Shown here: in pieces, positions 1 through 36,210 of the stretch
Layout: the number at the start of each line of letters is the position of its first letter
Numbering within the stretch: the first letter of the stretch is position 1
Virus record (IMG/VR): IMGVR_UViG_3300047319_001290
Coordinates: 1-36,210 of that record
DNA from: a virus
Reading direction: 5' to 3' (one strand)
DNA: 36,210 nt
The notes under the pieces: model-generated
Told to the model about the DNA's origin: nothing
The model's input: only the letters and a program-made list of their open reading frames with translations
Database searches by the model: none
Position numbers and translations under genes: made by a program

Positions 1-127
1 ACTTTTTCCAATTGCGTTATGAATGCTTGCGCTTCAACATCCGTGAGTTCTTCTATTGCGTCGATTTTATAATAATCCATAGCTTTATACATTCTATCTT
101 TGCTAAAATCTTTTTCTATGAATAGTT
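1..127. repeat. Terminal direct repeat (left copy)
   Basis: Bases 1-127 are identical to bases 36084-36210. The repeat lies inside the 3' part of the recT gene, which reads intact when the ends are joined. An exact repeat of this size is what a short-read assembler leaves on a circular contig (127 is a common k-mer size), so it more likely marks a circular or circularly permuted genome than a biological terminal repeat. Confidence 0.95.
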
Positions 128-1001
128 CATGAATCCTGGTTATTTGTTCGCTCGTAGCTGTCCTAAAAGTATTTCTGTCCGCTCTAATAGCTCCAATACT
201 TCCATGTTTTCTTTGAACTTCTGCTTTAGTAATAAGTGTTGTAGTACTATTATTGTCATCAATATCGCTATTATTGTCATTATCACTTACTTGTCCCTCT
301 AAAATTGATTTAAGTTTTTCAACTTGTGTTTGTCCATGTACGGTTACTGTAGATTCAACATCTATGATTCTAGAGTCTTCATCCTCAATTTCAGCAACAC
401 GCAAACCACGTAATGCATCGGCAAATTTATCGCGTATTGCAAACGACCTGGCACGCATTTGTAACATACGCTCAGGATATGCCTTCCATACCGTGCCGCG
501 AGACAATAGCCCCGCAACACTCGCGTCTTGTAACGTAAATTGCTTAGTATGTGGTTTATGACCTCGGCGTACAACTGTGCATTGATAGCCTACAAGATTG
601 CCTTTGGCGTCTATGATAGGAATTTCATCAATACTTTCGCATTCTGCATGATTAAGCGCTAATGACAACAAGCCATCACCCCATAAGCAGGGTCGACCAT
701 TAATCACAGCTATATCCTGTAGTGATTGCTCAACCGGAAAGCCTAATTGATATCCCATGGCCATGGCTACGAATATATCTTCAGGCTTGCCCTTGTATGC
801 ATTAGGTATTACACCCGATTTAGAGAGCATTACAGACACTTTCTGGTAGTGCTCATATAGCGCAGGTGCCAATAAACTATCTTCCAACCTTGAGGCCTTT
901 TCGGCCTGTGTTTTCTGCAGTTGGTATTTTAGAGACATAATCTCATTTTGTTGTTGGGCTATAACCAATTCCTGCTTTAACTCTACTAATTCTGTATTCA
1001 T
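1..1001 (-). CDS. recT: RecT-family single-strand annealing recombinase (N-terminal 333 residues)
   Basis: Promotes annealing of complementary single strands during phage recombination, working with the YqaJ exonuclease encoded just upstream. It starts at 1001 with MNTELVELKQ and has an N-terminal coiled coil. Then comes the RecT core: IPNAYKGKPEDIFVAMAMG, the INGRPCLWGDGLLSLAL motif, and WKAYPERMLQMRARSFAIRDKF at about residues 170-195. An acidic Asp/Asn-rich linker follows near residue 245, then a C-terminal tail. The ATG overlaps the YqaJ stop by one base (TAATG) and is preceded by AAGGGG. The frame leaves the window at base 1; across the circular join it ends with V and TAA at 36080-36082, giving 334 aa in total. 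Family assignment is from motifs and is strong. Confidence 0.9.
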   Translation of the reverse strand, partial: MNTELVELKQELVIAQQQNEIMSLKYQLQKTQAEKASRLEDSLLAPALYEHYQKVSVMLSKSGVIPNAYKGKPEDIFVAMAMGYQLGFPVEQSLQDIAVINGRPCLWGDGLLSLALNHAECESIDEIPIIDAKGNLVGYQCTVVRRGHKPHTKQFTLQDASVAGLLSRGTVWKAYPERMLQMRARSFAIRDKFADALRGLRVAEIEDEDSRIIDVESTVTVHGQTQVEKLKSILEGQVSDNDNNSDIDDNNSTTTLITKAEVQRKHGSIGAIRADRNTFRTATSEQITRIHELFIEKDFSKDRMYKAMDYYKIDAIEELTDVEAQAFITQLEK

Positions 1002-1837
1002 TAAATCCCCTTCATCAAAAATGTTCTAGAACCGCGTTTATTTGCCTTCCAGGTCACTATAGGGACATTGTCCTCATTTACCAGGCATTCTGCATCTTGC
1101 ATAAATTGCATAATATTAAACTTATATTGATCTTCAACTTCTGAAAGCTGTTTAATCTTAAACTTAGTTTCTGCTAGAGTCTCTAACTGCTCTTTAATTT
1201 CAGGCTCCACAACCACAGACTTTTCTGGGTCATGCTTTGGAAACATAAGCTTTAAATCTATTTGGTTAATTGCCGCAGGAGGTGTACGGGTTTGTACGCA
1301 ATCCCAGAATGTCTTAGCTGCATCGATGATTTTAGCTTCAAGCGCTAAGTCACGCACATACTTAAACTCGCGATAATCATTTCCACCTATAAGCACTGCG
1401 ATATACGCACAATCAGCGTTAGTAATTGCGCAGTAATGGGCGACTTGTACAAGATACTGCATAGGTATTACGTCACTACCATCCTCGCCCCAATTTGATG
1501 TCATCCAGGAGGCTGAGCATTTAACTTCAAGTATGGCGTTCCACTCAGGGATAAAGCCATCGACATTTCCTCGTAGAAACTCATGGAAGGGGTGCGTAAT
1601 TGTATCAGGGCATTCCACTGTAACATTGTTGCGTTTTGCAAATTCTTGACGTATCACATCTTCTAACTTATGTCCCCAGTATTGGAAATCCGACATTTCA
1701 TCATCAGGTTGCACGACCCCTGTTTTCTCAAGATATAGCTGGTAGGGCGTTTTGTAATTTGATAGACCTAGTATTATCGGTAAATCACTACCACCAATAC
1801 CTAACATGCGCTCTTGTCGTTGTTGTATAGTAATCAT
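1001..1837 (-). CDS. YqaJ-family viral exonuclease (lambda Exo-like)
   Basis: 5'-3' double-strand exonuclease that should load or feed the RecT annealase. The 278 aa match the YqaJ fold. GIGGSDLPIILGLS (13-26) is the typical N-terminal substrate motif and GHKLEDVI gives the acidic E59. The catalytic set is D93 in GNVDG, then E104 and K106 in ILEVKC (the D...ExK motif of PD-(D/E)XK nucleases). The start ATG overlaps the stop of the 94-aa gene (1834-1837) and GGGGAT lies just upstream; the stop overlaps the recT start. Exo-annealase-SSB in one operon is a standard phage recombination module. Highly confident. Confidence 0.93.
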   Translation of the reverse strand: MITIQQRQERMLGIGGSDLPIILGLSNYKTPYQLYLEKTGVVQPDDEMSDFQYWGHKLEDVIRQEFAKRNNVTVECPDTITHPFHEFLRGNVDGFIPEWNAILEVKCSASWMTSNWGEDGSDVIPMQYLVQVAHYCAITNADCAYIAVLIGGNDYREFKYVRDLALEAKIIDAAKTFWDCVQTRTPPAAINQIDLKLMFPKHDPEKSVVVEPEIKEQLETLAETKFKIKQLSEVEDQYKFNIMQFMQDAECLVNEDNVPIVTWKANKRGSRTFLMKGI

Positions 1838-2118
1838 AGTAAATCCCCATCTAAAACGTGAGAGTAACTATGCAGAAAACCACGACAGAACGATGCTAGG
1901 GATTCAACGGCGATTGGGTGCAAACCCTTGTGTTCATAAGCTATCTTTTCTTCATCATTGATTATTTCTAAATCAAATCCGAACTTGTCATTACGCTTTA
2001 TGTGAACATCATGATCAATTCCCATGAGTTCATACATGTTTAAATCCTTTAGTTTCATCTCAATCTCATCCTGAAATTGCCCAGACTCAAGTATATCGTA
2101 GATTTGTGCAGGTTTCAT
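1834..2118 (-). CDS. Unknown 94-aa acidic protein, first gene of recombination operon
   Basis: First leftward gene after the divergent promoter region, with GTGGAG 8 bases before the ATG. The product is acidic, with no signal peptide, membrane segment or helix-turn-helix that I can see. It has two helical-looking parts (residues 1-32 and 68-92) around a charged middle. Its 3' end overlaps the YqaJ start by four bases, which suggests translational coupling and a role in recombination or its control. It occupies the position where lambda-like phages usually keep the CI repressor but does not look like one. Function unknown. Confidence 0.8.
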   Translation of the reverse strand: MKPAQIYDILESGQFQDEIEMKLKDLNMYELMGIDHDVHIKRNDKFGFDLEIINDEEKIAYEHKGLHPIAVESLASFCRGFLHSYSHVLDGDLL

Positions 2119-2144
2119 CGTTTTTACTCCACTTAGTTTTTAAT

Positions 2145-2177
2145 AATGATTTTTAGAAAATATAAATCATTGTTTAG
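2145..2177. promoter_or_regulatory. Candidate operator A
   Basis: An inverted repeat AATGATTT (2145-2152) / AAATCATT (2164-2171) with an 11-base centre lies over the -10 box of the leftward promoter. The stretch ATTTTTAGAAA (2149-2159), followed by CATT and TTTAG, recurs in the second divergent region at 5867-5894. Likely binding site of a phage repressor, perhaps the Cro-like protein; inferred from position and repetition only. Confidence 0.5.
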
Positions 2178-2187
2178 TGAGAGTCAA
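2159..2187 (-). promoter_or_regulatory. Leftward early promoter (recombination operon)
   Basis: On the minus strand TTGACT (2187-2182) is followed after 17 bases by TATATT (2164-2159), close to the sigma70 consensus. It lies 41 bases before the start of the 94-aa gene. Candidate operator A overlaps its -10 box. Confidence 0.75.
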
Positions 2188-2202
2188 CTATATTTTTATA
2201 AT

Positions 2203-2232
2203 TTGACATAAATATTATAAATATCTTATACT
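2203..2232 (+). promoter_or_regulatory. Rightward early promoter (cro-replication operon)
   Basis: TTGACA (2203-2208), an 18-base spacer and TATACT (2227-2232) form a strong sigma70-type promoter 21 bases ahead of the Cro-like gene. The -35 boxes of this and the leftward promoter are 15 bases apart, the geometry of a lambda-type switch. Confidence 0.75.
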
Positions 2233-2253
2233 TTATAAAAACAGGAGATATAA

Positions 2254-2433
2254 ATGACAATAAATGAAGTTTTAAGTTACTTTCACCATAGGCAATGCCA
2301 GGTTGCAAAAGCATTGAATGTACATCATCAAACCGTTTGGTTATGGGTAAAGAAACAAAAAATACCGTACGACAAGCAGTGTATTTTAGAGGTAGAAACT
2401 AATGGGGCTTTAAAGGCGAGTAAGGATAATTAA
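2254..2433 (+). CDS. cro: Cro-like helix-turn-helix repressor
   Basis: Small DNA-binding protein of 59 aa starting MTINEVLSYF. The segment QVAKALNVHHQTVWLWVKK (residues 16-34) reads as a helix-turn-helix, and IPYDKQCILEVETNGAL matches the C-terminal part of Cro/DicC-type proteins (P22 Cro has a similar LEIVTAGAL). AGGAG at 2243-2247 is six bases from the ATG. As first gene of the rightward early operon it sits exactly where cro sits in lambdoid phages. It probably represses one or both divergent promoters. No partner CI gene is visible. Confidence 0.85.
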   Translation: MTINEVLSYFHHRQCQVAKALNVHHQTVWLWVKKQKIPYDKQCILEVETNGALKASKDN

Positions 2434-2445
2434 TGGCAGATAATC

Positions 2446-2637
2446 ATGAATAACGACCGATATTGGATTAATTTATTGCTAGTCATTGCTGTAATTGTGA
2501 TTTTTTTTATTACAAGTTTATGTATGTCTGTAAACGGTTTAGATTTAAGGGTTAAGGATTTAGATTTCAGAGTTAATAATTATGAGAGTAGAATTGCACG
2601 ATTAGAACACATCCATGGATTGGATAACCAAAAATAA
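2446..2637 (+). CDS. Small membrane-anchored coiled-coil protein
   Basis: Product of 63 aa. Residues 8-30 form one strongly hydrophobic transmembrane segment (INLLLVIAVIVIFFITS), followed by a charged heptad-like region (LDLRVKDLDFRVNNYESRIARLE) likely to be a coiled coil. The ribosome binding site is poor, so translation may depend on the cro gene ending 12 bases upstream. Function unknown; the N-in, one-helix layout also occurs in phage inner-membrane accessory proteins. Moderately sure it is real because it fills the operon without a gap. Confidence 0.6.
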   Translation: MNNDRYWINLLLVIAVIVIFFITSLCMSVNGLDLRVKDLDFRVNNYESRIARLEHIHGLDNQK

Positions 2638-2660
2638 CGCAACAATTAGGAGCTTTTTAC

Positions 2661-2834
2661 ATGACGGATCAGATAAAAATAATGCTCGACAATGACTCAC
2701 TTTCAACTCTCTTGCGCTCAAATCTCTCATGCCATCTAGGAAAAATCATGACAAAAGAATCACTTGATGCGATAACCGCTCAAATTGTTGAATCTATAGG
2801 CTTTTTTTTGCAGGAACATCCTAAGAATATCTAG
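2661..2834 (+). CDS. Hypothetical 57-aa protein
   Basis: Starts MTDQIKIMLDND at 2661 after a good TAGGAG site and ends at TAG 2832-2834. It lies in the early operon between the membrane-coil protein and the replication genes. The product is soluble and mostly helical, with no recognisable motif. The strong Shine-Dalgarno sequence and its tight place in the operon are the evidence that it is a gene. Confidence 0.6.
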   Translation: MTDQIKIMLDNDSLSTLLRSNLSCHLGKIMTKESLDAITAQIVESIGFFLQEHPKNI

Positions 2835-3026
2835 AATAAGTTTTTAACTTAGTGCATAATCGTTTTAGTTCTCTGGAGGAGTAAATCCTATTCTCCACCA
2901 GGGATAAATTTGTCGAATGAATATACCCTTCCGCCAAGATCGTTATATTCGTTCAGTTTAACCGGGTGCCTAAAGTTTTGGCGAGTTTTACGGCTTAATG
3001 CATCCATACATACGAGCAATTATATC
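2835..3026 (+). promoter_or_regulatory. Leader before replication genes with inverted repeats
   Basis: About 190 bases without a convincing gene. It holds GAATGAATAT (2915-2924) and ATATTCGTTC (2945-2954), complementary at 9 of 10 positions with a 20-base loop, and a shorter TGGAG/CTCCA pair near 2873-2897. The frame of the initiator extends back to a TTG at 2910, but there is no ribosome site there. Possible attenuator or antitermination leader; function not shown. Confidence 0.4.
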
Positions 3027-3908
3027 ATGTTAGATGAAAATAACAACAACAATTCATTTACTCCCACATTTTTTATACTTCCTTTTCATATCATGTCCCT
3101 TGATGGAATCACTTTGGGTTACGCAAAAGTTTACGCCTACATTTTTGAATTCTGGAATAAAGGTCTTCACTGCTATGTCGGGATTGAAGCCATTATGAAA
3201 AGAACTGGCCTTGCAAAAACCCAAGTTTACGAAGCATTAAGTTTTTTTGAAAAAAAAGATGAGTTAAAAAGAGAGCTTATTAAAGGGAAAAAATATTTTA
3301 TAAAGCCTGAAATGCGTTTAGAACTTATAGATGACGATTCCGCTATAGCGGAAATAGCTTTTCCGGTAGAGCGGAAAAATCTTTCCGGTAGAGCGGAACA
3401 TAATATAAAGAATAGAAATAAAGAAAGTATTAATAATATTAATACTACCTCTATATCTCCTAAACAAAAAAAATTAACTCCACGTCAAAAAGATATAAAC
3501 ACAAGAGCAAAAGGAACAAATCCAAGAGTTATAGGAATAAATATTGATGAAATGCTTAAAAACAATCCGCATCAAATACCAGAGGATTTATTTGAAGAAT
3601 GGCAGGATTTTCGAAAAGCAAAAAAGAAACCAATTACCGTTCGTGTCATTAATGGCTTAAATAAAGAATTAACAAAAATTGCCTTAGGAGGAATTGAACC
3701 AATTGAAGCATTTGAAAAAATGTTAGAGAGACAATGGGATTCATTGCAATTAAGTTATTTTGAAAAAGATATTGCAGCATTAAATGTTCAAACAAAGCCT
3801 ATACCTAAAGGCAATGGAACTGAATCATTATCTAGAATGGTTGCAAAATATAGCAAACCGCAAGGGAGCGTTTACGATGAACAAGGTAATATCTATGAAC
3901 AATATTGA
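3027..3908 (+). CDS. Replication initiator (lambda O-like), contains the origin
   Basis: Likely origin-binding replication protein, 293 aa from the ATG at 3027. A TTG start at 2910 is possible but lacks a ribosome site. The N-terminal domain (about residues 12-90) has a winged-helix look: LGYAKVYAYIFEF, then YVGIEAIMKRTGLAKTQVYEALSFFEKK, as in initiators of the O/RepA type. A low-complexity linker follows, rich in Asn, Lys and Ser, encoded by the iterons and A+T-rich tract. The C-terminal domain carries LFEEWQDFRKAKKKP. It is followed with 32 bases of overlap by a P-like helicase loader, the lambda O-P arrangement. The architecture is clear; sequence identity to O itself was not tested. Confidence 0.78.
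   Translation: MLDENNNNNSFTPTFFILPFHIMSLDGITLGYAKVYAYIFEFWNKGLHCYVGIEAIMKRTGLAKTQVYEALSFFEKKDELKRELIKGKKYFIKPEMRLELIDDDSAIAEIAFPVERKNLSGRAEHNIKNRNKESINNINTTSISPKQKKLTPRQKDINTRAKGTNPRVIGINIDEMLKNNPHQIPEDLFEEWQDFRKAKKKPITVRVINGLNKELTKIALGGIEPIEAFEKMLERQWDSLQLSYFEKDIAALNVQTKPIPKGNGTESLSRMVAKYSKPQGSVYDEQGNIYEQY
3338..3446. other. Putative replication origin inside the initiator gene
   Basis: Three near-identical palindromic units sit in phase: TTCCGCTATAGCGGAA (3338-3353, perfect palindrome), then TTCCGGTAGAGCGGAA at 3361-3376 and again at 3383-3398. Starts are 23 and 22 bases apart, about two helical turns. Directly downstream is a strongly A+T-rich tract (3399-3446) ending in a perfect inverted repeat with 9-base arms (AGTATTAAT at 3426-3434, ATTAATACT at 3438-3446). 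Iterons plus an unwinding tract within the initiator gene is the layout of lambda ori within O. Confidence 0.8.
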
Positions 3909-4755
3909 TAAAAATTTTGTTGTAAGATTATTTGCAAAATTTAACGGACGATATGGTCAATTATGGACTTCAAGAGGGCGCAATGATGCGGATTGGGAGT
4001 TTATCATTGACGACTGGTTCACAGAATTATCAAAATTCTCACTATCTGTAAATCGTGATGCAATGGACGAGGTCTTAATGGTTTACAAGGATTATCCGCC
4101 TACATTACCGCAACTATTGGATTTATGTTTAAAAGCAAGTGGTGTTCCAATTGCTAGTGATTTGCTTAGAATGCTAGTAAACAAGGATTTTTCACATCCA
4201 GTGGTAAAGCTAGTTTATGACAAGATTGGCTCATGGAAACTAGCGAATGGTACTGAAAAGGAATTATCCCAGCGAGTAGCAGAACTTTACGACAATGCCA
4301 TTGTTGAATATAAAACCAATCCTGCTGTATGTTGGGAAAAGCTAGAAACTCACAAAGCGCAATTAGCACTTGAAGCACCTATCCCTGATAAAATACCCTC
4401 TAAAGCTGAAAGCAAAGCTTATCGTGATGCTATTGATGAATGTAGACGTATACTTAGCGGTGATAAGGCAAAAACCCCTATACTTGAAATACCAGAGTTT
4501 GACAAACGGAAAATCAACAAAGGTGGTGAACAATATCATGATTATTGCAAATATCTCTTGTCTGTACCTGATAATCAGGCATTGGCTTTACCTCTGAGTT
4601 ATATTTATGACCGACAAAAGTTACTAAACCTTTCTGAAACCGCAAAGCATCTACGCGAATGTGGATATATTCAAGATTCTCAGCGACCCAATGTTGAGAA
4701 ACGAACTTCAACCGGACAACCAACAAAGGTTTATAAGACGTGGATTAAGGATTAA
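3877..4755 (+). CDS. Helicase loader / replication protein (lambda P-like)
   Basis: Probable partner of the initiator that recruits the host DnaB helicase. It has 292 aa from the ATG at 3877, chosen over an upstream in-frame ATG because AAGGGAG lies 9 bases before it. The N-terminal part resembles P proteins: FAKFNGRYGQLWTSRG, ADWEFIIDDWFTELS, then YPPTLPQLLDLCLKA (the conserved P-like LP-x-LC segment, about residues 72-85). The C-terminal third is charged and looks less conserved. It overlaps the initiator by 32 bases. The ribosome site sits in the loop of a small hairpin (AAA-C-CGC / GCG-TTT, 3855-3873). The call rests on position and weak motif similarity. Confidence 0.7.
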   Translation: MNKVISMNNIDKNFVVRLFAKFNGRYGQLWTSRGRNDADWEFIIDDWFTELSKFSLSVNRDAMDEVLMVYKDYPPTLPQLLDLCLKASGVPIASDLLRMLVNKDFSHPVVKLVYDKIGSWKLANGTEKELSQRVAELYDNAIVEYKTNPAVCWEKLETHKAQLALEAPIPDKIPSKAESKAYRDAIDECRRILSGDKAKTPILEIPEFDKRKINKGGEQYHDYCKYLLSVPDNQALALPLSYIYDRQKLLNLSETAKHLRECGYIQDSQRPNVEKRTSTGQPTKVYKTWIKD

Positions 4756-4763
4756 CATTTTTA

Positions 4764-4883
4764 ATGCCGTCAAAGCTCATTATAACGCGATTGCTTGACG
4801 ATATGTTAATAGGCAATGCGATGGTAGCGGATATTTCAATCTCTTACCTGAGAGCAAATATGGAGATTTTAGATGGTATTTAA
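4764..4883 (+). CDS. Possible 39-aa peptide at end of early operon
   Basis: Reads MPSKLIITRLLDDMLIGN and ends at TAA 4881-4883, meeting the stop of the convergent 68-aa gene with 4 bases of overlap. AAGGA lies 12 bases upstream, longer than ideal. It fills the gap after the P-like gene. No motif; it may be a short real gene or chance. Confidence 0.4.
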   Translation: MPSKLIITRLLDDMLIGNAMVADISISYLRANMEILDGI

Positions 4884-5086
4884 AATTTCACGCAAAGAAA
4901 CCGTTTATACGCAAATTCTTTCATATCGTCGGATATTTTATGAAAAGCATTTGCAAGCGCCATCCATTCGCTATAATCCAATTGTGTATTTTCTCCGCTA
5001 AAAGCTAGTGTGAATTGTTTTATGGCGCCATTTACAAATCCAAAACCCAATTCTGGATTGATAACTAATTTGTCATATATATTCAT
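4880..5086 (-). CDS. Hypothetical 68-aa protein
   Basis: Last gene of a five-gene leftward run beginning at 5820. The start has AAGGA five bases upstream. The product, MNIYDKLVINPELGFGFVNG onward, is a mixed helix-strand sequence without transmembrane segments, cysteine clusters or a known motif. Its stop meets the small rightward frame at 4764-4883, so the two operons converge here without a visible terminator. Function unknown. Confidence 0.65.
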   Translation of the reverse strand: MNIYDKLVINPELGFGFVNGAIKQFTLAFSGENTQLDYSEWMALANAFHKISDDMKEFAYKRFLCVKF

Positions 5087-5094
5087 TTTGTTCC

Positions 5095-5268
5095 TTAAAT
5101 CATTCTAAAATAATGTAATACTATTTGTAAAATTATACCCATTATGATTGTTGCTTGCATAAAGTTAAGTTTTGCGTTCAGTCTGTTCATGTTTTCCCGT
5201 AAAAGCATAAATTTTTCATCATTAACGCGTAGTTTTACTTCATGTTCTATGTATTGTTCTTGATTCAC
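5095..5268 (-). CDS. Small membrane protein with GTG start (57 aa)
   Basis: Starts with GTG at 5268, overlapping the stop of the 55-aa gene (GTGA), and ends at 5095. A charged amphipathic N-terminal half (VNQEQYIEHEVKLRVNDEKF) is followed by a hydrophobic C-terminal segment (residues 37-54, MQATIIMGIILQIVLHYF). This coil-then-membrane layout is shared with the proteins at 22910 and 29330. Translational coupling to the upstream gene supports the unusual start. Function unknown. Confidence 0.6.
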   Translation of the reverse strand: MNQEQYIEHEVKLRVNDEKFMLLRENMNRLNAKLNFMQATIIMGIILQIVLHYFRMI

Positions 5269-5432
5269 TTGAATCTCCGGTTAAACTCTTCTCGTTCTTC
5301 ATGATAGTCTTCAAGTCCATCTGTCCAGCCTTTATCGTATGCCCAAGTTAATAAATCTGCTATCTCCTGGATTCTTATATCGGTTTCTTCCATTATGTCT
5401 TTGAGGTATTCTATTGCTTCGGATGTTCTCAT
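5265..5432 (-). CDS. Hypothetical 55-aa acidic protein
   Basis: Starts MRTSEAIEYLKDIMEETDIR at 5432, overlapping the stop of the preceding gene as ATGA. It is nearly all helical and very acidic (EEREEF near the end), without cysteine clusters or hydrophobic segments. Its place between two overlapping genes in the same direction is the main support. Possibly an inhibitor or DNA-mimic type accessory protein, but this is speculation. Confidence 0.65.
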   Translation of the reverse strand: MRTSEAIEYLKDIMEETDIRIQEIADLLTWAYDKGWTDGLEDYHEEREEFNRRFK

Positions 5433-5641
5433 TCTTGATCCTCTAATTGTCCTAGTAAATCATCTAATGCCTCTTGTTCGGTCTTACCATATCCTATTAC
5501 GTCCCCCCATGCATCATCACAATAAACGGGGGTTGGATCGTAACTGTCTGTAACTGCTACGTATCCTCTGCCGGTCCAAAATGCATGCTCTGAATCGTAA
5601 TCTACGTGGATTTTTTCGCCGTTAATTGTGTGTGTTGTCAT
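5429..5641 (-). CDS. Hypothetical 70-aa protein
   Basis: Acidic product rich in aromatic residues (MTTHTINGEKIHVDYDSEHA, then FWTGRGYVAVTDSYDPTPVY). It ends in a helical GKTEQEALDDLLGQLEDQE segment reminiscent of the HicB-like fold in which a short sheet precedes a TEEEAL helix, so a degenerate HicB-type domain is possible. The ribosome site is weak. It overlaps the 55-aa gene by four bases. No HicA partner is visible nearby. Confidence 0.65.
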   Translation of the reverse strand: MTTHTINGEKIHVDYDSEHAFWTGRGYVAVTDSYDPTPVYCDDAWGDVIGYGKTEQEALDDLLGQLEDQE

Positions 5642-5682
5642 ATTCTATGTCTCATGTATTGAGGCCCTTCGGCCCAGATTAA

Positions 5683-5820
5683 TTAATATAATTTCTTTAC
5701 TCTTATTTTGTCTGTACTGTCATATTCGCCGCTTTTTCTCATTATTTTTGCTGTTTCTTTTGCTTCAATTTCTGTGTTAAATATTTCAAAAGTCTCGCCG
5801 TTTAATATTGTTGCGTACAT
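5683..5820 (-). CDS. Hypothetical 45-aa protein, first of leftward accessory run
   Basis: Reads MYATILNGETFEIFNTEIEA and ends VKKLY. GAGGA precedes the ATG by seven bases and a good promoter (5855-5882) lies just upstream. The short sequence looks like a single beta-hairpin and helix unit. No function assigned. Confidence 0.6.
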   Translation of the reverse strand: MYATILNGETFEIFNTEIEAKETAKIMRKSGEYDSTDKIRVKKLY

Positions 5821-5854
5821 TTTTTTATCCTCATATCGTTAGTGGATAATTGAC

Positions 5855-5882
5855 ATTATACACATCATTTTTAGAAAGTAAA
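5855..5882 (-). promoter_or_regulatory. Leftward accessory promoter
   Basis: On the minus strand TTTACT (5882-5877), a 16-base spacer and a perfect TATAAT (5860-5855) precede the 45-aa gene by 35 bases. Candidate operator B occupies the spacer and the -35 box. Confidence 0.7.
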
Positions 5883-5894
5883 CATTATTTTTAG
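5864..5894. promoter_or_regulatory. Candidate operator B
   Basis: Carries the same 11-base ATTTTTAGAAA (5867-5877) found in operator A, again followed by CATT (5883-5886) and TTTAG (5890-5894). It covers the spacer and -35 box of the leftward promoter, where a bound repressor would block polymerase. Confidence 0.5.
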
Positions 5895-5909
5895 TTTATT
5901 TATAATTAT

Positions 5910-5937
5910 TTTACATATGATAAAATTATGGTATGAT
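5910..5937 (+). promoter_or_regulatory. Rightward accessory/late promoter
   Basis: TTTACA (5910-5915), a 16-base spacer and TATGAT (5932-5937) lie 26 bases before the gene at 5964. It would drive the long rightward operon of small genes and the terminase subunits. Confidence 0.6.
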
Positions 5938-5963
5938 TTTTATATTGTGAATGAGGGTTTATT

Positions 5964-6215
5964 ATGGCTGAGTTATGTTATCGTTGCGGTGGTTCAGGGC
6001 TTTATATGGGTAATGGTATGATTATGACTCCTTGCGATAAATGCAATGGTAAAGTATTGGATAAGGTTATTACATCAACGAAGCAAATAACACTTGACAA
6101 AGTGGATAGACGTAGTAAATCATATAGAGATACGATTAATACTATTATGCAGACTCAAGATATTAATCATGATGAAGCTGTTCAAATATTTGATGAAACT
6201 TACAATAAGATATAA
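5964..6215 (+). CDS. Zinc-binding protein with DnaJ-like cysteine pairs
   Basis: Product of 83 aa. The N-terminus has CYRCGGSG and, after a short loop, CDKCNGKV (residues 5-30). Two CxxCxG pairs of the DnaJ zinc-finger type should bind one zinc. The rest is a basic helical region ending with an acidic helix (DINHDEAVQIFDETYNKI). It is the first gene of the rightward operon and lies two bases before the small terminase gene, so a role in packaging or DNA binding is plausible but inferred. GAGGG lies upstream of the ATG. Confidence 0.75.
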   Translation: MAELCYRCGGSGLYMGNGMIMTPCDKCNGKVLDKVITSTKQITLDKVDRRSKSYRDTINTIMQTQDINHDEAVQIFDETYNKI

Positions 6216-6217
6216 TC

Positions 6218-6679
6218 ATGGTCAAAGCTTGTAATGGAAAACCTGCTAAATATTCTGAGGAATTAGCTAGCGAAATATGTGAAACTATCATAAGTTCTGA
6301 ACTTGGTTTGATGCATCTTTGTAATGAAAATCCTCACTGGCCTCATCGCGCACAAATATTCAAATGGATAGCAAAATACCCAGAATTTGGCGACAAATAT
6401 CGTAAAGCAAAAGAACAACAAACACAAATTTGTTTCGAATATATGCATGAATTGATGAATGAACCACATGTATTTATCGATCCTGAAACTGGAATTCATG
6501 AAGTTGATTCTTCATTGTTAAGACTAAAATTAGATCACTTCAAATGGCATGTTGCAAAACTTAAACCTAAAGAATTCGGCGATACAAAACAACTAGAAAT
6601 TACCAATTCAGATATTGCCGATGATTCTAAACGTCGCTTACAGCAACAATTAGACGAAAAGAATAAGAAACCTTTCTAA
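6218..6679 (+). CDS. terS: Terminase small subunit (Sf6 gp1-like)
   Basis: DNA-recognition subunit of the packaging motor, 153 aa. It has the Sf6-type pattern: an N-terminal helix-turn-helix domain (YSEELASEICETI, then LMHLCNENPHWPHRAQIFKW), the typical YPEFGDKYRKAKEQQTQICFEYM helix, and LRLKLDHFKWHVAKLKPKEFGD before a charged tail. Small subunits of this type form a ring and feed DNA to the large subunit; related phages package by headful from circularly permuted concatemers. The large subunit lies 2.6 kb downstream in the same operon, an unusually wide separation filled by about ten tiny genes. The stop overlaps the next start (TAATG). Confidence 0.87.
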   Translation: MVKACNGKPAKYSEELASEICETIISSELGLMHLCNENPHWPHRAQIFKWIAKYPEFGDKYRKAKEQQTQICFEYMHELMNEPHVFIDPETGIHEVDSSLLRLKLDHFKWHVAKLKPKEFGDTKQLEITNSDIADDSKRRLQQQLDEKNKKPF

Positions 6680-6882
6680 TGGATAATGAATCTTTGCTCG
6701 ATAAAAATCTTATAAACGTATTAAATAAAATAAATACTCGGTTAAATGCCTACTATGGAATGGATGATTGCCCTGGTGGGCCACAATATCATAATGGCGC
6801 AACTTCTGAATTGATTATCTTGAAAGACTATATAAAAACCTTGGTTGACAAAACTAACAAACAAAACCCGCCAAGCCTCTAA
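6679..6882 (+). CDS. Hypothetical 67-aa protein
   Basis: Starts at the ATG overlapping the terminase small subunit stop, so probably translated by coupling. Sequence MDNESLLDKNLINVLNKINT is followed by a short GMDDCPGGPQYHNGATSEL stretch and a helical lysine-rich end. No recognisable motif or membrane segment. It could be a small accessory of packaging by position, but nothing in the sequence shows it. Confidence 0.6.
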   Translation: MDNESLLDKNLINVLNKINTRLNAYYGMDDCPGGPQYHNGATSELIILKDYIKTLVDKTNKQNPPSL

Positions 6883-6986
6883 ACTATGCTCAAACCGTGC
6901 GGGTTACTCAAATACGCAACCTTAGGCAATATGGTAACTACACTAGGCCCCGGTGTGCGTTAAGGGGCACAATTAAGGATTAATTA
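6883..6986 (+). promoter_or_regulatory. Non-coding spacer with GC hairpin
   Basis: About 100 bases with higher G+C than the surroundings. GCCCC (6947-6951) pairs with GGGGC (6964-6968). The loop and 3' side hold TGTGCGTTAAG (6954-6964), an 11-mer repeated at 17565-17575 in the scaffold leader. No U-tract follows, so it is not a simple terminator. A 25-codon frame (6886-6963) exists without a ribosome site. Confidence 0.45.
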
Positions 6987-7211
6987 ATGAAGTGGATAAA
7001 CGCAAAAGATACACCCCCTGATACTGATAACTATTATATTGTAAGACTAGCTTCTGATGAAGAAAACAGCGGTGATTTTATGTATTTAGGATTATGGTAC
7101 TCTAATGCTAATGCTAATGCTAATGCTAATGGTTCGTGGAGTATAGATGGCAAGAACTTAAAAGGCGGGTGGAAAATAACGCATTATATTAAACCTGATA
7201 AAATAGAATGA
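6987..7211 (+). CDS. DUF551-like small protein with NA repeat
   Basis: Product of 74 aa. MKWINAKDTPPDTDNYYIVR and the end WKITHYIKPDKIE follow the DUF551 pattern (WI...P near the start, a valine-rich strand, tHW/Y..P near the end), a widespread phage accessory family of unknown function. A run of Asn-Ala dipeptides in the middle comes from a hexanucleotide repeat and is absent from ordinary members. AAGGA precedes the ATG. The stop overlaps the next start (ATGA). Confidence 0.65.
   Translation: MKWINAKDTPPDTDNYYIVRLASDEENSGDFMYLGLWYSNANANANANGSWSIDGKNLKGGWKITHYIKPDKIE
7103..7131 (+). repeat. Tandem hexanucleotide repeat (TAATGC)4
   Basis: Four complete TAATGC units (7103-7126) and a partial fifth (TAATG). 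They lie in frame and encode alternating Asn-Ala. Gain or loss of a unit would change protein length by two residues without shifting frame. Confidence 0.95.
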
Positions 7212-7360
7212 TAGATATCAACATAAAACTCTCAGACTGGAAAGCCCTTGATGCTATACAAACATTAATTAAACTATACAAAGCCGGTGAGGAAACAGAT
7301 TATGATACAATTATTGCCATTCGAGATGTTCTTAATAATTTTGGGTTTTTAGATGATTGA
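7208..7360 (+). CDS. Hypothetical 50-aa protein
   Basis: Short frame MIDINIKLSDWKALDAIQTL ... NNFGFLDD, overlapping its upstream neighbour by ATGA and the next gene by eight bases. Mostly helical and acidic. Tight overlaps on both sides, the same junction pattern as its neighbours, make it likely to be translated. Function unknown. Confidence 0.6.
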   Translation: MIDINIKLSDWKALDAIQTLIKLYKAGEETDYDTIIAIRDVLNNFGFLDD

Positions 7361-7688
7361 CCATGACTTATCTGCAATAACAGATGACCTTTATAAACTA
7401 GGTTATAATCATAAGCCCGTGCCATGCTCGCTGTTAGAATGGGGCGAGTTTATGAGAGATATAGAAAAGAGACGTGTAGCTTATGATAATGTTAACGGAG
7501 ATACAGTGTCCACTGTTTTCCTAGGGATTGATCATGGATTTGAGGATAAAAAGCTATTGTTTGAAACTATGATATTTAAAGCTAAAAGATCGTTAGACTA
7601 TTGCGAACGCTATTCTACATGGGATGAAGCGTTAGAAGGTCATAATAAGGCAATAGAATGGGTTAAAGATGGATGCAAAGATGATTGA
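7353..7688 (+). CDS. Conserved phage hypothetical protein (111 aa)
   Basis: The central motif VSTVFLGIDHGFEDKKLLFE followed by YCERYSTWDEALEGHNKAIE is a recurring signature in phage genomes (TVFLGIDH...LFETM...RY.TWdEA..GH). I recognise it as a conserved family of unknown function. It lies among small accessory genes ahead of the large terminase and overlaps both neighbours. No catalytic motif is evident. Confidence 0.75.
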   Translation: MIDHDLSAITDDLYKLGYNHKPVPCSLLEWGEFMRDIEKRRVAYDNVNGDTVSTVFLGIDHGFEDKKLLFETMIFKAKRSLDYCERYSTWDEALEGHNKAIEWVKDGCKDD

Positions 7689-8358
7689 CTACCATAAACT
7701 AAAACTTGCCTTAGAACTTGCTGAGACAGTCCGTTCTCAACAAGGTTTCATAGAATACGATTGCGATAATATTGACGATCTAATAGCCAAGCTATATGAA
7801 TTAACGAAACGTAAACTATGCAAATGTAGAAACATATTAAAACCTATGCGTTCGGTTTGTGATGATTGCATTGACAGGGCAGTTCTTAGTGTATCACCAA
7901 GGCATGAATATAAGGTTGGTCAAAATGTATGGTTTGTTAGAGGTCAATACACTAACTTTAAAGCAGAGATGTCTTTAATCAATTGCTTTGTAGACAATTA
8001 TATTAATTTTTGTGATAAAGATGGAATTGTTTATTATATTTTGCAGGAACACGTTTATCCATCCCGTGAAGAACTTATCGAAGCTCAAATAGAACATTGG
8101 CAGAAACTTATCAGGGATGATGATAATTTTGTACATTGTATGGTTTGCGGTCAGCCTTCATCACAAATAACAAAAGAATGTGGATGGAAGGCGCAAGATA
8201 TGAAAAATAATAGTAATTTCAGGGCATTTAAATATGAACCTAATCAAGAATGCAAGCATGAAAGCGATGGCACACTCCATGACCTTCGAGATGATGTTGC
8301 ATGGATGAATATTGTGCAAAAGTATAAATGCTCTAAGTGCGGAGATTTTTATAAGTGA
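7681..8358 (+). CDS. Cysteine-rich zinc-binding protein (225 aa)
   Basis: Start set at the ATG at 7681, which overlaps the previous stop in the same ATGATTGA context as the gene before; an ATG at 7669 is also possible. Cysteine/histidine clusters suggest two or three zinc sites: CKCRN...CDDC (about residues 47-62), CMVCGQ...CGW (about 153-167), and CKH...CSKCGDFY at the C-terminus. The middle has a beta-rich stretch, YKVGQNVWFVRGQY. It resembles a mosaic of small phage zinc-ribbon modules. Function unknown. Confidence 0.7.
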   Translation: MIDYHKLKLALELAETVRSQQGFIEYDCDNIDDLIAKLYELTKRKLCKCRNILKPMRSVCDDCIDRAVLSVSPRHEYKVGQNVWFVRGQYTNFKAEMSLINCFVDNYINFCDKDGIVYYILQEHVYPSREELIEAQIEHWQKLIRDDDNFVHCMVCGQPSSQITKECGWKAQDMKNNSNFRAFKYEPNQECKHESDGTLHDLRDDVAWMNIVQKYKCSKCGDFYK

Positions 8359-8522
8359 ATGAAAAAGAGATGTCTGCACATATAAAAGCACTAACGAAAG
8401 TTATAGAAAAACAAGCTGAATATGCAGAACAATTAATGAGAAGATTTTATACTATGGAGAGAAGTATAACTATATTGCAATTCAAATTAGCGAAGCTAGA
8501 AGGGATGAATCAAGATGAATGA
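8355..8522 (+). CDS. Small coiled-coil protein with GTG start (55 aa)
   Basis: GTG at 8355 overlaps the previous stop (GTGA), and the frame ends at TGA 8520-8522, eight bases into the next gene. The sequence VNEKEMSAHIKALTKVIEKQ and onward is a continuous amphipathic helix with heptad-like spacing, so a coiled coil is likely. No other motif. The unusual start is supported by two-sided overlap in a compact operon. Confidence 0.55.
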   Translation: MNEKEMSAHIKALTKVIEKQAEYAEQLMRRFYTMERSITILQFKLAKLEGMNQDE

Positions 8523-8703
8523 CTTCACAAAAGATGAACTGATTCAACTTAGCCACTTAGTAAGCTCTGTGCCATTGGATGATGTTTTATTGCTTTATAA
8601 AATACAATCCATGATAGATAACTATTGTGAACATAAAAATACTTATGAGGATTTAGATTATAATCCTACGCGCTGCAAAGATTGTAAGGAAATTGTGGAA
8701 TGA
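8515..8703 (+). CDS. Hypothetical 62-aa protein with C-terminal zinc motif
   Basis: MNDFTKDELIQLSHLVSSVP and onward, with CEHKNTYEDLDYNPTRCKDC near the C-terminus; the CxH...CxxC set could bind one zinc. The first half is helical. It overlaps both neighbours, with the stop reading ATGA into the next gene. Similar short proteins with a helical N-terminus and a C-terminal zinc knuckle are common in phage accessory operons. Confidence 0.65.
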   Translation: MNDFTKDELIQLSHLVSSVPLDDVLLLYKIQSMIDNYCEHKNTYEDLDYNPTRCKDCKEIVE

Positions 8704-8924
8704 TTGAATCGTTAAAAAAAGAATTAAATGATAATATGTGGTGGTATTTAGAGCTTTTTATAGGGAATCCTTTTTTTGGTAAACCTGTCTATTCTAAAGA
8801 GGAACAAGAGGTAATGAAAAATAGATGTAAGGAGTTAAAACTTAAAATATTTTTATTGGAGAACTATATTGCTCCCTCTTATGATGAAAAAAAATCAATT
8901 GATTGTGCAAATGAAAATATCTGA
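8700..8924 (+). CDS. Hypothetical 74-aa helical protein
   Basis: Begins MIESLKKELNDNMWWYLELF; two helical segments surround a GNPFFGKPVYSKEEQEV link. No cysteines in a zinc-type spacing and no membrane-length hydrophobic run. It starts in the ATGA overlap with the upstream gene and overlaps the following one by 14 bases. Function unknown. Confidence 0.6.
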   Translation: MIESLKKELNDNMWWYLELFIGNPFFGKPVYSKEEQEVMKNRCKELKLKIFLLENYIAPSYDEKKSIDCANENI

Positions 8925-9066
8925 AAAACAAATAATGCAGTTGATACAAATAGCACAAACTTATCTTAATAGAAATGACCTTTCTGATAATAATAGAACT
9001 GCTATTGGTCAATTGTTAATAGATATTGTTAAACAACAATCCGATGAACTAAAAGATATAGAATAA
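8911..9066 (+). CDS. Conserved small phage protein (51 aa)
   Basis: Start placed at 8911 (MKISEKQIMQLIQIAQTYLN), since this N-terminus and the C-terminal LLIDIVKQQSDELKDIE match a recurring short phage family. Upstream in-frame starts at 8869 and 8881 exist, but none has a ribosome site. Wholly helical. The lack of a Shine-Dalgarno sequence suggests coupling to the overlapping upstream gene. Function unknown. Confidence 0.6.
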   Translation: MKISEKQIMQLIQIAQTYLNRNDLSDNNRTAIGQLLIDIVKQQSDELKDIE

Positions 9067-9120
9067 TGACAATCGAAGAGTTTGTAAAGATCGTGGATTA
9101 ACTAAAAAGTTTAGGAAAGG

Positions 9121-9342
9121 ATGAATAAAATCATGAGCACCTACCTTGACAAAACATTCTGTGCCTCACCCAATTGCCAAAACGACTGCGGGCGTCGCAT
9201 GACTCTTGAAGAACACGAACGGTTGATATATCTTAATGACAAAGAAGTATGTTATGGCTATTTTTGTGGATTACCTGATACTATTGATCAAGATTTCTCA
9301 CCTTTTATACAAATAAATAATGTCAAAAGAACTACAAAATAA
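9121..9342 (+). CDS. Cysteine-rich small protein upstream of terminase
   Basis: Product of 73 aa from 9121 (69 aa from the alternative ATG at 9133; AGGAAAGG serves either). CASPNCQNDCGRRMT and a later CYGYFC place four to five cysteines within about 35 residues, probably one zinc site. The short pattern YLDKTFCASPNCQNDCGR is familiar from phage accessory proteins. It overlaps the large terminase gene by 23 bases. Function unknown. Confidence 0.65.
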   Translation: MNKIMSTYLDKTFCASPNCQNDCGRRMTLEEHERLIYLNDKEVCYGYFCGLPDTIDQDFSPFIQINNVKRTTK

Positions 9343-10864
9343 CGACGTAGCATCCCAATTAAGAGGTAGTTTTCTAGCCTTCACCGAATTCTTTTATCCA
9401 CTTTTAACCGGCAGAAAGTTTATAGTTTCTCAACCAATAGGCCGAGAATCGCATCATATTATCATAGCACGTGCTTTATCATCTGCGTCACGTTTAGAAA
9501 TACCTAACCATAAACTACTTATTAACGTATCTCCCGGCTCAGGTAAGTCAACACTATTAGCTATGTGGGTGGCATGGACTCTAGCGACATATCCTGATTC
9601 AAGATACTTATACATATCCTATTCCAAAGTTTTGGCCGCAAAACACACAGAAACAATTAAGCGTATAATGCAATTACAACATTACCAATTCCTATTTAAT
9701 GTGAGAATTCGCCATGACTCAAAAGCTAGAGAATATTTTCAGACAACAAATGGAGGTGCTGTCGCAGCTTTTGGCTCGGGAGGTGCAATCACTGGGCAAG
9801 ATGCTGGACTCCCCGGCCTTGAACGATTCTCAGGTGCAGTCATTATTGATGATGCACACAAACCAGATGAAGTACATAGTGACACAATTAGACAATCAGT
9901 TATCGACAATTACCGAGAAACAATCCAACAGCGAGCGCGGGGAATCAACGTGCCATTCATATTCATTGGACAGCGCTTGCATGAAGACGATCTCGGGGCT
10001 TACCTAATCTCTGGCAAGGATGGTTATGAGTGGCACCATGTAATACTCAAAAGCATAGACGATGCTGGTAATGCTTTATATCCAGAGGTTGACCCGCTAT
10101 CTAAATTACTTAAGAAACAAGAGACCGACCCTTATGTTTTCGCATCTCAGTACCAACAAGACCCAATACCTGCAGGTGGTGCATTATTTAAGCCTGAATG
10201 GTTCGTTATGCTCGATGATGAACCTGATATATTATACAGCTTTATTACTTGTGATACTGCTGAGACCTCCAAGAGCTATAATGATGCGACTGTTTTTAGT
10301 TTCTTTGGCATTTATAACATTGACTCTTACGGGGTATCAACTGGGCAGTATGGACTTCACTGGATTGACACATTGGAATGTCGTATCGAACCAAAAGACC
10401 TAAAGCCCACATTTTTGGAGTTTTGGTCACAGTGCATGCGTTATCAAAAACCTCCACAAATGGTTGCTATCGAGAAGAAATCCACTGGTGGTACTTTACT
10501 TAGCCTGCTAGATGAAATACGCACTATTCGCACCACAGATATTCCTAGGACGCGTGAGCAAGGTAATAAGACAAAGAGATTTCTAGCCGTACAACCTTAT
10601 ATAGCTGAGCGTAGAGTGTCATTCCCAGCAATGGGGAGGCATGTTAAATTATGTTTGGATCATATGTCTAAGATCACTGCTAACGAAACGCACAGGTGGG
10701 ACGATATTTGTGACACTTGCGCAGATGCTATACGGATTGCGCTTATTGAGAAAACCTTAATATCAGCAACTGTCAACGCAACAAATTATAACGATATTGC
10801 AAAGTCAGTTACAAGCACACAAAATAAAATTAATAGATTAAGGAAATCTGCTTATGTTAGATGA
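9320..10864 (+). CDS. terL: Terminase large subunit
   Basis: ATP-driven packaging motor and headful nuclease, 514 aa. The ATPase domain has Walker A SPGSGKST (71-78), Walker B VIIDD (174-178) with a DD pair, and the coupling-type motif FIFIGQRLHEDDL. QYQQDPIPAGGALFKPEWF marks the linker to the nuclease domain. That RNase H-like domain shows TCDTAE with D312, a middle KSTGG motif, and RWDDICDTCADA with D461/D462 near the C-terminus. All expected residues are present. It overlaps genes on both sides (9320-9342 and 10854-10864). The overall order follows P22/Sf6 relatives. Confidence 0.95.
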   Translation: MSKELQNNDVASQLRGSFLAFTEFFYPLLTGRKFIVSQPIGRESHHIIIARALSSASRLEIPNHKLLINVSPGSGKSTLLAMWVAWTLATYPDSRYLYISYSKVLAAKHTETIKRIMQLQHYQFLFNVRIRHDSKAREYFQTTNGGAVAAFGSGGAITGQDAGLPGLERFSGAVIIDDAHKPDEVHSDTIRQSVIDNYRETIQQRARGINVPFIFIGQRLHEDDLGAYLISGKDGYEWHHVILKSIDDAGNALYPEVDPLSKLLKKQETDPYVFASQYQQDPIPAGGALFKPEWFVMLDDEPDILYSFITCDTAETSKSYNDATVFSFFGIYNIDSYGVSTGQYGLHWIDTLECRIEPKDLKPTFLEFWSQCMRYQKPPQMVAIEKKSTGGTLLSLLDEIRTIRTTDIPRTREQGNKTKRFLAVQPYIAERRVSFPAMGRHVKLCLDHMSKITANETHRWDDICDTCADAIRIALIEKTLISATVNATNYNDIAKSVTSTQNKINRLRKSAYVR

Positions 10865-11144
10865 TGATAAAATAGGAGCATTAAGAATTTCTGATGTAAA
10901 AAAAATGACAGATTTAGTGAATGAATTTATTGAGAAATTTATAAATTTGGCAAATCCTAAAGAATATGAGAAAGACATAGAAATGTTTTGTCAATTACGT
11001 ATTACTGGGCCTGCGATGATTGCTTCAACTGTGTTAGATAAATTATCAGGAACATTTCATCTAGATAGAAAAACTTTATTGAATAAATATATGGAAAAAG
11101 TTGAATTGGGATTGAAGTGGGTGGACTACAGAAATGAAAAATAA
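10854..11144 (+). CDS. Hypothetical 96-aa protein after terminase
   Basis: Starts inside the end of terL (11-base overlap). MLDDDKIGALRISDVKKMTD is followed by a helical acidic sequence with a hydrophobic patch (RITGPAMIASTVLDKLSGTF). No known domain was recognised. Between terL and the portal gene one often finds small accessory proteins; nothing specific can be said. Confidence 0.65.
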   Translation: MLDDDKIGALRISDVKKMTDLVNEFIEKFINLANPKEYEKDIEMFCQLRITGPAMIASTVLDKLSGTFHLDRKTLLNKYMEKVELGLKWVDYRNEK

Positions 11145-11354
11145 AAGATTCCGGGCTTTAATGCCATGGTATACGATTTGTACAAGAAACTTGGAGAATA
11201 ATAAGGTCCGATAATCAAAGTAATCAGACTTAGTGATAATTATGATTCTTAAAAAGCATTAAATAAAATCATTTTTACGAAAAGGCTTATAACAGAGAAC
11301 AAAATGAGTTAAAATGTCAAGAACATTCTAAAAAGTTTTAATAAAATTTTACCT
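11145..11354 (+). other. A+T-rich spacer before portal
   Basis: About 210 bases with no convincing gene: only frames of a few codons and a 26-codon frame from 11134 without a ribosome site. It includes ATCATTTTTA near 11268, which resembles the core of the two operators, but the similarity is short. A promoter here is possible, though no clear -35/-10 pair was found. Confidence 0.35.
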
Positions 11355-11373
11355 ACGTGATAAGGATATCCGT
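11355..11373 (+). promoter_or_regulatory. Hairpin with apical Shine-Dalgarno before portal
   Basis: ACG-(T)-GATA (11355-11362) pairs with TATC-CGT (11367-11373), leaving AGGA (11363-11366) as the tetraloop: seven pairs with one bulged T. The portal ATG follows at 11376. One of a set of similar leaders in this genome. Confidence 0.6.
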
Positions 11374-11375
11374 AA

Positions 11376-13487
11376 ATGGTTGAAATTGCAAAACGCTATC
11401 AAGATAATCTTGCTCGCATTAAGAAAACCGTACGAAATGCGCATGATTATTTCCGAGATAACTACGATCGTTATAATGAATTTCGCAAATTCGTCTTTGA
11501 TTCATCCCTAACCAATGATGAAATCACACTACTTATGACCATGGGAAGGCCCCAGCTTGAATTCAACGTACTTGAAGCTTATCTTAGCCGACTCCTTGGT
11601 GAATTCTCAAAGCAAGAACCTGATATTGAAGTCAATGCCTATGATGAGGACCAAGCCGATCCTGTTACTATAAAAGTTGTTCAACAACACCTAAAGCATG
11701 TGCTTATGGATGCTGATAATGAGCATCTACGCTATGAGGTTTATAAGGACTTACTCTCAGGCGGCTTCTCAACCGTCAAAGCATACACAGAATATGAACA
11801 CCCAATGTCCATGAATCAGGTGATTAAATTCTCAAAATGCGAACCAACACTTACAGGATTTGACAAACTTGCAAGGTTTTCTCATAAGGGTGATGGTCAA
11901 TTTTGTTTTGAACTATTCCCACAAAGCAAGGATGAGTTCTTATCAGAATACCCAGATACGCCAATTAACACTCTAAGTTTTCGCCGTGACTTTGCAGGAT
12001 TTAACTGGTCATACCTTAATGACAATTCACAAATTGTAGTCGTTGCGGATTTCTATGAGAAGAAGCGCAAAGAGGAAACTATTGTACAAGTGCGCGACGG
12101 TAAGGTAATGACACAATCCAAATATCGTAAAATGATTGATGAATGGGATGATATTACAGTTCCACCATCAATTGTTGGCAAACCACGCAAAACCCATATT
12201 GACAGAATTGAGCGTTATAGGCTTATAGAAAATCAAGTCTTAGAGCATGAAGTAACTGACTTCTCATACCTACCTATAGTCTTTATTGACGGCAATTCGT
12301 TAATGATTAAGACTCCAACCAATGGCAATATCAGACAGGTAACAAGACCATATGTCTATCATGCAAAAGGTGCGCAAAGGCTTAAGAACTATGCGGGTAT
12401 TTCATTGGCGAATGAAATTGAGAATACGGTCCAGCATAAATTCATGGTGGCAAAAGAGGCCCTTCCAAAAGAAGAAGAATTTTTGGATGCTTACAAGGAT
12501 GTTCAAAAGGCTTCCACTCTTGTTTACAACTCTGTGCACGAATCTAATCCTGAAATGCCTATTAGCAATCCCATACGTGAGGTCAATAGAATTCCAGCGC
12601 CGCCTGAAATATCACAAGCGTTCACGGGTTCAGATTCGCTCATCCAAAACGTATTGGGTTCGTATGATGCAAGCCTTGGTATTAATAACAATCAGCTATC
12701 TGGTATTGCAATCGTCGAAGGAGCCTCTCAATCTAATGCTACTGCTATGCCTTATATTGTTGGTTGCTTGCAGGGCTTCCAAAGACTAGCGCAAATCTAT
12801 GTAGATTTAATGCCTAAATATATGGTTACACCTCGTACAATCCCCATACGTGATGAGGAAGGAAAGCGCCAATATGTAAAGATTAATCAAGAGCAAGGAA
12901 TGCCGATGGACTTTGATACCAATGTATTGAACGTGGTATTAAAGGCAGGAGCAAGCTTCCAGGTACAGAAATCGCGCACTATCATGATGGTCAAAGAGAT
13001 GATGGGCATGTCACCTCTCTTTGGGCAATTCATGGCTGAGAAGGGATTGAATTTCATACTTGATAACATGGATGGCAAGGGAATTGAAGAGCTTAAAGCT
13101 CTAACAAAAGAATGGGTAGAACAATACCAGCAAGAGAAGCAGCAAGCAATGCAGGCACAGCAACAACAATCCCAACAAAATCCTGCGGCTATGAAAATGC
13201 AGATGGATATGGCCAAGATGCAGCAATCCCAGCAAAAGGATCAGATGAAATTCCAAGTTGATATGGCAAAACTTCAACAGGATGAGAAAAAGATTATGGC
13301 GGACTTACACCTAGGTTCAGAGTCGGCAAATGTGCAAATGGTAAAGGCATTAACAGAGCGCTTTGCAAAGCAAGTGGATTTACAACTTAAAGGGCACGAT
13401 CAAAGTCACCGCCATGGCAAAGAAGTTATAGAAACGCATCATAAGATTAAGAGCGATCATGAAAAGCACAGAGCAACTACACATTAA
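11376..13487 (+). CDS. Portal protein (P22 gp1-like)
   Basis: Twelve-subunit ring at the capsid vertex through which DNA enters and leaves. It has 703 aa, near the 725 of P22 gp1. Family features include an N-terminal helical region (RIKKTVRNAHDYFRDNYDRY), RPQLEFNVLEAYLSRLLGEFSKQEPDI, the long central stem and wing domains, and YAGISLANEIENTVQHKFMV. The last 100 residues are low-complexity Gln/Met/Lys helices (QAQQQQSQQNPAAMKMQMDM) suited to the barrel that projects inward in P22, ending in a His-rich tail (KGHDQSHRHGKEV). The next gene starts 29 bases before its stop. Confidence 0.92.
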   Translation: MVEIAKRYQDNLARIKKTVRNAHDYFRDNYDRYNEFRKFVFDSSLTNDEITLLMTMGRPQLEFNVLEAYLSRLLGEFSKQEPDIEVNAYDEDQADPVTIKVVQQHLKHVLMDADNEHLRYEVYKDLLSGGFSTVKAYTEYEHPMSMNQVIKFSKCEPTLTGFDKLARFSHKGDGQFCFELFPQSKDEFLSEYPDTPINTLSFRRDFAGFNWSYLNDNSQIVVVADFYEKKRKEETIVQVRDGKVMTQSKYRKMIDEWDDITVPPSIVGKPRKTHIDRIERYRLIENQVLEHEVTDFSYLPIVFIDGNSLMIKTPTNGNIRQVTRPYVYHAKGAQRLKNYAGISLANEIENTVQHKFMVAKEALPKEEEFLDAYKDVQKASTLVYNSVHESNPEMPISNPIREVNRIPAPPEISQAFTGSDSLIQNVLGSYDASLGINNNQLSGIAIVEGASQSNATAMPYIVGCLQGFQRLAQIYVDLMPKYMVTPRTIPIRDEEGKRQYVKINQEQGMPMDFDTNVLNVVLKAGASFQVQKSRTIMMVKEMMGMSPLFGQFMAEKGLNFILDNMDGKGIEELKALTKEWVEQYQQEKQQAMQAQQQQSQQNPAAMKMQMDMAKMQQSQQKDQMKFQVDMAKLQQDEKKIMADLHLGSESANVQMVKALTERFAKQVDLQLKGHDQSHRHGKEVIETHHKIKSDHEKHRATTH

Positions 13488-13635
13488 CGGTATTGATATG
13501 TTTAAAAATGGTATGGAAGAAATTACCTTTAAACAATTTGTTGAAGAAATTTTAAACGTGCCATTTGAGGAAGTGTACAAAGATAACTTAAAAGAGGCCC
13601 TTGAGAATTATGGACAAGAAAGTAACCTGGAATGA
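13459..13635 (+). CDS. Hypothetical 58-aa protein
   Basis: MKSTEQLHINGIDMFKNGME and onward, acidic with a helical C-terminus (EEILNVPFEEVYKDNLKEAL). It overlaps the end of the portal gene by 29 bases and the next gene by 26. No ribosome site is visible, so expression would rely on coupling. Function unknown; one of several tiny proteins between portal and scaffold. Confidence 0.5.
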   Translation: MKSTEQLHINGIDMFKNGMEEITFKQFVEEILNVPFEEVYKDNLKEALENYGQESNLE

Positions 13636-13783
13636 CTTGCACAATGCCACCTTCAAAGAGCTTAAAGAGACGTATAAGCTTACGGATAGGGCATTAGAGA
13701 ATCAGGTCCAAAAACATTTGGATGGTGCTAATGCGGGCGAGAAAAGCCAGATGTATAAAATTGTTTGGGATAAGAGGAAATAA
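13610..13783 (+). CDS. Hypothetical 57-aa basic protein
   Basis: Start set at ATG 13610 (MDKKVTWNDLHNATFKELKE); an in-frame TTG lies three codons earlier. The sequence is helical and basic, ending NAGEKSQMYKIVWDKRK. AAGAGG lies upstream at a long spacing. It sits in a run of small lysine-rich genes between portal and scaffold, typical of this phage group. Function unknown. Confidence 0.6.
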   Translation: MDKKVTWNDLHNATFKELKETYKLTDRALENQVQKHLDGANAGEKSQMYKIVWDKRK

Positions 13784-13784
13784 A

Positions 13785-13937
13785 ATGCCACTTAAAAAAG
13801 GTGCTAAACCAGGAAGTTCAGGCTTCAAAGATAACATTAGAGCAGAGATTGCAGCCGGCAAGCCACAGAAGCAGGCGGTTGCGATTGCCTATTCAGAATC
13901 TGGCGAAAAGAAGAAAGGCAAGAAAAAGAAAAGATAA
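13785..13937 (+). CDS. Small lysine-rich conserved protein (50 aa)
   Basis: Begins MPLKKGAKPGSSGFKDNIRA and contains GKPQKQAVAIAYSES before a polylysine tail. I recognise the pattern (MPLKKG...NI..E...GKPQKQAVAIA...KKK) as a short family found in many podovirus genomes near the portal gene, with no known role. AAGAGGAAATAAA precedes the ATG, which was chosen because upstream in-frame sequence does not match the family. Confidence 0.75.
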   Translation: MPLKKGAKPGSSGFKDNIRAEIAAGKPQKQAVAIAYSESGEKKKGKKKKR

Positions 13938-13960
13938 CTAAACCCGACAAGGAGCGTCAA

Positions 13961-14152
13961 ATGAAACATCATGAAGAAAAAAAAGAGCATCATAAGAAAG
14001 AGCATCACAAAAAGGAACATCATGAGGCTAAGCATGAAGACCATAAACATATGCATCATCATCATAAAGAAATGCATAAGCACCATTCAAAAGAACTTAA
14101 ACACCATGAATCGATGATGAAAAAACATGAGCATCATGCTAAAAAAAAGTAG
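13961..14152 (+). CDS. Histidine/lysine-rich low-complexity protein (63 aa)
   Basis: Nearly all His, Lys and Glu, with repeated HHKKEH units (residues 8-22) and an HMHHHHKEMHKHH stretch (residues 30-42). AAGGAG precedes the ATG. The composition suggests binding of divalent metal or DNA/phosphate rather than an enzyme. The repeats are short and tandem (HHKKEHHKKEHH), implying growth by slippage. It is a clean frame between other packed genes. Known metal-binding His-rich proteins look similar, but no function is proven in phages. Confidence 0.7.
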   Translation: MKHHEEKKEHHKKEHHKKEHHEAKHEDHKHMHHHHKEMHKHHSKELKHHESMMKKHEHHAKKK

Positions 14153-14161
14153 GTCATTCAG

Positions 14162-14236
14162 ATGAGAAGCAAGACATGGCGCTGGTTAAAAAAATGGTTA
14201 AAAAGGCTTGTCTTAAATGAATTACAACCTGGATGA
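14162..14236 (+). CDS. Possible 24-aa amphipathic basic peptide
   Basis: MRSKTWRWLKKWLKRLVLNE then LQPG. The Trp/Lys/Arg/Leu pattern is that of a cationic amphipathic helix. No ribosome site was seen, and it overlaps the next frame. It may be a real peptide or chance; I give it low confidence. Confidence 0.25.
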   Translation: MRSKTWRWLKKWLKRLVLNELQPG

Positions 14237-14378
14237 CTTAGAAAAAGAACTAATTATATGCCAAGCAGAGTTTGATTTAGCAGTGAACATTTTTATTAAA
14301 TCTCTGCAAGCATACAATAATAGACTAGAGCGAGTCGAAAAATGTATAGACCAGATAAGAAAGCTGATGCTAAATTAG
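14217..14378 (+). CDS. Hypothetical 53-aa helical protein
   Basis: MNYNLDDLEKELIICQAEFD and onward, a single long amphipathic helix with possible coiled-coil character (LQAYNNRLERVEKCIDQIRK). AAAAGG lies 12 bases upstream. It overlaps the next gene by 37 bases in another frame. Probably a small coiled-coil accessory protein; moderate confidence because the overlap is large. Confidence 0.45.
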   Translation: MNYNLDDLEKELIICQAEFDLAVNIFIKSLQAYNNRLERVEKCIDQIRKLMLN

Positions 14379-14608
14379 ACAAGAGTCCTTATAATAGGCG
14401 TGAAGAGGCTTCTATGAATAAGGCTTTTAAGTCTGTCGAGCGTGGTGTTAAGCCCGTGGCAAAGGATACTAATAAAACTCGGCGTCCTGAAACTAGAGCG
14501 CGTAAAGTCGGAGAAACAGTCAAGGATGTTAAACCTACTTCAAATCTTAAAAAGGTTATGAAAAAACCTATTAAGACTGCGTATAAGAAGGGGAATAACT
14601 ATGCCTAA
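14342..14608 (+). CDS. Basic 88-aa protein
   Basis: MYRPDKKADAKLDKSPYNRR and onward, very rich in Lys, Arg and Thr, predicted disordered, ending KPIKTAYKKGNNYA. There is no clear ribosome site. Basic tails of this kind suit DNA or capsid-interior binding, but that is inference. Its stop meets the stop of the opposite-strand HNH gene with 4 bases of overlap, showing where the insertion begins. Confidence 0.55.
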   Translation: MYRPDKKADAKLDKSPYNRREEASMNKAFKSVERGVKPVAKDTNKTRRPETRARKVGETVKDVKPTSNLKKVMKKPIKTAYKKGNNYA

Positions 14609-15210
14609 TCTGCTCCTTTGTATCTTCTAACTGAAGGTAGGCGATGATTACCTGATAACTCTATATGGCGAATGCAATGACAATTATGACAAACTGGAAT
14701 CAAATTAGTAAGAACACCGTTTTTACGGTTTCCATCAATATGATGGATAACAAGAATTCTTTCGTCAGTAAGTCCGCAGTCATAGCATTTTTTTTCATAA
14801 ACTTTCCATGCATTACTTCTATAACTGCCTGGCATTTCTCTTTTAATAGACTTTTCATTCCAATCTTTAAGAACGCAAGATCTAGAGCAATATTTTCTTT
14901 CGTTATTTTTTCTTCTATTAATAAGATTTGGAGGAAGAGTAAAAGGCAGTTTGCAATAATGGCAAACAAATTCAGTTCTATAAGATCGGCTAGCCTGATT
15001 ACATTTATTAGAACAAAATCTGTTTGGAATTTTCCTACGACGTTTTTGTATAAATTCAATTTTGCAAAACTCACATATAGTCTTAGCTCGTGGTTTAGTT
15101 CTATAGATTCCGCCGCAAATATAGCTACAAGTAATATATCTTTGCCTGTGACTATAAGGAACTTCAAACGCAATGCTGCAAATAGGACATATTTTAGATA
15201 TTTTTTTCAT
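14605..15210 (-). CDS. HNH endonuclease with three N-terminal zinc knuckles
   Basis: Free-standing homing-type nuclease of 201 aa on the strand opposite to the late genes. The N-terminal two thirds hold three repeats of CxxC...CxxxC (CPIC/CSYIC from residue 8; CEFC/CSNKC; CHYC/CSRSC), each about 38 residues, probably DNA-binding zinc units. The catalytic domain follows: WKVYEKKCYDCGLTDERILV, IHHIDGNRKNGVLTNL, then IPVCHNCHCIRH, giving the paired His and Asn of the HNH site. It fits between the stop of the 88-aa gene and the leader of the 63-aa gene with almost no extra sequence. No ribosome site precedes its ATG on this strand. Confidence 0.88.
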   Translation of the reverse strand: MKKISKICPICSIAFEVPYSHRQRYITCSYICGGIYRTKPRAKTICEFCKIEFIQKRRRKIPNRFCSNKCNQASRSYRTEFVCHYCKLPFTLPPNLINRRKNNERKYCSRSCVLKDWNEKSIKREMPGSYRSNAWKVYEKKCYDCGLTDERILVIHHIDGNRKNGVLTNLIPVCHNCHCIRHIELSGNHRLPSVRRYKGAD

Positions 15211-15224
15211 TTAAGGATAATATC
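15197..15224 (+). promoter_or_regulatory. Possible leader hairpin before the 63-aa gene
   Basis: GATATT (15197-15202) pairs with AATATC (15219-15224), with TTAAGGAT in the 16-base loop, directly before ATG 15225. The 5' arm lies within the start of the HNH gene, so the hairpin may post-date that insertion. Confidence 0.35.
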
Positions 15225-15416
15225 ATGAAAGGAGAAAAATGGATACAAAAGGCTTTACCAAAATCACATAGGGGGGCTTTACATAAGTCTTTAGGAGTTC
15301 CAGCTGGTGAAAAAATCCCTGAAAAGAAGTTAGAAAAGGCTGAGCATAGCAAGAACCCTTTAACCAGGAAGCGTGCTAACTTAGCTGAGACCTTAAAGAA
15401 TTTAAGCAAACATTAA
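15225..15416 (+). CDS. Conserved small basic phage protein (63 aa)
   Basis: MKGEKWIQKALPKSHRGALH and the core LGVPAGEKIPEKKLEKAEHS, then RKRANLAETLKNLSKH. I recognise this as a widespread short phage family (GALHK.LGVP.GEKIP..KL..A...N....KRA.LA.TL), often near portal or scaffold genes, of unknown role. AAGGA lies eight bases before the ATG. Confidence 0.75.
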   Translation: MKGEKWIQKALPKSHRGALHKSLGVPAGEKIPEKKLEKAEHSKNPLTRKRANLAETLKNLSKH

Positions 15417-15448
15417 TCCAACCAACCATTATAATAAGGATATTTGAA

Positions 15449-15643
15449 ATGGCTAAAGAAAGAGCAGGAATGATTGATAATCGGATGGTAAAAGACAATC
15501 ATCAACAAGGCATTGAGCGCGTTAAACAACGCCGTTCAGAATACAATCCTAAAGATTGTGAAGGTCATAACGGCAAGATGGGTCCAGGAGATAAGGCGCA
15601 TTGGAGTCGCAAAGGTGATTCATTGACACCTAGAAAAGCTTAA
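15449..15643 (+). CDS. Hypothetical 64-aa basic protein
   Basis: MAKERAGMIDNRMVKDNHQQ and onward, ending in a glycine/lysine-rich tail (GKMGPGDKAHWSRKGDSLTP). Probably mostly disordered and basic. The ribosome site AGGA (15437-15440) is flanked by AATA and TATT, a four-pair version of the hairpin leaders seen elsewhere. Conserved position before a structural gene; function unknown. Confidence 0.65.
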   Translation: MAKERAGMIDNRMVKDNHQQGIERVKQRRSEYNPKDCEGHNGKMGPGDKAHWSRKGDSLTPRKA

Positions 15644-15671
15644 TCTTTCATCATTTTAAAGGACTATTATA

Positions 15672-17132
15672 ATGACCAATATTATTCAATTTCCCGTTCC
15701 AATTCCAGTTACGAACGGAAACCTTCCACAATTTAAGTTTGCTATATTTGGCGATAATCTAGCCACTGTTACAACAGCAGGATACCTTACATCAGCTGCA
15801 ATCCAAGCTGGTATTCCATTGTCAAATGCTGATGTGATTCAGGCTTTATATAGTTTTAATATACAAACACAATCAGGAACATTTGGTATATTTACTGTAA
15901 GCATTTCAGCTGCAACGGGGCAAATAACTTTGACTCAATGGGCAAACTCAGGTGATGCGGTATTGCCAACAACCGCGAACTATCTTGCGCATTTTACCAA
16001 TACCACTGGCACCATTTCATCGGCTGCCGGTAATGTGATTCAGCCTGGTAATATATCAGCAGGAATTGCCGCAGGTGGTACAGCGGGAACACTGGCCTCA
16101 TATTCTGCCACAGGCTCAAAAGGTTCTTTGATACTTGCAGCGGTTGCAAATACTGGTAATACAAATACAACCATTAGTAACGTTGCTATGGGTCAAGCAT
16201 CCGTTGTTAGTATTCCAGACCCTGCAAACGCCTTAGGACGTTTCTTGGTTGGCGCTACAGCTACACCCTTTGTTTCTGGTAATTTTCCTCAGAACTCAGG
16301 CACTGGTGGACTCATGATTGATTCAGGTGTACCTGTTTCATCCATTGCAACTACTAGTACGGCAGTATTATTAACCCCTGCAGCCGATCAAACTATTACT
16401 GTGCATAATTTAACGGTTGCTCAAGGCAATTTAACTGCCGGTTCATCGGGGCATGCAGGAACTGTAGCATCATTTCCGGCCACAGCTTCTGAAGGTTCAT
16501 TAATTGTTGCAGCCGTGAATAATGGTAGTGGTGATTTTAATACTACAATAAGTAATGCTGCAGCGGTTGGCCAATCCCAAGTTATCACAATTCCTAATGC
16601 AGGGGCAGCCACAGCTAATTTCTTGCTTGATACAGGTGCTGCTAATATTCTTGCCGAACAGCAATTTGTTGGTATTAGTAATGTGTTAACATTTGGTACA
16701 GGAACTTGGACTACAACCCGTGTTGCGCAAGGAAATTATGTTCAAGAGCATTCGGCTGCTGATGAAACATCAATCATTGCTGTAGATATTACACCAATCA
16801 TTAGAGCTACAGCTTCTAAAGGCTGGAGACTAGATAGTTTCGATTATATCTATGGTATTGGCACCGCAGCAATGGATGCACATACATTGACATTAGATAG
16901 AATAGCGTATGCTAATAATGTTGCAGTCTCTGTTACATCTATTACAATCACAGCAACACTTGCAACAGCAACTCAGGCTAATCCGTATGTAACTAACTGT
17001 ACTGTTACAACACCTGCCTTTGATGTTACAGCCGATAGTAAATATGTGATAGAAATTACAGCTAATAATGCAGCAACAACCGTTTATGATTTTTACGGTA
17101 TTATGCTTAAATTCTCTCAAACGATTGCTTGA
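15672..17132 (+). CDS. Repeat-containing virion structural protein (486 aa)
   Basis: Rich in Ala, Thr, Gly, Ser and Ile, with alternating beta-strand character and almost no charge, as in phage fibre or decoration proteins. It contains an internal duplication: about residues 122-195 (VIQPGNISAGIAAGGTAGTL ... GQASVVSIPDPANALGRFLV) and 249-321 (VAQGNLTAGSSGHAGTVASF ... GQSQVITIPNAGAATANFLL). The C-terminal 150 residues form a separate beta-rich domain (SAADETSIIAVDITPIIRAT). Position between portal and scaffold is unusual for a fibre; a head decoration or head-fibre role is possible. AAAGGA precedes the start, and a terminator follows the stop. Confidence 0.72.
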   Translation: MTNIIQFPVPIPVTNGNLPQFKFAIFGDNLATVTTAGYLTSAAIQAGIPLSNADVIQALYSFNIQTQSGTFGIFTVSISAATGQITLTQWANSGDAVLPTTANYLAHFTNTTGTISSAAGNVIQPGNISAGIAAGGTAGTLASYSATGSKGSLILAAVANTGNTNTTISNVAMGQASVVSIPDPANALGRFLVGATATPFVSGNFPQNSGTGGLMIDSGVPVSSIATTSTAVLLTPAADQTITVHNLTVAQGNLTAGSSGHAGTVASFPATASEGSLIVAAVNNGSGDFNTTISNAAAVGQSQVITIPNAGAATANFLLDTGAANILAEQQFVGISNVLTFGTGTWTTTRVAQGNYVQEHSAADETSIIAVDITPIIRATASKGWRLDSFDYIYGIGTAAMDAHTLTLDRIAYANNVAVSVTSITITATLATATQANPYVTNCTVTTPAFDVTADSKYVIEITANNAATTVYDFYGIMLKFSQTIA

Positions 17133-17144
17133 TTTAGATGTTTT

Positions 17145-17182
17145 GAAATAGGCAGGTTTCCACTTCATTCCTGCCTTATTTC
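17145..17182. terminator. Bidirectional intrinsic terminator
   Basis: GAAATA-GGCAGG (17145-17156) pairs with CCTGCC-TTATTTC (17170-17182), 12 pairs with one bulged base and a 13-base loop. A/T-rich flanks on both sides give U-tracts in each direction. It lies between the 486-aa gene and the opposite-strand AlpA-like gene. Confidence 0.85.
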
Positions 17183-17183
17183 A

Positions 17184-17378
17184 TTATTTATTTGGAATTA
17201 GATTTTCTTTAAACCATTGTGCAACATTTTCTTCATCGTAATAAATCTTGCCATGTAGTTTGTGATATTTTGGACTATTACCTTCATAGCGCGCACGCCT
17301 AAACCATTGTGTTGACAAACCATACTTTGAGGAAATTTCCTTTTCTCCAAAATATTTTACTCCTGAAATTGTAATCAT
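17184..17378 (-). CDS. AlpA/MerR-like helix-turn-helix regulator
   Basis: DNA-binding protein of 64 aa. The start was taken at ATG 17378, which has AAGGA seven bases upstream, rather than the in-frame TTG at 17396. YFGEKEISSKYGLSTQWFRR then RYEGNSPKYHKLHGKIYYDEENVAQWF follows the AlpA/excisionase winged-helix pattern: helix-turn-helix, basic wing, then a Y-x-x-x-x-V..WF helix. Such proteins act as transcriptional activators or excisionases. No integrase is present, so regulation is more likely. It has its own promoter and shares the terminator with the opposite operon, the layout of a moron. Confidence 0.82.
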   Translation of the reverse strand: MITISGVKYFGEKEISSKYGLSTQWFRRARYEGNSPKYHKLHGKIYYDEENVAQWFKENLIPNK

Positions 17379-17420
17379 TTTATTATCCTTAATCAAATGT
17401 AGTTATACATCCTCACATAT

Positions 17421-17449
17421 TGTATATCGTATTGTGCATTTATACGCAA
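17421..17449 (-). promoter_or_regulatory. Promoter of AlpA-like gene
   Basis: On the minus strand TTGCGT (17449-17444), a 17-base spacer and TATACA (17426-17421) lie 42 bases before the ATG at 17378. Sigma70-like, moderately good. Confidence 0.55.
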
Positions 17450-17465
17450 TTAAATACATTTGGTT

Positions 17466-17619
17466 TGTGAGCAATTTAAGAGGCCATGGAAGGCATCTGC
17501 TCACCGAGACTCATGCGTTATGTGAGGAGCGTATTATAGCGTGATGGCGTAACAATCCGAGACCTGTGCGTTAAGCAGAGGAACAACTACCGTAGCGGGG
17601 AAACAGCTGAAGGGGCTTT
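17466..17619 (+). ncRNA. Structured leader RNA before scaffold (candidate)
   Basis: GTGAGCA (17466-17472) pairs perfectly with TGCTCAC (17498-17504); nested inside is GCC-ATGGAA-GGC. Two similar modules follow exactly 53 bases apart: CCGAGAC-N3-TGCGTTA-GAGGA at 17504-17528 and 17557-17582. CTCAT/GTGAG (17510-17525) can form a hairpin with the TGCGTTA segment in its loop. CCG-TAG-CGG lies downstream. G+C is higher than nearby non-coding DNA and no gene fits. Likely a cis-acting RNA for scaffold/coat expression or a small RNA; not matched to a known family by eye. Confidence 0.5.
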
Positions 17620-18327
17620 ATGGATAATAGTGTTATGGATAATGTGTCTGATACAAGTCAGGCCCAGGTTGAAACAACGACTCAATCAAATGAAAAGATG
17701 GTTCCGCAGTCACAGGTTAATGAAATTGTGGGTTCTGCTAAACGTGAAGCTGCAGAGCGTGCTGTTGAAGCTTACAAGCGACAGCAAGCACAGGTAATTC
17801 CCCCACAACAACATGAGCCTTTGTCGCATCGCGGAATGTCGGACGATGATGTACGCCGTATGACGGATGACCGAATAAAAAGTCATTTTAGTCAACTTGA
17901 GGAACAAGCTCAAGAGCGCGCTAATGTAGATGCTGCGAATCGTATCGTTCAAATGTTTGGTGAGAAGATTATATCTGGGAAGGGCAAGTATGAGGATTTT
18001 GATACGGTTGCAAGTAGTGTAAGAATGGAGAAGTACCCAGGTGTTGTGCAGTTATTAGCAGAGCATGTAGATAATAGTGCTGACATTCTTTACCACCTTG
18101 CAAAAAATCGCTCTAAATTATATGAATTTGAGAAATTTTATTCCGATCATCCTGAAGATGCCGTTTACGAAATTAAGCGTTTGTCAGATTCAATTAAGGC
18201 AAATGAGCAAGGTTCGCAGATGAAACAAGCCAATACACCGTTAAGCCAGCAAAGACCTTCTAATACCGGAACGGATTCGGGTAGTTCTTTGTCTATGACG
18301 GATTTAAAACGTAAATACAGGGCATAG
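17620..18327 (+). CDS. Scaffolding protein
   Basis: Product of 235 aa directly upstream of the coat gene, where P22-like phages encode scaffold. It is very hydrophilic and mostly helical, rich in Gln, Glu and Ser: a disordered N-terminus (SDTSQAQVETTTQSNEKMVP), a long helix (SAKREAAERAVEAYKRQQAQ), a central helical domain (MFGEKIISGKGKYEDFDTVA, then VVQLLAEHVDNSADILYHLA), and a short basic C-terminus (SLSMTDLKRKYRA). Basic C-terminal helices of scaffolds bind coat protein in P22. AAGGGG is held in a small AA-C-AGC / GCT-TT hairpin loop just before the ATG. Assigned on position and composition. Confidence 0.83.
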   Translation: MDNSVMDNVSDTSQAQVETTTQSNEKMVPQSQVNEIVGSAKREAAERAVEAYKRQQAQVIPPQQHEPLSHRGMSDDDVRRMTDDRIKSHFSQLEEQAQERANVDAANRIVQMFGEKIISGKGKYEDFDTVASSVRMEKYPGVVQLLAEHVDNSADILYHLAKNRSKLYEFEKFYSDHPEDAVYEIKRLSDSIKANEQGSQMKQANTPLSQQRPSNTGTDSGSSLSMTDLKRKYRA

Positions 18328-18340
18328 ATACGCCTTCGAA

Positions 18341-18365
18341 TCCTAACTTAATACTAAAGTTAGGA
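18341..18365 (+). promoter_or_regulatory. Hairpin covering the coat-protein ribosome site
   Basis: TCCTAACTT (18341-18349) pairs perfectly with AAGTTAGGA (18357-18365) around a seven-base loop. The Shine-Dalgarno AGGAG (18362-18366) is in the 3' arm, eight bases before the coat ATG. It could delay translation or protect the mRNA 5' end after processing. Confidence 0.65.
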
Positions 18366-18373
18366 GTACTAAC

Positions 18374-19690
18374 ATGGCAGTTTTCCCTACAAATATTTTA
18401 CAACAGGTGCAAACCTATCAACGATCAGGTTTGGCGCTTTTACAAAACTTATGTTGTCATATTTCTACATTTAATACAAAATTTAAAGACTTTGATAAGA
18501 TTCAAGCGAACCTTGGCTCTGTAGTAACCTTTGACTTGCCCCCACGTTTTACAACAACAGCGGGACTTGTTGCAGCGTTTCAACCAGCCGTTCAGCGTGT
18601 ACAATCGCTTGCTTGTGATCAGGCCAACAATACATCTTTTGCTGTCACCTCACAACAACGTATCTTCAACTTAGAAAAAGGCGAAGAAGACTATATGAGA
18701 GTCTTTGGTAAGTCGGCAATTGCTGAGCTTGCAGCTTTGGTTGAAGGCAATATTGCTCTTAACTGGGCATCAGCCGTTGTAAGTCAATTAGATGGTACAA
18801 CTAATACATACTCAGGCCCATACCGATATTATGGTAATGGCACAACCGCAATCAGTTCATACCAGCAACTCGCGCAAGCCATAATGTTCTTCAAAAACTA
18901 CGGCAGTGTTGCAGAAGGGATTAAGGTTTATTTGCCTGATACTGTTGTTCCAAGTGTTGTAGGTAATGGATTAAACCAATTCGTTCCACATCGAAATGAT
19001 GAAATTGCAATGTCATGGGAAGTGGGGGATTTTGGTACACCTTTAGTAAGTTACTACCAATCAAACTTGATGCCAATTCACGTATCAGGAAATACTGGTA
19101 TTAATCAATCTACGTTGACTGTTATTTCAACAAACGATCCAACTGGACAAAACGTTACTCAAATCACTGTTTCTGGTGCTGCTGCAACTGATGCAAGTGC
19201 TGTTCTTGCTGGTGACTTATTTAGCTTCCAGGATGGCGTGACTGGTCAACCCAATATGCGTTATTTGACCTTTATAGGCCATTTCCCATCAGCAAATCCT
19301 GTACAATTTAGAGCAACCGCAAATGCGGTATCTAATGCAGCTGGAGTTGTTACAATTAGTATTACTCCTGCATTGAACTGGGCTGGTGGACAAAATCAAA
19401 ATCTAAATAACCCAATTGCTGCAGGCATGCAAATTCTTGGTCTGCCTTCACATCGTTGTGGTGGTATTTTAGGGGGAGATGCTGCATACCTTGCTATGCC
19501 TCAATTACCAGAACAATCACCTTACCCAACAGCCAACGAATATGATGACGATACAGGCGCATCATTACGTTTGACTTACGGTTCTTTGTTCGGTCAAAAC
19601 CAAACCGGTATGATTTATGACGAAACGCACGGTTCAGTGATTGTTCCTGAATATAGCATGCGTTATGTCATTCCATTATCACAAGGTTAA
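18374..19690 (+). CDS. Major capsid (coat) protein, P22 gp5-like
   Basis: HK97-fold shell protein of 438 aa, near the 430 aa of P22 coat. The N-terminus (MAVFPTNILQQVQTYQRSGL) and NLGSVVTFDLPPRFTTTAGL follow the P22-type coat family. A beta-rich insertion (about residues 240-335, including TQITVSGAAATDASAVLAGD and FRATANAVSNAAGVVTISIT) corresponds to the inserted I-domain of P22. The end LRLTYGSLFGQNQTGMIYDE with PEYSMRYVIPL fits the A and P domains. It follows scaffold by 46 bases. The following spacer (19691-19754) has only a small GGC-CTGC-GCC hairpin and an ATG-AGGA-CAT leader. Confidence 0.92.
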   Translation: MAVFPTNILQQVQTYQRSGLALLQNLCCHISTFNTKFKDFDKIQANLGSVVTFDLPPRFTTTAGLVAAFQPAVQRVQSLACDQANNTSFAVTSQQRIFNLEKGEEDYMRVFGKSAIAELAALVEGNIALNWASAVVSQLDGTTNTYSGPYRYYGNGTTAISSYQQLAQAIMFFKNYGSVAEGIKVYLPDTVVPSVVGNGLNQFVPHRNDEIAMSWEVGDFGTPLVSYYQSNLMPIHVSGNTGINQSTLTVISTNDPTGQNVTQITVSGAAATDASAVLAGDLFSFQDGVTGQPNMRYLTFIGHFPSANPVQFRATANAVSNAAGVVTISITPALNWAGGQNQNLNNPIAAGMQILGLPSHRCGGILGGDAAYLAMPQLPEQSPYPTANEYDDDTGASLRLTYGSLFGQNQTGMIYDETHGSVIVPEYSMRYVIPLSQG

Positions 19691-19754
19691 TACAATAGGG
19701 CCTGCGCCTCTGGGTGACTACGTGTGGGTTTTCTAAAATAATGAGGACATAAAA

Positions 19755-20624
19755 ATGGCTATTCCACAAATACAAAATGACACAATATATCCATTGCCAC
19801 ATCTTTATATTCAAGGGCTACAGTTATCTGCAGCAACTCCTACAGCGGCAACAGTAGTCGCCGTATCTCCAGGGGCTGCTCGTGATTCTACGAATAATAT
19901 TGATATGGTAGTTGGCCTACTTAATTACTTTAATATTGATAATCCTGCTGTTGTGTTTGATGGATATCAAGCAGGACTTTTTGTTAACTCCGCTGTCAAT
20001 GGCGTTAACGGCCTAGATACAGGCACAATTGCTGCAAGCACTCAATATGCATTTTATCTAATTGGTGATTCACGCAATTATAAAGTCACTGCTGCTGTAA
20101 TGAGTTTAACCAGCAATATTGCACCTCTTTTACCTCAAGGCTATGACTCTTATCGTCTCATAGGCTTCTGGGAAACCGACGGTAGTTCGCAATTCGTTTA
20201 TGCAACGCACAAACCACAAAACATTTCATCAGGTCTTTTGACATACTTCAATTCACCTGCTGTTACTGTTTTAACAGGGGGTAATGCAACATCATTTACA
20301 GCTATTGACCTAACTACCAATAGTGCAATACCTACAACAACATTGCCTAATATACTTGTGACGCTGCTTGTTACATTCACACCTGCAGCAGTCGGTGACA
20401 CTGTGCAATTCAGGCCAACTGGTTCTGTTGCTACTGGTGGATTGCCTACCATAACAGGATTAGTGGCAGGATTTGCTCAAACGCAATATATAAATGTTAT
20501 CGCAGGTGTTGGTTCATCTAAACCTGAAATTGACTATAAGGTTACTTCTGGTTCTGATGCTGTAACTGTAGCTGTAGCTGAATGGGCTGGCGTTTCAAAT
20601 AGCGCATATCCTGCATTAGTATAA
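19755..20624 (+). CDS. Virion structural protein (289 aa)
   Basis: Located between coat and adaptor genes. Almost uncharged and rich in Ala, Thr, Val and Gly, with beta-strand patterns. The N-terminal part (MAIPQIQNDTIYPLPHLYIQ to SRNYKVTAAVMSLTSNIAPL) includes a phage baseplate/fibre-like phrase, PQGYDSYRLIGFWETDGSSQ. The C-terminal 110 residues (TAIDLTTNSAIPTTTLPNIL ... VTVAVAEWAG) look like a jelly-roll domain also seen in tail fibre tips. It may be a head decoration or fibre protein. AGGA before the start lies between ATG and CAT. Confidence 0.7.
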   Translation: MAIPQIQNDTIYPLPHLYIQGLQLSAATPTAATVVAVSPGAARDSTNNIDMVVGLLNYFNIDNPAVVFDGYQAGLFVNSAVNGVNGLDTGTIAASTQYAFYLIGDSRNYKVTAAVMSLTSNIAPLLPQGYDSYRLIGFWETDGSSQFVYATHKPQNISSGLLTYFNSPAVTVLTGGNATSFTAIDLTTNSAIPTTTLPNILVTLLVTFTPAAVGDTVQFRPTGSVATGGLPTITGLVAGFAQTQYINVIAGVGSSKPEIDYKVTSGSDAVTVAVAEWAGVSNSAYPALV

Positions 20625-20645
20625 TGACAATAGGAGCGAGTAATT

Positions 20646-21431
20646 ATGGTAGGCCAAACAGCTCAACAATTAATTACTCGTGCTTGGTTTTTATCAGGGA
20701 TTGTTGCTAGAAACTTACAAGTGCCAACTGGAGACCAGATTTATGATGGTCTTCAGATGCTTAATGATTTGCTTAATTTTAAACAAATTGAGACAGATTT
20801 AATTCCTTATTGGCAATATATTACCTTTAATGCAGTGCCAACTCAGGAATTCTATTTCTTACCCAATGTTGCAGCGATTGAAGAATCAACCTTCAATATC
20901 AATGTTGTTCGCTATCCAATGGTTAAATCATCTCGTAGCAATTATTTTGGTTCCTCTCGGGTTGATAATATCTATACTTTGCCTTTTTCTTGGAACTATG
21001 AGCGTGGTGTGGGAGGCGGTACATTTGGAATGTATTTTATTCCAGATTCTACCTATCCAATCAAGATGAAAGTTAAGATTTTCATGGTGGATGTAGATTT
21101 AACAACGGACTTGATGGATGTAACTTCCACTTTTGTTAATACATATAACGTTCCTCATTATACAACCTATTCATTTATTAATAATGGCATCCAAGGATAT
21201 GACACCTCTTATATTGAATATTTGCGCTATGCATTAGCACGTTACATGTGTAGTGAATATGGAATTATATTTAATCCTGAGTCTGAAAAGATTTATACAT
21301 CAATGGCTAGAAAGCTTATGTATATGGATCCTCCTGATTTGAGTATGAAGAAATTGTCTATACTTTATCATGATGGTAACCCTGGATATAACTGGGGTGA
21401 CTGCAATTTGGGGCATGGTTGGAGGCCATAA
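20646..21431 (+). CDS. Head-to-tail adaptor / tail accessory factor (P22 gp4-like)
   Basis: Product of 261 aa in the slot where P22 gp4 lies, between coat and gp10. The N-terminal helix pair (QTAQQLITRAWFLSGIVARN, then PTGDQIYDGLQMLNDLLNF) matches the gp4/adaptor pattern. The middle is beta-rich (FYFLPNVAAIEESTFNINVV) and the C-terminal helices read YIEYLRYALARYMCSEYGI. It is longer than the 166 aa of P22 gp4. Adaptor rings bind beneath the portal and close the channel after packaging. Assignment is from position and the N-terminal motif; moderate confidence. Confidence 0.72.
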   Translation: MVGQTAQQLITRAWFLSGIVARNLQVPTGDQIYDGLQMLNDLLNFKQIETDLIPYWQYITFNAVPTQEFYFLPNVAAIEESTFNINVVRYPMVKSSRSNYFGSSRVDNIYTLPFSWNYERGVGGGTFGMYFIPDSTYPIKMKVKIFMVDVDLTTDLMDVTSTFVNTYNVPHYTTYSFINNGIQGYDTSYIEYLRYALARYMCSEYGIIFNPESEKIYTSMARKLMYMDPPDLSMKKLSILYHDGNPGYNWGDCNLGHGWRP

Positions 21432-21436
21432 TATCC

Positions 21437-21467
21437 CTTATTTTAATTTTAGCATAGTTAAAATAAG
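21437..21467. terminator. A+T-rich inverted repeat after adaptor gene
   Basis: CTTATTTTAA (21437-21446) and TTAAAATAAG (21458-21467) are perfect complements around an 11-base loop, six bases after the adaptor stop. The stem has only two G-C pairs, so termination would be weak. It may mark the edge of the inserted endonuclease segment. Readable in both directions. Confidence 0.45.
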
Positions 21468-21541
21468 AATGCAAATATATTTTTATGTAATATTGTAGGC
21501 CGTTAAAAGTATGGTGTAGTCCTTAATTCTGATATATAATG

Positions 21542-21562
21542 CTCCTAAATTAATAATAGGAG
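21542..21562 (+). promoter_or_regulatory. Hairpin covering ribosome site of endonuclease gene
   Basis: CTCCTA (21542-21547) pairs with TAGGAG (21557-21562) around nine bases; the Shine-Dalgarno is the 3' arm, six bases before the ATG. A TATAAT box (about 21534-21539) lies just upstream, with only a weak -35. Confidence 0.55.
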
Positions 21563-21567
21563 TAAAT

Positions 21568-22152
21568 ATGTCAGATGAAATAGTAAAAATTTGTAAGATA
21601 CATGGACCATTAACAATTGAACAAACTAGAAAAGATGGTCATTTATTTAGATGTACACAATGTCGTATCGCAACGAATAAAAAGTCTTATGATATTAATA
21701 GGGAGAAAAGAGTCGCATATTCCATTAAATGGAAAAAAGAAAACCGACCACATCATAATGAATGGGAAAGACAAGATAGGATATTGCATCCTGAAAAATA
21801 TAAGCGTTATGAAGAAAACTATATTAAAAAACATGGACGCGTAAAAGTAAGAAAAATGGAAGTAGCAAGAATACATGGGTTAACAGTTGAGCAATATGAT
21901 TTATTGTTTAAAGAGCAAAATCATAAATGTAAAATTTGTGGCTTAGAGGAGACTAGAAAAGGTGTAAGTGGTGATATAACTCCTTTATGTGTAGACCATT
22001 GCCATTTATGTAGGGGAAATGGTCACCTAGGTTTAAAGAATGTTAGAGCTTTACTTTGCCATGAATGCAATAAAGGACTTGGTGGCTTCAAGGATGATAT
22101 AGAATTACTGCTTAAAGCAGTTAATTATTTACAAAATCATATACATCTTTAG
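21568..22152 (+). CDS. Endonuclease VII-family nuclease
   Basis: Product of 194 aa. The N-terminal half has a zinc pair (CKIHG...CTQC) and a very basic helical region. The C-terminal half is a clear recombination endonuclease VII domain: IHGLTVEQYDLLFKEQNHKC, KICG, CVDHCH, then VRALLCHECNKGLGGFKDD. The CxxC...DHCH...LLCxxCN pattern supplies zinc and the His-Asp-Asn active site. Enzymes of this family cut branched DNA; free-standing copies between late genes are often homing endonucleases. Own ribosome hairpin, possible own promoter and position between structural genes suggest a mobile insertion. Confidence 0.88.
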   Translation: MSDEIVKICKIHGPLTIEQTRKDGHLFRCTQCRIATNKKSYDINREKRVAYSIKWKKENRPHHNEWERQDRILHPEKYKRYEENYIKKHGRVKVRKMEVARIHGLTVEQYDLLFKEQNHKCKICGLEETRKGVSGDITPLCVDHCHLCRGNGHLGLKNVRALLCHECNKGLGGFKDDIELLLKAVNYLQNHIHL

Positions 22153-22160
22153 GAGCTAAT

Positions 22161-22445
22161 ATGTCTGATGATATAGAAAAAAAATATATAAACATGATTT
22201 ATGATCTTAAAAAAATGCAAAATGGATTATGTCCCATATGTAAGAATGGAATAGAAAAGCCATATCCTGATATAGACGATGATCATTATTGCCATTCTGT
22301 AACATGTTTTGATTGCTATTGTATTCTTTCTACATGTAATTATGATAAAGATTTGTTAGTTGATATAGTAAAATATATAAGAAAAAGAGATAAAGTATAT
22401 AATTACAATCAGAAATACTTACAGCAACACGAACACATAGAATAA
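22161..22445 (+). CDS. Degenerate endonuclease VII-like small protein (94 aa)
   Basis: MSDDIEKKYINMIYDLKKMQ, NGLCPICKNGIEK, DDDHYCHSVTCFDCYCILST and NYDKDLLVDIVKYIRKRDKV line up with the neighbouring endonuclease VII (QNHKCKICG, VDHCH, LLCHECNKGL, GGFKDDIELLLKAVNYL). The zinc cysteines and DH remain, but the CN dipeptide, the linker and the whole basic N-terminal region are missing. Likely a shortened paralogue, catalytically doubtful, perhaps an immunity or regulatory partner. TTAG-GAG-CTAA precedes the start. Confidence 0.65.
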   Translation: MSDDIEKKYINMIYDLKKMQNGLCPICKNGIEKPYPDIDDDHYCHSVTCFDCYCILSTCNYDKDLLVDIVKYIRKRDKVYNYNQKYLQQHEHIE

Positions 22446-22454
22446 TTAATAATG

Positions 22455-22479
22455 GCCATGGACGGCTCTAACTGGAGCC
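22455..22479 (+). promoter_or_regulatory. Shared leader element, copy 1 (two exclusive hairpins)
   Basis: GCC (22455-22457), ATGGAC and GGC (22464-22466) form one small hairpin. The same GGC, extended to GGCTC (22464-22468), can instead pair with GAGCC (22475-22479), burying the GGAG ribosome site four bases before ATG 22484. Nearly the same sequence recurs at 29303-29326. Confidence 0.6.
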
Positions 22480-22483
22480 AAGA

Positions 22484-22888
22484 ATGAATTATAGATTTTT
22501 AGAATTAACAATTGCTTTTTGTTTGCCTTTTGCTGCCTTAGTAATTGGGTTTTATGTATTAATGGGAACATTTGCAGCATATGCGAAATACAATATATGG
22601 GCTGCCCCTATTCATGGAGAAGCAGAACTTAGAAAAGCAGAATGGACCAGGCAAATAATAGTAACAGAAGCTCAAGCAAAACGAGATGCTTCAATAATGC
22701 TAGCTGAAGCTGAAGTAGAGCGTGCAAAGGGTGTGGCTGCAGCCAATAAAATAATTGGAGAAAGCCTAAAAAGCAATGAACAGTATTTACGCTATCTATG
22801 GATTGACTCATTGCAGCATACTAAAGATAAAATAATATATGTACCAACTGAGGCAGGCATGCCAATATTGGAAGCTGGTAAAAGATAA
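22484..22888 (+). CDS. Membrane protein with SPFH/HflK-like C-terminal helix
   Basis: Product of 134 aa. Residues 5-33 form one long hydrophobic segment (FLELTIAFCLPFAALVIGFYV). After a short linker comes a charged helix, TEAQAKRDASIMLAEAEVER, then AKGVAAANKIIGESLKSNEQYLRYLWIDSL, which strongly recalls the region after the SPFH domain in HflK/HflC/prohibitin proteins. The C-terminus KIIYVPTEAGMPILEAGKR also fits. The SPFH domain itself is absent. In bacteria HflKC surrounds the FtsH protease, so a decoy or modulator of that complex is conceivable. Neighbouring small membrane genes suggest a lysis or membrane module. Function not proven. Confidence 0.7.
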   Translation: MNYRFLELTIAFCLPFAALVIGFYVLMGTFAAYAKYNIWAAPIHGEAELRKAEWTRQIIVTEAQAKRDASIMLAEAEVERAKGVAAANKIIGESLKSNEQYLRYLWIDSLQHTKDKIIYVPTEAGMPILEAGKR

Positions 22889-22895
22889 CTATAAA

Positions 22896-22907
22896 GCCAA
22901 GGACGGC
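22896..22907 (+). promoter_or_regulatory. Shared leader element, short copy 2
   Basis: GCC-AAGGAC-GGC: a three-pair G+C stem presenting AAGGA in its loop three bases before ATG 22910. Same core as the leaders of the genes at 22484 and 29330. Confidence 0.55.
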
Positions 22908-22909
22908 AA

Positions 22910-23104
22910 ATGATAGAAAACCAAACAATAATCGACAAACAGATAGTCCTAGAATCTCGTCTATCTAGAGTCGAAGCCAGTACTATCTATATCCAAGAAG
23001 ACATACGGGATATCAAAGTATCTATGCGTTGGTTAATTGGAATTATATTTGCCATGAATAGCACGATTTTAGGTGTTCTCACTAAAGGATTTGGTGCTCT
23101 ATGA
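22910..23104 (+). CDS. Holin-like / XhlA-like small membrane protein (64 aa)
   Basis: MIENQTIIDKQIVLESRLSR followed by a heptad-like coil (VEASTIYIQEDIRDIKVSM), then one hydrophobic segment at residues 41-62 (WLIGIIFAMNSTILGVLTKG). A coil plus C-terminal membrane helix is the layout of XhlA/hemolysin-type holin-associated proteins. The gene at 29330 has the same layout. It is a candidate for membrane permeabilisation at lysis, inferred from topology. The leader carries the shared GCC-AAGGAC-GGC element. Confidence 0.68.
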   Translation: MIENQTIIDKQIVLESRLSRVEASTIYIQEDIRDIKVSMRWLIGIIFAMNSTILGVLTKGFGAL

Positions 23105-23208
23105 TAAGATTAGGCAAAGGCTGGGCACCCGAAGCGCCTAAAGATGAAATATCAGAATTCGCAATTCGCGAATTGCGAATGCTTTTAGAAAGGATTTTTA
23201 AAAGATGA
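23101..23208 (+). CDS. Hypothetical 35-aa peptide
   Basis: MIRLGKGWAPEAPKDEISEF to RELRMLLERIFKR, overlapping the stop of the holin-like gene by four bases and the start of the gp10-like gene by ATGA. Basic, with a helical C-terminus. The frame holds a 24-base perfect palindrome. The overlaps favour a real gene, but it may simply carry the palindrome. Confidence 0.5.
   Translation: MIRLGKGWAPEAPKDEISEFAIRELRMLLERIFKR
23157..23180. repeat. Perfect 24-bp palindrome
   Basis: The left half ATTCGCAATTCG (23157-23168) is the exact reverse complement of the right half CGAATTGCGAAT (23169-23180), with no spacer. It lies 25 bases before the gp10-like start. Such symmetry suits a dimeric DNA-binding protein or a cruciform rather than an RNA hairpin loop. 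Confidence 0.9.
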
Positions 23209-24920
23209 TAACTAGAGGCAATAATTTTAAACAATTTGGGCTAAACATCGTGGGTAGCTCTATATTCGGCCGTTATCCAAAAATAAATATAGAAAAGACA
23301 TATAACATGTTTCAAAGCGATAAGTTCCTTGTCCCCTATGCAGGATATACCATTGCATTATTGGCCAATGAATTTCGTGCAGGCAAAGAAGGGCGCGCTA
23401 TCTTTACGAGTACTAAGTTTAATAAATTGGTTGTAGTAATAGGTGCTAATGTTTTTTTAGTAATACTAGTTTATAATCAGCGTCAGCAAAAGGTCACATA
23501 TTCCCAGGTTATATTAATTGGGACGCTACAAACTAATACTGGCGTGGTTTACATTGCAGAGAATAATAAGCCACAGATTGGTATTTCTGATGGAACTGCT
23601 TTTTATCTTTATGACCCTTTGCTTACTCCATCATTTCAAGCAATTAATCTTAATTTCACTCCCGGTTACCTAACCTTCCATGATACATACTTTATCTTGG
23701 CTGCTAGGAACGACACAACATACTCACCCCCTGCAAATAACACATGGCGGCTATCAGGACAGAATGATGGTACTATATGGAAATCTACTGCGGGATTTGT
23801 AGGTCTATTACAAACAAAGCCTGATAATGTACAAGCTGTAGTTAGATTCCCATCAAAAGGAAATATGATTTTTGTCATGGGAAGTGTCGTCACAGAAGCA
23901 TGGTTTGATGTTGGGGGTCAGCTTTTCCCATATTCTCGTACAACCCAATTTAATATAGATTATGGCTGTGTACAACCTGCAACTGTTGCATACATGGACG
24001 AAATTGTAGTATGGCTAGGTAAAAATGAGAAATCAGGGCCGATTATTTTATTCTCGAACGGGGGCATGCCTCAGAAGATTACGACTGATGGTATTGATTA
24101 TTTATTCTCGCAACTTCAAGAACCGGCTGATTCTCAGGGTTTTCTCTATAGACAAGATGGCCATTTGTTTTATCATATTAACTTCTATACTGATAACTTA
24201 TCCCTTTTTTATGATTTCAATACCCAGAAGTTCTATCATGCTTGCGATCAAAACCTTAATTATTTCATTGCTTCCGAAGTGGCTTATATAGACAATCAGT
24301 ATTATTTTATCTCTAAAAATACTGGAAATCTATATTCCTTTGATACAGTATTTACCACCTACCAAGATACGAACAGCTTAAATATCGTAGAGACTCACGA
24401 AATTCCACGCATACGCTCTTGTGCTAATATCAGGACGCCAGGCCAAGATTATATGATTATCAACGATATTGGATTTACCATTGAATCAGGACAAACTGAT
24501 TATCAGCAACAATCCTTAGGTGAAATCATTTTAATAACTCAAGACAGGCATCCATTGGTCACGCAGAGTGATTTCTTAGGGTTTTCAACGCAAGATGATG
24601 AATTCCTGATAACACAAGACGGCAATCTCCTGGTATCACAACAAAATGCTACAGGCACTCAACAGCTTCTAATCGCTCAGCAGATGGCTAATACGGGGAC
24701 TTCTAACTTATCGCTACCCCATGTTGACTTATCGATATCAGATGATGGTGGCGAGTCCTTTGGGAACGAATGGGCACAATATTTGCCGCCTATTGGGCAT
24801 ACTAAAAATAGGCTTATGTGGTGGCAGGCAGGTATTGCAAACGATTTCGTTCCGCAATTTAAATTCTGGGGCATGGGTAGGTTTGTTGTGACTGATGGTG
24901 AAGTTAATGTGAGGATATAA
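23205..24920 (+). CDS. Tail hub / DNA stabilisation protein (P22 gp10-like)
   Basis: Product of 571 aa; P22 gp10 has 472. The N-terminus (NIVGSSIFGRYPKINIEKTY, then NMFQSD) matches the opening of the family, and repeated beta-propeller-like strands follow. The core phrase VAYMDEIVVWLGKNEKSGPI, then LFSNGGMPQKITTDGIDYLF, is characteristic. The C-terminus has WWQAGIANDFVPQFKFWGMG. An insertion at about residues 440-490 repeats an ITQD...LVSQ-type motif. The protein plugs the portal-adaptor channel and anchors tail fibres or spikes. The start overlaps the previous stop (ATGA). Confidence 0.82.
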   Translation: MITRGNNFKQFGLNIVGSSIFGRYPKINIEKTYNMFQSDKFLVPYAGYTIALLANEFRAGKEGRAIFTSTKFNKLVVVIGANVFLVILVYNQRQQKVTYSQVILIGTLQTNTGVVYIAENNKPQIGISDGTAFYLYDPLLTPSFQAINLNFTPGYLTFHDTYFILAARNDTTYSPPANNTWRLSGQNDGTIWKSTAGFVGLLQTKPDNVQAVVRFPSKGNMIFVMGSVVTEAWFDVGGQLFPYSRTTQFNIDYGCVQPATVAYMDEIVVWLGKNEKSGPIILFSNGGMPQKITTDGIDYLFSQLQEPADSQGFLYRQDGHLFYHINFYTDNLSLFYDFNTQKFYHACDQNLNYFIASEVAYIDNQYYFISKNTGNLYSFDTVFTTYQDTNSLNIVETHEIPRIRSCANIRTPGQDYMIINDIGFTIESGQTDYQQQSLGEIILITQDRHPLVTQSDFLGFSTQDDEFLITQDGNLLVSQQNATGTQQLLIAQQMANTGTSNLSLPHVDLSISDDGGESFGNEWAQYLPPIGHTKNRLMWWQAGIANDFVPQFKFWGMGRFVVTDGEVNVRI

Positions 24921-24921
24921 G

Positions 24922-25293
24922 ATGGTTGCAAATGTTAATAATCCTACGCCAATATTCCCAGATTACCCACGGGAGCAGCCTACTGTTGATAAGGAAGGTA
25001 AGTTTACATATCTTTGGGATTTAGCGTTAGGACAGCTTTTCCAGACATTGCAGACTAATTTCAGGAATGAGGGCGTGAAGTTACCACCCTTAACAACTGT
25101 GCAAGCCGACCAGGTTAAAGCACTTTATACGCCATTAATTGGGAATCCATTGCCTCCTGGGACACCTGATATCAGTGGGCAGACGATGTATAATAGTACA
25201 ATTTTAGCGCCACAGATTTTTATTATAAGTTATGATGGTGCCACACCACCTAACATTGCAGATGCTAGATGGTGGACATTTACAATAACTTAA
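24922..25293 (+). CDS. Hypothetical structural protein (123 aa)
   Basis: MVANVNNPTPIFPDYPREQP, then FTYLWDLALGQLFQTLQTNF and a proline-rich segment with a final IADARWWTFTIT. It lies directly after the gp10-like gene, where P22 has its tail needle gene gp26, but it lacks the long coiled coil of a needle. The C-terminal phrase recalls short domains found at fibre ends. GAGGAT precedes the ATG. Probably a virion component; role unknown. Confidence 0.6.
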   Translation: MVANVNNPTPIFPDYPREQPTVDKEGKFTYLWDLALGQLFQTLQTNFRNEGVKLPPLTTVQADQVKALYTPLIGNPLPPGTPDISGQTMYNSTILAPQIFIISYDGATPPNIADARWWTFTIT

Positions 25294-25303
25294 TAAGGGT
25301 TTA

Positions 25304-25312
25304 TGGTATAAT
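25304..25312 (+). promoter_or_regulatory. Extended -10 promoter element
   Basis: TGG-TATAAT (25304-25312) is a perfect extended -10 box (TGnTATAAT), 33 bases before the ejection-type gene at 25346. The -35 region is poor, as is usual for extended -10 promoters. Confidence 0.45.
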
Positions 25313-25328
25313 AGTAATACAAACAACG

Positions 25329-25346
25329 TGATTCAAGGATGAATTA
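25329..25346 (+). promoter_or_regulatory. Hairpin with apical Shine-Dalgarno (gene at 25346)
   Basis: TGATTC (25329-25334) pairs with GAATTA (25341-25346), six pairs including one G-U. AAGGAT is the loop, and the A of the start codon is the last paired base. Confidence 0.6.
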
Positions 25347-25945
25347 TGAGTTGGTTCAGTGATCTATTTCATGGCGGTAAGAACCCTGCAGATACCGCAA
25401 ATCAATATTTTGGGCAAATTCCAGGAGCTACAAAGCCATATTATGATCCGTATATCAATGCTGGAAAAGGTCAATTACCAGGTATTGAAGATATTATTAA
25501 AAAACTTACAGGTAATCCTGGCGGCTTCATGAATGAGATCGGGAAATCCTATCAGGAATCCCCTGGTCTTAAAAACCAAATTGCACAAGCTATGCAAGGC
25601 GCAGGTCATGCAGCTGCCGCAGGTGGTATGGCAGGCTCTCCTCAACATGAGCAAGAGAATATGCAGCTTTCAAACGATATAGCAAGTAAAGATTATAATA
25701 ACTGGATGCAAAACGCATTAGGACTGTTTGGTTCTGGTTTCCAAGGTTCCCAGAATGTTGCTGGTATGGGTCAAAAATCTGGTAGTGATTATGCCAATAT
25801 GATAGCCCAAGCATTGGCTCAGCAAGGGGTTTCAGGATTTGCAGGCCAAAGTCAGCAAAATGATTGGTTCCGTGACCTACTTAAAGCATTAGGACAAGGT
25901 GTGGGTGGTATTGGTGGATTATTTGGTGGAGGTGGCAATAAATGA
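25346..25945 (+). CDS. DNA ejection / internal virion protein (199 aa)
   Basis: MSWFSDLFHGGKNPADTANQ, then GATKPYYDPYINAG and a Gln/Ala/Gly-rich helical body, ending in glycine repeats (GQGVGGIGGLFGGGGNK). The start and the YYDPYINAG phrase are typical of small internal proteins (gp7/gp14-like) that leave the capsid ahead of the DNA in short-tailed phages. Glycine-rich, weakly hydrophobic ends suit membrane insertion. It is first of three consecutive genes in the ejection slot. Assignment is by position and composition. Confidence 0.68.
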   Translation: MSWFSDLFHGGKNPADTANQYFGQIPGATKPYYDPYINAGKGQLPGIEDIIKKLTGNPGGFMNEIGKSYQESPGLKNQIAQAMQGAGHAAAAGGMAGSPQHEQENMQLSNDIASKDYNNWMQNALGLFGSGFQGSQNVAGMGQKSGSDYANMIAQALAQQGVSGFAGQSQQNDWFRDLLKALGQGVGGIGGLFGGGGNK

Positions 25946-27015
25946 CATTTACATTAACCAACTTAGCTGCTATTCCCCATACAAGGCACCCTTTAAGTGG
26001 CTTGATTGAAGGACTAATGTCTGGCGCTAAGGAAGGCATGAATTTGAAATATTTGCCTCGAGAAAAAGAAGCAGATATCTTTCATAAACAAATTTCTCCT
26101 TTGGCAATGCTTGCTAGTAGTCCTTATTTTTCATCATTACATCCTGAGCAACAAAAGCAGATTGCGGGCTATGTTAGTCAGATGTTAAGTAAACAATTTC
26201 CTATGGGTGGTGCTAATAATTCAAATCAACAGCAAAATATAGGAATGCCTCAATCTCCTGACATGGAAGGACAAAATAATGACATACAACAAACTCAAGG
26301 GACATCTCAAGGACAAAGTTTAGTACCACAAAACGCTGGTGAGCATTTTACTGGTAAGTTTACACAAAGCCCTTATACACCTGGGGCAGCTTTTAGGGGT
26401 CAAGGTGGAGAAACAATCTATGCTCCTACTGGAACCAATGTTCAAAAAGGACAAGATGTTGTAAGAGAAACAAAAGGTCTTAAAAAACTATTTGATCAAT
26501 ATATGGAGATAGCCCCGAAAGTTACAGGAGCCGGTGGATTTAAAAGGGATATTTCAGAAATTGCAAGCGGAATTCAAAAAACAGGATTACCATTTTCTGA
26601 AGCTATTTCACAAAGATTAGGTGGAGGAAAAATTGCCAATATAGCCGCTAATGCTCAAACACTGCGTTCTCAAATGGCTCCAGCTTTAAGGGCAATTGGT
26701 TTTAGTAATCCTGAAATTGAAGACATTATAGGTTTTCATAAAGGAGAAACAGAAAAAAATATCAGGGATAGATTAAAAAATGCTTGGCCTGTAATAGAAA
26801 GAAAAATAAGAGAACATAAACAGAATTTGCAAGGTGGATTAACTGTTAACAATCAGCCAGAAAATGAAGAATACCCTGTTCTGAAAACAAATTCAAATAC
26901 AACTAAAAATCCTGGATTTACTTTGTTAAAAGGACCCGATGGATCAACAGGATTTGTTCCTTCAGATAAAGCTAGTAAGTTAATTGCTTCTGGTGATTTT
27001 AAAGAGGTTAAATAA
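25942..27015 (+). CDS. Internal virion / ejection protein (357 aa)
   Basis: Second gene of the ejection set, overlapping the first by four bases. The N-terminal part (PLSGLIEGLMSGAKEGMNLK) and the helix YFSSLHPEQQKQIAGYVSQM precede a disordered Gln/Asn/Gly linker at about residues 90-160. A helical domain follows (GLKKLFDQYMEIAPKVTGAG, SQRLGGGKIANIAANAQTLR, FSNPEIEDIIGFHKGETEKN), then a short C-terminal strand module. In P22 the equivalent place is gp20 or gp16. No lytic transglycosylase motif is visible. Confidence 0.65.
   Translation: MTFTLTNLAAIPHTRHPLSGLIEGLMSGAKEGMNLKYLPREKEADIFHKQISPLAMLASSPYFSSLHPEQQKQIAGYVSQMLSKQFPMGGANNSNQQQNIGMPQSPDMEGQNNDIQQTQGTSQGQSLVPQNAGEHFTGKFTQSPYTPGAAFRGQGGETIYAPTGTNVQKGQDVVRETKGLKKLFDQYMEIAPKVTGAGGFKRDISEIASGIQKTGLPFSEAISQRLGGGKIANIAANAQTLRSQMAPALRAIGFSNPEIEDIIGFHKGETEKNIRDRLKNAWPVIERKIREHKQNLQGGLTVNNQPENEEYPVLKTNSNTTKNPGFTLLKGPDGSTGFVPSDKASKLIASGDFKEVK
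26998..27012 (+). promoter_or_regulatory. Hairpin with apical Shine-Dalgarno (gene at 27015)
   Basis: TTTAA (26998-27002) pairs with TTAAA (27008-27012) and presents AGAGG as a five-base loop, two bases before ATG 27015. It lies within the last codons of the upstream gene. Confidence 0.5.
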
Positions 27016-29057
27016 TGGCAAAGAATAAAGTTGATTGGTCATCTTTAGGTGGATATGCTGTTAATGAAAAACCTTCATTCACTCAGAAAAATAAATTTGA
27101 TTGGTCAAGCGTTGGCGGTCATCCTGCAGATGAAAATTTGTCTAATCAGAATCAAAATGAAGATTCTGAATCTCAACTAAAGCAATTAAAAATTCAACAC
27201 CCATATTTAGAAAAAATAGCAGAAATGTTACAAGGCAATCCACTTTTACATAAGGCTGGTGATATTGCTGGACATTTTAATAATGCAGTTCAAGGCACAG
27301 GACTACCATCAGCCGCTCAAGGATTTTATGGTACAGGAATTGAAATGGGACGTGGTTTAGCTAATTTAATTCCTGGTGTAAATATTCAAAAACAAGATTA
27401 CCCACAACTTAATGGAAGTCCCTATTTCCCTTATCTAAATGAAGGGGCAGAAACCTTGGGTTCATTAGGTATGGGAATGCCAGCACTCAAAGGTTATCAA
27501 GCGGCTAAAAAAGGATTAGAAACACTTCCTTATGTAAAAAATTTACCAAATATGTTAAGAAATATTTTAGCTGGTAGTGCCACAGCTTCCGCTATAAGTC
27601 CTGAACATAGAGGGTTAGGGGCAACTTTAGGCGCAGCAGCTGAAGTAGCACCATCTATAACCAATAAAATAAAAGAATTTTTCCAAAGCCATAATGTAGG
27701 CGCAAAAGAAAAAGCTCTCTTACAAGCAGAATTAGAACATGAACGCCAAGCATCACAAGAAGCATCTTTGAAAAATTTTGCACAACATCATTTCGGCTCA
27801 CCTAATCCAGAAAAGTTAATGTTGACTGCTAATGATAAGCAAGCTCAACTTGAAGCCGAAAAGGCATTCCAGCGCAATCGCATGGGTGAACAAAAAATGT
27901 TACCTGGGGAGCAATTAATCCCAGAAGCTGAACATGGAGTGCGTAATGTTGACCAGGTATTAAGACAAAAACTTGGTGAGGGACAAACGAATATACAGGA
28001 TTTATCTAAAAATCTTGTTGATGAAGTTGAAGGCAAGGAAGTAGTAAGGCCACATCCTAAAACTGGGTTACCGCAAACTGTTAGGCAAGGTGGTTTGCGC
28101 AAAGCTTGGGGTGATAAAATGGATAAACTTGAAAACGATCTTCCAGAAATAGAAATTCCAACTACTGATACTAAATCAGTAAATGCGGCTTTGAAAACAT
28201 ATTATGGTAAAAAATCAGATGTGAGCGAAGAGGATAAAGAAAATTTCAAAAAATTAATTACTCCAGCTTATACTAAAAATAAAAAAATTAATGGTCGTCA
28301 ATTTTTTAGGGGGTACCGATCTTTAAGAAATATTGAAGGACAAGAACGTTCAAAAGCATTTGGTCTTGATCCTAAAGCGCATGATGAATGGATTGATCGC
28401 GCCAATGAGACTAAAAAAACATATGAGAATATGGAAAAAATTATTAAAAAACATTTTCCAGAAGGAACAATGAAGCGTTTGTATGAGTTAAATCATGAAT
28501 ATTCTACAAAAATTGGCCCGCTTAATGAAAATTCTTTATATCAACAAATGAAATTACATGGGAGATATAAAGGAAATATTATTGATTTTCTTTCAGGAAC
28601 TACAAAAGGCAATGATATTTTAAGAAACTTAATACAAAATAATCCTGAATTGTCAAGACTTGCATTAGGTCATACATATGCGGAAAAGCCTGGAAATCTT
28701 TTAAAACCCAATGCAATTAATGTGCCTTATATAAATGCCAATCCTGAAATATCTAATCTTTTAAGACTACAAAGACAAGCTCATGGTCAGCTTGAAAATG
28801 CAAATCAAAATGCACAATTATATAAACAAGTTGAAAATATTCCTCAATTGAGTAAAGAGATTGAGGAACAGAAAAAAATTATTCAAAGATTAAAAGATGA
28901 AGAAGAGGCAACAGGATTGAGTAAACAAGCCATGATTAATAAAAAATATGAACGCGATTTGGCAGAAAGAAAAATGAAAAAATTAAGAAATAAATTAATA
29001 AGTACATCAGCTATTGGTACGGCATTAGGTTATGGCATTAAAAAAATAAGAGAATAG
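27015..29057 (+). CDS. Large internal virion / ejection protein (680 aa)
   Basis: Begins with a duplicated short motif, KVDWSSLGGYAVNE and KFDWSSVGGHPADE (about residues 4-38), then an amphipathic glycine-rich region (AAQGFYGTGIEMGRGLANLI, GSLGMGMPALKGYQAAKKGL) that could insert in a membrane. The rest is long charged helices (EHERQASQEASLKNFAQHHF, EEQKKIIQRLKDEEEATGLS) with a final hydrophobic ISTSAIGTALGYGIK. Size and order match the largest ejected protein of short-tailed phages (gp16-like). No peptidase or transglycosylase active site was recognised. The start shares one base with the previous stop. Confidence 0.68.
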   Translation: MAKNKVDWSSLGGYAVNEKPSFTQKNKFDWSSVGGHPADENLSNQNQNEDSESQLKQLKIQHPYLEKIAEMLQGNPLLHKAGDIAGHFNNAVQGTGLPSAAQGFYGTGIEMGRGLANLIPGVNIQKQDYPQLNGSPYFPYLNEGAETLGSLGMGMPALKGYQAAKKGLETLPYVKNLPNMLRNILAGSATASAISPEHRGLGATLGAAAEVAPSITNKIKEFFQSHNVGAKEKALLQAELEHERQASQEASLKNFAQHHFGSPNPEKLMLTANDKQAQLEAEKAFQRNRMGEQKMLPGEQLIPEAEHGVRNVDQVLRQKLGEGQTNIQDLSKNLVDEVEGKEVVRPHPKTGLPQTVRQGGLRKAWGDKMDKLENDLPEIEIPTTDTKSVNAALKTYYGKKSDVSEEDKENFKKLITPAYTKNKKINGRQFFRGYRSLRNIEGQERSKAFGLDPKAHDEWIDRANETKKTYENMEKIIKKHFPEGTMKRLYELNHEYSTKIGPLNENSLYQQMKLHGRYKGNIIDFLSGTTKGNDILRNLIQNNPELSRLALGHTYAEKPGNLLKPNAINVPYINANPEISNLLRLQRQAHGQLENANQNAQLYKQVENIPQLSKEIEEQKKIIQRLKDEEEATGLSKQAMINKKYERDLAERKMKKLRNKLISTSAIGTALGYGIKKIRE

Positions 29058-29067
29058 GGATTTCAAT

Positions 29068-29104
29068 TGTTTAAAAAATGTTATAGAATATTTTATTTTA
29101 AACA
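29068..29104. terminator. A+T-rich inverted repeat after ejection genes
   Basis: TGTTTAAAA (29068-29076) and TTTTAAACA (29096-29104) are perfect complements, and the bases between them can extend the stem with weaker pairs. It lies 11 bases after the 680-aa gene. A weak terminator or mRNA 3'-end structure; almost no G-C pairs. Confidence 0.4.
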
Positions 29105-29116
29105 TTTGAGATATTT

Positions 29117-29290
29117 ATGGGTATTTTTTTTATATTCCTAATTGGTTATTGGATATTATCAAGTATATTAGACCGATGTTCTTGCAATTATAAGGATTAT
29201 TCTTTTTATACTGATATAGTCAAGTCACAACTTGCCGCAGAGAAAAGGGGTAAGGAGCGTTTTGGTACTTTTACATATCTTGAACCTTAA
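29117..29290 (+). CDS. Small membrane protein (57 aa)
   Basis: MGIFFIFLIGYWILSSILDR gives one N-terminal hydrophobic segment (residues 2-18), followed by two cysteines (CSCN) and a soluble charged tail (DIVKSQLAAEKRGKERFGTF). A lipoprotein box is not present. It lies between the ejection genes and the coil-membrane protein at 29330. The ribosome site is weak (GAG). A candidate spanin- or holin-like component by size and topology only. Confidence 0.5.
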   Translation: MGIFFIFLIGYWILSSILDRCSCNYKDYSFYTDIVKSQLAAEKRGKERFGTFTYLEP

Positions 29291-29302
29291 CAATTAAAAG
29301 AT

Positions 29303-29326
29303 GCCAAGGATGGCTCAACAGGAGCC
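29303..29326 (+). promoter_or_regulatory. Shared leader element, copy 3 (two exclusive hairpins)
   Basis: GCC-AAGGAT-GGC (29303-29314) and GGCTC-AACAG-GAGCC (29312-29326) compete for the same GGC. The second form hides the GGAG ribosome site (29321-29324), six bases before ATG 29330. It is homologous to 22455-22479. A short frame encoding KDAKDGSTGAK runs through it in phase with the gene. Confidence 0.6.
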
Positions 29327-29329
29327 AAA

Positions 29330-29569
29330 ATGATTGACGATAATGTAGTAAGCATGAAAGATTTTTGGAGTCAAGATTCAAGAATTACAGTTATAGAAAA
29401 TGCTATTGTTAGTTTAGACCGTAGATTTGAGCAAATTGACAAACGTTTCGATAAGATTGACAATGATTTAAAGGATTTCAGAAAAGAAATGAAATCTGAA
29501 TTTAGATGGGTGTTAACGATTATTACGGGATTAGGTGCTATAATGGGCCATGGATTTCACTGGTTTTAA
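29330..29569 (+). CDS. XhlA-like coiled-coil membrane protein (79 aa)
   Basis: MIDDNVVSMKDFWSQDSRIT, then a regular heptad helix (SLDRRFEQIDKRFDKIDNDL KDFRKEMK) and a C-terminal membrane segment at residues 60-77 (WVLTIITGLGAIMGHGFHWF). The pattern matches XhlA/hemolysin-type proteins that cooperate with holins. It lies just before the tail fibre gene and shares a leader with the membrane-protein gene at 22484. Candidate lysis factor; the role is inferred. Confidence 0.7.
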   Translation: MIDDNVVSMKDFWSQDSRITVIENAIVSLDRRFEQIDKRFDKIDNDLKDFRKEMKSEFRWVLTIITGLGAIMGHGFHWF

Positions 29570-29599
29570 GATGTAAAATGAGTTTAAAGCACTCCGGTG

Positions 29600-29645
29600 G
29601 CAGTTTCGATATCAATACCCGCAAAGTGACGGATATCGAAGCTGC
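29600..29645 (+). promoter_or_regulatory. Long hairpin upstream of tail fibre gene
   Basis: GCAGTTTCGATATC (29600-29613) pairs over 14 positions with GATATCGAAGCTGC (29632-29645), with one G-U and an 18-base loop. No U-tract follows. It lies within a 23-codon frame (29578-29649, MSLKHSGGSFDINTRKVTDI...), so either the RNA structure or a short peptide may be the selected feature. Confidence 0.6.
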
Positions 29646-29663
29646 GTGAGTCGCTTAACAATA

Positions 29664-29683
29664 ATGATAAAAGGATTTATCAT
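29664..29683 (+). promoter_or_regulatory. Hairpin with apical Shine-Dalgarno before tail fibre
   Basis: ATGATAAA (29664-29671) pairs perfectly with TTTATCAT (29676-29683); the loop is exactly AGGA (29672-29675) and the start codon follows at once at 29684. A very clear member of the set. Confidence 0.7.
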
Positions 29684-31759
29684 ATGTCAGTATTCACAGG
29701 AGACGTGAATAAACTTGTAGCCGCCCCTATGCTACAGGACTTTCTTATAGACAAAGACGGCACCCCTATGTCGGGTGGAACCGTCACTATGTACCATGAC
29801 AATAGCCGCACAACGCTTAAAAACTGGTATTATCAATCAGGAACTCCTGGAAATTACACCTATATTACATTACCGAACCCTTTGACTTTAAGCGCTGCTG
29901 GTACAATAACTGATATCAATGGCGTTGATACAATCCCATTCTATTACCCATGGTCTGAAACGGACGAGTCAATACATGACCCATACTTTGTTACGATCGT
30001 AAACCATGCGATGACCAACCAGATTACACGCGCGAACTTTCCTTTTGAAGGTGCCGGTGGTGGCCCAAGCCCTACACCTACTAATACTTTTTCTAATTTA
30101 GTTATTAATAGTGGGTTTTGGCGTAATGTACAACCTAATGCTACAACTAGCACATTGCCTTATTCATCGATAACATATGGCGTTTCAAATAATATGTCCG
30201 TTCCTGCTGCAGGCCCTGCTTATAGCACGATAGTCGCTCCTGGACAACATGATAGCTACAGAATGCCTGATATACAATTTATTAAAAACAATTTAACTGG
30301 CACAGATATAGCAACATTTACGCCTTTCCCTTTATCTAACGCACAACCTATAGCAAATGATATTGTTCCCGAATATTATTTAAGTCATAATTGTAGTGCT
30401 CCTGGAAGTGGTGAGACACAAAAATGCTATCAATTTCCAATATCATCGCATGTTAATACACTAGCCAACGTTCCTTTTACGTTTACCATACAAGCACAAA
30501 ACGATCCTAATGCGGGCAGTACAAATCCAGGTGCTAATGTTATTAAGCTCTTTATCCTACAAGATACCGGAACGGGTGGCACGCCATCACCATCTTCTGT
30601 AAGCCCTATACCAATTGGACAATTTACTTTAAGCACATCATGGACAACTTATAATGGTACGGCGACTTTTCCAGCAACATCGGGACTTGTATTAGGTCAA
30701 GGCGAAGATGATGCCTTATACCTTCAGGTACAAATGCCATTAAATCTACAATGCAAAATTAACTTTACAAAGCCTAGCATTTACCTAACCAGTAATGGCA
30801 CTTTTCCAAACAATGATTTTGAAACCTATGACCAGGTAGATGCAATTATCAATTCTCCACGTACAGGAGATATTCGCACGAGCCTAAATAGCTTCTATTT
30901 CTTTGGCTGGCTACCCATGAATGATGGAGTTATCGCCTTATCCAACCCAAGCATGCTCGCGCTTAATATCAGGGCTAATGCTGATGTTTGGCCGTTGTTT
31001 AATCTGATTTGGAATGTAGCCTCACAATATAACGCGCCGGGAGCAGGAACAACAAACTCTCTTGCGCAAATGTATACGAGTGCGGGTACAGCTGTTGGTT
31101 ATGGCCCAAATATCACAGCACCTACCACAGCTTATGCTGATTTTGTTGCAAATAGGCAGTTGAGTCTTACCAAGATGATGGGTAGAGTTATGATGGGCAC
31201 GGTGCCCATAGAAGCATTGCTAGCTGGAACCATGACTTACCAAGGTTTTAAAGATGTAGTCACTGGTTCTAATAATGCAGGTACGTTACTGTTAACCCAT
31301 GGCACTAATTTATTAGCCAATTTCCAAGGCCAACCTGTAACATTTACTAACACCGGCGGCGCATTACCAGGTGGAATTACAGCTAATACAATTTATTATG
31401 TTACACCTATAGGTGCGTTTACATTTTCTATTTCAACAACCTATGCCAATGCTTTAGCCAGAGTTTTTGTAGCATGGACCACTGATGGCACAGGCACGAC
31501 AACTGCCTATACAGACCAAACGGCTTCTGTAATTGGTGAATACCAACATATACAAACAATAAATGAAATCTTTAATCATACACATTCTGCCTCTGGTGGG
31601 GCAAGTTTTGTTATCTCTCCAGGAGTCGGTGTTTTTGCAGGTGGTGGGACAGGACAATTTAGTGCAGTTACTGGAGGCATAAGTTCACCATATTCAGTAC
31701 AAGTTCCGTCTAATGTGACACAACCTGGAACGTTTTATAATATGTTTATTAAACTGTAG
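29684..31759 (+). CDS. Tail fibre protein with collar-like metal-binding tip
   Basis: Host-recognition candidate of 691 aa. The N-terminus (LVAAPMLQDFLIDKDGTPMS, then GGTVTMYHDNSRTTLKNWYY) is a known tail-attachment type domain of fibres. The middle is beta-rich with a carbohydrate-binding look (FTFTIQAQNDPNAGSTNPGA ... VIKLFILQDTGT). The C-terminal 250 residues (GWLPMNDGVIALSNPSMLAL to the end) resemble phage tail collar domains: IQTINEIFNHTHSASGGASF has H632 and H634 in HxH form, as in the metal-binding tip of T4 short fibres, and it ends FYNMFIKL. It anchors next to the gp10-like hub. A small inverted repeat follows its stop. Confidence 0.82.
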   Translation: MSVFTGDVNKLVAAPMLQDFLIDKDGTPMSGGTVTMYHDNSRTTLKNWYYQSGTPGNYTYITLPNPLTLSAAGTITDINGVDTIPFYYPWSETDESIHDPYFVTIVNHAMTNQITRANFPFEGAGGGPSPTPTNTFSNLVINSGFWRNVQPNATTSTLPYSSITYGVSNNMSVPAAGPAYSTIVAPGQHDSYRMPDIQFIKNNLTGTDIATFTPFPLSNAQPIANDIVPEYYLSHNCSAPGSGETQKCYQFPISSHVNTLANVPFTFTIQAQNDPNAGSTNPGANVIKLFILQDTGTGGTPSPSSVSPIPIGQFTLSTSWTTYNGTATFPATSGLVLGQGEDDALYLQVQMPLNLQCKINFTKPSIYLTSNGTFPNNDFETYDQVDAIINSPRTGDIRTSLNSFYFFGWLPMNDGVIALSNPSMLALNIRANADVWPLFNLIWNVASQYNAPGAGTTNSLAQMYTSAGTAVGYGPNITAPTTAYADFVANRQLSLTKMMGRVMMGTVPIEALLAGTMTYQGFKDVVTGSNNAGTLLLTHGTNLLANFQGQPVTFTNTGGALPGGITANTIYYVTPIGAFTFSISTTYANALARVFVAWTTDGTGTTTAYTDQTASVIGEYQHIQTINEIFNHTHSASGGASFVISPGVGVFAGGGTGQFSAVTGGISSPYSVQVPSNVTQPGTFYNMFIKL

Positions 31760-31762
31760 TTT

Positions 31763-31783
31763 AACTAAATTGCTGATTTAGTT
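31763..31783 (+). terminator. Small inverted repeat after tail fibre gene
   Basis: AACTAAAT (31763-31770), TGCTG loop, ATTTAGTT (31776-31783): eight perfect pairs four bases after the stop, but no U-tract. Weak terminator or mRNA 3' structure. The next 50 bases hold nothing recognisable. Confidence 0.4.
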
Positions 31784-31839
31784 CGAAATAGGTCGATGCA
31801 ATAGACATTAAGTCATTATGTGTCGAAAAAAGAGTAAAT

Positions 31840-31863
31840 TTTAAATATAAGGATATATTTAAA
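31840..31863 (+). promoter_or_regulatory. Ten-pair hairpin with AGGA tetraloop (gene at 31863)
   Basis: TTTAAATATA (31840-31849) and TATATTTAAA (31854-31863) are perfect complements around AGGA (31850-31853). The last paired base is the A of the start codon. The strongest example of the apical Shine-Dalgarno design in this genome. Confidence 0.75.
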
Positions 31864-32225
31864 TGACTGCTAGTACTGAATTAGTCTTTGGACGAGATGA
31901 ACAAGGCTATAATGCCTACGCCCCTAAAGATTCCAAAAATAAATATTCCGCAACACTAACCAATGGTAATGCGACATCTATCACTGTTCCTTCGAATTAT
32001 GATGTATGGATTGCAGCCTTCAGCATGGAACCAGGTGCTGATATTTGGGTTGATTTTACTACTACGGCTACAGTTCCCGCAGGGGCCACTCTGGCTGCCA
32101 CTACATCGTCTTTAAATCCAGGCCAAAGAACCGTGTTAGCTGGTAGCACGATTAGTGTTATTACCGATAACACAGTAGCTGAAATTGGTATTGAACTATG
32201 GGCAATCAGTAGGCTTGCGCAATGA
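31863..32225 (+). CDS. Virion structural protein (120 aa)
   Basis: MTASTELVFGRDEQGYNAYA then a beta-rich body (YSATLTNGNATSITVPSNYD, VWIAAFSMEPGADIWVDFTT, TISVITDNTVAEIGIELWAI). Small jelly-roll-like virion proteins with a TLTNG...SITVPS...VWIA pattern occur in many short-tailed phages beside the fibre gene. Probably a fibre accessory or capsid decoration protein. The end overlaps the next gene by four bases. Confidence 0.7.
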   Translation: MTASTELVFGRDEQGYNAYAPKDSKNKYSATLTNGNATSITVPSNYDVWIAAFSMEPGADIWVDFTTTATVPAGATLAATTSSLNPGQRTVLAGSTISVITDNTVAEIGIELWAISRLAQ

Positions 32226-32410
32226 GTGAGAGAGATTCTTATCCACATGGATTTAGGATGAAGTGGATTCGTCTGGCCAGTGATTCAATCATGACAGACG
32301 TCCAGGAACCAGAATTTAATCCAAACCCAATACCTCCTGTGGGATTTTTTTTAGAATTAAATGGCGGGCATATGCTCTTCCTTGACGGCCAAGACTGGAC
32401 GCTACTATGA
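32222..32410 (+). CDS. Hypothetical 62-aa protein
   Basis: MSERDSYPHGFRMKWIRLAS, then a proline-rich centre (EFNPNPIPPVGFFLELNGGH) and MLFLDGQDWTLL. It overlaps both neighbours by four bases (ATGA type), without a ribosome site, so it is coupled to the structural gene before it. The short beta pattern suggests a minor virion component. Function unknown. Confidence 0.6.
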   Translation: MSERDSYPHGFRMKWIRLASDSIMTDVQEPEFNPNPIPPVGFFLELNGGHMLFLDGQDWTLL

Positions 32411-33057
32411 GTCAGAATATTAATCAAATTTTTATTGCAAATCCAATTACAACAAATACCGGTACAGATTTAATGTATTTTGGGCAGTCCCCTTATGGTG
32501 CTGGCAATGATGCTGCAATGACCTATACCAATTTTAGCGCACAATTTGCATTATCTACAGCGATTATCAATCCAGCACATGGTGGAACTGGGGTTAATAA
32601 TGGAACTTCGACTATAACGGTAGGTGGAAATTTAACAACATCAGGTGCGTTTGCGTCTACTTTTACAATGACAGGTACGACTTCTGTCACCTTCCCAACT
32701 TCAGGAACGCTTGCAACGGTTGGGCAAATTGTTACATGGAATGATGTAGCTAGTAGCCCACAAGCTTTAACTGTGAATCAGGGTTATGTCACGGATAATG
32801 GGGCTTCCCTAGTTACATATACATTGCCTGCCGTTGCTGCATTGGGAACTGTTATTGAAATATCAGGCAAATCTTTAGGCGGATGGACAATAACGTATGG
32901 CGCAAGCCAGATTATACATATTGGCAATGCTTCAACAACAATTACAACAGGCAGTTTATCTTCTACCAACCAATGGGATTATGTAAAATTATTATGTGTG
33001 ACTGCGAATTTGACATGGAATGTCATAGCTGGAGTAGGTAATTTTACAATAGTTTAA
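32407..33057 (+). CDS. Fibre-like protein 1 (216 aa)
   Basis: First of four adjacent fibre-type genes. The N-terminus MSQNINQIFIANPITTNTGT, then DLMYFGQSPYGAGNDAAMTY, is a short attachment-like module. A glycine/threonine-rich shaft holds HGGTGVNNGTSTITVGG. The C-terminal 110 residues (WNDVASSPQALTVNQGYVTD ... WDYVKLLCVTANLTWNVIAG) form a compact beta domain repeated in the next two genes. Probable minor tail fibre or adhesin tip; the paralogy is visible, the role inferred. Confidence 0.68.
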   Translation: MSQNINQIFIANPITTNTGTDLMYFGQSPYGAGNDAAMTYTNFSAQFALSTAIINPAHGGTGVNNGTSTITVGGNLTTSGAFASTFTMTGTTSVTFPTSGTLATVGQIVTWNDVASSPQALTVNQGYVTDNGASLVTYTLPAVAALGTVIEISGKSLGGWTITYGASQIIHIGNASTTITTGSLSSTNQWDYVKLLCVTANLTWNVIAGVGNFTIV

Positions 33058-33062
33058 ATTTA

Positions 33063-33085
33063 TTACGTTCAAGGAGCGAACTTAA
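33063..33085 (+). promoter_or_regulatory. Hairpin with apical Shine-Dalgarno (gene at 33085)
   Basis: TTA-C-GTTC (33063-33070) pairs with GAAC-T-TAA (33078-33085) with one C/T mismatch; AAGGAGC is the loop. The A of ATG 33085 is in the outer pair. Confidence 0.5.
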
Positions 33086-33666
33086 TGGCCACAAATAATA
33101 CAGTGAATGCCCCTTTTCCATTATCAGCTACTCAAGGCGGTCTAGGCGTTGCATCTCCTACAGCTCATGGGATTTTAGTAGCAGAAGGTGCCAGTGCTGC
33201 AACACCTATAGTGCTCGCTGCCGGACAGGTTCTAATTGGAACTACAGCAAGCGATCCAACAGCTGCCGCTTTAAGTGCCGGCACAGGGATTAGCATAAGC
33301 TCAGTCACAGGTTCAATTACCATTTCATCAACAGGCGTTGGTTCTCTAACCTGGAATGATGTTTCAGGAACAACCCAGGCTGCTGCAGTTAACCAAGGCT
33401 ACATTATATCAAATGCGGGTCAAACAACCGTTACTCTACCTGCCACGGCTGCTGAAGGCTCAGTATTTGCTGTTCAAGGTAAAGGAGCTGCAGGATGGAT
33501 TTTAGCTGCTAACACAGGCCAAACAATACATTTTGGTAACACTGCTACTACATCGGCCGGGTCATTGACATCAACCAATTTATGGGATTCCGTGACTATA
33601 GTTTGTGTGACAGCTAATACCACTTTTGCAGTAACTGCGGCAGTAGGTAATTTAACCGTAGCGTAG
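33085..33666 (+). CDS. Fibre-like protein 2 (193 aa)
   Basis: MATNNTVNAPFPLSATQGGL then a shaft repeat (AAGQVLIGTTASDPTAAALS, AGTGISISSVTGSITISSTG). The C-terminal domain WNDVSGTTQAAAVNQGYIIS ... ATAAEGSVFAVQGKGAAGWI, with LWDSVTIVCVTANTTFAVTA, aligns well with proteins 1 and 3. Lacks the N-terminal module of protein 1 and shares MATNN with protein 4. Probably trimeric fibre-like adhesin. Confidence 0.68.
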   Translation: MATNNTVNAPFPLSATQGGLGVASPTAHGILVAEGASAATPIVLAAGQVLIGTTASDPTAAALSAGTGISISSVTGSITISSTGVGSLTWNDVSGTTQAAAVNQGYIISNAGQTTVTLPATAAEGSVFAVQGKGAAGWILAANTGQTIHFGNTATTSAGSLTSTNLWDSVTIVCVTANTTFAVTAAVGNLTVA

Positions 33667-33681
33667 AATATTATAGCATAA

Positions 33682-33695
33682 CTATAAGGATATAG
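33682..33695 (+). promoter_or_regulatory. Hairpin with apical Shine-Dalgarno (gene at 33697)
   Basis: CTATA (33682-33686) pairs perfectly with TATAG (33691-33695) around AGGA (33687-33690), one base before ATG 33697. Confidence 0.6.
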
Positions 33696-33696
33696 A

Positions 33697-34569
33697 ATGG
33701 CTACTGAAGAAATGTTCACAGAGTTACCTTCAACAAGCGCAGCTCAATTGACGGATATTATTTGCGCAGTTCAAGGTTATGTTGCAAGCCCATTAAATCT
33801 TGGTCTTTCTGTGCAAGAGACATTGCAGCAAGTATACAATCTATTTCAGGCCAATGTTGTTTTGTTTAATGCGGGCAATCCTAACGGTGTACTTGCAGGA
33901 ACAACATATCAATTTTGCTGGGATACAACAAATTCACTTTTATATATCTGTACAACAACAGGTTCAGCAACTACAGCAGTTTGGACATTAGTAGTTAATA
34001 CTCCTGGATCTGTTGTAACTCCAGCATTTGGTGGAACAGGCGTATCAAATCCTACAGCTTTCACTATTCCTATTGCAGAAGGTGCTAGTAATTTTAATTT
34101 CCTAGGACCATTAACGAATGGACAGTTATTGATTGGTTCTACAGGTGCTGATCCAGTTCCTGCTACATTAACAGCAGGTACAAATATAAGTCTTGTGAAT
34201 GCTGCCGGTGCTATTACTATAAATTCAACCGGATTTGCAGGTTTTGCTTGGACTGTAGTGACAGGAACATCACAAACAATGGTTTCAAATAATGGCTATA
34301 TCGCAAATAACGGCGCGTTAGTTACCTTGTCTCTCCCTGCTACAAGTATCGTTGGCGATGAAATAGACATAATAGGCAAAGGTGCAGGTGGATGGCTTGT
34401 TCAATGCGGCGTTGGTCAAACGATTGTCATAGGCAGTTCAACAACATCAGCCGCGGGTTCTGTTGCCTCCACAAATGCTAAAGACTCGTATTCCATGATT
34501 TGCACAGTAGCAAATTTAGAATGGACAGCGCTTTGTGGGCCACAATCAGCTGGTTTAACTATTGTATAA
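33697..34569 (+). CDS. Fibre-like protein 3 (290 aa)
   Basis: The longest of the set. The N-terminal 110 residues are unique (MATEEMFTELPSTSAAQLTD to YQFCWDTTNSLLYICTTTGS) and include a known short fibre-attachment type module ending AVWTLVV. Then the shared shaft (PAFGGTGVSNPTAFTIPIAE, NGQLLIGSTGADPVPATLTA) and the shared C-terminal domain (WTVVTGTSQTMVSNNGYIAN ... DSYSMICTVANLEWTALCGP). The combination suggests domain exchange between neighbouring paralogues. Confidence 0.7.
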   Translation: MATEEMFTELPSTSAAQLTDIICAVQGYVASPLNLGLSVQETLQQVYNLFQANVVLFNAGNPNGVLAGTTYQFCWDTTNSLLYICTTTGSATTAVWTLVVNTPGSVVTPAFGGTGVSNPTAFTIPIAEGASNFNFLGPLTNGQLLIGSTGADPVPATLTAGTNISLVNAAGAITINSTGFAGFAWTVVTGTSQTMVSNNGYIANNGALVTLSLPATSIVGDEIDIIGKGAGGWLVQCGVGQTIVIGSSTTSAAGSVASTNAKDSYSMICTVANLEWTALCGPQSAGLTIV

Positions 34570-34584
34570 TAATGTGATTAACTA

Positions 34585-34599
34585 ATACAAGGAATGTAT
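34585..34599 (+). promoter_or_regulatory. Hairpin with apical Shine-Dalgarno (gene at 34602)
   Basis: ATACA (34585-34589) pairs perfectly with TGTAT (34595-34599); AGGAA is the five-base loop, two bases before ATG 34602. Confidence 0.6.
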
Positions 34600-34601
34600 A
34601 A

Positions 34602-35156
34602 ATGGCGACCAATAATTCAGTGGATGTAGGATTAGCAGGAAGTACTGGAACAGTTAATTTTGTCGGCAGCACCAGCCCAACTCTCGTTACGCCGATACTA
34701 GGCGCGGCCACCGCTACATCCGTCACATTCTCTCCAACGACTGGAGGTATTGTAGGTACTACAACTAATGATAATGCTGGAGCTGGGAAAGTTGGAGAGT
34801 TTATATCAAGTGTTATAACCACTGGAGCTCCAGTCACATTTACCTCGGCAACTCCTAAAGATCTGACCTCAATTGTTCTTTCAGCCGGTGATTGGGATGT
34901 TTTTGGCAATATATATGCACAAGGCACCACCGTACAGCAAGCAATTGTATGGATAAGTGCAACTTCTGCAACTCAACCTAATGCTGCTTTATTTAATACA
35001 GTTACACCGCTCGCAACAGGTGCATCTTGTGGATTACCAGCACCTTATTTTAGAGCAAGCTTAACTACTAACACAACGATATACATAAGTGGTACAGAAG
35101 TTGGCACGGGAACCATTAACTGTAGTGGTGGTATATATGCTCGTCGGGTAAGATAA
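34602..35156 (+). CDS. Fibre-like protein 4 with different tip domain (184 aa)
   Basis: Begins MATNNSVDVGLAGSTGTVNF like protein 2, but its C-terminal domain is of another type: PKDLTSIVLSAGDWDVFGNI, FRASLTTNTTIYISGTEVGT, then INCSGGIYARRVR. This LSAGDWDV...G.I.ARRVR pattern is a common phage fibre tip or decoration domain. It closes the fibre cassette and lies one base before the VRR-NUC gene. A receptor-binding function is plausible, not shown. Confidence 0.7.
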   Translation: MATNNSVDVGLAGSTGTVNFVGSTSPTLVTPILGAATATSVTFSPTTGGIVGTTTNDNAGAGKVGEFISSVITTGAPVTFTSATPKDLTSIVLSAGDWDVFGNIYAQGTTVQQAIVWISATSATQPNAALFNTVTPLATGASCGLPAPYFRASLTTNTTIYISGTEVGTGTINCSGGIYARRVR

Positions 35157-35157
35157 A

Positions 35158-35574
35158 ATGCCACGCTTCAGATTATTAAAATCAGGCGACATACCTGAGG
35201 AATCTATCCATAAAACCGTCATGGAATGGGTTAGAAGGCATCCAATGCTAAACGGGCTGGTAATGCACTTCCCAAATGAAGGACGGCGTAGCGCGCGTTA
35301 TGGGAAGCTTTTAAAGGACTTAGGTATGCGAGCAGGTGTCGCAGACCTCCTAATTGCAATGCCTCGCCATGGTTATGGTGGTGCCTGGATAGAACTTAAA
35401 AGTTCAGGTGGCAAATTATCTGATTTCCAGAAGGATTTCTTATACGACATGCGCCAACAGAATTATTATGTGTCTGTCTGTTGGTCGGTTGATGAAGCAA
35501 TAAAGGTCATATCCTGGTATTGTTTTGAAAATCAGAATGGTATTGCGTCATCATCGAATGTATCATCATTTTGA
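35158..35574 (+). CDS. VRR-NUC domain nuclease (138 aa)
   Basis: Compact PD-(D/E)XK-type nuclease found alone in many phages. Key elements: HFPNEGRRSARYGKLLKDLG, AGVADLLIAMP with D63, WIELKSSGGKLSDFQ with E79 and K81, and Q91. Stand-alone VRR-NUC proteins cut branched or junction DNA and could resolve concatemers before packaging. No ribosome site, so coupled to the fibre gene. The last 43 bases overlap the 3' end of the ssb gene on the other strand. Confidence 0.88.
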   Translation: MPRFRLLKSGDIPEESIHKTVMEWVRRHPMLNGLVMHFPNEGRRSARYGKLLKDLGMRAGVADLLIAMPRHGYGGAWIELKSSGGKLSDFQKDFLYDMRQQNYYVSVCWSVDEAIKVISWYCFENQNGIASSSNVSSF

Positions 35575-35942
35575 ACCGGAATGGTTATGCCTTCGGTAGT
35601 TGGGGCATTTGAAGCTTTCTTGCCAGACGGGATGAATTTTAAATCATGTGCTAAAATAGAATAAGAATACTGGCCTGCGCGTTCTCCTGTTTCCATTTTC
35701 TTATGTTGTATTTCTCCTTGCACATGCAGTTTATCGCCAACATGTACATATTTTTTAGCAATATCTGACATTTTATTAAAACAAATCACATTATGCCAGG
35801 TGGTAACATCTTTTGTAGCTCCATTTGTGTCTTTGTAGTTCTTATTAGTGGCTATCGATAATATTGTTAGTTCTCTACCATTTTTAAGAGACTTTGATTC
35901 TTTGCTTCCTACATTTCCTAATATTATTGCTATGTTAATCAT
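35532..35942 (-). CDS. ssb: Single-stranded DNA-binding protein
   Basis: OB-fold protein of 136 aa. MINIAIILGNVGSKESKSLK, then TNKNYKDTNGATKDVTTWHN and VICFNKMSDIAKKYVHVGDK LHVQGEIQHKKME follow the bacterial SSB core. The disordered linker ends in the acidic tip DDDAIPF, which docks partner replication and repair proteins. AAGGA lies before the start. Last gene of the leftward recombination operon, where it would protect DNA opened by the exonuclease. Confidence 0.94.
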   Translation of the reverse strand: MINIAIILGNVGSKESKSLKNGRELTILSIATNKNYKDTNGATKDVTTWHNVICFNKMSDIAKKYVHVGDKLHVQGEIQHKKMETGERAGQYSYSILAHDLKFIPSGKKASNAPTTEGITIPVQNDDTFDDDAIPF

Positions 35943-35951
35943 ACTAATTCC

Positions 35952-36080
35952 TTATACAAACATTAAAATTGTACCTAAACTTAGGACTGAGATATCCACC
36001 CAGCTAAATTCATAACCATACATTAAGCGATAAAATGCTATGAATCCACAAACCAACCCAATATAATTTTGTAATTGCAT
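35952..36080 (-). CDS. Small membrane protein (42 aa) between recT and ssb
   Basis: MQLQNYIGLVCGFIAFYRLM, then YGYEFSWVDISVLSLGTILM, FV. Two hydrophobic segments (about residues 6-20 and 29-42) form a likely membrane hairpin. The ATG overlaps the recT stop by one base (TAATG). Short but placed exactly between coupled genes. Function unknown. Confidence 0.6.
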   Translation of the reverse strand: MQLQNYIGLVCGFIAFYRLMYGYEFSWVDISVLSLGTILMFV

Positions 36081-36210
36081 TATACTTTTTCCAATTGCGT
36101 TATGAATGCTTGCGCTTCAACATCCGTGAGTTCTTCTATTGCGTCGATTTTATAATAATCCATAGCTTTATACATTCTATCTTTGCTAAAATCTTTTTCT
36201 ATGAATAGTT
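36080..36210 (-). CDS. recT: RecT C-terminal end (same gene as at 1-1001)
   Basis: Encodes the last residues of RecT (ending ITQLEKV) and its stop at 36080-36082. Bases 36084-36210 repeat bases 1-127, so this is not a second gene but the part of recT cut by linearising the circle. Confidence 0.9.
   Translation of the reverse strand, partial: LFIEKDFSKDRMYKAMDYYKIDAIEELTDVEAQAFITQLEKV
36084..36210. repeat. Terminal direct repeat (right copy)
   Basis: Identical to bases 1-127. See the left copy. Confidence 0.95.

Follow-up and report, generated by a model that had tools for sequence, protein, structure and literature searches.

The window (the whole stretch of viral DNA analysed, 36,210 bases) very probably carries the theta-replication origin of its phage inside the initiator gene, in an arrangement of the lambda O/P/ori-lambda type. 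Supporting this are dyad iterons about two helical turns apart, an A-rich tract directly 3' of them, their position in the linker-coding part of the gene and an overlapping P-like gene. The sequence-only reading had proposed a lambda-type origin embedded in an otherwise unrelated initiator gene; the origin was upheld by this anatomy and by the layout of 13 relatives, but the initiator turned out to be O-like (PHROG 678). With good confidence, this locates the origin of an uncultured phage.

The initiator gene (3027-3908, + strand, 293 aa) was read from a start codon at 3027, chosen from relatives; the frame could also begin further upstream, at a TTG at 2910. Its product matched PHROG 678 'replication initiation O-like' (2.2e-20), as did lambda O over an overlapping part of the profile (1.7e-35), and scored 20.1 bits against HTH_36 (PF13730, cut-off 25), relatives L046 and L047 scoring 23.6 and 22.8 bits. 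The window initiator gave no hit to Phage_rep_O (PF04492), for which relative L048 reached only E 0.12, and neither a RepA_N (PF06970) hit nor a plasmid match by tblastn. AlphaFold2 predicted a winged helix (residues 16-93), a disordered linker (residues 96-168, low-complexity, pLDDT below 50) and a helical domain (residues 173-255). The HTH_36-like N-terminal domain (residues ~16-93; 3072-3305, +), predicted to bind the origin and found in the 13 relatives, was modelled with helices at residues 30-44, 53-60 and 64-76 and a two-strand wing at 81-92 (block pLDDT mostly 65-88). Its predicted recognition helix (residues 64-76, KTQVYEAL...) is encoded at 3216-3254 (+). Foldseek on the model gave weak generic winged-helix hits only; the top one (E 0.17, not significant) was 4pql, whose title reads 'N-Terminal domain of DNA binding protein' and which we take to be a RepA N-domain. 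No solved lambda O structure was found in the sequence search.

The C-terminal domain (residues ~169-256; 3531-3794, +), the proposed loader contact, is common to the O proteins of the Pseudomonas phage Ab31/FBPa42 type (pairwise 6e-14, tblastn 4e-6) and is also present in the O protein of Pseudoalteromonas phage Y3. These proteins have N-domains of the lambda-O type (FBPa42 3e-10; Ab31 5e-18 and Y3 1e-17 against lambda), a type with which the window-type N-domain aligns only weakly by profile (hhalign 54%, E 1.3e-4, over 57 columns). With a C-domain shared with such O proteins, the initiator is best described as a mosaic member of the O-like group, not as an unrelated gene. In the linker, the O genes of Ab31 and Y3 each bear a dyad array of their own (GTGCCGAAAACGGCAC; TTACCCGAAAAGGGGTAA-type).

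Three dyad repeats of 16 bp each lie on the + strand at 3338-3353 (iteron 1), 3361-3376 (iteron 2) and 3383-3398 (iteron 3), exactly where they had been noted from the letters and with the same start spacing of 23 and 22. Iteron 1 (TTCCGCTATAGCGGAA) is a perfect palindrome (16/16) and departs from the other two at just the two positions named earlier. Iterons 2 and 3 (TTCCGGTAGAGCGGAA each) are mutually identical, with an identity that extends over 17 bases, and are 12/16 palindromic; iteron 3 is the one that adjoins the A+T tract. The claim that iterons and tract fall within the linker-coding part of the initiator agrees with the AlphaFold2 boundaries given above. Iterons 1 and 3 share one reading frame and iteron 2 uses another, the peptides across the three being DSAIAE, FPVERK and LSGRAE; iterons 2 and 3 are the same DNA read in different frames, which places the repetition in the DNA and not in the peptide. 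The array occurs once in the record, and no second tight array of dyad repeats was found elsewhere in its 36,210 bp. Dinucleotide shuffling of the entire window, done 60 times, never gave a trio of such sites, and the observed combined repeat-plus-dyad score was reached by none of 20,000 synonymous recodings of the initiator gene (weighted by phage codon usage). Because iterons 2 and 3 lie in two frames and no recoding reached the score, selection acts on the DNA of the array itself. There were no DnaA boxes near the window's origin; perfect DnaA boxes (TGTGGATAA) were seen in L047 (position 3142) and L052 (position 4285) only, inside or just before the iteron arrays.

The A+T-rich tract, the proposed DNA unwinding element, extends from 3399 to 3478 (+) with 17.5% G+C (37.5% record-wide), a content as low as this being found in 0.5% of all 80-bp windows of the record. 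Purines prevail on the coding strand over its first 31 bases and make up 69% of its first 45 nt (likewise 69% in lambda), and its start (CATAATATAAAGAA...) often recurs in the N-domain relatives. The tract contains an inverted repeat (3426-3446) made of AGTATTAATA at 3426-3435 and TATTAATACT at 3437-3446, with perfect arms and a 1-base centre; its presence had been noted correctly, while the arms measure 10 bases and not the 9 given. By chance, such a repeat appeared in ~0.0025 (about 0.25%) of tract shuffles. It was rejected as a conserved origin element and left out of the core parts because the relatives' tracts hold nothing comparable (arms of 4-6 at most). GC skew, suggested earlier as a check on an origin at the iterons, was likewise rejected as a locator: the cumulative minima (2088 raw, 5837 detrended) are both confounded by gene direction and do not pinpoint the site. 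The record has a direct terminal repeat of 127 bases (1-127 and 36084-36210); this exact length may be the word length of the assembly, left where a circular map was closed, and not a biological end.

A P-like helicase loader gene (3877-4755, +, from ATG 3877 or ATG 3895) overlaps the end of the initiator gene. Its product matched PHROG 109 'P-like helicase loader' at a modest 9.4e-5 and had no significant Pfam hit; in L048, the gene that follows the initiator relative matched PF06992 at 1.3e-18. A RecE-like exonuclease gene (1001-1837, -) lies in the neighbourhood, and, should the genome circularise, an SSB gene (35532-35942, -) would adjoin over the terminal repeat. Relatives of the loader were found in L005-L011, full-length in L006-L011 (36-53% identical). 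The last ~25 residues of the initiator carry a tail, Y-D/E-Q-x-G-x-x-Y-D/E, that is common to the window and L006-L010, although the C-domains are unlike. The tail was found where an initiator precedes this P-like gene, not clearly in L011, and it could be a loader-docking tail, as its coding sequence runs into the start of the loader gene.

Searches with the whole initiator gave no close relatives, and a strict search for the iteron pair pattern gave none either; the family was reached by searching with the loader protein and with a more permissive dyad pattern, followed by profile scans. The 13 N-domain relatives (L045-L048, L050-L052, L099, L100, L102, L107, L108 and L109) are 40-52% identical to the window (alignment A7) and come from uncultured viruses, except L108 (a Legionella londiniensis remnant) and L109 (a MAG contig). 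In a Legionellales-wide search for the N-domain, one other genome was found beyond the L. londiniensis remnant, with a marginal score (E 9e-4). Comparison of iterons and N-domains across relatives, another check proposed beforehand, showed two or three dyads in every one of the 13, at an equivalent linker position and with a spacing of 21-23 for the last two (L050 and L107 have two recognisable dyads only), the repeat sequence changes with the N-domain, and an A-rich tract lies 3' of the array in 13/13. The C-domain, compared pairwise in seven relatives (L045-L048 and L050-L052), did not match the window's in six (L045, L046, L047, L050, L051 and L052), and these six still keep the array. With dyads kept in all N-domain relatives while 6/7 C-domains are unmatched, N-domain and repeats evidently move together and the rest is exchanged.

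The initiators upstream of the loader relatives (read in L006 and L008-L011) have N-domains that do not match the window's. Their linker repeats, some weakly resolved, are GTGACGTTAC-type in L006, CCA-n5-TGG in L009, 15-bp repeats in L010 and CGTCCA-n5-TGGACG in L011, and the L008 linker had no clear repeat array. By this comparison the loader lineage pairs with several N-domains. In L108 (NZ_LNYK01000016.1, ~4440-4490) the initiator gene of the prophage remnant ends at a palindrome, AAGTCTGATTATCACAATAATCAGACTT, which is absent from the window. The linker of L006 contains AAGTCTGATTATCACAATAATCAAACC, closely similar to this palindrome, which may be a site of integration or recombination. Pairs of TTCCG-n6-CGGAA dyads were also seen within the reading frames of other HTH initiator-like ORFs (L013, L016, L020, L029, L030, L031, L033 and L042), and their presence in such unrelated-looking ORFs suggests that in-gene origins are common among uncultured phages.

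Next to the conserved layout, the dyads vary in sequence (TTCCG, GTCCG, GTCTA, GGCCG, GGGCG and TGCAC in the series). The half-site, which covers -8 to -3 in each dyad of 16 bp, was compared with residues 64-71 in 14 sequences. TTCCGC accompanies KTQVYEAL in the window, VSQIYEAF in L046 and KTAVYDAL in L051, and TTCCGA accompanies KSTIYESL in L052. GTCCGC is found with RTQIYDAL (L047) and NSQVCEAL (L048), GGCCGC with ITQIKEAL (L045), GGGCGC with LRQVKQAL (L102), GGGACC with ERHIKKAL (L107) and ATGCAC with IRQVQYAI (L050). GTCTAC is paired with RAIIYRAL in L099 and with RAVIYKAL in L100, L108 and L109. In this series K at residue 68 is accompanied by G at -7, and T at -7 is seen when residue 68 is Y, C or Q; C at -5 accompanies D or E at residue 69, and T at -5 accompanies K or R there when it stands beside Y68. 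Columns 64, 65, 66, 68 and 69, which co-vary with the half-site, rank 8, 3, 7, 4 and 6 of 57 variable columns after removal of overall identity, and the six-residue window that tracks the half-site best in the whole domain begins at 65. At the level of sequence, the repeat changes with the N-domain and most strongly with the predicted recognition helix. The helix/half-site statistic was reached by 0 of 3000 label shuffles, in a test devised after seeing the table of 14 sequences. Since the test is post hoc and each trait shows only about two independent switches on the tree, so few that a strict independent-pairs test cannot reach significance, contacts between helix residues and half-site bases are a strong lead, not proof. 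A bolder proposal, for which our belief falls a little short of even, is that these domains form an undescribed origin-binding family, mostly of uncultured phages, in which a few recognition-helix residues and the half-site, tied to each other within one gene, have repeatedly switched specificity by a readable code. If true, L047 (GTCCG) and L109 (GTCTA), with N-domains 78% identical, would represent a natural one-step specificity switch.

The array could instead consist of operators by which the initiator represses or times its own transcription, with the origin elsewhere, and we consider this improbable. Dyads bound by a winged-helix protein would fit, and the SPP1 initiator has a second, distant origin (PMC6316719); however, the sites lie ~310 bp inside the gene and not at a promoter, their surroundings have no excess of promoter-like hits over shuffles, the A-rich tract is 3' of the array in every relative and the genome has no other such array. 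There is an even slimmer chance that the repeats act in RNA, as mRNA hairpins of an attenuator, a terminator or an antisense RNA loader. Each dyad could fold as a hairpin of 5-6 bp that would survive in the relatives, where both arms change symmetrically (TTCCG/CGGAA, GTCCG/CGGAC, GTCTA/TAGAC), and two dyads looked terminator-like in a simple scan, no more than expected. Yet the arms are of 5-6 pairs only and the central bases can vary freely, the coding frame stays open through all three dyads, their spacing is near two turns of DNA, and their sequence shifts with the recognition helix of the protein. Least credible of all, the notion that the repeats are a by-product of a repeated linker peptide or of low-complexity chance has the low-complexity linker in its favour and is refuted by identical 17-mers that encode different peptides in different frames, as well as by the recodings and shuffles (0/20,000 and 0/60).

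For the lambda-type origin that we favour, a sequence of events can be proposed. A dimer of the N-terminal winged helix would bind each 16-bp dyad, and three such dimers, about two helical turns apart, would build a nucleoprotein complex. By analogy with lambda, this complex would strain and open the A+T tract from 3399 onward. The C-terminal domain would then pass the site to the P-like loader (3877/3895-4755), which would bring in the host replicative helicase. Because the origin sits inside the gene of its own reader, initiator and sites would be inherited or exchanged as one module.

In lambda, an O dimer occupies each iteron, the adjacent AT tract unwinds and the origin lies inside O (PMC6022878, PMC7466680). 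The window resembles the lambda O/ori-lambda/P region in the origin in the initiator linker, the overlapping loader gene that follows, the purine-biased A+T tract directly 3' of the iterons and a spacing of about two turns (20, 24 and 23 in lambda; 23 and 22 in the window). It differs in having three iterons of 16 bp instead of four of 18 bp, of unrelated sequence, an N-domain without detectable Phage_rep_O (PF04492) and a C-domain that is not lambda's. Phages P22 and L each have an initiator with its own iterons inside its own gene (PMC8022706). As in the window, the iterons are within the initiator gene in P22/L gene 18 and in the O genes of mEpX1, Ab31 and Y3; unlike in the window, the N-domains of these initiators are of the lambda-O family, the half-sites are GTGCCG, TTACCCG, TGTCTC and TTACCGA, and several have other loaders or helicases. 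An identical 30-mer, AAACCCCCTATATCCCCCAAAAAAGTTTCT, was observed just 3' of the unwinding tract in L048 (same contig as L074) and in enteric mEpX1-like O genes (L056, L063 and others), whose N-domains and iterons are unlike and whose C-domains have no pairwise match. The corresponding position holds ACCCCCTTACCCCC, in a different frame, in P22 and mEp213, and ACCTCTATATCTCCT in the window (3447-3461); the shared 30-mer could be either a third element of the origin or a joint left by recombination.

Outside this group, SPP1 has oriL inside gene 38, with repeats and an A+T tract, and a phage helicase loader, gp39 (PMC6316719). The window shares with it the repeats and A+T tract in the initiator gene and the phage loader, whereas SPP1 is a Bacillus phage with a second origin, oriR, elsewhere and its repeats are described as direct. 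In plasmid pSK41 the Rep boxes are within rep, and in pPR9 an HTH (PF13730) N-domain and the origin form a functional block of ~500 bp that differs from pSK41 (PMC5703833). The pPR9 Rep and the pSK41 RepA_N protein are like the window in their N-terminal winged-helix/HTH domain and in an origin inside rep, and unlike it in belonging to Gram-positive plasmids that have no P-like loader, the pSK41 C-domain binding DnaG. The principle of an in-gene origin with initiator-specific iterons is already established by lambda, P22, L, SPP1, the RepA_N plasmids and pPR9. What the window and its relatives would add is an undescribed N-domain family with graded origin specificities, and the 14-member series offers a basis for swaps that address how initiator-origin specificity changes without loss of function.
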